NCBI GenBank assembly: GCA_944332225.1 | Contig: CALVJO010000013.1 | Span: 1 to 43,728 of the forward strand | DNA: 43,728 nt | Direction of reading: 5' to 3' | From: an uncultured Bacilli bacterium | Lineage (GTDB): Bacteria; Bacillota_I; Bacilli_A; RFN20; CAG-449 | Part shown: positions 1 to 43,728 of the stretch, piece by piece | Position numbering within the stretch: the first letter of the stretch is position 1 | Layout: every line of letters begins with the position of its first letter | The notes under the pieces: model-generated | What the model was told of the DNA's origin: nothing | Databases searched by the model: none | Seen by the model: only the letters and a program-made list of their open reading frames with translations | Position numbers and translations under genes: made by a program

Positions 1-83
1 TTATTTTTCCTGGTGAATAAATTGTTTTATTTGTTCAATTATGTTTTTTTGCTTTTTCTTCGGTGAATAGTAACTATTTATAT

Positions 84-113
84 AAAAAAACTTGGCTTTA
101 ACCAAGTCTTTTA
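84..113 (-). terminator. Rho-independent terminator after the small membrane protein gene
   Basis: A 6-bp stem (ACTTGG at 90-95 pairing with CCAAGT at 102-107) has a six-base loop. On the minus strand it is followed by a U-run (A-run at 84-89 on the plus strand). It lies about 110 bases downstream of the 220-660 stop codon and would end that transcript. A short T-run on the plus side means it could also work in the other direction. Confidence 0.65.
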
Positions 114-219
114 TGGTAGTCTAGCTACATCTTTACCCCGTGTTAATTAAATACTAGGCAAAAGATTAATTTTTGTCAATAAATTTAAAAATATATCTTT
201 TTTATCCTTAATTAAATTT

Positions 220-660
220 TTATGCTCTTTTAGATTCTCTTATTCGGTTGATAAAATCGCCAATTAAAATTAAGGTTGTAAGCGAGTTAAATACTAAAAT
301 TGTAACGAACAATCCATTAACCACCGCGTAAGGAAGCATTGCTAATGTAGTAATTATTGTAGTTAATAAAAATACGCTACCAAGCAATAAAATCCATTTC
401 TTTTCGCTCATTATGGATATAAAAACCGCTACAATAGCTAAAATTGTAAATATAAATGTGATTAAAGGATAAATAGTTCCTCCTCCATAGGCATCAAAAG
501 AATAATAGGGATAATAATTTGTTGTCACAGTATCTGGAGTAAGAGAAGTATTGACCCCTACAGCATTAGGTAAGCATTCTAAAATAAAAGTAACTATTAA
601 AAATAATAATGCAGTTACTGATAAAAAATTATTTTTGATCTTTTCCATAAAATTAGTCAT
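220..660 (-). CDS. small four-helix integral membrane protein, function unknown
   Basis: 146 residues. I start it at the ATG at 660 because a GGAGG sits seven bases upstream; the longer frame from a TTG at 690 would place that ribosome binding site inside the gene. Hydrophobic segments lie near residues 12-28, 58-78, 84-104 and 108-130, with a Tyr/Thr-rich external-looking loop between the first two and a basic C-terminus (INRIRESKRA). It looks like a polytopic membrane protein with no catalytic motif that I recognise. A perfect inverted repeat at 695-713 lies in its leader. It stands alone between a pseudogene remnant and a terminator. Confidence 0.65.
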   Translation of the reverse strand: MTNFMEKIKNNFLSVTALLFLIVTFILECLPNAVGVNTSLTPDTVTTNYYPYYSFDAYGGGTIYPLITFIFTILAIVAVFISIMSEKKWILLLGSVFLLTTIITTLAMLPYAVVNGLFVTILVFNSLTTLILIGDFINRIRESKRA

Positions 661-694
661 AACTAAACCTCCAATAGATAAAAAATTCAATAAT

Positions 695-713
695 GCGTTA
701 AGAACCTTAACGC
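695..713. promoter_or_regulatory. perfect 8-bp inverted repeat in the leader of the 220-660 gene
   Basis: GCGTTAAG at 695-702 and CTTAACGC at 706-713 are exact reverse complements separated by three bases. The repeat is 35 bases upstream of the start codon and about 40 bases downstream of a TATAAT-like hexamer (752-757). It could be a repressor operator or an mRNA hairpin. A 14-codon reading frame starting at 751 (MVINKLTNSRDIER) ends inside the first arm of the repeat. No ribosome binding site is close to that frame, so its translation is doubtful. Confidence 0.4.
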
Positions 714-847
714 TCTATATCGCGTGAGTTAGTTAATTTATTGATTACCATATTATAAAAGTAAAAGTTTTATTTTCTTTTACTTCCTCCTTTGCCTATA
801 TTATACACTATATATATATATGCAATGGATAAAATTTTATTTCAGGA

Positions 848-1060
848 TTAATAATTATCTTTAAAAAGTTCAGTAACTTTCTTTGCTATAGTTTTTGCCC
901 CATCAACATCTTTACAATTTTTTTGATTATCTCTTATTTTATCGAGCAAAGTTGGTTCATCAAGTAACAATTTATTTAGTAAAGAATGTAAAGTTTTATT
1001 ATTCTCCGCGACAAAACCATAGCCATACAAACCAATTAAATATAATCCAAAAAAGCCGGT
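848..1060 (-). pseudogene. C-terminal remnant of a MurG/diglucosyl-diacylglycerol-synthase-like glycosyltransferase
   Basis: The frame runs from just after a TGA at 1061-1063 to the stop at 848 and has no ATG. The end (GYGFVAENNKTLHSLL, then DGAKTIAKKVTELFK) resembles the extreme C-terminus of GT28/GT4-type glycosyltransferases. In those, a GxG-FV element is followed by a helix of the kind 'DPELLEKMxENA...DGAxxIAxxI'. Only about 70 of the roughly 350-400 residues remain, and the upstream side runs into the terminator of the tRNA cluster. I therefore call it a decayed fragment. A short real peptide gene cannot be excluded. Confidence 0.4.
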
Positions 1061-1070
1061 TCAAAATATA

Positions 1071-1096
1071 ATAAAAGGCGGCACAATGTACCGCCT
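1071..1096 (-). terminator. terminator of the tRNA cluster
   Basis: AGGCGG (1076-1081) pairs with CCGCCT (1091-1096). On the minus strand the hairpin is followed by TTTTATTATATTTT. It begins 12 bases past the CCA end of tRNA-Ser. Confidence 0.85.
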
Positions 1097-1107
1097 AAAC
1101 TTCAAAC

Positions 1108-1198
1108 TGGCGGAGAAACAGAGATTTGAACTCTGGCGGGACTCGCATCCCCTATCGGTTTTCAAGACCGACCCCTTCAGCCACTTGGGTATTTCTCC
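1108..1198 (-). tRNA. tRNA-Ser(UGA)
   Basis: 91 nucleotides with an encoded CCA (TGG at 1108-1110 on the plus strand), acceptor GGAGAAA, class II long variable arm and anticodon TGA. It is the last gene of a three-tRNA transcript, 17 bases downstream of tRNA-Ile. Confidence 0.95.
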
Positions 1199-1215
1199 AT
1201 CATGCGGTAAACAAA

Positions 1216-1292
1216 TGGTGGACCCGGAGGGACTTGAACCCACGACCGGCGGTTTATGAGACCGCTGCTCTAACCAACTGCGCTACAGGTCC
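1216..1292 (-). tRNA. tRNA with CAU anticodon, probably tRNA-Ile(CAU, lysidine-modified)
   Basis: 77 nucleotides with acceptor GGACCTG, encoded CCA and anticodon loop CTCATAA. The acceptor and loop are closer to the AUA-reading tRNA-Ile of Bacilli than to elongator or initiator tRNA-Met. The neighbouring CAU tRNA is the better match to elongator Met. Identity as Ile depends on TilS modification, which cannot be read from DNA. Confidence 0.8.
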
Positions 1293-1293
1293 A

Positions 1294-1370
1294 TGGTGGC
1301 GGCGGGGGGACTCGAACCCTCGACATATCGGGTATGAGCCGATTGCTCTAACCAACTGGGCTACGCCGCC
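1294..1370 (-). tRNA. tRNA-Met(CAU), elongator type
   Basis: 77 nucleotides, acceptor GGCGGCG paired with CGCCGCC, anticodon loop CTCATAC, encoded CCA. The 5' end has a normal first base pair and lacks the three G-C pairs in the anticodon stem typical of initiator tRNA, so this is the elongator. It is the first gene of the cluster, about 14 bases after the predicted transcription start, and only one base separates it from tRNA-Ile. Confidence 0.85.
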
Positions 1371-1390
1371 ATTTGTCAACGCGCTTAATT

Positions 1391-1419
1391 ATTTTAGTAA
1401 AGAAATATTGTTATTTCAA
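1391..1419 (-). promoter_or_regulatory. sigma-A-type promoter for the tRNA cluster
   Basis: TTGAAA (plus-strand positions 1414-1419) and TAAAAT (1391-1396) are separated by exactly 17 bases on the minus strand. The predicted start near 1384 lies 14 bases before tRNA-Met. Confidence 0.7.
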
Positions 1420-1476
1420 CACTTTTTTTATCTAACATTAATTTGCTGTTTTTAGGTCAAATTTTCTCTATTTTAC

Positions 1477-1508
1477 AAAAAAATCATGTGTTAGTTCACA
1501 TGATTTTT
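1477..1508 (-). terminator. terminator of mgtE (bidirectional shape)
   Basis: A 12-bp perfect stem (1479-1490 with 1497-1508, core ATCATGTG) around a six-base loop, flanked by A and T runs on both sides. It begins four bases after the mgtE stop codon. Confidence 0.9.
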
Positions 1509-1511
1509 AAC

Positions 1512-2906
1512 CTATATAATGAAAGATATGAACAAGAGATAGGATAGTCCATAATAGACAAACACCGCGACTAAATCATTAACAGTCGTGATTAGAGGAC
1601 CTGAAGCAACTGCTGGATCAATCTTAATTGAAAAGAAGAAGACAGGAATTAAGGTTCCAATTAATGAAGAAAGAGCCATCGAAGCAAATAATGATAAACC
1701 GATGATTCCCGCAAGTTCTAAGGATAAAGATAGAGAATAACTAACTTCTGAAGAGATTCCTACTTTAAAAATGACAAAATACAATAAGGATGAAAGGAAA
1801 CCGATAACTCCTAAAAGTAAGCCATTAATTAACCCAACTGCTGATTCTTTTCCAATTAATTTTAAAATCATCTTACGATCAACATCTGGATCAGAAAGGA
1901 CTCTAACCGTAACCGCGAGAGATTGAGTTCCTGAGTTACCAGCCATATCTAATACAGTTGATTGGAAGAATACTAAAGTAGTTAACGAAGCGATAACCAC
2001 CGAGAAAGTTTGAATGAAAAGCGAGACTAAAAAACCTAAGAATAATAAGATGATTAACCAAGGAGCTCTTTTTTTAATAGATGTCCAAACAGTAGAATCT
2101 AAATCAATATTACCATTTAAAGCAGCAAACTTTTCATAGTCATCTGACATTTCATCGCCGACTACCTCAACTAAGTCATGCGCGGTGATCGCTCCAATTA
2201 ATTTATTATCTTGATCGACTACTGGAATAATATCCTCACCATAATCGATGATGTCTTGATAGACTTCACTGATTTTATCATTCGCGCTTACCGAAGGATA
2301 ATTCAAGACAAATAAATCTTGAAGCGAAGAGTTCTTTCTAGCTCTAATTAAATCTTTTAGATCTAAAGCTCCGGTATATTTTTCATTTTCATCAACTACA
2401 AATATTGTAGAAATATTATCGTTATCTCCTGATTGTTTAATTAATTCTTTCATGGCTTTACTGACATCATCATCTTTATTGATAACAATAAAGTTCGTGG
2501 TCATCAAACGACCAATTTCATCTTCATCATAAGAAAGAATTAACTCAGCATCCTCTCTAGATTCCTTGTCCATCTTAGAAAGAATGCTCTTTCCTTTTTC
2601 TTCATCAAGATTCTCTAAGATATCGACCGCGTCATCTGAGTCCATCTCTTCAAGGATGTCCGCGGCCTTCTCTTCATCTAAGTTTCCGATGAGTTCATCC
2701 GCGTCATCAATATAGGAGACAACTTCAGAAAAATCATCTTTATCCAAGATTTTATATAAGGTGTTTTTTTCCTCTTCGCTTAAATGAGGAATCGCATCCG
2801 CAATATCATTTTCATGATAATCAGAGAGCTGATCTTTCTTCCATTTTAAAGAATGCTTTGAACGAATAATTTCAATAATTTTTTGAATTTTGATATCTAA
2901 TTCCAT
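1512..2906 (-). CDS. mgtE: MgtE-family magnesium channel/transporter
   Basis: 464 residues, the usual length. The layout is that of MgtE: an acidic, helical N-domain (about residues 20-125, rich in the DxDDAVDIL-type repeats that sense Mg2+), a pair of CBS domains (about 130-255), a plug helix, then five membrane helices (about 283-464). The pore signature (DMAGNSGTQSLAVTVR near 320-335) and the second family motif (DPAVASGPLITTVND near 430-444) are intact. MgtE is a homodimeric channel that closes when cytoplasmic Mg2+ is high. The start has GGAGG ten bases upstream. The gene is monocistronic, lying between the dnaJ terminator and its own terminator. I see no M-box riboswitch in the short leader. 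Confidence 0.95.
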   Translation of the reverse strand: MELDIKIQKIIEIIRSKHSLKWKKDQLSDYHENDIADAIPHLSEEEKNTLYKILDKDDFSEVVSYIDDADELIGNLDEEKAADILEEMDSDDAVDILENLDEEKGKSILSKMDKESREDAELILSYDEDEIGRLMTTNFIVINKDDDVSKAMKELIKQSGDNDNISTIFVVDENEKYTGALDLKDLIRARKNSSLQDLFVLNYPSVSANDKISEVYQDIIDYGEDIIPVVDQDNKLIGAITAHDLVEVVGDEMSDDYEKFAALNGNIDLDSTVWTSIKKRAPWLIILLFLGFLVSLFIQTFSVVIASLTTLVFFQSTVLDMAGNSGTQSLAVTVRVLSDPDVDRKMILKLIGKESAVGLINGLLLGVIGFLSSLLYFVIFKVGISSEVSYSLSLSLELAGIIGLSLFASMALSSLIGTLIPVFFFSIKIDPAVASGPLITTVNDLVAVFVYYGLSYLLFISFII

Positions 2907-3003
2907 CTTTATTTACCTCCTATCCAAAGAAATTTTACTCGTTAAAAAATAAAAGAAAACCGAAAAAAGCTTCATGAAAAAATATTTTACATAAAAGCGC
3001 TTA

Positions 3004-3029
3004 AAACAAAAAGCAGCAATCGCTGCTTT
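3004..3029 (-). terminator. terminator of the heat-shock operon
   Basis: AAAGCAGC (3010-3017) and GCTGCTTT (3022-3029) form an 8-bp stem with a four-base loop, followed on the minus strand by a U-rich tail. It lies about 20 bases after the dnaJ stop codon. Confidence 0.85.
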
Positions 3030-3049
3030 ATTAAATAATTTAAATATCT

Positions 3050-4162
3050 TTACTTAAATAATCGATCAAAGAAGCTAGACCCTTTTGAGGCTTTCTTACT
3101 TCTAAGATTTTCTAATATTTCTTTTTCTTCTTTTGAGATAGAAGTTGGAATCTTTACCTTGATGTGAATAAACTGGTCGCCGATTTGATTGCTTCTTAAA
3201 GCTTTAATTCCTTTACCTTGCAATCTTAATACAGCATTAGGTTGAGTTCCAGCAGGGATCTTAACTGAAACTGGTCCGTCTACAGTATTAACATCGATAG
3301 TGGAGCCTAATATAGCATCAAGATAAGAAATTTCAGTATCGACGTGGATATCATTTCCATCACGAGTAAATTCTTTAGAATCATCGACCACGACCTCGAC
3401 ATATAAATCTCCGTTAGGTCCTCCGTTAACTCCTCGTTTTCCTCGACCTTGAATCACGATGCTTTGACCAGATTGAATTCCGGCAGGAATCTTAATCTCA
3501 ATATCTTTTTTAGAAGAAATGTAGCCTTTACCATTACAGAAAGTACATTTTTCTTTAATGATTCTACCGGTTGCATTACATCTCGGACAGGCTCTTTCTT
3601 GCTGCATTCTACCAAATAAGGTATTAGATACTGTTCTAATTCTTCCGCTTCCGTTACAATCAGGACAAGTTTGAAAATCATTTGGGGTTCTTGCTCCGGT
3701 TCCATTACAATGGGAGCAAGTTTCTTCAACAGTAGGAGAGATAACTATCGTCTTTCCTTTAACTGCATCCATAAAGCTAATTCTAACTTTATATGAGGTA
3801 TCGTTTCCTCTTATTGGGCCAGATGAACGCGCGCCGCGGCGTCCACCTCCTCCAAAGAATGATTCAAAGATATCTTCAAATCCTCCGAATCCTTCAAATG
3901 GATTACCACCTTGGAAGCCACCTCCCATAGATCCATCGAAAGCAGCATAGCCAAATTGATCATATTTAGCTTTTTTATCCGGGTCGGAAAGAATGTCATA
4001 GGCCCCTTGAATCTCCTTAAACTTCTCTTCCGCGCCGGGTTCTTTATTAATATCAGGGTGATATTTCTTAGCTAAGGTCCGATAGGCATGCTTAATATCA
4101 TCCTGAGTTGCATTTTTATCGATTCCTAATATCTCATAAGGATCTCTCTTAGTTTCCGCCAT
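3050..4162 (-). CDS. dnaJ: co-chaperone DnaJ (Hsp40)
   Basis: 370 residues from the ATG at 4162, which has AAGGAGG seven bases upstream; an earlier in-frame start (4186) would put that site inside the gene. The J domain (about 6-70) has the HPD motif at 35-37 that stimulates DnaK ATPase. A Gly/Phe-rich linker follows (about 78-110). Four zinc-binding CxxC pairs start at C149, C166, C192 and C206, and two beta-barrel substrate-binding domains follow. It is a complete type I Hsp40, last gene of hrcA-grpE-dnaK-dnaJ. A hairpin in the 53-base gap after dnaK may lower its expression relative to dnaK. Confidence 0.97.
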   Translation of the reverse strand: MAETKRDPYEILGIDKNATQDDIKHAYRTLAKKYHPDINKEPGAEEKFKEIQGAYDILSDPDKKAKYDQFGYAAFDGSMGGGFQGGNPFEGFGGFEDIFESFFGGGGRRGARSSGPIRGNDTSYKVRISFMDAVKGKTIVISPTVEETCSHCNGTGARTPNDFQTCPDCNGSGRIRTVSNTLFGRMQQERACPRCNATGRIIKEKCTFCNGKGYISSKKDIEIKIPAGIQSGQSIVIQGRGKRGVNGGPNGDLYVEVVVDDSKEFTRDGNDIHVDTEISYLDAILGSTIDVNTVDGPVSVKIPAGTQPNAVLRLQGKGIKALRSNQIGDQFIHIKVKIPTSISKEEKEILENLRSKKASKGSSFFDRLFK

Positions 4163-4184
4163 ATATCCTCCTTTCTTAAACAAC

Positions 4185-4212
4185 AAAACCGGAGGTTGTT
4201 ACCTCCGATTTT
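4185..4212 (-). terminator. dnaK-dnaJ intergenic hairpin (partial terminator or processing site)
   Basis: CGGAGGT (4190-4196) and ACCTCCG (4201-4207) form a 7-bp GC-rich stem with a TGTT loop. On the minus strand it is followed by GTTTTGTTGTTT. Read-through is needed for dnaJ, so it probably attenuates or stabilises the upstream message. Its stem contains a Shine-Dalgarno-like GGAGG that is not used for initiation. Confidence 0.6.
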
Positions 4213-4215
4213 AAA

Positions 4216-6635
<2,420 letters not shown>

Positions 6636-6647
6636 GTAGCCTCCTAT

Positions 6648-7670
6648 CTACTTATCATCGTCTGAATAAAGTTCATCTAGCTTATCAGCTAAGAACTCTA
6701 AGGCGTTAACGATCTTATCATAATCCATCCGTCTTGGACCGACTAAGGTGATTGAACCTTCTTGATTTTGTCCAAGATTGATTTTCTTGGTGACGAATGA
6801 GACATCATCGAACCCTAATTCATCCTCATCATTCAAGATTTTGACATCGAGAGATGAATCAGACGAAGTGAGCTCTCTAATCTTCTCTGGGGAATCAAGG
6901 AATTCTAATAACCGTTTAAACTTTCTTAAATCAGCTTGAAACTCTGGTTGATCTAATAAATTTTCTTTACCGAAAGCTCCCATTCTATCAGATGCAAACT
7001 TGATGAAGGCTTCAGCAAAGGCTCGATAGATTTTATCATTAGCGTGAATTAAATCCTCAAGCAAAGGTTTTATCGATTCCATCTTTTCGCCTAGTTTAGA
7101 GATCTGAGTTCCTTTTAGACGATCATTAATCATCGTCACGCATTTTTGAATTTGATCGACGTTTACATTATTTTCTAAGACGAAGGTCTTATTTTCTACA
7201 TAACCTGTATCAGTTACGAACACCGCGGTTGCTGAGTTTTGAGAAATCGGGATGAATTGAATCGAAGCAAGATGCTCAGAATCAGATGATGGCCCTAAGA
7301 CGATTGAAGCAAGATTTGTCATATGAGATAGAATCTCACATGATTCCTTCAATACTTCTTCAATTGATTTATTATGCTGATCGATAATCATGGTCAATTG
7401 CTGCTTGATGGTTTCATCAACATCATTTGAATCACGAAGATTCTTAACATAATAACGATATCCTTCAGAAGAAGGAACTCTTCCTGAAGAGGTATGAGTC
7501 TTCTCTAATAGGCCTCGTTGCTCTAATTCAGCCATCTCATTGCGGATCGTCGCAGAAGAATAAGGAAGCTTATAGGTTTCAATAAGCGTCTTAGATCCAA
7601 CTGGAGTCGCCGTCTTGATGAAAGATTCAACGATGTACTTTAAGATTAAGTCTTGTCGAGATAAGGTCAT
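6648..7670 (-). CDS. hrcA: heat-inducible transcription repressor HrcA
   Basis: 340 residues from the ATG at 7670, preceded by AAGGAGG. A longer frame from a GTG at 7688 would start inside the CIRCE operator, so I reject it. The N-terminal winged helix (about 5-75: RQDLILKYIVESFI, then SSATIRNEMAELEQRGLLEKTHTSSGRVPS) is the DNA reader. The rest is the GAF-like dimerisation region, ending in the family motif GPRRMDYDKIV. HrcA binds CIRCE and depends on GroEL for activity. It is the first gene of the operon and is autoregulated by the two CIRCE copies at 7682-7754. No groESL is present in the window. Confidence 0.97.
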   Translation of the reverse strand: MTLSRQDLILKYIVESFIKTATPVGSKTLIETYKLPYSSATIRNEMAELEQRGLLEKTHTSSGRVPSSEGYRYYVKNLRDSNDVDETIKQQLTMIIDQHNKSIEEVLKESCEILSHMTNLASIVLGPSSDSEHLASIQFIPISQNSATAVFVTDTGYVENKTFVLENNVNVDQIQKCVTMINDRLKGTQISKLGEKMESIKPLLEDLIHANDKIYRAFAEAFIKFASDRMGAFGKENLLDQPEFQADLRKFKRLLEFLDSPEKIRELTSSDSSLDVKILNDEDELGFDDVSFVTKKINLGQNQEGSITLVGPRRMDYDKIVNALEFLADKLDELYSDDDK

Positions 7671-7681
7671 CTCTCCTCCTT

Positions 7682-7708
7682 CTAGCACTCATTATTTCTC
7701 GGTGCTAA
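7682..7708 (-). promoter_or_regulatory. CIRCE operator, promoter-proximal copy
   Basis: CTAGCACTC, nine bases, then CGGTGCTAA matches the CIRCE consensus (TTAGCACTC-N9-GAGTGCTAA) at 15 of 18 arm positions. It covers the predicted transcription start and leader, and ends two bases before the hrcA ribosome binding site. Confidence 0.92.
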
Positions 7709-7712
7709 AGGT

Positions 7713-7740
7713 ATTATAGACAATCATTTAGCACTGTCAA
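7713..7740 (-). promoter_or_regulatory. sigma-A promoter of the hrcA operon
   Basis: On the minus strand a perfect TTGACA (plus positions 7735-7740) and a perfect TATAAT (7713-7718) are 16 bases apart. The -35 box lies within the distal CIRCE and the start point near 7706 falls in the proximal one. HrcA bound at either site should block polymerase. Confidence 0.9.
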
Positions 7741-7754
7741 TACATTATTGCTAA
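7728..7754 (-). promoter_or_regulatory. CIRCE operator, promoter-distal copy
   Basis: TTAGCACTG, nine bases, then TATTGCTAA matches 15 of 18 CIRCE arm positions. It is centred 46 bases upstream of the first copy and contains the -35 box. Its arms differ from those of the proximal copy, so it is an independent, slightly worn operator and not a simple duplication. Confidence 0.8.
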
Positions 7755-7768
7755 TTTTTATCGTTTTT

Positions 7769-8869
7769 TTAAAATAATAATTTTCTTAGATAAAAATCAA
7801 TTATGAAAAAATTATCTTTATTTAATCTTAAATATCCATCTTCTATTATTAATTCATTATTATTAATTAATGGTCTTAATACATCTTCTTTAGCTATAAG
7901 AAAATCTTCATGAAATTTATTTTGATACTTTTTTAAATCTAAGCCGTGTTCAAGGCGAAGAGACAACATTACTTCATAAAACTTTTCTATATCGTTAGTT
8001 ACTATCTCTTTATAATCATCAAATTGATTATTTAAATATTTAGTTAATGATTTTGTGTTTGTATATCTAATTTTATCAATATAAGATGAAGCACCTAAAC
8101 CAACTCCTCCATACTCTAGATTGTTCCAATAGATTAAATTATGTTTTGATTCATAACCATGAAGAGCAAAATTAGATATTTCATAACGATAGAAGCCTGC
8201 CTTAGCTAAGTAATCGACAATCGTTTTATAAAATAAAGCTTCATCATCTTCATTTAGAGCTTCATAGCCTTGATTATAAAGCTTAGAAGAAGGAGAAACT
8301 TCTAAACAGTAAGTAGAAATATGCTGAACATTAAGAGAAGCAAACAATTTTAAATCTTCTATCAGCTCATCTAGAGTTTGACCATTGAATCCATAAATTA
8401 AATCAATATTTATATTATTGATTCCCTGATCATTAAAAGCAGCAATCAACTCTTTTATCTTTGAATAAGATGATTCTCTTTCAATCAACTTTAAATATTT
8501 TTGATTAAAGGTTTGGACTCCTAAAGATACTCTTTTAACTCCTAATTCTTTTAATAATTTAATTTTATCTAAGGTGATATCTGGATTAGATTCAATGGTA
8601 ATATAACTATCTTTAACTTGATAAGGTTTAATCATATTAAATAGGTTAGTTAATTCATCTAACGATAAAGAGGTGGGCGTGCCACCTCCAATATATATTG
8701 ATTTAAAAGAAAAAGAATCGTATTTTTTAAGTTCGATCTCTAATGATTTTAAATATCTTAAAACAAAGTTTTTTGAATAGAAAACTTTGCAAAAAGAACA
8801 ATAAGAACAGATATATTGACAAAAAGGAATATGAATGTATAGTCCTTCTTTAGTTATCTTTTTTGTCAT
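7769..8869 (-). CDS. hemW: radical SAM protein HemW (heme chaperone, formerly HemN-like)
   Basis: 366 residues from the ATG at 8869; an upstream in-frame start would lie deep inside the preceding gene. The radical-SAM cluster motif CxxxCxxC is at C17, C21 and C24, with a further Cys at 27. Other family marks are IYIGGGTPT, SLGVQTFN and the HemW-specific HNxxYW (HNLIYW). HemW binds heme and passes it to respiratory enzymes; it is not a coproporphyrinogen oxidase. The gene overlaps the 8850-9107 gene by 20 bases and has only a poor ribosome binding site, so it is probably translationally coupled. I see no clear terminator between it and the hrcA promoter. Confidence 0.9.
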   Translation of the reverse strand: MTKKITKEGLYIHIPFCQYICSYCSFCKVFYSKNFVLRYLKSLEIELKKYDSFSFKSIYIGGGTPTSLSLDELTNLFNMIKPYQVKDSYITIESNPDITLDKIKLLKELGVKRVSLGVQTFNQKYLKLIERESSYSKIKELIAAFNDQGINNINIDLIYGFNGQTLDELIEDLKLFASLNVQHISTYCLEVSPSSKLYNQGYEALNEDDEALFYKTIVDYLAKAGFYRYEISNFALHGYESKHNLIYWNNLEYGGVGLGASSYIDKIRYTNTKSLTKYLNNQFDDYKEIVTNDIEKFYEVMLSLRLEHGLDLKKYQNKFHEDFLIAKEDVLRPLINNNELIIEDGYLRLNKDNFFIIDFYLRKLLF

Positions 8870-9107
8870 CTTCGTCTTGTTTCTTTTTGAATTGAGAATT
8901 GAATTCTTCTTGCTTTTTCTCTTCTTCGACATCGACTAAGATTCGATCTAGGTTATCTTTAGCGATTTTCTCTTCATCTTCCTTTTCATAATCGGTCAAT
9001 CCTGGAATATATTTTCTAAGTAAAAAGACCGTTAAGCCGATGATCGCGAATATACCGATAATTAATAAAATCCACCACCAGGAAGTACCTTGTAACGTAT
9101 TGATCAT
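8850..9107 (-). CDS. small single-pass membrane protein with charged cytoplasmic tail
   Basis: 85 residues. One hydrophobic helix (about 9-31, preceded by WWW) is followed by a highly charged tail rich in Lys, Glu and Asp (40-85). The predicted topology is N-out with a cytoplasmic tail. It overlaps the upstream gene by four bases (ATGA) and hemW downstream by 20, so it belongs to a tightly coupled operon. A good AAGGAGG lies before its start. I do not recognise a family. The layout is like the small YneF/YtxH-type membrane proteins, but I see no sequence motif to support that. Confidence 0.75.
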   Translation of the reverse strand: MINTLQGTSWWWILLIIGIFAIIGLTVFLLRKYIPGLTDYEKEDEEKIAKDNLDRILVDVEEEKKQEEFNSQFKKKQDEDDKKDN

Positions 9108-10438
9108 TTTGTTTCCTCCTTTTCCCTTATAACTGGGGTATATATAAATTTATTCTTCTGAGCTTCTTTTTTGTAAAGTCCTAAATCAGCAAGATTATCC
9201 ATTGAAGTTCTCGCTGTTTCATAGGCTACATTCATCTCTTTTTTGTATTGAGCGATGGTATAATATTTACCGATCGTGCAATGCGAAGCATAGAACTGAG
9301 CTTGCAATGGCTTTAATGTAGGATACATCTCGCAAAGGGAAGAAGCTACTAAAGATATTTCTTTTTCATCTAATCCTTGAGGGATGGTCGGTAATGAAAC
9401 ATTCCTTTCAAACGGTAATTCTTTAGTATAAGATTCATTATTATTAACCGAGGTCGATTTCTTAGAAATCTCAAATGATAGATCAGCCTTTTCAATAAAG
9501 AATTTTTCTAAAGAATTTTCAACTATAGATATTATCTCATTAATAAAATAAGTTAAATCTAAGCTTAGTTCAGAATCAATAAATGCCTTTTGTAATTTAG
9601 GATTAGTTTTATAAGAAAACATATCATCTTCTAAAGTTAATAAGAAAACGATAATCTTATAATTTTTATCTCCTAATAAATATTTAAATAAGAATAAAGT
9701 TATCTCTTCATTAAAATAATCAAAAGGTACGATATAGGAAAAATAAAAATATAAAACTATAGCCTTGAGAAGAGGAAATTCATCATCATTATTTAAATAT
9801 AACAATAAATCTTGAATCATCTCGTTTAATTTCTCTAGCGGCGCGGCATCATAATGCTTACCTTCGATAGAATGCTCATTTAAATCAACTAATTCAATTT
9901 GTCTTAAAAGCTCATCATCATAAATATCTCTTCTGATAAACTGAGAATAGATTTCCTTTAAAAAAGAAAAATTAACCGTGTTAGAAGAAGAAAAAATAAA
10001 GCTCTTAATCAAATTTAAATAATTTCTTAAAGATTTAAATTCCTGAGGAATCTCAAGAGTGGTTTTATAAATTAAATCGTTTATTTGCTCATCTGAGATA
10101 GTTAAAGAATTAATCGAAGCGTATTTTCTTCCGATAAGTAACAGCTGCGAAGCTACTAGCTCTTGTTGATCTTCTCTTTTAAGAGAAGAAAAAGAAATCA
10201 TCATCGAAGTCAACCTTCTCTCTAATAAGACGATCTTCTTCATCAACGAAGGATTTAAAGTATAGGAAAAGAAGCGGTTCTCCGCGGATTTTAATTCTAA
10301 ATTTATCGAATAAAGTTTCCGATACGAAAGAACTTTTTCAAAGATATTATCGATTGAGGAAGTCTTTAGCTCCTCCATGATTTGCTCCTTGGTTAAATAG
10401 CTTTCGTCGGTGAATCTTCTTGCAAAATCCCTTTCCAT
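9104..10438 (-). CDS. Fic-fold protein with a lost active site and a C-terminal winged helix
   Basis: 444 residues. The helical region at about 135-255 follows the order of a Fic domain: LRNYLNLIKSFIF, LKEIYSQFIRRD, a 'HYDAAPLEKLNEMIQDLLLYLN' stretch (195-216), then LKAIVLYFYFSYIVPFDYFNEE (225-246). The last element sits where active Fic proteins have HPFxDGNGR, but here it reads VPFDYFNEE. The catalytic His, the Gly-Asn-Gly anion hole and the Arg are gone, so AMP transfer is not expected. The C-terminus (about 380-440) looks like a winged helix-turn-helix (TIAQYKKEMNVAYETARTSMDNLADLGLYKKE). A role as regulator or scaffold is inference. GAGG lies five bases before the start. It is the first gene of a coupled trio with the small membrane protein and hemW. 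Confidence 0.6.
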   Translation of the reverse strand: MERDFARRFTDESYLTKEQIMEELKTSSIDNIFEKVLSYRKLYSINLELKSAENRFFSYTLNPSLMKKIVLLERRLTSMMISFSSLKREDQQELVASQLLLIGRKYASINSLTISDEQINDLIYKTTLEIPQEFKSLRNYLNLIKSFIFSSSNTVNFSFLKEIYSQFIRRDIYDDELLRQIELVDLNEHSIEGKHYDAAPLEKLNEMIQDLLLYLNNDDEFPLLKAIVLYFYFSYIVPFDYFNEEITLFLFKYLLGDKNYKIIVFLLTLEDDMFSYKTNPKLQKAFIDSELSLDLTYFINEIISIVENSLEKFFIEKADLSFEISKKSTSVNNNESYTKELPFERNVSLPTIPQGLDEKEISLVASSLCEMYPTLKPLQAQFYASHCTIGKYYTIAQYKKEMNVAYETARTSMDNLADLGLYKKEAQKNKFIYTPVIREKEETK

Positions 10439-10508
10439 ATAAACCTCGAGAATATTTTAAAGTAGGATGAAAAATATTTAAATAAAAATTACTAAATTTC
10501 TACTAAAA

Positions 10509-12326
10509 CTATTCTTCATCATCATTGAAGCTGAGGACTGACATGAAGGCTTCTTGAGGGACCTCAACATTTCCAACTGCCTTTAATCTCTTTTTACCTT
10601 CTTTTTGTTTCTCTAAAAGCTTTTTCTTTCTAGAGATATCTCCTCCATAGCACTTAGCTAAAACATCTTTCCTAACGGCTTTAATATCCGCGCGGGCTAT
10701 AATCTTGCCTCCTATTGAAGCTTGAACTGGAACCTCAAATTGTTGACGAGGAATCAAATCCTTCAATTTTCTAACAATCTGCAATCCTCGATTATAGGCA
10801 AAATCTTTATAGACGATGATGCTTAAAGCATCGATTGGATTTCCATTAAGCAATATATCCATCTTAACTAATTTAGATTCAATATAACCATCAAGCTCAT
10901 AATCAAAAGAGGCATAGCCTTTTGAATATGATTTAAGCTTATCAAAGAAGTTATAAACAATCTCAGAAAGAGGTAATTTATAAGTTAATTTAACCCTGAC
11001 ATCATCTAAATACTCCATATCAACATAGATTCCTCTTCTTTCTTGAGAAAGAGTCATGATAGGACCTATATACTCTTTTGGAGTGATAATTGAGGCTAAA
11101 ACAATCGGCTCTTCAATTCTTAAGACATAGTTCATATCTGGCATCTTCGATGGATTATCAAGTTCAATCATCTCTCCATTAGTTAAATAGACATGATAGA
11201 TGACGCTTGGCGCGGTTAAAATTAGATCGATATTGTATTCTCGTTCTAATCGTTCTTGAATCACATCCATATGAAGCAAGCCCAAAAAGCCGCATCTAAA
11301 GCCAAAGCCTAAAGCTTGAGATGTCTCTGGTTCAAAATATAATGATGCATCATTTAATGATAATTTTTCTAAAGCATCCTTTAAATCTTGATATTTTTTA
11401 GAATCGCAAGGATAAACTCCTGAATAAACCATCGGATTCATCTTTCGATAACCATCTAAAGGTAGAGTTGCCTCATGCTCAATAGATGTAATCGTGTCCC
11501 CTGGCATGACGTGACCAATTTCTTTAATTGACGCGGCCACGTAACCGACTTCTCCTGCATAGAGAGTATCAACTTTTTCTTCAGCCGGTCTTCTTATTCC
11601 TAATTCAGTAACTTCATAAGTATAGCCATTTGACATCATCTTGATATGGTCGCCGACTGATAAGGTTCCTTCTTTGACGGTGATTAAAGCTACCACGCCG
11701 CGATATGAATCATAGAATGAATCAAAGATTAGAGCTTGCAAAGGATTATTAACATCACCTTTAGGGGAAGGAATCTTATCAACAATTTCCTCTAATACTT
11801 TATCGACATTCAATCCAGTCTTCGCGGATACTGGAACAGCTTCATCGCATGGTATTCCAATTATCTCTTCAATCTCCGAGCAAGTTTTAGCAAAATCCGC
11901 GGATGGTAAATCAACTTTATTTATAACTGGAACTATCTCTAAATTATTATCGATAGCTAAATAGACATTAGCTAAGGTTTGAGCTTCCACGCCTTGAGTA
12001 GCGTCAACCACTAATAAAGCTCCTTCGCAGGCGGCTAAAGAACGGGAGACTTCATATGAAAAGTCTACATGACCCGGGGTGTCGATTAAGTTAAAGAGAT
12101 AATCCTCACCATTTTTAGCATGGTAATTTAAAGAGACAGCATTAAGCTTAATTGTGATTCCTCTTTCTCTTTCAAGATCCATGCTATCTAGAATCTGATC
12201 TTTCATCTCTCTTTTAGTTATCGTTCCCGTCAACTCTAAAATTCGATCAGCGAGAGTTGATTTCCCGTGATCGATATGCGCGATAATTGAGAAGTTTCTA
12301 ATGTGTTTTAAATCGTATTTCCTCAT
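10509..12326 (-). CDS. lepA: elongation factor 4 (LepA), back-translocating GTPase
   Basis: 605 residues from the ATG at 12326. The G domain has the P-loop [13 protein letters not shown] (about 16-28), the switch [14 protein letters not shown] and NKVD. Domain II follows, then the domain III/V-like region. The LepA-specific C-terminal domain is intact (KVDVLLNG-type through [29 protein letters not shown]). It binds stalled ribosomes. No clear Shine-Dalgarno is visible (AAGATTTGTTT precedes the start), so initiation may be weak. A TTG two codons upstream is an alternative. It is followed after 70 bases by the Fic-fold gene. Confidence 0.97.
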
Positions 12327-12398
12327 AAACAAATCTTATTTATTTTAGTCGTTAAACCGTTGTTATATCAATAATTTTTTTATTCATTTATTAAGGTC

Positions 12399-14762
12399 TT
12401 ATTTAAACTGATTATAGAATCTAATTAATTTAGCCTTAATTTCATCGCTAGAATGGACTAGTTCATAGTCTTGATATAATCCTTTAAATAAATCTCTGTA
12501 TTTGCTAGTAACAAATCTTTCATCGATAAATAATAAGGCTCCATAATCATCGAGAGTTCTAATTAATCTTCCTGAAGCCTGCATCACTTTATTCTTTCCA
12601 GGATTAACATAAGCAAAATCATAGCCATTAACATTTTGTTTGTTGTAATAATTTTTAATTAAATCTCGTTCAAAAGAAATCATCGGTAGACCAACTCCTA
12701 CCACGATGACTCCGATTAATTTATCGTTAGTCAAATCGATTCCTTCAGCAAATGATCCTCCTAAGACAGCAAATCCAACAGTTGAGCTAGTTGGATTAGG
12801 CTGATAATTTTTTAAAAATTCATTTTTCTTTTCTAAATTCATATCTCTTTCTTGATAGATTAATTTTTCAAAAGTTGCTTCATAAACCTTTTTAACCTCT
12901 TCTAAGTACTGATATGAAGGAAAGTAAACTAGATAATTTCCTACTTTAGAAGAGATGAATCCTTTGATCGATTCTGCGATTTTTAAATATGAAGATTGTC
13001 TATCTTTATATTTAGTTGAGATATTATCTTGAATTAATACTTTAATTTGATCTTTAAAAAATGGGGAACTAACCTTTAAATAAGGAGTATTTTCATCTCC
13101 ACCTAAAGTCTTTATATAATAATCAAGAGGAGTTAAAGTCGCTGAAAAGAATATTCCTCCTCGAAGCTTAGAAATTGTTCCTTTAATTAATCTTGACGCA
13201 TTTAAGCATTTTATGACTAATTGAATGTGACCACCTTCACTTTTTGAATAATAGACAAAATCATCATTTACATATTCTTGAATCTTTGTAAACCGATAAA
13301 CCATCCTAAAGCAATCCGTGAGTAAAGAAGTCACTTCTACTTCTTTTTTATGATCTTTTAAGAAATTTTGTAAACCTATATATAAATCATCTAAATAAGA
13401 GGAAAAGTCATTAGCAAATCCGTTTTCATAAACAACATTATTATTAGATATGTATAAATCTAGATACGATATCATCTTAGTGATTTTCTTTTTTAAAGAT
13501 GGAGCCTTAACTGATTTAAGCTTCTTTTTAGTTTCAAGCAAAACATTATTATCAAGCGAGCAAGAATACATCTCTTTAATTCTCTCAGAAAGATTATGGG
13601 CTTCATCGATTAAAACAAAATATTTAGTTTCATCCTCATCGAAAAATCTTTTTAAGTAGACTAAAGGATCAAAAACATAATTATAATCACAGATGATGAC
13701 ATCGCAGTAAAGAGAAAGATCTAGTTCAAATTCAAACGGGCATAGTTCTTGACTGTAGCAATAGGATAATATCTTCTCTTTAGAGAAGTTTTTTTCTTTT
13801 AAGAGCATCTCTTTTAGAGAATCTCTTAACTTAGAATAATAGTTTCTTGCAAACTTACATTCCTCAGGATTACATTTTGATTCATCTAAAGGACACATCT
13901 GCTCTCTAGAAGAGAGGACGATAGAATGGCAATCTAAACCATGATCTATCAAAGTTTCCATCGCATCATAGGCTACTATCTTAGTTTGATTCTTAGCCGA
14001 CAAATAGAATATTTTTTCATTGATATCGTCTTTAAATGTTTTAATTGAAGGGAACAAGCTAGACATAGTCTTTCCGATTCCCGTTGGAGCCTCAAAGAAA
14101 AATATCTTTCCATCCTTACAAACTTGATAAACATATTTAGCAATCTCTCTTTGTCCCTTACGATATTCTTTATAAGGAAAGGTTAAATTACTAGCCGATT
14201 CATTCCGTTTACGATGAAATTCTTCAATAAGATTATAAAAAACTAAATACTCTTGGATGATTTCTAATAATCTTTCTTTTAATTCCTCAAAGGTAAAAAG
14301 AAAGTTTTTAATCATCTTTTTCTGTCTTATATCAGTTTCATCATCTTCTTCAACTTGAGAGATATAAGTTAAACGAATCCCAACGAGAGAATAATTCTTT
14401 TCTAAAGCAAGCATATAAGCATAGCAAATCGCTTGACCTAAATGCCAAGAACCATGTCGAGAATAAAATTCATCTAAAGAGGTGTTACAAGATTTAATTT
14501 CATCGATGATATCATAATTCTTATCATGGATGATTCCATCCGCGCGTCCCTTTAAATTGAATCGATATTCTTTATAATCTATCGTTCCTTTTAACTCTAC
14601 TTCCGATTCATAATTTCCTTGTTGGATTGATTGATATCTTAAATGAATCCTAGTTCCTTCTTGCATGGTTTCTTGATTGAAGGTTCTAGAATCAATATCA
14701 CCTTGTCTTAAGACAAAATCGACTAAATCATGAACTGAAAGATTGACCTCTATTTTATCCAT
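12399..14762 (-). CDS. XPD/DinG-type Fe-S superfamily 2 helicase with N-terminal PD-(D/E)XK nuclease domain
   Basis: 787 residues. The N-terminal 170 residues carry a RecB/Cas4-like nuclease core (GRADG at 72-76, DEIKSC at 87-92, then a Gln-containing helix near 110). The helicase has APTGIGKT (225-232), a four-cysteine iron-sulfur region (C290, C297, C302 and C335/C341), the box DEAH (386-389), FSATLTP and motif VI QASGRLIRT. Such COG1199 enzymes unwind 5'-3' and act on forked or damaged DNA. The nuclease fusion suggests end trimming. It starts six bases after the cyclophilin stop with no Shine-Dalgarno, implying translational coupling. Confidence 0.85.
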   Translation of the reverse strand: MDKIEVNLSVHDLVDFVLRQGDIDSRTFNQETMQEGTRIHLRYQSIQQGNYESEVELKGTIDYKEYRFNLKGRADGIIHDKNYDIIDEIKSCNTSLDEFYSRHGSWHLGQAICYAYMLALEKNYSLVGIRLTYISQVEEDDETDIRQKKMIKNFLFTFEELKERLLEIIQEYLVFYNLIEEFHRKRNESASNLTFPYKEYRKGQREIAKYVYQVCKDGKIFFFEAPTGIGKTMSSLFPSIKTFKDDINEKIFYLSAKNQTKIVAYDAMETLIDHGLDCHSIVLSSREQMCPLDESKCNPEECKFARNYYSKLRDSLKEMLLKEKNFSKEKILSYCYSQELCPFEFELDLSLYCDVIICDYNYVFDPLVYLKRFFDEDETKYFVLIDEAHNLSERIKEMYSCSLDNNVLLETKKKLKSVKAPSLKKKITKMISYLDLYISNNNVVYENGFANDFSSYLDDLYIGLQNFLKDHKKEVEVTSLLTDCFRMVYRFTKIQEYVNDDFVYYSKSEGGHIQLVIKCLNASRLIKGTISKLRGGIFFSATLTPLDYYIKTLGGDENTPYLKVSSPFFKDQIKVLIQDNISTKYKDRQSSYLKIAESIKGFISSKVGNYLVYFPSYQYLEEVKKVYEATFEKLIYQERDMNLEKKNEFLKNYQPNPTSSTVGFAVLGGSFAEGIDLTNDKLIGVIVVGVGLPMISFERDLIKNYYNKQNVNGYDFAYVNPGKNKVMQASGRLIRTLDDYGALLFIDERFVTSKYRDLFKGLYQDYELVHSSDEIKAKLIRFYNQFK

Positions 14763-14768
14763 TTATAT

Positions 14769-15242
14769 TTAATCAATAATCTCCATTTTTTCAATGATCA
14801 CCTTAGTAAGAGGATAATCAAAACGATTAGTTTTAACCGAGGCTATCTTATCAACTGTATCCATCCCATTTATCACTTTTCCAAATGAGGCATAAAGTCC
14901 ATCTAAATAAGGACAATCCTGATGGCAAATAAAGAATTGAGATGAAGCTGAATTATAATCATTAGCCCTAGCCATCGATATAACTCCTCTTTTATGAGAT
15001 AAATTATTGTTTACTCCGTTTTCCTTAAATTCACCCTTAATTGTTTTATCGCTTCCTCCAGTTCCGTTACCTAAAGGATCGCCACCTTGAATCATGAAGC
15101 CTTTAATAATTCTATGAAAGGTTAGATGGTCATAAAAACCTTCCTTGACTAATTTAATAAAATTATCAACTGTTTCTTTTGCGTTTTCTCTATCTAATTC
15201 AATATCGATAATTCCATAATCTAATACATGTATTCTAACCAT
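14769..15242 (-). CDS. cyclophilin-type peptidyl-prolyl cis-trans isomerase
   Basis: 157 residues, a minimal single-domain cyclophilin without a signal peptide, so cytoplasmic. Active-site motifs are present: FHRIIKGFMIQGGDP (about 43-57), GVISMARAND, SSQFFICH (catalytic Phe/Gln region) and LDGLYASFGKVINGMD. It catalyses X-Pro isomerisation in folding proteins. The start has GAGGAGG four bases upstream. Part of that site falls in a small hairpin (15250-15262). It is followed after six bases by the helicase gene. Confidence 0.95.
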   Translation of the reverse strand: MVRIHVLDYGIIDIELDRENAKETVDNFIKLVKEGFYDHLTFHRIIKGFMIQGGDPLGNGTGGSDKTIKGEFKENGVNNNLSHKRGVISMARANDYNSASSQFFICHQDCPYLDGLYASFGKVINGMDTVDKIASVKTNRFDYPLTKVIIEKMEIID

Positions 15243-15249
15243 AAAGCCT

Positions 15250-15262
15250 CCTCAAACTGAGG
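15250..15262 (-). promoter_or_regulatory. small hairpin overlapping the cyclophilin ribosome binding site
   Basis: CCTCA (15250-15254) and TGAGG (15258-15262) can pair with a three-base loop. The distal arm overlaps the GAGGAGG at 15247-15253 that serves the 14769-15242 gene. With only five pairs it is weak and could be accidental. A TATAAT hexamer lies just upstream (15265-15270). Confidence 0.3.
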
Positions 15263-15306
15263 ATATTATAAAATGTTTAGAGCATAAATTCTTATTTTTA
15301 GGATAA

Positions 15307-15702
15307 TTATTTTCTTTTTAAATATTGTTTTAATTCATTGATAACTAAAATATCCGCGGGCAAGAAATCATATTTATCAATCTCATCTATATCGATGAAT
15401 TTCGCTGCTTCATGCTCTTTTAAAACTAAAGAAGGAGAAATTAACGAACAAATATAACTATGCATAGTTAAATGAAAAGTAGGGTAAGAATATTCAATTG
15501 TATTTAAAAAATGTTCGATTTTAATTTTAGCTTCTAATTCTTCTTCTATCTCTCTTTTTAAAGCATCTTCTTTAGTTTCATTAGCTTCAATTTTCCCTCC
15601 TGGGAATTCCCATTTATCTTTAAATTCTCCATATCCTCTTTGAGTTATGAAGATTCGATTATCTTTAAGAATAATCGAAGCGACCACCTCTATATTTTTC
15701 AT
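15307..15702 (-). CDS. Nudix hydrolase, MutT type
   Basis: 131 residues. The Nudix box runs from GGKIEANETKEDALKREIEEELEA (about 35-58). It keeps all the metal-binding Glu residues but has Glu-Ala in place of the usual final Gly-hydrophobic pair. IFITQRGYGEFKDKWEFPGGK before it is typical of MutT/CTP-pyrophosphohydrolase proteins, which remove oxidised or non-canonical nucleoside triphosphates. AAGGAG lies five bases upstream of the start. It begins eight bases after the 15711-18656 gene, so the two are co-transcribed. The exact substrate cannot be told. Confidence 0.88.
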   Translation of the reverse strand: MKNIEVVASIILKDNRIFITQRGYGEFKDKWEFPGGKIEANETKEDALKREIEEELEAKIKIEHFLNTIEYSYPTFHLTMHSYICSLISPSLVLKEHEAAKFIDIDEIDKYDFLPADILVINELKQYLKRK

Positions 15703-15710
15703 ACATCTCC

Positions 15711-18656
15711 TTAATCTTTAAAAGTTAAATATTCATAGATATCTTTTCTAACTGTCTCATTGATCTTAAAAATGAATCTAACAAAATTATATTCTTTCAT
15801 CATTCCATTTTTATCCTTTATTTGCTTTTTAAAATCTTCATAAGAAAGAATCGTAACATCGCCTAAAAAATAAAATTCATTATCTTTAGAATCAACTTTT
15901 CTTCTTACAAAGAATAATATTTTTCTACCCTTATTATAAGCATCAATAATATCTTTTATCTGCCCTTTAGATGAATAGCAATTAAATCTTGATATCCAAA
16001 TAAAAGTATTTTCATCAATAAATTTATCTTCATAGTTTGTTGGATCAAATTCATCTTTATCCTTATGATAATCTACAAAAAGAGGAATAACATTACAGTC
16101 ATCATAATTTTGATATCCGTTAACCGTCATCTCAATATCGACATTTTTATTTATGATTCTAGATACATCAAATCTAGAGTATCGTTCGTGTAAAACGAAA
16201 CGGAAAGTATCATCATATATATTATCTTTATATTTTGTTTCATATTTATAAAGTCCAGATTCAACAGTTTGCCAAAGGATATCAACAAAGTCTTGGTTAT
16301 CTAAAAGCTTTAAAAATTCATTTTCGACAATTATTTGATTATTTTTTATGGTAGCTATCTTATTAACATTTATTCCATTAGAATAAGTTCCCTTAAAGAA
16401 GGCATTTAAATAACTTATTAAGTTTTTAGATACATTAAAGATATTATAATTTTTTAGTAAAGATAAATAATCATCATAATCTCCTCGCATTAAGATGCAT
16501 TTTAACAATAAAAGATCTTCTACTTTTCTACCGTTAACTAATCCTCTAAAAAGATACTTATCAAATCTTTCCTCATCAAGAGATAAATTAACTTTATAAT
16601 CTTTTTCAACCTTACGTAAAAATAGATAGTAAGTATTATAATTATTTTTAGCTGCCTTAATTGAATCAGATGAAATCTTTGAAGATTTATCTATTTCAAT
16701 CAATCTAGGAATTCTCCCTAATTTTTGTTTTAAGATTATATATTCTTCTTTTAAAACATTTAAAGAAGAAATATTGCTAACGCAGATGGATTTTAAGATC
16801 TTTTGTCTAGCAATCTCATCAAATTGAATCGTTGAGTTATGATATAAAGTGATGTTTTGAGTCCTCTCTACTAAGAAATCAACTGAATCCATCTTATAAA
16901 CGAAAGAGGAAGGAATTAAATAATTAGTTTTGTAATTCCCGATGAAATCGAGAATCACTAAACGATCCTTATTATTATATTTACGTAATCCGCGACCTAA
17001 TTGCTGAATAAAGATGATTGATGATTCAGTAGGACGGAGAAAAATAACTTGGTTAACTTCAGGAATATCGATTCCTTCATTAAAGATATTTACAGTTATT
17101 ATGTAATCTAAATAATCATTAGGATCTTTTAAATCCTCTCTTTTTAATCTTTTGATTGTTTCGATTCGTTCACTTTGAGAAGTTTCTCCATCGATAAACT
17201 TGGCCTTTTTATTTAAAGCATTTAACTTGATAGCTAATTCTACGCCAAATTTTCTTTTAGGGACGAAAATTAACCCTTTTAAATAATCTCCAGAGTAACC
17301 ATAGTAATCAGACATCTTTATTATATGCTGCGCGCGTTCATCGCTTACTATTTCATTAAAAGAACCTTCTTGCTCTAATCCATTTGCAAATATATCAGTT
17401 ATTCCAAAATAGTCAAAAAGAACCAGCATATCATTATTAAGAGCTTCATCTAGACGAATCTCATGAATTATATTATGGTCAAAAAGATCATAGAGATCAT
17501 ATCCATCCATTCGATCCGGAGTCGCGGTCATGCCAAATAAGAATTTAGGATTAAAATAATTAATAATATCTTGATAACGGTTTTCTCCAACTTTATGAAC
17601 TTCATCGATTATAACAATATCAAAATGATCTTTATCCCATAATTCCAGATTTTCCTTTTTAATCATCAGCGCGTGAGTTGCAAATACGATATCCGCGTCA
17701 CGATTAAAACTATCTTTTGTGTTTCCAGAGAATAGACTCATAGAATATTTATCACCTAAAACTTTTTGATAAGATATCATCGCTTGAAGTAGAATCTCTT
17801 CCCGATGGGTGATATAGATTATTTTTTTAGCTTTAAATTCTAAATATTTAATAGCAAAAGCAGAAGCATAAGTTTTACCAGTTCCTGTCGCGGCTATTAA
17901 AAGACCTCTTTTTTCTCCGTTTATTATTAACTCATTTAATCGCTTATAAACCTCAATTTGCATTTGATTAGGTTCAATTATAGTAATTTCGTCACTGCTC
18001 ACATTGTCGCGTTTAGCTTTTTCTAGATTATATTTTTTTCGATAAGTATCGATAAATTGCTGATTTAAAGATAAAGCCCTATCAAATAACCTTTGAAATT
18101 CTTCTAATACTTTATTAACTACTTCTCCTTTTAAAGAGGATATAGTTAATAAATTCCATTCAAAGTTAGTCATCAAAGCATTTCTAGTAATATTAGATGA
18201 ACCGATTAAAGCCTTTATAATACCTTGACTATTATATTTAAAGATATAACCTTTCGTATGAAATCCTGATTTCAAGTCATCATCGCAGTCAATAATTTTG
18301 GTTTCAATATTATCAAATTTAAATAAAAATTCTAAAGACTTAGGGTCAGTAAAGTTTAAATAATTCGTGGTTAAGATTTTTCCTTTAACCTTTTTTAAAT
18401 TAACTTCATATAAAGCTTCTTTTAACGTAGATAATCCTGAATCAGTTATAAAAGCAACTGAGAAGAAAAACTCATCACCATCTTTTAATTCATTCAAACA
18501 ATTGACGATATTCTTTAAAACATTTTCATTATTATTCTCATCATTATAAATAAATTTATGGGTGTAAGTTTTATCTCCATTAATATTTTTATCTAAATAT
18601 GATTTATATAGACTATCTATAAATATAGCTTGTTCTTGATCAAATCTTTGGCCCAT
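15711..18656 (-). CDS. PLD-like nuclease / superfamily 2 helicase with DUF3427-like C-terminal region
   Basis: 981 residues. A phospholipase D-like domain (about 45-200) has one HKD-type motif (HTKGYIF at 133-139, then IGSSNIT at 151-157). The motif's aspartate is not in the usual place. The helicase core follows: AATGTGKT (255-262), DEVHKVG near 350, FGMTATPDR, and the C-lobe IFNEGIDIPEVNQVIFLRPTES with QLGRGLRK. The 400-residue C-terminal part resembles the DUF3427 region found in these COG1061 enzymes. Members are widespread in Bacillota and are thought to act on DNA or RNA; the role is not established. The start codon has only a weak GAAGG upstream. The next gene starts eight bases after its stop. 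Confidence 0.85.
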   Translation of the reverse strand: MGQRFDQEQAIFIDSLYKSYLDKNINGDKTYTHKFIYNDENNNENVLKNIVNCLNELKDGDEFFFSVAFITDSGLSTLKEALYEVNLKKVKGKILTTNYLNFTDPKSLEFLFKFDNIETKIIDCDDDLKSGFHTKGYIFKYNSQGIIKALIGSSNITRNALMTNFEWNLLTISSLKGEVVNKVLEEFQRLFDRALSLNQQFIDTYRKKYNLEKAKRDNVSSDEITIIEPNQMQIEVYKRLNELIINGEKRGLLIAATGTGKTYASAFAIKYLEFKAKKIIYITHREEILLQAMISYQKVLGDKYSMSLFSGNTKDSFNRDADIVFATHALMIKKENLELWDKDHFDIVIIDEVHKVGENRYQDIINYFNPKFLFGMTATPDRMDGYDLYDLFDHNIIHEIRLDEALNNDMLVLFDYFGITDIFANGLEQEGSFNEIVSDERAQHIIKMSDYYGYSGDYLKGLIFVPKRKFGVELAIKLNALNKKAKFIDGETSQSERIETIKRLKREDLKDPNDYLDYIITVNIFNEGIDIPEVNQVIFLRPTESSIIFIQQLGRGLRKYNNKDRLVILDFIGNYKTNYLIPSSFVYKMDSVDFLVERTQNITLYHNSTIQFDEIARQKILKSICVSNISSLNVLKEEYIILKQKLGRIPRLIEIDKSSKISSDSIKAAKNNYNTYYLFLRKVEKDYKVNLSLDEERFDKYLFRGLVNGRKVEDLLLLKCILMRGDYDDYLSLLKNYNIFNVSKNLISYLNAFFKGTYSNGINVNKIATIKNNQIIVENEFLKLLDNQDFVDILWQTVESGLYKYETKYKDNIYDDTFRFVLHERYSRFDVSRIINKNVDIEMTVNGYQNYDDCNVIPLFVDYHKDKDEFDPTNYEDKFIDENTFIWISRFNCYSSKGQIKDIIDAYNKGRKILFFVRRKVDSKDNEFYFLGDVTILSYEDFKKQIKDKNGMMKEYNFVRFIFKINETVRKDIYEYLTFKD

Positions 18657-18806
18657 AACGATTACCCTTCATCAATCAGATTATCTGTTTTATAACTTAA
18701 TTGAAATAAAATTCAGATTATTTTTAATATTAAATAAGATGATGATAAAAAATTAATGACTATATCAATTTGATCCATTTTAAAAAAACAATTCAAAATA
18801 AAAAAG

Positions 18807-18883
18807 TGGTCGGAACGACGAGATTCGAACTCGTGACCCCTACCTCCCGAAGATAGTGCCCTACCAAACTGAGCTACGTTCCG
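18807..18883 (-). tRNA. tRNA-Pro(CGG)
   Basis: 77 nucleotides, acceptor CGGAACG paired with CGTTCCG, anticodon loop TTCGGGA giving anticodon CGG, standard GTTCGAATC T-loop region, encoded CCA. It reads CCG, a rare codon in such an AT-rich genome. After CCA the minus strand has a T-run with no hairpin. The 407-base gap around it (18657-19063) holds only this tRNA, its promoter and the terminator at 18935-18956. Confidence 0.93.
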
Positions 18884-18894
18884 ACAACGATTTT

Positions 18895-18922
18895 ATTATA
18901 TTAAAATTTCTAAAAATGTCTA
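18895..18922 (-). promoter_or_regulatory. promoter of tRNA-Pro
   Basis: TAGACA (plus positions 18917-18922) and TATAAT (18895-18900) are 16 bases apart on the minus strand. The predicted start is about five bases before the mature tRNA. Confidence 0.7.
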
Positions 18923-18934
18923 TATTACAACGAT

Positions 18935-18956
18935 AAAAAGCGCGGCAAAACCGCGC
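18935..18956 (-). terminator. terminator of the surface-protein operon
   Basis: A 6-bp all-GC stem (GCGCGG at 18940-18945 with CCGCGC at 18951-18956) with a five-base loop, followed on the minus strand by TTTTTAT. It is the strongest hairpin in the window and ends the operon whose last gene stops at 19064. Confidence 0.9.
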
Positions 18957-19063
18957 GAAAGAAAGAAGATTTTATAAACTTATTAATAATATAAAAGAAG
19001 AGAAAGAACTAATAAATAAACGTATATAAAATTTAAATAAATTCTTCTTTTTATATTAAATAA

Positions 19064-19645
19064 TTAAGCAATTTTATCTGTGATTTCTAGAGAGAATGTT
19101 AATTGTAAGTTAAAGCTTGTAACTCTTTCTAATTCTGTAACCATAGCATCATATTGAGCATATGATTGAGGTTTCTGAACATAAGAGAACACTAAAGGAA
19201 TTTCAATTGAGGTATGTTCACCATCTAATTGTCCTGTAACTTGATTCTTCTCTTCATTTACTTCAACATAAGTACTTACTGTACCATCAGTAATAGCAAG
19301 ATCAATTGTGTAATCAAAATTAAACATGCTAAATGAGGTTGAATCATAATGTTCAATTTGAACATCAAGAACAGTTTTAGTAATTACAGCATCTTCAGCG
19401 TCATATACTGAAATTCCTGCATCAGGATTAGTCATATTAGCGACTCCACCTTGATCTAAATAAAGTGAGAAGGTAGTATCTGTAAGAGTTAATTTATAAC
19501 CATCGATTGCTGGAGCAGGTTCAATAGTTCCAGTTAAATTATTAACAATAGGTTCAACTGTAAAGACAAAAGCTGAAAATCCGGATCCAACGATTAAAGC
19601 TGATCCTAAGATAGGTAGCATAGCTACTAAAAGTTTTTTATTCAT
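19064..19645 (-). CDS. secreted protein with SipW-type signal peptide (small paralog C)
   Basis: 193 residues. The N-terminus MNKKLLVAMLPILGSALIVG, then SGFSAFVFT, is the pattern of TasA/CalY-like proteins cut by SipW-type peptidases. The mature part is acidic, Thr/Val-rich and beta-predicted, without cysteine. It shares LDQGGV (63-68) and a late KPxxYxxYxxM element with the 19679 gene, and ends in alternating hydrophobic residues (LQLTFSLEIT). By analogy with TasA it may form extracellular fibres, but overall similarity to TasA itself is not visible. It is the last gene of the operon, 33 bases after its neighbour, with AAGGAG upstream of the start. Confidence 0.75.
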   Translation of the reverse strand: MNKKLLVAMLPILGSALIVGSGFSAFVFTVEPIVNNLTGTIEPAPAIDGYKLTLTDTTFSLYLDQGGVANMTNPDAGISVYDAEDAVITKTVLDVQIEHYDSTSFSMFNFDYTIDLAITDGTVSTYVEVNEEKNQVTGQLDGEHTSIEIPLVFSYVQKPQSYAQYDAMVTELERVTSFNLQLTFSLEITDKIA

Positions 19646-19678
19646 ATTTACTCCTTCAAATAAATTAAATTATTAAGC

Positions 19679-20332
19679 TCAGGCACGATCAGAAATAGTA
19701 ATAGATGCATCAAAAGTAAGCTCTACAGCATTAGTAAGTCCAGCATAATAGCTGCTCATACTATTATATGTAGAAGCATCAGTTGGTTTTTTATCAGTCG
19801 CATAATGGAATACTTTTCCATCATCAGCAGTTGCATCTAAAGTGAAAGTGAAAACGTCTCCACTGTATGTGTAAGATAGATTACCCTCTGTAACTTTCAC
19901 GCCACTTTCTTGTAATTTAATACCAGAACCGGAAATACTTCCACTGCTTCCATTAGCTAAAGTAATGTAAGTTTCACCTTTAGTTATAGAAAGAGAGTAT
20001 TCTAAGGTAATATCATAAAGACTTAAATTAATGTTAGCATCTTTAGTCAAAGTGAAAGTGAATGCATCATCGTCATTATCTAAAGATGAACTAATTCCTG
20101 TAGCAACCTCAGTGTTATTAACTCCACCTTGATCAAGCGTTAATGTGAAATTTGTAACACCACCTGTCCATTCAAATTCCATTGTTTCAACAATGTCAGT
20201 TACTTTGACAGTTCCATTTAATTTTTGTTCTAAAGCAGCTGAGTTTGTAAACACCCATGCAGAGTAAGCGGATCCTACCATTACAACCGCGCCTAGTAAT
20301 GGAAGTAATGTGATTAATAATTTCTTTCTCAT
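19679..20332 (-). CDS. secreted protein with SipW-type signal peptide (small paralog B)
   Basis: 217 residues. The signal region MRKKLLITLLPLLGAVVMVG, then SAYSAWVFTN, closely matches that of the 19064 gene. The mature protein is rich in Thr, Ser, Gly and Asp with short alternating hydrophobic stretches, as in beta-sandwich fibre subunits. It contains LDQGGV (66-71) and KKPTDASTYNSM, both shared with its sibling. It ends TFDASITISDRA. There is no sortase motif, lipobox or second membrane helix, so retention at the surface would need polymerisation or binding to a partner. Strong AAGGAGG upstream. A hairpin at 20379-20402 separates it from the peptidase gene. Confidence 0.75.
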   Translation of the reverse strand: MRKKLLITLLPLLGAVVMVGSAYSAWVFTNSAALEQKLNGTVKVTDIVETMEFEWTGGVTNFTLTLDQGGVNNTEVATGISSSLDNDDDAFTFTLTKDANINLSLYDITLEYSLSITKGETYITLANGSSGSISGSGIKLQESGVKVTEGNLSYTYSGDVFTFTLDATADDGKVFHYATDKKPTDASTYNSMSSYYAGLTNAVELTFDASITISDRA

Positions 20333-20378
20333 CTTAATTTCCTCCTTGTTTAATACGTTTAATGAAAAAGTTCTTTAT

Positions 20379-20402
20379 GTTAAATCGGATACCGATTTTA
20401 AC
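20379..20402 (-). promoter_or_regulatory. intergenic hairpin between the signal-peptidase gene and paralog B
   Basis: AAATCGG (20382-20388) and CCGATTT (20392-20398) pair around a three-base loop and can be extended by GTT/AAC. There is no immediate U-run, so it is more likely an mRNA-processing or stabilising structure than a full terminator. It could let the two abundant fibre-type genes downstream be expressed at a different level from the peptidase. Confidence 0.5.
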
Positions 20403-20406
20403 CAAA

Positions 20407-22293
20407 TTAATTTCTAATATTAGAATCATCAGATTCTATATCAGTATTTTCTTCGTTTGAAGACTTATCAATTGTAGATTTATCTTCACTTTGTTCGTCA
20501 GTTGAAACTTCATAAACATCATTAGTTGATTCACTATTTAAATCAGCTTCAGTCAATATTTCTTCGTTAGAAGATTCGTCATCAGTTGGTTCAACTATCG
20601 TTTCTTCTTGATCAGATGAATCATCGTTCGTTGTTTCACTTTCTGATTCATCTTCTATTGATTCAACAGTATCTTCTTGAGAATCATTTACTGATTCATC
20701 ATTAGAATTTAATGTCTCTTCATCCTGAGATACTTCATCAATAGTATTTTCAAAATCATTAATTGAATCATTATCTAGTGATTCATTATCAATATTGTCA
20801 TTGGCGTCTTCAGCCGTTACATCATTTTCATTTAATTCTAGTGCTTCTTCACTTAATGAAATATCTTCTAATGAATCTTCAGCTTCATTTAATTTATCGC
20901 CTTCAATGATCTTTGATTCTTCTTTAACTAATCCATTGTCACGAAGCATCATATCGATTAAATTCTTAGCTCTCTTGAGAGATAAATCGGATCTAATTCT
21001 AAAGTAGATAGGTACCTCAGAATATTTAATCTTGTTATCCTCTTTGACATGAAGTATCTCACGTTGAACTTCTAATAAATCTAGTTTAATATGCATGATT
21101 AATGACTTACCACGAATCGTTAAAACCACATATTTAACTCTCTTTTTACGATAAGTATCGCAGGAATTAGAAACTCTAGAACGAAGTCCATTCATTAATA
21201 AATAGTTTTTAAGAATATAATATTTACTTTGTAAAGCTTCATCCGCGCGAGCTAATCTTTCTTTAAAGGTATAACGCTTTTCCTCTTGTTCAATTAATCT
21301 AGAGTCAATTAAATCATCTAAAACTTCAACTAATGGAATAACTGCTTTTTGATGAACCTCATCGATTCGATTCAAAGTGTTATAGTCAATATTAGGATAA
21401 ATCGCTACTTTTCTAGCTTCGATATGTTTGCTTAAAGCCATATCAAATAAGTCATAGATAATAATTAACAATATAGCTAAAGTAAAAGTGATAATTCCTA
21501 TGTTGCTTCTAACATAATTGATAGTTAATCCTAATCCAAAGTTAGAATAGCCATTATATTTACAAACTAATTGATCGATAGTTAAATTACGTTCCTCGGT
21601 GCTAGAAGTAAGGTTAGAATCACCTCTTAAAGTGTATAAAGTCTCACCGTCTTCTCCAACATCAATAGCGATGATTCTATGGATGATTAATTGATCATTG
21701 TCATTATAGTAGCCGACTATATCATATTGAGAAAGGTCATCTTCGCTTTCAATAGGAGTGACTCCAATAAGTGACATAGGAGCAATTTGGTCATCTAAAT
21801 TATTATCAAATAGATAAGTATTGTTTTCATTTTTCTCTTCCATTGAACCAGTTTGAATTACTACATAAGCTGTATCGCCTAGATAGAATAAATCACCTTG
21901 GCTTCTTACATAGATAGAAGTAGCCATAATTCCGATGAAAACTAAAGCAAAGATAAATAAGATTACATTAAAGATAGCCCTAAAGAAACTATGCATTTTC
22001 TTGGTTTTCTCAGCATGAGAAGATATTGAATAGAAAGTATCATATTTTTTTCTCTTAGAAAGGTGAACATTATTAATAAACTCATCATTATTTTTAAAAT
22101 ATGATTTGTGTTCTAAATGAACATCTTTATTAATATTTTGATCTTCTAATTCGTTATCAATGCACTTTTTATAATAGTTAAAATAAATAGCAAAAAGACT
22201 AACCAATGTTATAAAGAGCAAGCAAATTACTACGACAGAAATCGTAAATGAGATATTTTCAATTTTTTGTACTGATGAAAGTGTTATAAACAT
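20407..22293 (-). CDS. SipW/ER-type signal peptidase I fused to an extra domain and acidic tail
   Basis: 628 residues, against roughly 190 for SipW. After an extra N-terminal helix (14-36) and a basic loop, a second helix (103-127) leads into the peptidase: catalytic Ser in QTGSM (S150), His in IIHRII (H205) and Asp in LRGDSN (D225). This is the Ser-His-Asp arrangement of archaeal/ER-type enzymes. A helix (264-284) follows. Residues about 341-457 form an added domain (KERLARADEALQSKYYILK through RAKNLIDMMLRDNGL) that I recall from many Bacillota proteins of unknown role, often in several copies. The tail (460-628) is almost all Asp, Glu, Ser, Asn and Thr. It should cleave the four secreted proteins encoded around it. 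Confidence 0.85.
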   Translation of the reverse strand: MFITLSSVQKIENISFTISVVVICLLFITLVSLFAIYFNYYKKCIDNELEDQNINKDVHLEHKSYFKNNDEFINNVHLSKRKKYDTFYSISSHAEKTKKMHSFFRAIFNVILFIFALVFIGIMATSIYVRSQGDLFYLGDTAYVVIQTGSMEEKNENNTYLFDNNLDDQIAPMSLIGVTPIESEDDLSQYDIVGYYNDNDQLIIHRIIAIDVGEDGETLYTLRGDSNLTSSTEERNLTIDQLVCKYNGYSNFGLGLTINYVRSNIGIITFTLAILLIIIYDLFDMALSKHIEARKVAIYPNIDYNTLNRIDEVHQKAVIPLVEVLDDLIDSRLIEQEEKRYTFKERLARADEALQSKYYILKNYLLMNGLRSRVSNSCDTYRKKRVKYVVLTIRGKSLIMHIKLDLLEVQREILHVKEDNKIKYSEVPIYFRIRSDLSLKRAKNLIDMMLRDNGLVKEESKIIEGDKLNEAEDSLEDISLSEEALELNENDVTAEDANDNIDNESLDNDSINDFENTIDEVSQDEETLNSNDESVNDSQEDTVESIEDESESETTNDDSSDQEETIVEPTDDESSNEEILTEADLNSESTNDVYEVSTDEQSEDKSTIDKSSNEENTDIESDDSNIRN

Positions 22294-22305
22294 AAAATAC
22301 CCCCT

Positions 22306-24681
22306 TTAAGCACTTGGCTTATCGCAAACTACAAATATATAGTTCTTATCAACGACGAAATCTTGATAATTTTCTAATGTTATATATCTTCCAGATACAT
22401 ATTCCATTAAACATTGATTATTATTATCTAGCTCTTGAATGTATTGACCCAAAGTTCCTTGAGTACCAGCACCGCTATCGTTTAAGAAATCCATAGTAGA
22501 TGAAAGTCTAGTTCCTTGAGAAAGATTCCATATTCTTCTACTATATCCTTCATCACCATCCAAGTAATTTGGATTAATTCCACTAGCATCTTGATAAACT
22601 ATGTCATTTTCAGAATCATAAATATTGATGAACAAATCATTAAATTGATATGCATAAAGAGTGATGCTGGCCGGCTTTGATTGCACGTTATTAGAAAAAT
22701 CATATCGGTTATTAGTATCACCAAATGAAAATGGATCATAACTTACTTTAATATATAGATTATATGTTCCTGAATTATTGTATATTTCACTATCATCATT
22801 GGTTTGATAAAGCCTTGTGCCATTCGTGGATCCATCATCATTATATTCAGGTGCTTTAATTAACGAATCTGACAAATAATATTCTTCGTTTGGTGTCTCA
22901 CCTTCATAACCAACAATAATTGTCGGCCATCCTGTACCTATATTTGTATCATCATCAGTTTGCAATTGATACGTCATTCCGTCTTCAGGCAACAACTGAA
23001 CAGCAAATTTGTTATTTTCAATCACATTTTGAACACCATTATATTCAAATTCTGTACTAGTAGTTGGATCTAAATATACATCTCGTAAAATATAGTCGTT
23101 TTTTTGATCGCCCATACCAACACGAGTGAAAATGCTATCAGAATACCTATATGAATAAGTTCCAGTTGTGCCTCCAAGCAATCTAGGTTCAAATAATCTC
23201 TCATAGACAATATAATATTGCCTCGAAAAATAGTTGGAACGCCACCCATCTTGTATTCTACCACAAACTAAATCAGATAGCCGGACATCATAAATATTAA
23301 CGTTGTAGTCTTCACTATTAGCTAATGCGTAATTAATTTTATCTATTTCTCCTGCATTAATTTCTTTAGCATCTCTAAGCTGACCATAATTATCATATTC
23401 ATCAAACCATCCTCCTCCTACACTACCGATAGAAGAATCATCATTATTTGACTTAACAATAATATAAATATTATATCGACCAGACGAAATGCCTAAGTTT
23501 AATAAATGTTCGCTATATACATTATAATTATCACTACTTGAATTAAGATTTGAATTATAATAAATATGCTCGTATTGGTTATTATTCATGCTCATTCCGC
23601 TAGTTGGTGAGACTCGAGGATAAACCCAGTCAGGAGTTTCATAACTTGTTGGATCTGAAGATAAATAATAGGTGTAGTTTTGATATTCCTCTGCATCGAA
23701 AACATAATTTGTTATCGAATAAACATTAAATTTATCACCAACGGCTCGTTGTACTTCAGAAGTTAATTCACCTTCATAAGCTGCATAACCTAAAAGTTCT
23801 TTTTCATCTTTACTATCTACGCTATAGAAAGACATTTCATCTTTAATATTATTTGTCGATAAATTAATGTAATTTTTACCAATAGTATAAACTGGATAAA
23901 AGAATAAACAATTTTTTCCATCAATAGGTACAGAAAATTCATCATAAATTTCTAAAAGAGAATTAGCATAAAATGATGTGAATTGTTTTGTACTATCACT
24001 CATACTATATGTAGAAGGATAATATCCCTCAACTTTATATCCCGTTGTTGTCTCAGTTGACTCTGAGTTGTTATCAAGTCGGAAATTTCCACTTTGCAAT
24101 TGATTAGAAGTTGGCCAATTACTTACATTATTTAATGCATATACAGGTTCAGCAAAAGGAGTATAGCATAAGAAACTTATATCGTAAGCGCTGGTGCTAC
24201 TACTAGCATGATCATAAATATTTAAGGTTCGTGGTTCACCTATTTCATCAAGTTGTAGCAATGATATTTCAGCTACGTTTTCAATTTTTTTGAAGTAACG
24301 GTTATTGTCTTCATTAATATCATTAGTTAATAGATTGCCACTTCCATCATAGAAGGCTCCAAAATGAGCGTTTTGAGCATTCATTGTCGTTTCGATATTT
24401 TGATAATAATAACGATTTTCATCAAACGATACACCACGTTCAACCGACTGAGCCATAAAATATACATCGTAGTATTTAGTGCCAGTAGTTCCGGTATCAC
24501 CTTGCTCGCCAAAAACAGCATTTTGTCTAATCGGATCGGCTCTAGTTGGAACATCACTAATCTCCGTAGATGTATTCGTGTCACCAAAATAGAAATCCGC
24601 GTATCCAAAAGAGACTAACGTTCCTAAAGATAACACAGCTAGTAAGAGGACAAAGAAATACTTTTTAAAATAAAGTTTCAT
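22306..24681 (-). CDS. large secreted surface protein with SipW-type signal peptide
   Basis: 791 residues. The signal peptide (1-28: KKYFFVLLLAVLSLGTLVSF ending GYA, then DFYFGD) resembles SipW substrates. The mature part is rich in Tyr, Asn, Ser and Asp and beta-predicted. Elements such as GRYNIYIIVKSNND and GTYNLYIKVSYDPF, plus an N-terminal KYYDVYFMAQSVERG, suggest repeated beta-sandwich modules. No LPXTG, lipobox, membrane anchor or known adhesin domain is visible. It overlaps the preceding gene by one base (TAATG) and has GGAGG upstream. The position beside the peptidase suggests a matrix or adhesin subunit, possibly the anchor or tip for the small paralogs. Function unproven. Confidence 0.7.
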   Translation of the reverse strand: MKLYFKKYFFVLLLAVLSLGTLVSFGYADFYFGDTNTSTEISDVPTRADPIRQNAVFGEQGDTGTTGTKYYDVYFMAQSVERGVSFDENRYYYQNIETTMNAQNAHFGAFYDGSGNLLTNDINEDNNRYFKKIENVAEISLLQLDEIGEPRTLNIYDHASSSTSAYDISFLCYTPFAEPVYALNNVSNWPTSNQLQSGNFRLDNNSESTETTTGYKVEGYYPSTYSMSDSTKQFTSFYANSLLEIYDEFSVPIDGKNCLFFYPVYTIGKNYINLSTNNIKDEMSFYSVDSKDEKELLGYAAYEGELTSEVQRAVGDKFNVYSITNYVFDAEEYQNYTYYLSSDPTSYETPDWVYPRVSPTSGMSMNNNQYEHIYYNSNLNSSSDNYNVYSEHLLNLGISSGRYNIYIIVKSNNDDSSIGSVGGGWFDEYDNYGQLRDAKEINAGEIDKINYALANSEDYNVNIYDVRLSDLVCGRIQDGWRSNYFSRQYYIVYERLFEPRLLGGTTGTYSYRYSDSIFTRVGMGDQKNDYILRDVYLDPTTSTEFEYNGVQNVIENNKFAVQLLPEDGMTYQLQTDDDTNIGTGWPTIIVGYEGETPNEEYYLSDSLIKAPEYNDDGSTNGTRLYQTNDDSEIYNNSGTYNLYIKVSYDPFSFGDTNNRYDFSNNVQSKPASITLYAYQFNDLFINIYDSENDIVYQDASGINPNYLDGDEGYSRRIWNLSQGTRLSSTMDFLNDSGAGTQGTLGQYIQELDNNNQCLMEYVSGRYITLENYQDFVVDKNYIFVVCDKPSA

Positions 24682-25334
24682 TAGTTATTACCTCCTATAT
24701 TACTGATTGATAAATTTAAAGAAACAGTTATAGAGCAAGTGCAATTTTCACAATTATTAATAAAATCTCCATATGAAGCAGAATCTAAAGGCTTGCTTCC
24801 ATCGATCCAGTGATAAATAGGAGTAATATCCAAATTTAATCCAGAATCACTTTGAGTTTCCATAATTTGTTCATAACTTAAAACTAAGTTTTTTAGAATT
24901 GTTTCTTCTTCACCAATTCTAAATCCTTGAGGATCTAGATAATCACTGTAATCAAAAGAACAACCATCAACATTAACGATATTTGTACTTATCGAAAAAG
25001 TGATTTCCGTATTGGTTACATATGGTACATCTTTAAAATTAAGATGAAGAGATGGCATAAAAGTTATTCCTTCTTCATTTGAAGTAACTTGTTGCTCATT
25101 TCCTTCTTCAAAAACAATTCTTAAATCATGGTAAAGATTATCATCCCAAGAATAAGTAATTGTTCCTAATGAATCGTAATAAGGTTTAACGTCGACACTT
25201 TGAGAATATATTCTTTCATCGATAGTATATTCACCATTAAGAAATCCCCATAATGAAAAACCAGTTGCAATCAAAGTTGATGAAGCAACTAATGGAATAA
25301 ATATAGCAATTATAGTTCTTTTAAGTCTCAACAT
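24681..25334 (-). CDS. secreted protein with SipW-type signal peptide (small paralog A, first gene of operon)
   Basis: 217 residues. The hydrophobic leader (7-30: TIIAIFIPLVASSTLIATGF, then SLWGF) keeps the late aromatic residues of the other two small proteins. Position-equivalent but diverged elements are present: FEEGNEQQ near 75-82 where the siblings have LDQGGV, and GSKPLDSASYGDF late in the protein. It has a cluster of cysteines near the end (CENCTC) that the other two lack, so disulphide bonding or metal binding is possible. It is the first gene after the proposed phase-variable promoter. Its start has AGGGG at short spacing, which is unusual and may limit translation. Confidence 0.7.
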   Translation of the reverse strand: MLRLKRTIIAIFIPLVASSTLIATGFSLWGFLNGEYTIDERIYSQSVDVKPYYDSLGTITYSWDDNLYHDLRIVFEEGNEQQVTSNEEGITFMPSLHLNFKDVPYVTNTEITFSISTNIVNVDGCSFDYSDYLDPQGFRIGEEETILKNLVLSYEQIMETQSDSGLNLDITPIYHWIDGSKPLDSASYGDFINNCENCTCSITVSLNLSISNIGGNN

Positions 25335-25403
25335 TTACCCCTCGCTGTTGGAAATAAAAGTTAGCAAAACATTTTACCCCACTTCTTTTCGCGAACTTAA
25401 ATT

Positions 25404-25427
25404 ACTATAACCCCCCCCCGTCGTCAA
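25404..25427 (-). promoter_or_regulatory. putative phase-variable promoter of the surface-protein operon
   Basis: On the minus strand TTGACG (plus positions 25422-25427) and TATAGT (25404-25409) are separated by only 12 bases, nine of which are a run of G. Adding four or five G would give the optimal 16-17 base spacing. The predicted start is about 70 bases upstream of the first ATG. The -35 box lies in a small inverted repeat (CGTC-AA-GACG, 25422-25431). A second possible promoter (TTCAAT, 16 bases, TACAAT) lies further upstream; its transcript would cross the G-run. Confidence 0.5.
25411..25419. repeat. homopolymeric tract of nine C (nine G on the coding strand)
   Basis: A run of nine identical C in a region of roughly 25% GC, not inside any gene and with no counterpart elsewhere in the window (the six-G run near 1305 is part of a tRNA). 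Such tracts change length by slipped-strand mispairing. Confidence 0.9.
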
Positions 25428-25578
25428 GACGTCATTAAAAAAAAGAACATTAAATTGTATAAATTTGCGAAAAATATTGAATTTTGCAGGGTTTTACTGT
25501 GCAAAAATGAATTTTTTGATTATTATTTTTCAATTGTATTTAACGTTTTAATAGTAAAAAACTAATTATTAATAATGA

Positions 25579-27366
25579 TTATATAGCTACCATGTAGAAT
25601 AGAAACGAACTGATCACAAAGGTGAAAATACTAGCTAAAGAAACAAAGTTAACAATCTTAGAAAAGCTAATCATTCTAGATGATTTTATTAATAATTGAT
25701 TATCGCTTGTGATAATAGGTGTTTTTCCTTCACTAATTGAAGTTAGATTATCATCATGAATCTTTTTTCTTTCTAACATGAATTCATCAATCAAATCAAT
25801 TTGTCGACCGATAAAATAAACGCAAGGTAAGATGATAGGGACTATATATCTAAAGTCCATCGAGCAACCAAATGGCATCGATATTTGTAAATAGATAAAT
25901 AAGATGGCCATTCCTCCAATTATTGATAAGAAAGCTCCATCTTCAAAATGGAATTTCTTTTTATAGATAGAGTAGATGATGAATATGAACATCATGAAAT
26001 AGACAAAATAAATGCTAATTAAGGAGATTAAACCAAATCCTTCTCCGTTATAATAGGCAAATTCACCGAATATTGAGGATTTTAAAGCGTAAGTAAATAA
26101 ATTATAGTTATCTCCAGCATTACACCAGATAGAGAAGAAGTCAGTATAATAAAATGGTGATATAAATCTCATGATGAAGTTATAGAAACCGTTATTATAG
26201 ATGATTCCTACATTATTTTCATCGTAATAAACTATATCATTAGGTTTATTAGTAAGCACCCAATTTCTAGAACCTATAAATAATGCTGAATTTAATCGAT
26301 CGAAAACATAATTATATGGTAATCCATATACATTATGTAAATAGACGTTCCACCATAACCCTAGCGGCGCGCAGATCAATAAAAACGTCACGAATTGTAA
26401 GGTTAAATTAATAATTTTCTTTTTGTCTTTACTTAAGATAGTCTTGATATAGATGATAGTAAAGATAACTCCAATACCAAGACAGATGGTAGCTGAAGAT
26501 AATTTGCTAGCTAAAGCTAAGCCGATAAATAAGCTAGTTAGAAGAATATCTAACCACTTCATGCCTTTAAGCAACCACTTAACAAAGAAATATAAGGCGA
26601 TAAAAGAAAACATGATAGATATTCCATCGTTATTTAATTGACCTGACAATTGAGCTAGACGAGGAAATAAGGCTCCAACTAAGCAAGCAAAGATCTTAGC
26701 TTTATCTGATAAGGAAGTTAATAATATAGTCTTACAGATAAAGTAAGAAGATATAAACATATAAAAGCAGGCTAATATTTGACATGATGAATATAAATCT
26801 TCAGTTGTAGCTTTAAGAGATTCAACTGGGCATAAAGCATCAAAGATATGCATGAACACAGCTTGAACAAAAGCGTTGAATGGAGGGTGATAAAACTGAT
26901 AGATAGTATTTTCATCTATATGGTGATCTGGTAGTTTCCATGTTTCATAGATTGCTAAAGCGTAATCATAATGCGCGTCATTATTAGTTGACCAAGTATC
27001 GTGCTGCCTAGTGTGACCTGAAGTATATAGTAGATAAGTTAAATGAACGATGAAAGCTAATATTAATATAAAGATGATGGTTCTTTTAAAATCCATCTTT
27101 TGTTTATAACGTAAATAAAAATAGCTAATAGAAGTTATAGCTAAAAGGACGCATCCAACGCATCTAGCGATTGCTCCATCATCAGTCATATAGACTCGAT
27201 TCATCGGTTTAAAGATGATGTAGCAAACAAAAATAATGATGAAAGCTGCAACAAAAAGTCCTATTTCTTTAAGAATAATTAACTTATTATCTTTAAATAA
27301 TTTAGAATTACTCTGATTCGTTTGATTCGTGATAATCTTGTTCAGTGTTAACGTTGAAGACATCAT
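25579..27366 (-). CDS. polytopic membrane glycosyltransferase, GT-C / GT39-like
   Basis: 595 residues from the ATG at 27366, which has GAGGAG five bases upstream. About a dozen hydrophobic helices are visible. A large first extracytoplasmic loop contains HTRQHDTWSTNNDAHYDYALAIYETWKLPD, then YQFYHPPF. This fits GT-C enzymes, which use lipid-linked sugars and have acidic residues in this loop. A WNxYLHNVYGLPYNYV loop follows. The start lies 59 bases inside the 3' end of the oxidoreductase gene, so the two are coupled. It probably adds sugars to a surface glycan, lipid or secreted protein; the acceptor is unknown. The surface-protein operon begins 245 bases downstream. Confidence 0.7.
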   Translation of the reverse strand: MMSSTLTLNKIITNQTNQSNSKLFKDNKLIILKEIGLFVAAFIIIFVCYIIFKPMNRVYMTDDGAIARCVGCVLLAITSISYFYLRYKQKMDFKRTIIFILILAFIVHLTYLLYTSGHTRQHDTWSTNNDAHYDYALAIYETWKLPDHHIDENTIYQFYHPPFNAFVQAVFMHIFDALCPVESLKATTEDLYSSCQILACFYMFISSYFICKTILLTSLSDKAKIFACLVGALFPRLAQLSGQLNNDGISIMFSFIALYFFVKWLLKGMKWLDILLTSLFIGLALASKLSSATICLGIGVIFTIIYIKTILSKDKKKIINLTLQFVTFLLICAPLGLWWNVYLHNVYGLPYNYVFDRLNSALFIGSRNWVLTNKPNDIVYYDENNVGIIYNNGFYNFIMRFISPFYYTDFFSIWCNAGDNYNLFTYALKSSIFGEFAYYNGEGFGLISLISIYFVYFMMFIFIIYSIYKKKFHFEDGAFLSIIGGMAILFIYLQISMPFGCSMDFRYIVPIILPCVYFIGRQIDLIDEFMLERKKIHDDNLTSISEGKTPIITSDNQLLIKSSRMISFSKIVNFVSLASIFTFVISSFLFYMVAI

Positions 27367-28864
27367 CTTTGCTCCTCTTTCCATCTAAGATGTTATCGAT
27401 GCATACCATGCTAGATAGCATCGAATGATCCATATTATTGTAACGGTGCTGTCCATTTCTACCAACGCACCAAAGATTATCAATTGTATCTAAATATTTT
27501 CTAACTTTAGAAAATTCATTATATGAGCCAAAGTAAGCTGGATAGGCTTTCTTTACATGAAGCAAGCAGGAATCTAAAACATTATCTTTTGATTCAATTA
27601 TACCCATTGAAACTAGTTCATCGATAGCAAAAGATATAAACTCATCATCTTTCATGTTCCACATCGAATCACCTTCATTGCAGAAATATTCTAATCCCAT
27701 GAATACTGTGTTAATCGGATCTTTTACCATGTAAGGAGACCAATTATTAAATATTTGAATTCTACCCATTTTAACTGTTCTTTCTTGAACGTAAATCCAG
27801 TTATCAGGAACGATATTATTTAAAGTCTTAATTTTGGTTTTATTTTGAATTTTTAATTTGTTGATTAATAGTCCTACGGTTAAAAAATCTCGATATGGTA
27901 AAGTAGTTCCAACTTTATAGGCTTCATCTTCCACTTTATCTTCACCTATAGCAATTAAAAGATCCTTTATTGGCATGGATGAAATAAATTCATCTACTTT
28001 ATAGACATGATTTTGATTAGTCTCTATAGAAACTATTCTATTATCTTCAATATTGATTTTATTAACATCCTCTAAAAAGATGATTTTACCTCCTAGAGAA
28101 AGGATCTCATCAGCCATTATTTCGTATAATTGACCAGGTCCTTTTTTAGGATATTTAAATTGTTCGATTAATGAAGTTTCTACTTTACCATTCTTTTTCT
28201 TAAATGGTTTGGTTATCGCGTTAATTAAAGTCTTGCCTAGAGATAGAGATTTTACTCTTTGAGCTCCCCAATCAGGAGCAAGTTGCTCTGGGCTTACTCC
28301 CCAAAGTTTTGTGGTATAATCTTCAAAAAATAATCTATAAAGAGGTTTACCAAAGCGATTAATATAAAAATCAGCGAGAGAATTCTCTTTTCGTTTATGA
28401 AGGCATGAAGACAAATATCCAACTCCGCATTGAACGGTTCTTATAAATCCCATATTAGTGAAGGTTTTAAGTTTTAAAGAGATAGGATAATCAAAAAACT
28501 TCTTCAAAAAATAGATTCTAGAAACTCTGTGACGAAGGAGCATGACTCGATCTTCTTTTTCAGGGTCTGGCCCATTAGGAGAATAATCTTTTTTATTATC
28601 TAATATTTTATCGTCAAATGCTGGTTTTCCTTGAATAGGCATCAAGAGATCCCATAATTCATTAACCCTTTCGTTTTTAGAAAAGAAACGATGGCCTCCG
28701 ATATCCATTCGATTTCCTTTATAATTAAAGGTTCGAGATATTCCTCCTACATAAGATTCTTTTTCGATAATGGTAACATCATAATCTTGACTTCTTTTTA
28801 ACAAACTATACGCCGCGGTTAATCCTGATGGACCCGCGCCTACTATTACCACATGTTTTTTCAT
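27308..28864 (-). CDS. FAD-dependent oxidoreductase of the UDP-galactopyranose mutase / phytoene-desaturase-like superfamily
   Basis: 518 residues. The N-terminal dinucleotide-binding motif VVIVGAGPSGLTAAYSLL (about 5-22) is followed by the GG motif VGGISRTFNYKG and by DIGGHRFFSK, typical of UDP-galactopyranose mutase-like and protoporphyrinogen-oxidase-like flavoproteins found in glycan clusters. Near the end, WCVGRNGQHRYNNMDHSMLSS matches the second FAD-binding element of that group. The last ~20 codons overlap the membrane glycosyltransferase gene. A role in making or isomerising a sugar donor is inferred from this pairing. The start has GGAGAG seven bases upstream. Confidence 0.75.
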   Translation of the reverse strand: MKKHVVIVGAGPSGLTAAYSLLKRSQDYDVTIIEKESYVGGISRTFNYKGNRMDIGGHRFFSKNERVNELWDLLMPIQGKPAFDDKILDNKKDYSPNGPDPEKEDRVMLLRHRVSRIYFLKKFFDYPISLKLKTFTNMGFIRTVQCGVGYLSSCLHKRKENSLADFYINRFGKPLYRLFFEDYTTKLWGVSPEQLAPDWGAQRVKSLSLGKTLINAITKPFKKKNGKVETSLIEQFKYPKKGPGQLYEIMADEILSLGGKIIFLEDVNKINIEDNRIVSIETNQNHVYKVDEFISSMPIKDLLIAIGEDKVEDEAYKVGTTLPYRDFLTVGLLINKLKIQNKTKIKTLNNIVPDNWIYVQERTVKMGRIQIFNNWSPYMVKDPINTVFMGLEYFCNEGDSMWNMKDDEFISFAIDELVSMGIIESKDNVLDSCLLHVKKAYPAYFGSYNEFSKVRKYLDTIDNLWCVGRNGQHRYNNMDHSMLSSMVCIDNILDGKRSKDDVFNVNTEQDYHESNESE

Positions 28865-28950
28865 ACTTCTCTCCTAAACTAAAAATATAATAATACTCTA
28901 GTTTTTGATTTTCATTAAGTTTGTTATTTTTCATTTTATATTATATAAAA

Positions 28951-28975
28951 ATAAACATCCGTCAAATGACGGATG
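28951..28975 (-). terminator. terminator of the DUF368 gene
   Basis: CATCCGTCA (28956-28964) and TGACGGATG (28967-28975) form a near-perfect nine-pair stem, followed on the minus strand by TTTATTTTTATA. It begins six bases after the stop codon. Confidence 0.9.
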
Positions 28976-28981
28976 CTTAGA

Positions 28982-29962
28982 TTATTTTCTATTAGCTAGT
29001 TTGTCTTTCTTTCGTTCATAACGGACAAAAATATAAGCTAAAACTATACCTACAAAGAAAAGAACAATTCCTAAAATTAAATCTACATAATCGATTTTGT
29101 TTTGATTCCAATCTTTATAAACAATAAACACTTCAGAATTTATAAACATGGTGATAATAGATCCTAAAGATAATCCACATATAGTGAAGAATGTTTGACC
29201 ATGGAATTTATTAATTAAAATAGAAAGAATCTTAGAAACTGTTAAAAGTCCAATTATAAAGCCTACTATCAACATTAAATAAACTAATAATACATAAGGA
29301 TTAGCTTTCCAATATGTTAAGCTAACTGAATTCATTAAGGGAGTGAAATAACCAATTCCCATCAATAAAGCAGTCGCGGATAAACCAGGAACAAGCTGAG
29401 TGATACTAACTAAAAAACCAATTCCAAGAAACATTATATAATGAACAAACGATAAATTTTCTAAAGAGCGATCTCCTGATATAACAAATATTGAAATTAA
29501 AGATACTACGATAGGTATCAATAGACCGATGATCAAAAGTAAAATGTTTAATGAAGTCTTCTTTTCATTCTTAATTTGATCTTTTAAAGAAGGGAAAGCG
29601 CCTACCATCAATCCAGCAAATAAACTAACCGTGGCAAAAGGTAATATATTAAGTAATTCTCTGATTCCAAAGAATCCTAAGACAAAACCGATGATTAAGC
29701 CTAAAGCGATAGGCAGAAGGAAAAGAAGGCATCTTTTAAATTGCTTAAAAAGATTACTTAAAGCAAATAGAAGCTTTTCATATAGTTTAAAGATAATAGC
29801 CACCGCGGAGCCGCTGACGCCGGGAACTATAACAGCCAAACCGATAAAAAAGCCTAAGATTCCTCCTTTAAACACTTCAAATTTATTTTTATATTTTAAA
29901 TTATCTTGATTATTATCTTCTTGAGGATGTAATTCATTATTTTCTCTTTGAGTTTCGTTCAT
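28982..29962 (-). CDS. DUF368 family polyprenyl-phosphate translocase (PopT-like)
   Basis: 326 residues with about eight to nine membrane helices. The family signature GLAVIVPGVSGSAVAIIFKLYE is near residues 38-59, and the repeat-related second half contains ITQLVPGLSATALLMGIGYF. The two PG(V/L)S motifs reflect the internal duplication of the family. DUF368 proteins have been shown in other bacteria to return undecaprenyl phosphate to the inner leaflet, supporting envelope synthesis. It stands alone with GGAGG before the start and a strong terminator after. A charged, Asn/Gln-rich N-terminal 25 residues precede the first helix. Confidence 0.88.
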   Translation of the reverse strand: MNETQRENNELHPQEDNNQDNLKYKNKFEVFKGGILGFFIGLAVIVPGVSGSAVAIIFKLYEKLLFALSNLFKQFKRCLLFLLPIALGLIIGFVLGFFGIRELLNILPFATVSLFAGLMVGAFPSLKDQIKNEKKTSLNILLLIIGLLIPIVVSLISIFVISGDRSLENLSFVHYIMFLGIGFLVSITQLVPGLSATALLMGIGYFTPLMNSVSLTYWKANPYVLLVYLMLIVGFIIGLLTVSKILSILINKFHGQTFFTICGLSLGSIITMFINSEVFIVYKDWNQNKIDYVDLILGIVLFFVGIVLAYIFVRYERKKDKLANRK

Positions 29963-30051
29963 GTTACCTCCACTCGTTAATAAAACGATTTATAACTTAA
30001 TAAAAGATAAAATAAACGATAGTAAATATCTAGGAAAAGATTAGATATTCT

Positions 30052-30231
30052 TTAATCAGTTGTTACATCATCATTTTTACTTTCTTCATTGCTAATCGAT
30101 TCTTTTCTTTTCTTAGTCTTATAATATTTAATGATTATCAAGGTGACAGAAATCGCTATTATTATTAATGCGATGATTAAGCCGATTATTCTATGATCAA
30201 TATTAATTAATGTATTTACGATACTAAACAT
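30052..30231 (-). CDS. 59-residue single-pass membrane protein, overlaps the end of cydC
   Basis: Read directly from the sequence: an ATG at 30231 preceded by AAAGGAGGG with a six-base spacer, running to a TAA at 30052. Residues 14-34 form one hydrophobic helix (RIIGLIIALIIIAISVTLII), followed by a basic stretch (KYYKTKKRKES) and an acidic tail (NEESKNDDVTTD), so the predicted topology is N-out. The first 16 bases overlap the last codons of cydC in another frame, which implies coupled translation and a role with the Cyd exporter or its operon. No family recognised. Small one-helix subunits such as CydX/CydH accompany cytochrome bd, but no sequence match is claimed. Confidence 0.7.
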   Translation of the reverse strand: MFSIVNTLINIDHRIIGLIIALIIIAISVTLIIIKYYKTKKRKESISNEESKNDDVTTD

Positions 30232-31904
30232 AGTTTTCCCTCCTTTAAAGTATAGATTTCATCTGAAATTTTTAGAGTTGAATCAAGGTGCGAAACGATA
30301 ATTATAGTCATGTCTTTTGAATACTTTTTTAAGGATTTTAGAATTAGTCCTTCATTAAGAGAATCAATATTCGCAGTTGCTTCATCTAAAAGCAACAACT
30401 TTGGTTTTCTTAAAAACACCCGCGCGAGACCTATTCTTTGTTTCTCTCCTTCTGAGATATTATTTTTTAAATCGCTAATTCTAGTATTAAATCCATCTTT
30501 TTGAGAAAGGATATAATCTAAGATTCCTGCGTTTTTACAAGCTTCTTCAATTTCATTAATCGTCGCATCTTCCTTACTAATTTTTAAATTATTAAGTATT
30601 GTATCAGAGAATAGATATGTTGATTGAGAGAATAGATTAATGTTTTTATATAATGAAACTAGAGAATATTCTTCAATATTCCTTCCATTAAGCAAAATAG
30701 ATCCTTGACTTACAGAATAAAAACGCATGATTAATTTTAAAATTGTTGATTTTCCTGTTCCTGAAGGAGCTTTAATTCCAATTATTTTTCCTTTTTGAAC
30801 ATCTAAGTTTAATGAATTTAAAATTAGTTTATCTTCATTAGGATAAGCAAAGGAAACATCATTAAAGGTTAAAGATTGAAATTCATCATTTTCATAATCT
30901 AGATTTATACTTCCAAGATCCTTTTCTTCTTCCTCTTCTAAGATAGAAACTATTCTATTACCTGAAGCAAAGGTCTGAGATAAATTGTTTGGTAGATTAT
31001 TTAAAGCAAGGAAAGGACCAAAAGAAGAAGCTAAGGTAACATAAGAAATGATAATATATGGTGAATCAATAATATTTAAATATATTAATAAAGCCCCGAT
31101 ACCGATTATCACTAAATATAAAATCATTATTATTAATCCGGAAAAAGAAGAGAAAAGATTATTCTTAGTTTCTAATTTTGTATAAAGGGTCCCTAATTTT
31201 TGATCTTTGTCTTCTAATAGATTTTGATATTCTTTTTGCTTTCTAGAAGAGATTATTTCAAATCCTCCAAATATTGATTCAAGATAGAAGGAATTGAATT
31301 TTCCTAATGATTCACGATACATTCTTCCATCCTTAGAATTAGCTTTATAAAAAATTAAAGGAATGATAAAGCCGATTAATATAAAGGAAACTAAACTAAT
31401 TAATCCAACATAAACTGAAACAAAGATAGAAAGAAAAGTAACAATGATAATTAATATTCCCATCGCGATCAAAAATGGAGTAATCGTATGGGCATAGAAT
31501 ACTTCTAAGGTCTCTATATCACCTTGCAAGGTAGAGACTAATTCCCCATCATCCTGCTCATCAAATTTAGAGATTGATTCTTTCCTTAACTTTGAAAACA
31601 ATTTCATTCTGATTAAGGCTAAGAGTTTAAAAGCCATGAAATGATTAAAATACTGTTCAAAGTAACGGACGATTCCTCTTAAAAATCCAGATAGAATGAT
31701 AATCAATCCAATTTGAAAATATGATAAAACTATATCAACACCTAATATTTTCATGATGGCTAAAGAAGCAAATACGGTTATATTGATAGCTAAAAGATAA
31801 CCTATTATTCCATTTATCGAAGCGATTATAATCACCCATAATAAAGGTTTAACTAATTTTAATAATTTAAAAATTAATCTAGGAGTAGATATTGTTTTAT
31901 TCAT
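30216..31904 (-). CDS. cydC: ABC exporter, CydC-like subunit
   Basis: 562 residues: six membrane helices (about 15-320) fused to an ATPase domain. Walker A is APSGTGKST, the ABC signature NISEGEKQRIGLARVFL, Walker B LLLLDEAT, and the switch His is in IIVSHLDST. With the CydD-like partner it forms the heterodimeric exporter of cysteine/glutathione or heme-linked function needed for cytochrome bd assembly. No cydAB genes are in the window. The start overlaps the end of cydD by eight bases. Assignment to CydC rests on pairing and topology; it could be another thiol or heme exporter. Confidence 0.75.
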   Translation of the reverse strand: MNKTISTPRLIFKLLKLVKPLLWVIIIASINGIIGYLLAINITVFASLAIMKILGVDIVLSYFQIGLIIILSGFLRGIVRYFEQYFNHFMAFKLLALIRMKLFSKLRKESISKFDEQDDGELVSTLQGDIETLEVFYAHTITPFLIAMGILIIIVTFLSIFVSVYVGLISLVSFILIGFIIPLIFYKANSKDGRMYRESLGKFNSFYLESIFGGFEIISSRKQKEYQNLLEDKDQKLGTLYTKLETKNNLFSSFSGLIIMILYLVIIGIGALLIYLNIIDSPYIIISYVTLASSFGPFLALNNLPNNLSQTFASGNRIVSILEEEEEKDLGSINLDYENDEFQSLTFNDVSFAYPNEDKLILNSLNLDVQKGKIIGIKAPSGTGKSTILKLIMRFYSVSQGSILLNGRNIEEYSLVSLYKNINLFSQSTYLFSDTILNNLKISKEDATINEIEEACKNAGILDYILSQKDGFNTRISDLKNNISEGEKQRIGLARVFLRKPKLLLLDEATANIDSLNEGLILKSLKKYSKDMTIIIVSHLDSTLKISDEIYTLKEGKLCLVS

Positions 31905-33606
31905 AGTTTCCTCCTTCTAAAGACAATTGATAATTATAAACTTTTTGATATTTACCATCTTGCTTCATCAAAGTATCAAAGCTTCCTTTTTCTACGATTC
32001 TAGAATTTTCTAAATAAAATATTTCTTTGCTTAATATAGAATTTTTAATTCTATGAGTGATATTTATAACAATCTTAGTTTTAGATAATTCAAGGATGAT
32101 ATCTAATATTATCTTTTCACTTTCCATATCGATTGATGAAGTGGCTTCATCAAAGATATAGAAATCATAATCATTTGCTAAATAGCAAGCGATTATCAAT
32201 CGTTGCTTTTCACCTAAAGAGATATTAGATACTTTATCGTTAATCTTATAATCTAAACCTCCGTGAAGAGAGATGAATTGATCCATTTTTACTTTCTTTA
32301 AAAGCGATAATATCATCTCATCGCTTAAAGTAGGATTATAAAAATGAAATAGATCTCGAATTGATTTAGAAAAGATAAAGGTTGAAGAAGAAATATACGC
32401 GCTTTTAGAATAGAAACTATTTAAAGTAATTCTATTTAATGGATATTTATTATTAATTAATACTTGACCTTCATAACCATTAATTACATTAAGTAATATC
32501 TTTCCTAATGTTGATTTTCCTGATCCTGAAACTCCGATTAAAGAATAAAACCCTGTTTCTAAATGAAGATTAATATCATTTAAAACATTGTCTTTATTTT
32601 CATAATGATATGATAAATTATCCACATCGATAGATTTAATATTTTCAGTTAATTCTATATCCCGTTCCACTTCATCAATTTTGAGTAACTTAATAATTTT
32701 CTTGCCCGCGGTCATTCCGTTCATCGCGACATGGAAAGCTGATCCTAAACGTCTAAGAGGCAAGAAAAATTCGCTGCCTAAGATGATTAAAAATAAGCCT
32801 AAATACCAAATTAATTCTCCCAGGATCGCATTAAGAGATAACACTATACCAATAGAAGCTCCTCCGTAAGCAACGAAGTCCATTATAGTTACTGAATAAA
32901 GCTGCATAGTAAGAACTTTCATAGTGATCTTACGGAATTCTTCAGAAGAATTTTTTAATTCTTCTTCTCTTTTTTTAGAATATAGAAAGATTTTTAATTC
33001 TTTCATTCCTCGAAGATTATCTAAAAATGAATCACCTAAAGATAAATAGATATCCCAATATTTATTAAATAATTTTTTAGCCCATTTAGAGACCATGATG
33101 ATTGAAAGAGGAATTAAAGGAATGCATATAAGATAGACTAAACTTACATAAATATTGATGAAAGAAAAAACAATAAATAAGATTAATGGAACAATCATTG
33201 AATAGAAAAATGATGGAAGATAATTTGAATAATATAATCTTAGCTGTTCTATTCCTTCAGTTGAAAGCTGACTCATCTCATTAATTGAAAAAGGAATATT
33301 GGTGTTTAATGATAAAAATTTATTATAAGTTTCTTTACGGAGTTTGCTAGTTACATAATTAGCTAACTTAATAGAATAGCTATTAGCTAAATATCCTCCT
33401 AGAATTCTAAAAAAGATTAAAAATAAAGTTAATAAAAGATAGTTGATTCCATCACTATAATTTAGATTAACAAATGAATAAAGAGAATAAACTAAGGAAA
33501 AGGTTAATCCGATATTAAATAGTAAACTAAGGGTATTAAATAGGACGCTTAAGACTAGATAATATCTCTTCCCTTTAATAAACAACAATAGTTCTTTATC
33601 TAGCAT
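31897..33606 (-). CDS. cydD: ABC exporter, CydD-like subunit
   Basis: 569 residues. The membrane part ends with the CydD-type sequence FFLPLRRLGSAFHVAMNGMTAG (about 282-303), which is the best evidence for the name. The ATPase domain has GVSGSGKST, NISLGEKQRLIIACYL and DEATSSID. The loop ELKIFLYSKKREEELKNSSEEFRK is the coupling region. It overlaps the DUF454 gene by 11 bases and cydC by eight, so the four genes are translated as a coupled set. AAGGAGGG lies before the start. In this context the exporter probably protects a heme- or thiol-dependent process from nitric oxide or redox stress. Confidence 0.82.
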   Translation of the reverse strand: MLDKELLLFIKGKRYYLVLSVLFNTLSLLFNIGLTFSLVYSLYSFVNLNYSDGINYLLLTLFLIFFRILGGYLANSYSIKLANYVTSKLRKETYNKFLSLNTNIPFSINEMSQLSTEGIEQLRLYYSNYLPSFFYSMIVPLILFIVFSFINIYVSLVYLICIPLIPLSIIMVSKWAKKLFNKYWDIYLSLGDSFLDNLRGMKELKIFLYSKKREEELKNSSEEFRKITMKVLTMQLYSVTIMDFVAYGGASIGIVLSLNAILGELIWYLGLFLIILGSEFFLPLRRLGSAFHVAMNGMTAGKKIIKLLKIDEVERDIELTENIKSIDVDNLSYHYENKDNVLNDINLHLETGFYSLIGVSGSGKSTLGKILLNVINGYEGQVLINNKYPLNRITLNSFYSKSAYISSSTFIFSKSIRDLFHFYNPTLSDEMILSLLKKVKMDQFISLHGGLDYKINDKVSNISLGEKQRLIIACYLANDYDFYIFDEATSSIDMESEKIILDIILELSKTKIVINITHRIKNSILSKEIFYLENSRIVEKGSFDTLMKQDGKYQKVYNYQLSLEGGNYE

Positions 33607-34015
33607 CTGCTCCCTCCTTTAGTTTTAATAGACTTTCCTTATCTAAAGGAGTGATGAATAAAACAAAATATAAATATTTAAGGAAAATTAAGATAGTTAA
33701 AATGATAGTAACTGTTAAATTATTAACTAAGAGTAAGGTGGTAATAAGCATGCAAGAAACACCTAAAAGAAGAATTAACTCTCCCTTTAAAGTCATGCTT
33801 TTAGTTTTTAAAAATGGCTCTAGATGTTTTTTATAAATCTTAGTATTTAAAAACCATTGATTGAATCTTTTAGAAGATTTAACGAAACAATAACTAGTCA
33901 ATAACAGAAATGGCGCGGTTGGTAAAATAGGAAGAACAATTCCAACAACCCCTAAACCTAAAGAGATGAATCCAACGACAATTAATATGTATCTAAGTAA
34001 TCTGTTTTTTACCAT
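33596..34015 (-). CDS. DUF454 (YbaN) family membrane protein
   Basis: 139 residues. The family hallmark is at the N-terminus: ILIVVGFISLGLGVVGIVLPILPTAPFLLLTSYCF (about 10-44), followed by KSSKRFNQWFLNTKIYKKHLEPFL. Two further hydrophobic segments (78-100, 102-122) complete a three- to four-helix inner membrane protein. The biochemical function of the family is unknown, but it commonly neighbours respiratory and heme-related genes. It overlaps both flanking genes (23 bases with the YgbA-like gene, 11 with cydD). This points to strict co-expression. Confidence 0.88.
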   Translation of the reverse strand: MVKNRLLRYILIVVGFISLGLGVVGIVLPILPTAPFLLLTSYCFVKSSKRFNQWFLNTKIYKKHLEPFLKTKSMTLKGELILLLGVSCMLITTLLLVNNLTVTIILTILIFLKYLYFVLFITPLDKESLLKLKEGADAR

Positions 34016-34328
34016 TTTTAACTTCCTTTCTATGTTTTAATGTTTCTTTAACATGACTTAAGGCGACTATAGGATGATAAATAAGCATTCTAGGTCCTGA
34101 AAACTTCATAACCTTTTTTATTTTTTCTTGCATATCTTTTCGATAACAATGAATCTTACAAGATGAACAAAAGGTTTTGTTATCCTTAAACGGACATTTA
34201 TCTAAACGTAGATTGCAGTAATCTTTTAATTCTTGACATTCTTTACATAAACATTTGGTTTTATGTTTTTTCTTACAGTAAAGATCAATCATTAAAGAGA
34301 CTACTTTCCGTTCCTTTTCTATTTCCAT
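33993..34328 (-). CDS. nitrous oxide-stimulated promoter family protein (YgbA-like)
   Basis: 111 residues from the ATG at 34328, which has AAAGGAAG just upstream. The ATG at 34349 has no ribosome binding site, and YgbA homologues begin at about this point. Cysteine pattern: C-x-C-x2-C (CLCKEC), then C (DYCNLRL), CPF, FCSSCKIHCY. The family motif MKFSGPRMLIYHPIVALSHV follows. The eight or so cysteines suggest metal binding. In enterobacteria ygbA is controlled by the NO sensor NsrR and supports recovery from nitrosative stress. It is the first gene of the operon, directly behind a palindromic operator. Confidence 0.85.
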   Translation of the reverse strand: MEIEKERKVVSLMIDLYCKKKHKTKCLCKECQELKDYCNLRLDKCPFKDNKTFCSSCKIHCYRKDMQEKIKKVMKFSGPRMLIYHPIVALSHVKETLKHRKEVKNGKKQIT

Positions 34329-34371
34329 AGCTTCCTTTCTATTAGTCATGGCTAACTTATTGATAAATTAA

Positions 34372-34391
34372 ATGTTAGGTATACCTAACAT
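34372..34391. promoter_or_regulatory. perfect 20-bp palindromic operator
   Basis: ATGTTAGGTA and its exact reverse complement TACCTAACAT abut each other. The site covers about +3 to +22 of the predicted transcript of the YgbA-DUF454-cydDC operon, so a bound repressor would block transcription. The core TTAGGTATACCTAA resembles DtxR/MntR-type boxes and does not match the NsrR, Rex or Fnr consensus. The cognate regulator is not in the window. Confidence 0.7.
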
Positions 34392-34400
34392 CTAGTTAAT

Positions 34401-34430
34401 ATTATATATGACTAACAAACTAATCAACAA
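34401..34430 (-). promoter_or_regulatory. promoter of the YgbA-DUF454-cydDC operon
   Basis: A perfect TATAAT (plus 34401-34406) has two candidate -35 boxes: TTGTTG at 34425-34430 (18-base spacing) or TTGATT at 34422-34427 (15-base). The start point near 34394 is immediately before the palindrome. Confidence 0.6.
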
Positions 34431-34454
34431 AAAATTATTAAATGACAAAAATTT

Positions 34455-34476
34455 AAAAATAGCCCGAAGGCTATTT
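34455..34476 (-). terminator. terminator of the lipoprotein gene
   Basis: AAATAGCC (34457-34464) and GGCTATTT (34469-34476) pair around a CGAA loop, with a T-rich tail on the minus strand. It starts seven bases after the stop codon of 34483-35103. Confidence 0.85.
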
Positions 34477-34482
34477 AATACA

Positions 34483-35103
34483 TTAATAAGTGAGAGAGAA
34501 CATGCTTACGTAGGCAGCACGAGGGTTTTCTATATCAACGTTAGCTACTCTTAAAGTGGAAACTGGAGTAGGGAGAGTAAAGGTTTCATGAACTAGCTTA
34601 TCCTCTTGAATAGATGAATCAGGAAGAGATAAATCATTTCCATCATATTGAATATGAAGGTGAGCCATATATGGATTATATTCACTCGTGGTATCTAAAT
34701 AGACGATTTCAATTTCCTTAAATAACAAAGTTTCTGAGGTAAATTCAACATAAGAATTTTCTTTTCTCATCTGGATAGTGTTTTCATAATCTCCTCCACC
34801 TTGCATAGCTTTAGAGTAACTTACTTCAATTTCATCAACTGTGAATGAGCCATCTTCTGGATATCCTCCAGAAACTGGTTTAGGGAATGAAGCAGGTAAG
34901 ATATCAATTGTTCCTGAAGGTATAACAGGATCTTCTGAAGTAGTTGACTCACTTAAAGATTCACTTGAAGAAGGGTTAGATGAACTTTGCGATTCACTAG
35001 TAGTTGAAGTAGATGAACCATCGCTTGGATTAGTTAGAGATGTTCCCGCGCCTTGGCAAGAAACTAATAATAGCATAGCTAAAAATAACAAAGACTTTTT
35101 CAT
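34483..35103 (-). CDS. secreted lipoprotein with Ser/Thr linker and a beta-type C-terminal domain
   Basis: 206 residues. The signal peptide ends in a lipobox (LLVSC, Cys16), followed by a low-complexity Ser/Thr/Glu linker (about 20-62) typical of surface lipoproteins. The folded part (about 68-206) looks like an all-beta domain, with FTVDEIEVSYSKAMQGGGDY, IQMRKENSYVEF and a final strand AAYVSMFSLTY. I recall similar architecture in carbohydrate-binding sandwich domains but cannot name the family. No Shine-Dalgarno precedes the start. A TATACT hexamer ends nine bases upstream of the ATG, so the mRNA may be leaderless. Confidence 0.75.
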   Translation of the reverse strand: MKKSLLFLAMLLLVSCQGAGTSLTNPSDGSSTSTTSESQSSSNPSSSESLSESTTSEDPVIPSGTIDILPASFPKPVSGGYPEDGSFTVDEIEVSYSKAMQGGGDYENTIQMRKENSYVEFTSETLLFKEIEIVYLDTTSEYNPYMAHLHIQYDGNDLSLPDSSIQEDKLVHETFTLPTPVSTLRVANVDIENPRAAYVSMFSLTY

Positions 35104-35156
35104 ACTTAGTTAGTATAGAACTAAATAATCTAAATTGACATTAATAATTTTCTAAT

Positions 35157-35810
35157 TTAATTAGAAATGGAACGAACTTTTACTTCATCTAAGATAGTCT
35201 TTATTTGATTTAAATCTTTTAATGGATATAAAGTATAATTTTTTGAATATGTTCTAATGATTATCATTCCGTGATTATAGTTACCATGAGTTTTAATTTC
35301 TAAAGAAGAGATATCTTTATAAGGAATTTCTTTGATTCCTTTCAAGGTTTTAATCTTAATTCCTAAATCGTTATATTCTAATAAAATTCTACTTAAAGGA
35401 AAGATGCATTTAAATAAAAGATACATGACCTTAATTAAGACAAGTCCTAGTATCACATTAAAAAAGATTATTTCAAAAAGCGAATTATCATTCTCTACCG
35501 TTAGATTAAAAATGATCGTCACTCCTAAAACAAAGATAAGCATTATTGAATAGATAATGATAAATCCATAATGCTTATATCCTAAAGCCTTATAAGTTAA
35601 ATTCTGATTTGAAGAGTCAATATCTAATAGATAATTGATTGAGACTCCATATTTTTCTTGAATCAGCTTTAATACATCAAGAGATGGATAGGATATATTC
35701 CTTTCATACTTAGAGATAGCTTGTCTAGTAAGATAAAGTTCATTTGCCATCTCTTCTTGAGTTAAGTTATGTTCTTTTCTGATCTTAATAATTTTTTCAC
35801 CGATATTCAT
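35157..35810 (-). CDS. membrane-tethered XRE-family regulator with PH-like C-terminal domain
   Basis: 217 residues from the ATG at 35810 (GGTGA four bases upstream). The N-terminal helix-turn-helix (about 3-58: IRKEHNLTQEEMANELYLTRQAISKYERN) is typical of XRE/Cro regulators. Two hydrophobic helices (about 82-104 and 108-132) follow, and then a domain of about 75 residues (LEYNDLGIKIKTLKGIKEIPYKDISSLEIK) resembling bacterial PH-like domains. It is probably anchored in the membrane and binds DNA from there, perhaps controlling the ABC exporter encoded directly upstream. Its own promoter lies at 35845-35872, with related GATAG/CTATC elements nearby. Confidence 0.8.
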   Translation of the reverse strand: MNIGEKIIKIRKEHNLTQEEMANELYLTRQAISKYERNISYPSLDVLKLIQEKYGVSINYLLDIDSSNQNLTYKALGYKHYGFIIIYSIMLIFVLGVTIIFNLTVENDNSLFEIIFFNVILGLVLIKVMYLLFKCIFPLSRILLEYNDLGIKIKTLKGIKEIPYKDISSLEIKTHGNYNHGMIIIRTYSKNYTLYPLKDLNQIKTILDEVKVRSISN

Positions 35811-35844
35811 TTTTATCACCAAGAAAACTATATCTTAGTTATCT

Positions 35845-35872
35845 ATCATATTAAAGAAACTATCAGTTGCAA
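35845..35872 (-). promoter_or_regulatory. promoter of the XRE regulator gene
   Basis: TTGCAA (35867-35872) and TATGAT (plus 35845-35850) are 16 bases apart on the minus strand, in the 79-base gap after the ABC exporter operon. The sequence GATAG occurs in the spacer and again just past the -10 box, which would suit autoregulation. No terminator separates the exporter from this gene. Confidence 0.5.
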
Positions 35873-35889
35873 TGAAGTTAGTTAGTGTA

Positions 35890-37731
35890 TCACTCTAATT
35901 CAACCTTACCTTGATACAAGGCATAATACTTTCCTTTTAACTCTAATAGCTGAGCGTTAGTTCCTCGTTCGATTATCTTTCCGTTTTCTAGATATAAAAT
36001 AGCATCTGCATTTTTAATGGTTGATAGACGATGAGCGATAACTAAAGTAGTACGATTTTTCATCAATTCATCCATCGCTTTTTGAACTAATCTTTCGCTT
36101 CTAGTGTCAATATTAGAAGTCGCCTCATCAAGAATTAATAATGGAGGCATGCTGAGACACGCTCTAGCTAAAGATAGTAACTGTCTCTGCCCTTGAGAAA
36201 GATTATGACCATCATCAAATAAAACAGTATCATATCCTTGAGGTAACATCTTGATCCATGAATCGCAGTTAGCTATTTTTGCAGCTTTAACTACTTCTTC
36301 AAAAGTAGAATGACGTCTAGAATATAGAATATTGTCTTTAATCGTCCCAGTGAAAAGATGAGTGTCTTGAGTAACCATAGAGATAGCTCTTCTTAAATCA
36401 TCTAGTTTAATATCCTTGATATTGATTCCATCATAATAAATCTCACCTCTAGAAATATTATAGAATCTATTTATTAAAGATATGATGGTAGTCTTTCCAG
36501 CACCTGTAGACCCAACAAAAGCGATCTTTTGTCCGTCTTTTGCGTAGAATGAAATATCATCTAAAACAATTTTTTCATCATTATAGCCAAATGTGACATC
36601 TTTAAAGACGATTTCACCTCTTAACTCTTTAGTAAGATATGTTCCCTCGTTAGTTGGAATATTCCATGAATATCGATTCTTATACTCTCCTTCATCAGAT
36701 AGCTTAATTAAGGTTACCTTACCATTATCTATTTCGCTTTCTTCATCTAAATAGTAGAATATTCTTTCACATCCTGCTAAAGCGGTAAGAATGTTATTTA
36801 TATGCTGAGTAAACATATTAAATGGTTGAGCGCTTTGTCTAACATTAACAATATATGTAGTTAATGAACCTAAGCCAGATATCCACTTGTTGACTAAAAA
36901 ACACGCTCCAACAATTGATGCTATTGTAAATTCTAAATAAGAAAGTGAGACGATAACTGGAACATTAAGCTGAGTATGAAAGAAAGATTTTTGAGAAGCT
37001 TCTAACCATGATTTATTAACCTTATCAAAGCTTTCAAATGATTCATCTTCATGGTTAAAAGCTTTAGAAACTTTCATTCCGTTAATATCTTCTTCAACTT
37101 TAGAATTAATGTTAGCAATTTCACTTTGCTGCATCGTGTAATACTTTCGACATTTCTTAGTATTAAAGAAAATAAACAACACTAAAAGAGCCATGAAGAA
37201 GTAAATTATTAAAGCTAGATAGATATTGATGATTGCTAAGATAACAATAGTTCCTACAATATTACAAAAGCAAAAAATGATGTTGGCAAAGCTATCATTT
37301 AAAGCATTAACTAAAGTATCCACGTCATTAGTGAAATAAGACATGATTTCTCCATGAGGATGCTCATCAAAGTACTTAATAGGTAGATCTTGAAGATGAG
37401 TAGATAATTCCTTACGAATATTAAAAATTACATCTTGGGCTAGTCTCACCATCATCTGGGTGTATGTTAAATCGCATAGAACGCCTAAACCATAGATACA
37501 CACTAAAAGCACGATATCATTGATTAAAAGAGAATAATTTTCATGTTTAATCGCTGTATCAATGATGACTCCAAGCATGTATGAACCAAATATTTGAGCA
37601 AAAGAGGTGTAAACTACCAATAAGAAAACCACGATAAGAAGATATTTTTTCTTACCAAAATACTTAATGAGTCTCATTAAGGTTTTTAAAGGATTTTTTG
37701 GTTTAGCAAATTTTAAAGTACCCCTAGCCAT
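35890..37731 (-). CDS. heterodimeric ABC exporter, catalytic half (BmrD/LmrD-like)
   Basis: 613 residues: six membrane helices (about 30-325), then the ATPase. Walker A GSTGAGKTT, ABC signature NLSQGQRQLLSLARACL, Walker B LLILDEATSNID with the catalytic Glu, and the switch His in VIAHRLSTIK are all canonical. The segment between membrane and ATPase domains has an insertion (about residues 345-375, NRYSWNIPTNEGTYL) common in this subfamily. It exports drugs, lipids or peptides with its partner. The start overlaps the partner gene by eight bases and has AGGAG upstream. Confidence 0.88.
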   Translation of the reverse strand: MARGTLKFAKPKNPLKTLMRLIKYFGKKKYLLIVVFLLVVYTSFAQIFGSYMLGVIIDTAIKHENYSLLINDIVLLVCIYGLGVLCDLTYTQMMVRLAQDVIFNIRKELSTHLQDLPIKYFDEHPHGEIMSYFTNDVDTLVNALNDSFANIIFCFCNIVGTIVILAIINIYLALIIYFFMALLVLFIFFNTKKCRKYYTMQQSEIANINSKVEEDINGMKVSKAFNHEDESFESFDKVNKSWLEASQKSFFHTQLNVPVIVSLSYLEFTIASIVGACFLVNKWISGLGSLTTYIVNVRQSAQPFNMFTQHINNILTALAGCERIFYYLDEESEIDNGKVTLIKLSDEGEYKNRYSWNIPTNEGTYLTKELRGEIVFKDVTFGYNDEKIVLDDISFYAKDGQKIAFVGSTGAGKTTIISLINRFYNISRGEIYYDGINIKDIKLDDLRRAISMVTQDTHLFTGTIKDNILYSRRHSTFEEVVKAAKIANCDSWIKMLPQGYDTVLFDDGHNLSQGQRQLLSLARACLSMPPLLILDEATSNIDTRSERLVQKAMDELMKNRTTLVIAHRLSTIKNADAILYLENGKIIERGTNAQLLELKGKYYALYQGKVELE

Positions 37732-39484
37732 CGATATCTCCTATCTTTTGAAGCTCATCGATATCTTTATAAATCTCATCTTTAGCTAATAAATATTCAT
37801 GAGTTCCAATATTTGTAATCTGACCATTATCTAAGACGATTATCTTATCAGCATCTTTAATCGCGGATATCTTTTGAGATATCACAATCTTAGTCATTAA
37901 CGGTAAATCATGCTTTAAATTATATTTAACCTTGCTTTCAGTTATTTTATCTAATGCTGAAAATGAATCGTCTAAAATTAAAATTTTAGGATTTTTTATT
38001 AAGGCTCTTGCTATACAAATTCTTTGTCTTTGACCACCAGAAAGCGAGGTGCCACCTTGCGATACTTGAGTGTCAAATCCATTTGGTAATTGATTTATTA
38101 TAAAATCGTAGCATTCAGCAGTTTTGCAAGCCTTTATAATCTCATCCATAGATGCATTTTTATTTCCCCATAGTAAATTTTCTTTAACAGTTCCTTTAAA
38201 GAGCAAAGGGGACTGAAATGAGACGCTGATAGCCTCACGAAGATTATTTAAAGAATAGTCTTTAATATCATGTTCATCGATTTTAATTGATCCTTCATTA
38301 ACTTCATAAAAACGGTCAATTAAAGATATTAAAGTTGATTTAGAAGAACCAGTTTGACCGATGATACCAACAAATTCACCGTTGTTTATCTCAAAATTAA
38401 TATTTTTTAAAACATATTCTTTACCTTCATCACGATATTTAAAGTTAACGTTATTAAAGACGATTGTTCCTTCATTAACTTTTAAAGGAGATGAGGCATC
38501 ATCAATAATTTCACTTTTACAATCTAATACTTCTTTAATTCTAGAAATTGAAGCAGAGGAACGATTGATGGCCATTAAAACATTAGAAAACATGATGATA
38601 GTCGATAATAGCTGCATCACGTAGGTTAAGAAGGTTTGAATATCCTCTAACATAATCGCGTGAGATGGCTGCATATAAAGCAATCCTCCAAAGTAGACTA
38701 TCAATATCATGGTCGTGTAATTGGCTAATTGTCCAGCAGGCATAGCTAAAGCGTTAACTGATAAAGTCTTTTTTGAGGTTTTTTCTAAACTCTCATTAGC
38801 ATTTTGAAACTTCTCAATCTCATAATCTTTTTTGCAGTAAGCCTTGATAGTTTTAATAGCTAAAACCGATTCTTGAGTAATTCGATTAATATTATCAATT
38901 AATTTTTGAATTAATAAGAATTTAGGTTTTACATATCTAACAATTAAAAAGATGATAATAGCAAGAAAAATTAAACTAAAGAAAAATGCTAAAGATAATA
39001 AAGGCGATATTATAAGAGAAAACTTTAAAGAAAATATCATCATAAACGGAGCCCTTAAAGCTGGTCTAAGAGACGTGCATAAAGTATCAGATATAATTTG
39101 AACATCATTAGTTAATCTAGTTATTAACGAAGAAGTTCTGAATTCATCTAAATTAGAAAAAGAATATTTTTGAATTCTAAGATACTGTTGCTTTCTAAGC
39201 TCATAGCCAAATCCTCGGCAAGCTTTAGAAGTGAATCTTGCTGAGCCCACGCCAAAGACGAAAGCTAAAATAGAAATCATTATCATGATTCCTCCAATCA
39301 TTAGAATATAATTTAAATCCATCGTGTAAGTTATATCATCAACTGTATGTATTCCATTAGTAATTAAAACATTCATCAAAAATGGAAGAGATACCTCCAT
39401 AATTGATTCTAAAATTACGGTGATGACAGCCAAAATAAAGGTTACTTTATAAGGCTTCATGCATTTAGCTAAGTCTTTTATCAT
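37724..39484 (-). CDS. heterodimeric ABC exporter, half with degenerate ATP site (BmrC/LmrC-like)
   Basis: 586 residues. It has six membrane helices and an ATPase whose Walker A is GQTGSSKST (Ser for Gly) and Walker B ILILDDS (Asp in place of the catalytic Glu). The switch residue is Gln (VISQKISAIK) instead of His. The signature LSGGQRQRICIARAL is intact, so it completes the active site of the partner. This asymmetry is the known pattern of BmrCD, LmrCD and TM287/288. The start codon has no Shine-Dalgarno. The promoter directly before it would give an almost leaderless mRNA. Confidence 0.9.
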   Translation of the reverse strand: MIKDLAKCMKPYKVTFILAVITVILESIMEVSLPFLMNVLITNGIHTVDDITYTMDLNYILMIGGIMIMISILAFVFGVGSARFTSKACRGFGYELRKQQYLRIQKYSFSNLDEFRTSSLITRLTNDVQIISDTLCTSLRPALRAPFMMIFSLKFSLIISPLLSLAFFFSLIFLAIIIFLIVRYVKPKFLLIQKLIDNINRITQESVLAIKTIKAYCKKDYEIEKFQNANESLEKTSKKTLSVNALAMPAGQLANYTTMILIVYFGGLLYMQPSHAIMLEDIQTFLTYVMQLLSTIIMFSNVLMAINRSSASISRIKEVLDCKSEIIDDASSPLKVNEGTIVFNNVNFKYRDEGKEYVLKNINFEINNGEFVGIIGQTGSSKSTLISLIDRFYEVNEGSIKIDEHDIKDYSLNNLREAISVSFQSPLLFKGTVKENLLWGNKNASMDEIIKACKTAECYDFIINQLPNGFDTQVSQGGTSLSGGQRQRICIARALIKNPKILILDDSFSALDKITESKVKYNLKHDLPLMTKIVISQKISAIKDADKIIVLDNGQITNIGTHEYLLAKDEIYKDIDELQKIGDIDG

Positions 39485-39492
39485 GTTTTGTG

Positions 39493-39521
39493 ATTTTAAA
39501 CCCGGTTTTTAATTTTTACAA
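39493..39521 (-). promoter_or_regulatory. promoter of the ABC exporter operon
   Basis: TTGTAA (plus 39516-39521), 17 bases, TAAAAT (39493-39498) on the minus strand. The start point would be one to three bases before the ATG. Another TATAAT about 30 bases further upstream offers a conventional leader. Confidence 0.5.
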
Positions 39522-39599
39522 TTATATTTTAAAAAAAATACTTACAAAGATTTAGTAGTTTAATAATTTATTTTGCTTTATCGAAAAACTGATTATTTT

Positions 39600-39832
39600 T
39601 CATTCAAAATAATACATTCCTAGATAACTATCATCATCGGTTGTTTTAACCATAGTTAGAAATTTAAAACCATAACGTTCATAATAATTAACATGTTCTG
39701 TTATTAAATATACCTTATTAATTCCTTTAGATTTTAAATCTTTAACTGCTATCTTTAATAAGTTTCCACCTATACCATTATTACGGTATTCTTCTTCAAC
39801 ATATAAAGTGCAGAGATTTGGGAAAAGATCAA
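39600..39832 (-). pseudogene. remnant of a GNAT acetyltransferase (C-terminal half)
   Basis: The frame after an in-frame TGA reads LYVEEEYRNNGIGGNLLKIA, the acetyl-CoA-binding motif (R/Q-x-x-G-x-G/A), then NYYERYGFKFL, the usual GNAT closing element, and ends at a TGA at 39600-39602. About 75 of 140-150 residues remain. The same frame continues upstream through the stop (LIIYL-stop-IDLFPNLC) and then loses similarity. The rest of the 574-base gap up to 40058 holds only a 45-codon fragment without a start (ending near 39881) that I cannot assign, and the terminator of the SPFH operon. Confidence 0.75.
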
Positions 39833-40024
39833 TTCATAAATAAATTATAACTTGATTAATTCATTTAATATATAGATTATTTATTGACATAAATAGATAA
39901 CATTATCTTCCTTTATTTTGTACATATGTGTTTGAACTGCTATTAATAAAGTAGATAAATAATCTTCTTTAATCTCATTTTTCTTTTTTACACTTTCATC
40001 ATCAAATACAATTTCCAAGACAAT

Positions 40025-40047
40025 AAAAAAGCAGGTTTGATCCTGCT
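40025..40047 (-). terminator. terminator of the SPFH/NfeD operon
   Basis: AGCAGG (40030-40035) pairs with CCTGCT (40042-40047) around a six-base loop, followed on the minus strand by TTTTTT. It begins 12 bases after the stop codon at 40059. Confidence 0.9.
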
Positions 40048-40058
40048 TAGCATGTTAT

Positions 40059-41039
40059 TTATTGCTTATCTTTATTTGTTTCTTCTTTATTGGCAGAAAG
40101 AACTTCACCAATCGCGGCTATGCTAGAAGCTAAATCCTGAATGTTTGACGGAATTATAAGCTTCGTGGATTTTCCATCCGCGACCTTTTCTAAGGCTTCA
40201 TAGCTTAAGATAGTTAAGACTTCTTTACTTGGATCAACATTTTTAATTGATTCAATACCGGCAGCTTCAGCCTCTCTAATTAGCTTCATACCTTCAGCTT
40301 CAGCTTGCTTAACTTTTAAAATCGATTCAGCTTCACCTTCAGCCTTTTTGATCATAGCTTCTTTTTCTGCTTCTGCGCGTAAGATTTGTGACTCTTTTTC
40401 TCCTTCTGCTTGCAAGATCTTAGAACGCTTCTCACCTTCGGCTAAAAGGATTTTTTCTCTTCTCTCTCTTTCCGCGCGCATCTGTCTTTCCATGGCATCG
40501 CGGATATCTTGAGGAGGTAAAATGTTCTTTACTTCGACTCTGTTAACCTTGATTCCCCATGGATCAGTAGCTTCATCTAGAATGCTTCTCATCTTGGAAT
40601 TGATGATGTCCCTACTAGTTAAGGTAGCATCTAATTCAAGTTCACCGATGATATTTCTTAAGGTAGTCGCAGATAATTTTTCAATCGCGAATATTGGGTT
40701 TTCGACTCCGTAAGTATATAGCTTAGGATCCAAGACAGAATAGAAGATAACGGTATCGATCTGCATAGTGACGTTATCTTTGGTGATAACTGGCTGAGGA
40801 TCAAAGTCTTTGACCTGTTCCTTCATAGAAACGATGCTGGCGACTCTATCAACGAAAGGCAATAAGAAGTGGATACCTACTGACCATGTCGCGTGATAAG
40901 CACCTAATCTTTCAATGATATACTTACTTGTCTGCGTAACAATTCTGATTCTACTAATTAAGTAGACGAGAATAGCTAAAACAACGACGCAGACGACGAC
41001 AATTCCTACTATTCCTCCTGTGCTCATTAAATAAACCAT
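40059..41039 (-). CDS. SPFH/stomatin-type membrane protein (QmcA/paraslipin-like)
   Basis: 326 residues. One N-terminal membrane helix (about 8-27) is followed by the Band-7/SPFH domain (about 30-185: IIERLGAYHATWSVGIHFLLPFVDRV, ELELDATLTSRDIIN, WGIKVNRVEVKNI-LPP). A long coiled coil of Ala-Glu repeats follows (about 187-265). The C-terminal helix (SYEALEKVADGKSTKLIIPSN) is typical of the QmcA group. Such proteins build large ring or cage assemblies that organise membrane domains. It pairs with the NfeD-like gene 27 bases upstream, as is usual. Good AAGGAGG before the ATG at 41039; the ATG five codons later is also possible. Confidence 0.92.
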   Translation of the reverse strand: MVYLMSTGGIVGIVVVCVVVLAILVYLISRIRIVTQTSKYIIERLGAYHATWSVGIHFLLPFVDRVASIVSMKEQVKDFDPQPVITKDNVTMQIDTVIFYSVLDPKLYTYGVENPIFAIEKLSATTLRNIIGELELDATLTSRDIINSKMRSILDEATDPWGIKVNRVEVKNILPPQDIRDAMERQMRAERERREKILLAEGEKRSKILQAEGEKESQILRAEAEKEAMIKKAEGEAESILKVKQAEAEGMKLIREAEAAGIESIKNVDPSKEVLTILSYEALEKVADGKSTKLIIPSNIQDLASSIAAIGEVLSANKEETNKDKQ

Positions 41040-41066
41040 AACTCTTTCCTCCTTGTTTATTTATGT

Positions 41067-41513
41067 TTAATTATGTTTTTTAATTATCAACTTATTACCT
41101 TTAATCGCGATAATTGTGACGTATTCACCTTCTTTTATAGGTTCCATATCATCATCGGCAAGGACTGTTTGATAGATGACATCGTTAATCTTAACCTCTC
41201 CATAATCATCTTTCATGGTATCTTTCTTTAATAAGACGACCTGTCCGATTAAAGAATCAGCATTAGTTTTTCTAATTTGATTCTTTAACATCTTCTTAAC
41301 TATAGGTCTCGTTAATATTAAAGTGATTATTGAGACAATGACGAAGACGATAATTTCTCCCCAGAATGGCATTTCTGGAAATAAAGAGAGGATGATCGCG
41401 ACAAGTGCGCCTAAAGAGAACCAGATGGAAACTAAATCTTGAGTTAAAGCTTCAAATATTAAAGTGATGATAAATATGGCTAACCAAATCCAAATCATAT
41501 AAGGCTCAATCAT
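41067..41513 (-). CDS. NfeD-like membrane protein with C-terminal OB fold
   Basis: 148 residues. Two or three membrane helices (about 6-24, 29-46, 52-69) are followed by a soluble OB-fold domain (about 85-146: SLIGQVVLLKKDTMKDDYGEVKINDVIYQ, GEYVTIIAIKGNKLIIKK). This is the short NfeD form without protease domain, which partners stomatin-type proteins in membrane microdomains. Its start overlaps the stop of the preceding gene (TAATG), so translation is coupled. Gene order NfeD then SPFH matches the conserved pair. Confidence 0.9.
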   Translation of the reverse strand: MIEPYMIWIWLAIFIITLIFEALTQDLVSIWFSLGALVAIILSLFPEMPFWGEIIVFVIVSIITLILTRPIVKKMLKNQIRKTNADSLIGQVVLLKKDTMKDDYGEVKINDVIYQTVLADDDMEPIKEGEYVTIIAIKGNKLIIKKHN

Positions 41514-41887
41514 TATAATCCCTCCTCTATTTTGATGATGATAAGTTTTTTGTCTTCATAGTACTTACCATTATATTTGATAAAACCGTCTTTCGGTATA
41601 TTAAGTGAGAAAGTCTTTTCAATAAACTCGATGACGCTTCTTTGACTAATCCTGCCGTAAGTCTTGGTGATATGTAATTTTAATAAGCTGCTTTCAGGAT
41701 AGACTCCGCTTAAGGCTTCATCCTTATCTAATTTAAAAAGATAGATTTCATTTTTTTCTTTATCGCAAGCTAATCTAACCCTATAGGCATCGTTAAAACA
41801 ATTAATTAAAGATTTATTTAGTAATAGATAACTAGTATAGATACTAACATAGCCAGTGAATTTGTCGTTTTCATAAAATTCAAGCAC
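41513..41887 (-). CDS. 124-residue protein of unknown function, first gene of the SPFH operon
   Basis: It starts at a GTG (41887) with AGGAGG eight bases upstream. No signal peptide or membrane helix; the composition is that of a small soluble alpha/beta protein. The sequence has YRVRLACDKEKNEIYLFKLDKDEA in the middle and a helix-like KTYGRISQRSVIEFIEKTFSLNI near 75-97, then a strand-turn-strand GFIKYNGKYYEDKKLIIIK. I do not recognise a family. Its one-base overlap with the NfeD-like gene implies a shared function, perhaps as a cytoplasmic partner of the microdomain proteins. Confidence 0.75.
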   Translation of the reverse strand: MLEFYENDKFTGYVSIYTSYLLLNKSLINCFNDAYRVRLACDKEKNEIYLFKLDKDEALSGVYPESSLLKLHITKTYGRISQRSVIEFIEKTFSLNIPKDGFIKYNGKYYEDKKLIIIKIEEGL

Positions 41888-41907
41888 AGTAGCTACCTCC
41901 TAAGGCT

Positions 41908-41935
41908 ATTATACATAAAATACATAAATATACAA
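41908..41935 (-). promoter_or_regulatory. promoter of the SPFH/NfeD operon
   Basis: A perfect TATAAT (plus 41908-41913) has TTGTAT at 41930-41935, 16 bases upstream on the minus strand. The leader would be only about 15 bases and starts at the ribosome binding site. The remainder of the 257-base gap to 42144 shows no gene; it holds the short direct repeats at 42009-42087. Confidence 0.6.
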
Positions 41936-42008
41936 GAAATTTCAAAAAAATATTGGTAGCTAAAATCTTTGATAATACATTATCTAAAAATCGTCTTTAT
42001 AATAAAAG

Positions 42009-42087
42009 TTTGATACATTTAGATATTTTCTAAACGCACCAAACATATTTTAAAGATAATGCCAACATACTACGCTTTTGATACATT
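42009..42087. repeat. two copies of an 11-base direct repeat
   Basis: TTTGATACATT occurs at 42009-42019 and 42077-42087, with a looser version (TTTGATAATACATT) ending near 42001. The spacing is 68 bases, in the non-coding stretch just after the AlbA-domain gene. Function unknown; may be binding sites or chance in AT-rich DNA. Confidence 0.4.
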
Positions 42088-42144
42088 GCACACCATTACA
42101 ACGGCAACAACGGTAACTTTTAGGTTAAACTATTAATCAATATT

Positions 42145-43476
42145 TTAATCTATGATTTCCCAATGACCACCTTTATCAGGGCCAACACGTTTAATTTTAT
42201 TTGATTTTTTAATAATTCTAGAAATTGTGATACGCGACTTATTACATAACTTAGCTAAAGCTTCTTGTGATACGTATGGATTTGATTTAATTGCTGAAAT
42301 AATCGTTTTTTCTGTATCATTTTCTGTATCATTTTCTGTATCATTTTCTGTATCATGTTTTGCACCAACATCAGTGACATGCATAGAGGCCATCACCTCT
42401 GCATCATATGGTATAGAAACATTTATATAATTTTCTTCAATATCAAATACATTCTTATCATAGTGTTTTAAAACTTCAGGCACTCCATAACCCGTTTGTT
42501 CGACATATTTTAAGTCAGATAAAACTCTCATCAGTTCTTTATTTCGAGGAGTACTTATTCCTTTGAAGAACATTTCTTTGGTTTCACCATCAGGCAATCC
42601 ACCATGAGATATAACTTCGATATGATTGGAAAAAATATAAACAGCCGGTTCTACAATAGACCAATCATTATGAGCAATGGCATTTATAAACACTTCTCTT
42701 AAACTTGCCATATCCATGAGTCTTTTATCAACTCTTTGAGCACCAACAATTCTAGATTTAGTAATATTTTCTGCTTCTAGCCTATTAATTACCCTATCTA
42801 TAGCGACTAATAAACATTGATAACCATATTCACTTTTTTCTAATAAAACAGATTTATCTTCACCTTGAAATCTAGCTACCTTAATTGAAATTCTATTTTC
42901 ATCAGATAAAAGCTCGGCAAGAAAATTATATCTACCATCATCAGTTTTTAAATGAAGATTATCTACCAAAGTTTCGTCGTTTAAATGATATCCTTTGCTA
43001 GAATAATAAATCTTTAGTTGGTTAAAACTAAAATTCTTTTGACTACTTGGAGTTTCAATCATACTTAAATGCTTTGAATAAGTTTTTATAAATCTTCTTT
43101 CAATCTCTTCTTCACTCATTGGTGTTGAAGAAGTTCCGTCTCTATAAAAACAACCAGTCGCACTTCTTCCTTCTTTCTTGATGTAATAGAGTTTGGTTCC
43201 TTTAGTCACTCTGATCGTGATGACTGTTTTATCATCTTCAAGTAATGAACCTATTTCACATAAGCCTTCAGTTGATGGAAGAATCTGATCTCTTATGATG
43301 TCTCTTATTTCCCTCATTGTTTTGTCGACATTAGAAACGCCTAAAACATCACCGTTATCATCAACACCGATATAGATGACCCCGTTTCTAGTATTAAGGA
43401 AAGCTACTACTTCTTTAGCAAAGTCTTTATTTAACGTTCTTTTAAGTTCTATACTTTCAGATTCTTGAAATTTCAT
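42145..43476 (-). CDS. AlbA-domain ATP-binding putative transcriptional regulator (COG2865)
   Basis: 443 residues from the ATG at 43476, which has AGGTG upstream; a TTG 16 codons earlier is less likely. The AlbA_2 domain (about 4-120: ESIELKRTLNKDFAKEVVAFLNTRNGVIYIGVDDNG) is followed by a HATPase-like region (about 245-340: LREVFINAIAHNDW, EVISHGGLPDG, EQTGYGVPEVLKHY). A tandem DTEN linker (about 388-403) then leads to a C-terminal winged helix (SQEALAKLCNKSRITISRIIKKS). Such proteins are common in Bacillota and next to mobile elements; their target is unknown. It lies beside a split tRNA, which fits an accessory gene. Confidence 0.85.
   Translation of the reverse strand: MKFQESESIELKRTLNKDFAKEVVAFLNTRNGVIYIGVDDNGDVLGVSNVDKTMREIRDIIRDQILPSTEGLCEIGSLLEDDKTVITIRVTKGTKLYYIKKEGRSATGCFYRDGTSSTPMSEEEIERRFIKTYSKHLSMIETPSSQKNFSFNQLKIYYSSKGYHLNDETLVDNLHLKTDDGRYNFLAELLSDENRISIKVARFQGEDKSVLLEKSEYGYQCLLVAIDRVINRLEAENITKSRIVGAQRVDKRLMDMASLREVFINAIAHNDWSIVEPAVYIFSNHIEVISHGGLPDGETKEMFFKGISTPRNKELMRVLSDLKYVEQTGYGVPEVLKHYDKNVFDIEENYINVSIPYDAEVMASMHVTDVGAKHDTENDTENDTENDTEKTIISAIKSNPYVSQEALAKLCNKSRITISRIIKKSNKIKRVGPDKGGHWEIID
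42311..42358. repeat. 12-bp tandem repeat, four units, coding for DTEN repeats
   Basis: Unit TCTGTATCATTT starts at 42311, 42323, 42335 and 42347. The first three copies are identical and the fourth differs in one of its last bases. It encodes four Asp-Thr-Glu-(Asn/Lys) units in the linker of the AlbA-domain protein. Because the unit is 12 bases, changes in copy number keep the frame and only alter linker length. Confidence 0.92.
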
Positions 43477-43546
43477 TATAAAAGCACCTACTTTTTTAGC
43501 TATGCTAATTATACTTGAAACCAAGCTTATTTTCTAGATTCTAATT

Positions 43547-43591
43547 AAAAAAAGTCTGCACACCCTTAGAAGTTCTAAGTTTGTATCAGAC
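43547..43591 (-). terminator. terminator downstream of the tRNA-Arg fragment
   Basis: GTCTG (43554-43558) pairs with CAGAC (43587-43591), enclosing an inner seven-pair stem (CTTAGAA 43565-43571 with TTCTAAG 43573-43579). On the minus strand seven T follow. It lies 15 bases after the CCA end of the tRNA fragment, so it was probably the terminator of the intact tRNA gene. Confidence 0.7.
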
Positions 43592-43605
43592 ATGTCGTAC
43601 AAATA

Positions 43606-43650
43606 TGGTGACCCGAGAGGGATTCGAACCCCCGGCCTACGGCTTAGAAG
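43606..43650 (-). pseudogene. 3' half of tRNA-Arg(UCU), probable attachment site of an integrated element
   Basis: Reading the minus strand: anticodon loop CTTCTAA (anticodon TCT), 3' anticodon stem GCCGT, variable loop, a T-arm with five pairs and the standard loop, acceptor 3' strand and encoded CCA. Everything from the loop to CCA is well formed. The 5' anticodon-stem strand (43651-43655) reads TCCGC and no longer pairs (ACGGC expected), and no D-arm or acceptor 5' strand follows. The break is exactly at the anticodon loop, a usual crossover point for tyrosine recombinases. The other half and any integrase lie outside the window. Confidence 0.8.
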
Positions 43651-43728
43651 GCGGATCTTTGGAAGAATAATTTTTAAAACTCCTAAAAAAAGAAAAAGTT
43701 ATATATTGCATATATAAAATTCAAAAAG

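Follow-up and report, generated by a model that had tools for sequence, protein, structure and literature searches.

A run of nine G on the minus strand of the window (the whole stretch of 43,728 nucleotides that was analyzed, from an uncultured Bacilli bacterium) lies between the hexamers TTGACG and TATAGT in front of a SipW-type surface operon, and it is likely to act as a slipped-strand phase-variable promoter element that would switch this operon by changing the gap between -35 and -10. Since similar G-runs recur in dozens of promoters of the host genome and its relatives, mostly those of genes for exported proteins, and since their lengths differ between close relatives, the element is very probably a random on/off surface switch. 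In the proposed mechanism, replication slippage would add or remove G residues between the -35 and -10 hexamers, and RNA polymerase would initiate well only at a gap of about 16-19 nt. Single cells would thereby switch the whole operon, four secreted proteins and a peptidase, between an expressed and a silent or weak state. Slippage in the host species, sigma-70-type use of the hexamers and the effect on transcription are the parts of this mechanism that we infer.

Direct reading of the locus confirmed the nine consecutive G at 25411-25419 and the 12-nt spacer of the original prediction. The plus strand reads A followed by nine C from 25410 to 25419, and the minus strand from 25435 down to 25399 reads ATGACG-TC-TTGACG-AC-GGGGGGGGG-T-TATAGT-AATTT (Table 1). 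The single T between the tract and TATAGT is likewise found in G011:C15, G043 and G044. The distance from the end of the tract to the first ATG of the operon at 25334, expected to be about 80 bases, is 77 nt. The G9 tract is the sole G/C run of at least 7 in the window, where it accounts for all three overlapping 7-mer matches, a count reached by 2 of 100 shuffles of the window. No other promoter of note with a 16-18 nt spacer was found for the operon on the minus strand between 25300 and 25620; a weak TTAAAA-18-AATAAT in this interval is at chance level. The upstream gene (25579-27384) is co-directional with the operon and a search for a terminator between the two found none, so that read-through could bypass the switch.

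Table 1. Positions of the promoter elements and operon genes in the window.
Feature	Position	Strand	Basis
G9 tract, proposed slippage (phase-variation) element	25411..25419	-	sequence; genome- and family-wide promoter-spacer association
TTGACG, candidate -35 (5/6 match)	25422..25427	-	direct reading
TATAGT, candidate -10 (5/6 match)	25404..25409	-	direct reading
ATGACG, alternative -35-like hexamer (4/6)	25430..25435	-	enumeration of pairings
TAATTT, weak alternative -10 (3/6), 17 nt from TTGACG	25399..25404	-	direct reading
GAGGGG, likely ribosome-binding site of the first gene	25338..25343	-	direct reading
First gene, 217-aa secreted protein, N-terminal signal-like helix	24681..25334	-	orthologues in G001, G002
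791-aa secreted protein	22306..24681	-	relatives in loci L021, L022, L023
SipW-like signal peptidase I, 628 aa, long C-terminal extension	20407..22293	-	NF046067 match
217-aa secreted protein, GSAYSAW-type N-terminus	19679..20332	-	sequence
193-aa secreted protein, GSGFSAF-type N-terminus	19064..19645	-	sequence

All hexamer pairings of this copy were enumerated by a script, and none was found at 16-19 nt for G9 to G12. Because the gap between TTGACG and TATAGT is 12 nt at G9, the assembled genome probably represents the OFF or a weak state, in agreement with the weak or silent promoter predicted at this length. The same hexamers reach 16-19 nt at G13-G16 (16-18 nt at G13-G15). The expectation that 13-14 G would turn the promoter on thus stands for TTGACG; it does not stand as the only solution, since the second -35-like hexamer ATGACG, 8 nt upstream of TTGACG and 20 nt from TATAGT at G9, also reaches 16-19 nt, at G5-G8 (16-18 nt at G5-G7). 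A change from G9 to 13-14 G would take 4-5 steps, a point that counts against the proposed switch. ATGACG and TTGACG are parts of an imperfect 8-bp direct repeat (TGACGTCT/TGACGACG), which makes a speculative two-window switch conceivable. The two -35-like hexamers would then share one -10 and one G-run, and the promoter would be ON via ATGACG at 5-8 G and via TTGACG at 13-16 G, with an OFF state at the lengths between them (9-12 G). We regard this version as improbable; if it holds, the switch would belong to a large poly-G promoter phasome of uncultured Bacilli that has not been described so far.

The operon itself was predicted correctly in outline, as it encodes a SipW-like peptidase together with four proteins whose N-termini are hydrophobic. 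Orthologues of the first gene product (39-41% identity) head syntenic operons in the sister species G001 and G002, which have the same gene order plus two extra small genes, and no G-run was found in the operon promoter of either. A comparable operon at locus L023 of G040, a genome of another family, has the promoter TTGACA-15-TAGAAT with G8. The 791-aa protein has no match in Pfam or NCBIfam. The peptidase matches NF046067 with E=7e-12 and 45.3 bits. The cut-off for an equivalog is 190 bits, so that the protein counts as a relative and not as an equivalog. The arrangement resembles sipW-tasA of Bacillus in that a dedicated SipW-like peptidase lies beside small secreted proteins with unusual signal peptides; it differs in the lower peptidase score and in the lack of any TasA match. 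Pfam, PDB sequence and fold searches gave no match of the small secreted proteins to TasA or camelysin; the structure models are weak and yielded no relatives, and the fold search used a beta-rich model of the 19679..20332 product of low confidence (pLDDT 67) and returned no structural match. On the basis of the signal-like N-termini, the SipW-like peptidase and the bias toward exported proteins across the whole set of tracts, the operon products are predicted to be surface-exposed.

We analyzed long G-runs in the host genome, a 1.33 Mb draft of 48 contigs in which the window is contig 13, by pattern searches. Five G-runs of at least 8 are present in all, with lengths of 9-11, while an iid model at 31% GC predicts 0.11 runs of at least nine G per genome. 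Four of the five lie between -35-like and -10-like hexamers (p ~5e-7 against random 9-bp blocks). Besides the run in the window, these are a G11 in C12 (TTGACA-17-TATATT, upstream of a 199-aa secreted-type gene), a G10 in C22 (TTGACA-16-TAAAAT) and a G10 in C44 (TTGACA-14-TATACT, upstream of the gene for an 86-aa membrane protein). The fifth run (L087, G000:C5:21000-29000, contig position 25020) is a G9 that falls in codons 25-27 of a gene for a response-regulator-like protein of 233 aa and could be a frameshift switch of a regulator.

The same association was found in the host's family, whose 18 genomes contain 82 G-runs of at least 8. Tracts were classified as promoter-type if a -35 matching at least 5/6 lay within 22 nt upstream and a -10 matching at least 4/6, including A2 and T6, lay within 3 nt downstream. 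This held for 33/82 tracts, as opposed to 1.8% of 391,894 random 9-bp blocks of the same DNA (p ~1e-35) and 0/102 runs of G5-G7. In sampled loci the shorter runs number 90 (G5), 9 (G6) and 3 (G7) per 1.18 Mb of strand, and the long runs of the family peak at G9 (34) and G10 (24), so that the length counts show no geometric fall-off. Across the order, the pattern TTGACA-N2-12-G8-N0-5-TANNNT was found in 46/279 genomes and 20/56 genera, and the reversed control pattern in 0/279 genomes; in a sample of the class, the pattern matches in 33/296 genomes and the control matches once. Homopolymer lengths can be off by one in Illumina-type assemblies, and the host genome is a 48-contig draft. An origin of the tract by chance or as an assembly artefact is nevertheless extremely unlikely and is contradicted by the reversed-pattern, short-run and random-block controls, given the recurrence in independent genomes with no reversed matches in the order, the low p values and the missing promoter association of G4-G7 runs.

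From the order, 94 promoter-type tracts with a length mode of 9-10 were collected. Their spacers cluster at 15-20 nt with a mode of 18-19 nt, though the search pattern permitted far wider gaps: one is 12 nt long, three are 14, 11 are 15, six are 16, ten are 17, 21 are 18, 26 are 19, eight are 20 and eight are 21-25 nt. The spacing of 16-17 bases originally given as the target is accordingly not the one at which the relatives peak. The mode also exceeds the 17-nt optimum; this could be explained if G-rich DNA has a smaller rise per base or if most of the tracts are in a weak state. In 76/94 promoters of the order and in 60/82 tracts of the family, coding ones included, the base immediately before the G-run is a C.

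These data also bear on the possibility that the tract varies in length and acts otherwise than by spacing, for example through melting, polymerase escape or a regulator that binds the G-run. The window holds no properly spaced hexamer pair at G9-G12, the preceding C in promoters and many coding tracts is left unexplained by spacing alone, and tprL of Treponema, in which the poly-G overlaps the -10 region and a non-spacing action has been proposed, is a documented precedent (PMC7864442). However, across the order the tract lies inside the spacer, the spacer lengths cluster at 15-20 nt, and the -10 starts immediately 3' of the tract in 60/94 promoters, and we therefore consider such an action unlikely.

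We next consider the genes downstream of the promoter tracts. The first gene encodes an exported protein, as called by a lipobox or by signal/TM heuristics, in 57/88 cases, compared with 180/641 background ORFs (28%; p 5e-11). In the order and class the targets comprise lipoproteins, SipW-type secretion operons, prepilin-like proteins and surface-polysaccharide genes. A SipW-like peptidase is encoded in 241/273 genomes of the order, and 13 promoter tracts, that of the window included, head SipW-like operons (tract within 6 kb upstream on the same strand; families f1-f4) in 7 genera, where a rough estimate gives ~0.33 expected. As judged from these gene neighborhoods, the operon of the window is one of a recurrent kind of G-run target. 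At L225, L226, L229 and L230 (G141, G157), G-run promoters precede genes with GFTLIELVVVIAVIAIL prepilin-type N-termini.

The copy in the window is atypical of the set in its geometry. None of the 94 has a spacer shorter than its 12 nt, so that this copy may be decayed or may use other hexamers; within the SipW set, only the spacer of G096 is as short. The offset from -35 to tract has its mode at 9, and is 10 for ATGACG and 2 for TTGACG, the latter unique among the 94. A decayed or fixed element, with a G-run that no longer switches and an operon transcribed from the upstream gene or from a promoter such as TTGACG-17-TAATTT, would be consistent with this offset, with the presence of TTGACG-17-TAATTT (3/6 for the -10), with the promoter of the sister species lacking a G-run and with the missing upstream terminator. 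On the other hand, G9 runs decay fast without selection at 31% GC, as the expectation of 0.11 per genome indicates, the three other promoter tracts of the host sit in good promoters, and in twelve other genomes, too, a tract heads an operon of this kind. Decay or fixation thus appears to be quite an unlikely explanation compared with a functional spacing switch.

Variation in tract length was assessed with one genome per species, and hence between relatives. The cleanest difference is found in a SipW-type operon whose orthologous promoters carry G8 in G031 and G9 in G033, with flanks identical at 57/60 and 57/60 positions without a gap, i.e., 120 flanking bases without any other indel; the spacing of these two promoters is close to optimal. 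Other orthologous promoters of unequal length are those of G204 (G10) and G212 (G9), G087 (G10) and G088 (G9), G034 (G8) and G035 (G10), and G141 (G12) and G157 (G8), and paralogous promoters inside G044 carry G9 and G8. Equal lengths were observed in G043 and G044 (both G8) and in G215 and G222 (both G10). Coding tracts independently point to slippage in the group: with flanks 99% identical, G9 in G001 leaves a 1120-aa ORF open and G8 in G002 breaks the frame after 62 aa, and the product of a restriction-modification-like gene is 862 aa long in G004 (G12) and 616 aa long in G009 (G11). Loss of mismatch repair as a mutator explanation was ruled out, as mutS1 is intact in 18/18 genomes of the family.

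Poly-G switches in promoter spacers have mainly been described from a small number of Gram-negative pathogens and spirochaetes. GTDB assigns the mycoplasmas to class Bacilli, and vlp and vmm are phylogenetically the nearest of the known systems. In vlp of Mycoplasma hyorhinis and vmm of M. mycoides, surface lipoproteins are switched by a repeat that lies in the promoter region or in the spacer (PMC10502178); in contrast to the poly-G of the window, these repeats are poly-A or dinucleotide. In porA, fetA and opc, slippage in a homopolymer tract alters the gap between -35 and -10 (PMC2791445), although the opc tract has also been placed over the -35 (PMC7864442). The element described here is similar to porA and fetA of Neisseria meningitidis, where a homopolymer of G or C in the -35/-10 spacer affects transcription of surface proteins (PMC2791445; PMC3899988), but occurs in another phylum, precedes a multigene secretion operon and has tens of counterparts in related genomes. 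With tp0126 of Treponema pallidum, an OmpW homologue, it shares a poly-G inside the -35/-10 spacer; the phylum again differs, and the spacers of our assemblies peak at 18-19 nt, compared with the measured 17-nt optimum of tp0126 (PMC7864442). The pilus switch of the gut commensal Bifidobacterium breve, measured by deep sequencing, likewise controls a surface structure by G-tract slippage, yet does so by translational frameshift within a gene and not in a promoter spacer (PMC9187656). The predicted poly-G spacer phase variation of the porA type is supported comparatively by the family excess (33/82 against 1.8%), the 94 promoters, the unequal orthologues and the SipW-type targets.

Whereas the mechanism is already known, its wide use in these Bacilli and on SipW-type operons appears to be undescribed, and no earlier report of such switches in this group was found in the open-access literature. 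Poly-G switches of this predicted kind recur in uncultured Bacilli with small genomes, being present in 46/279 genomes of a single order and also in further families of the class. The searchable motif (TTGACA, ~9 nt, C, G8-11, TATAAT) would make surface heterogeneity predictable from sequence and testable in existing metagenome reads.

Several further observations were made in the course of the searches. Family tracts lie at most 400 bp from a contig end in 11/82 cases, compared with 2.9 expected, perhaps because assemblies break at polymorphic tracts or repeated flanks; this hints at heterogeneity within populations and was not counted as evidence, since paralogous flanks explain it equally well. 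Genome G371 (another order, 1 Mb) carries 13 near-identical promoters, TTGACAAAACGCTCT-G9/G10-TAGAAT, which have near-optimal spacing and look like those of a paralogous phase-variable gene family. G-runs in restriction-modification or DNA-methyltransferase-like genes were found at L102 (G004:C21), L134 (G009:C1) and L107 (G006:C1); with an open frame at one tract length and a frameshift at another, these genes are candidates for phase-variable methylation. Finally, L109, L111, L118, L121 and L122 (G007, G008) contain G9-10 runs inside lipoprotein genes shortly past the lipobox, where slippage would cut the protein right after its export signals.
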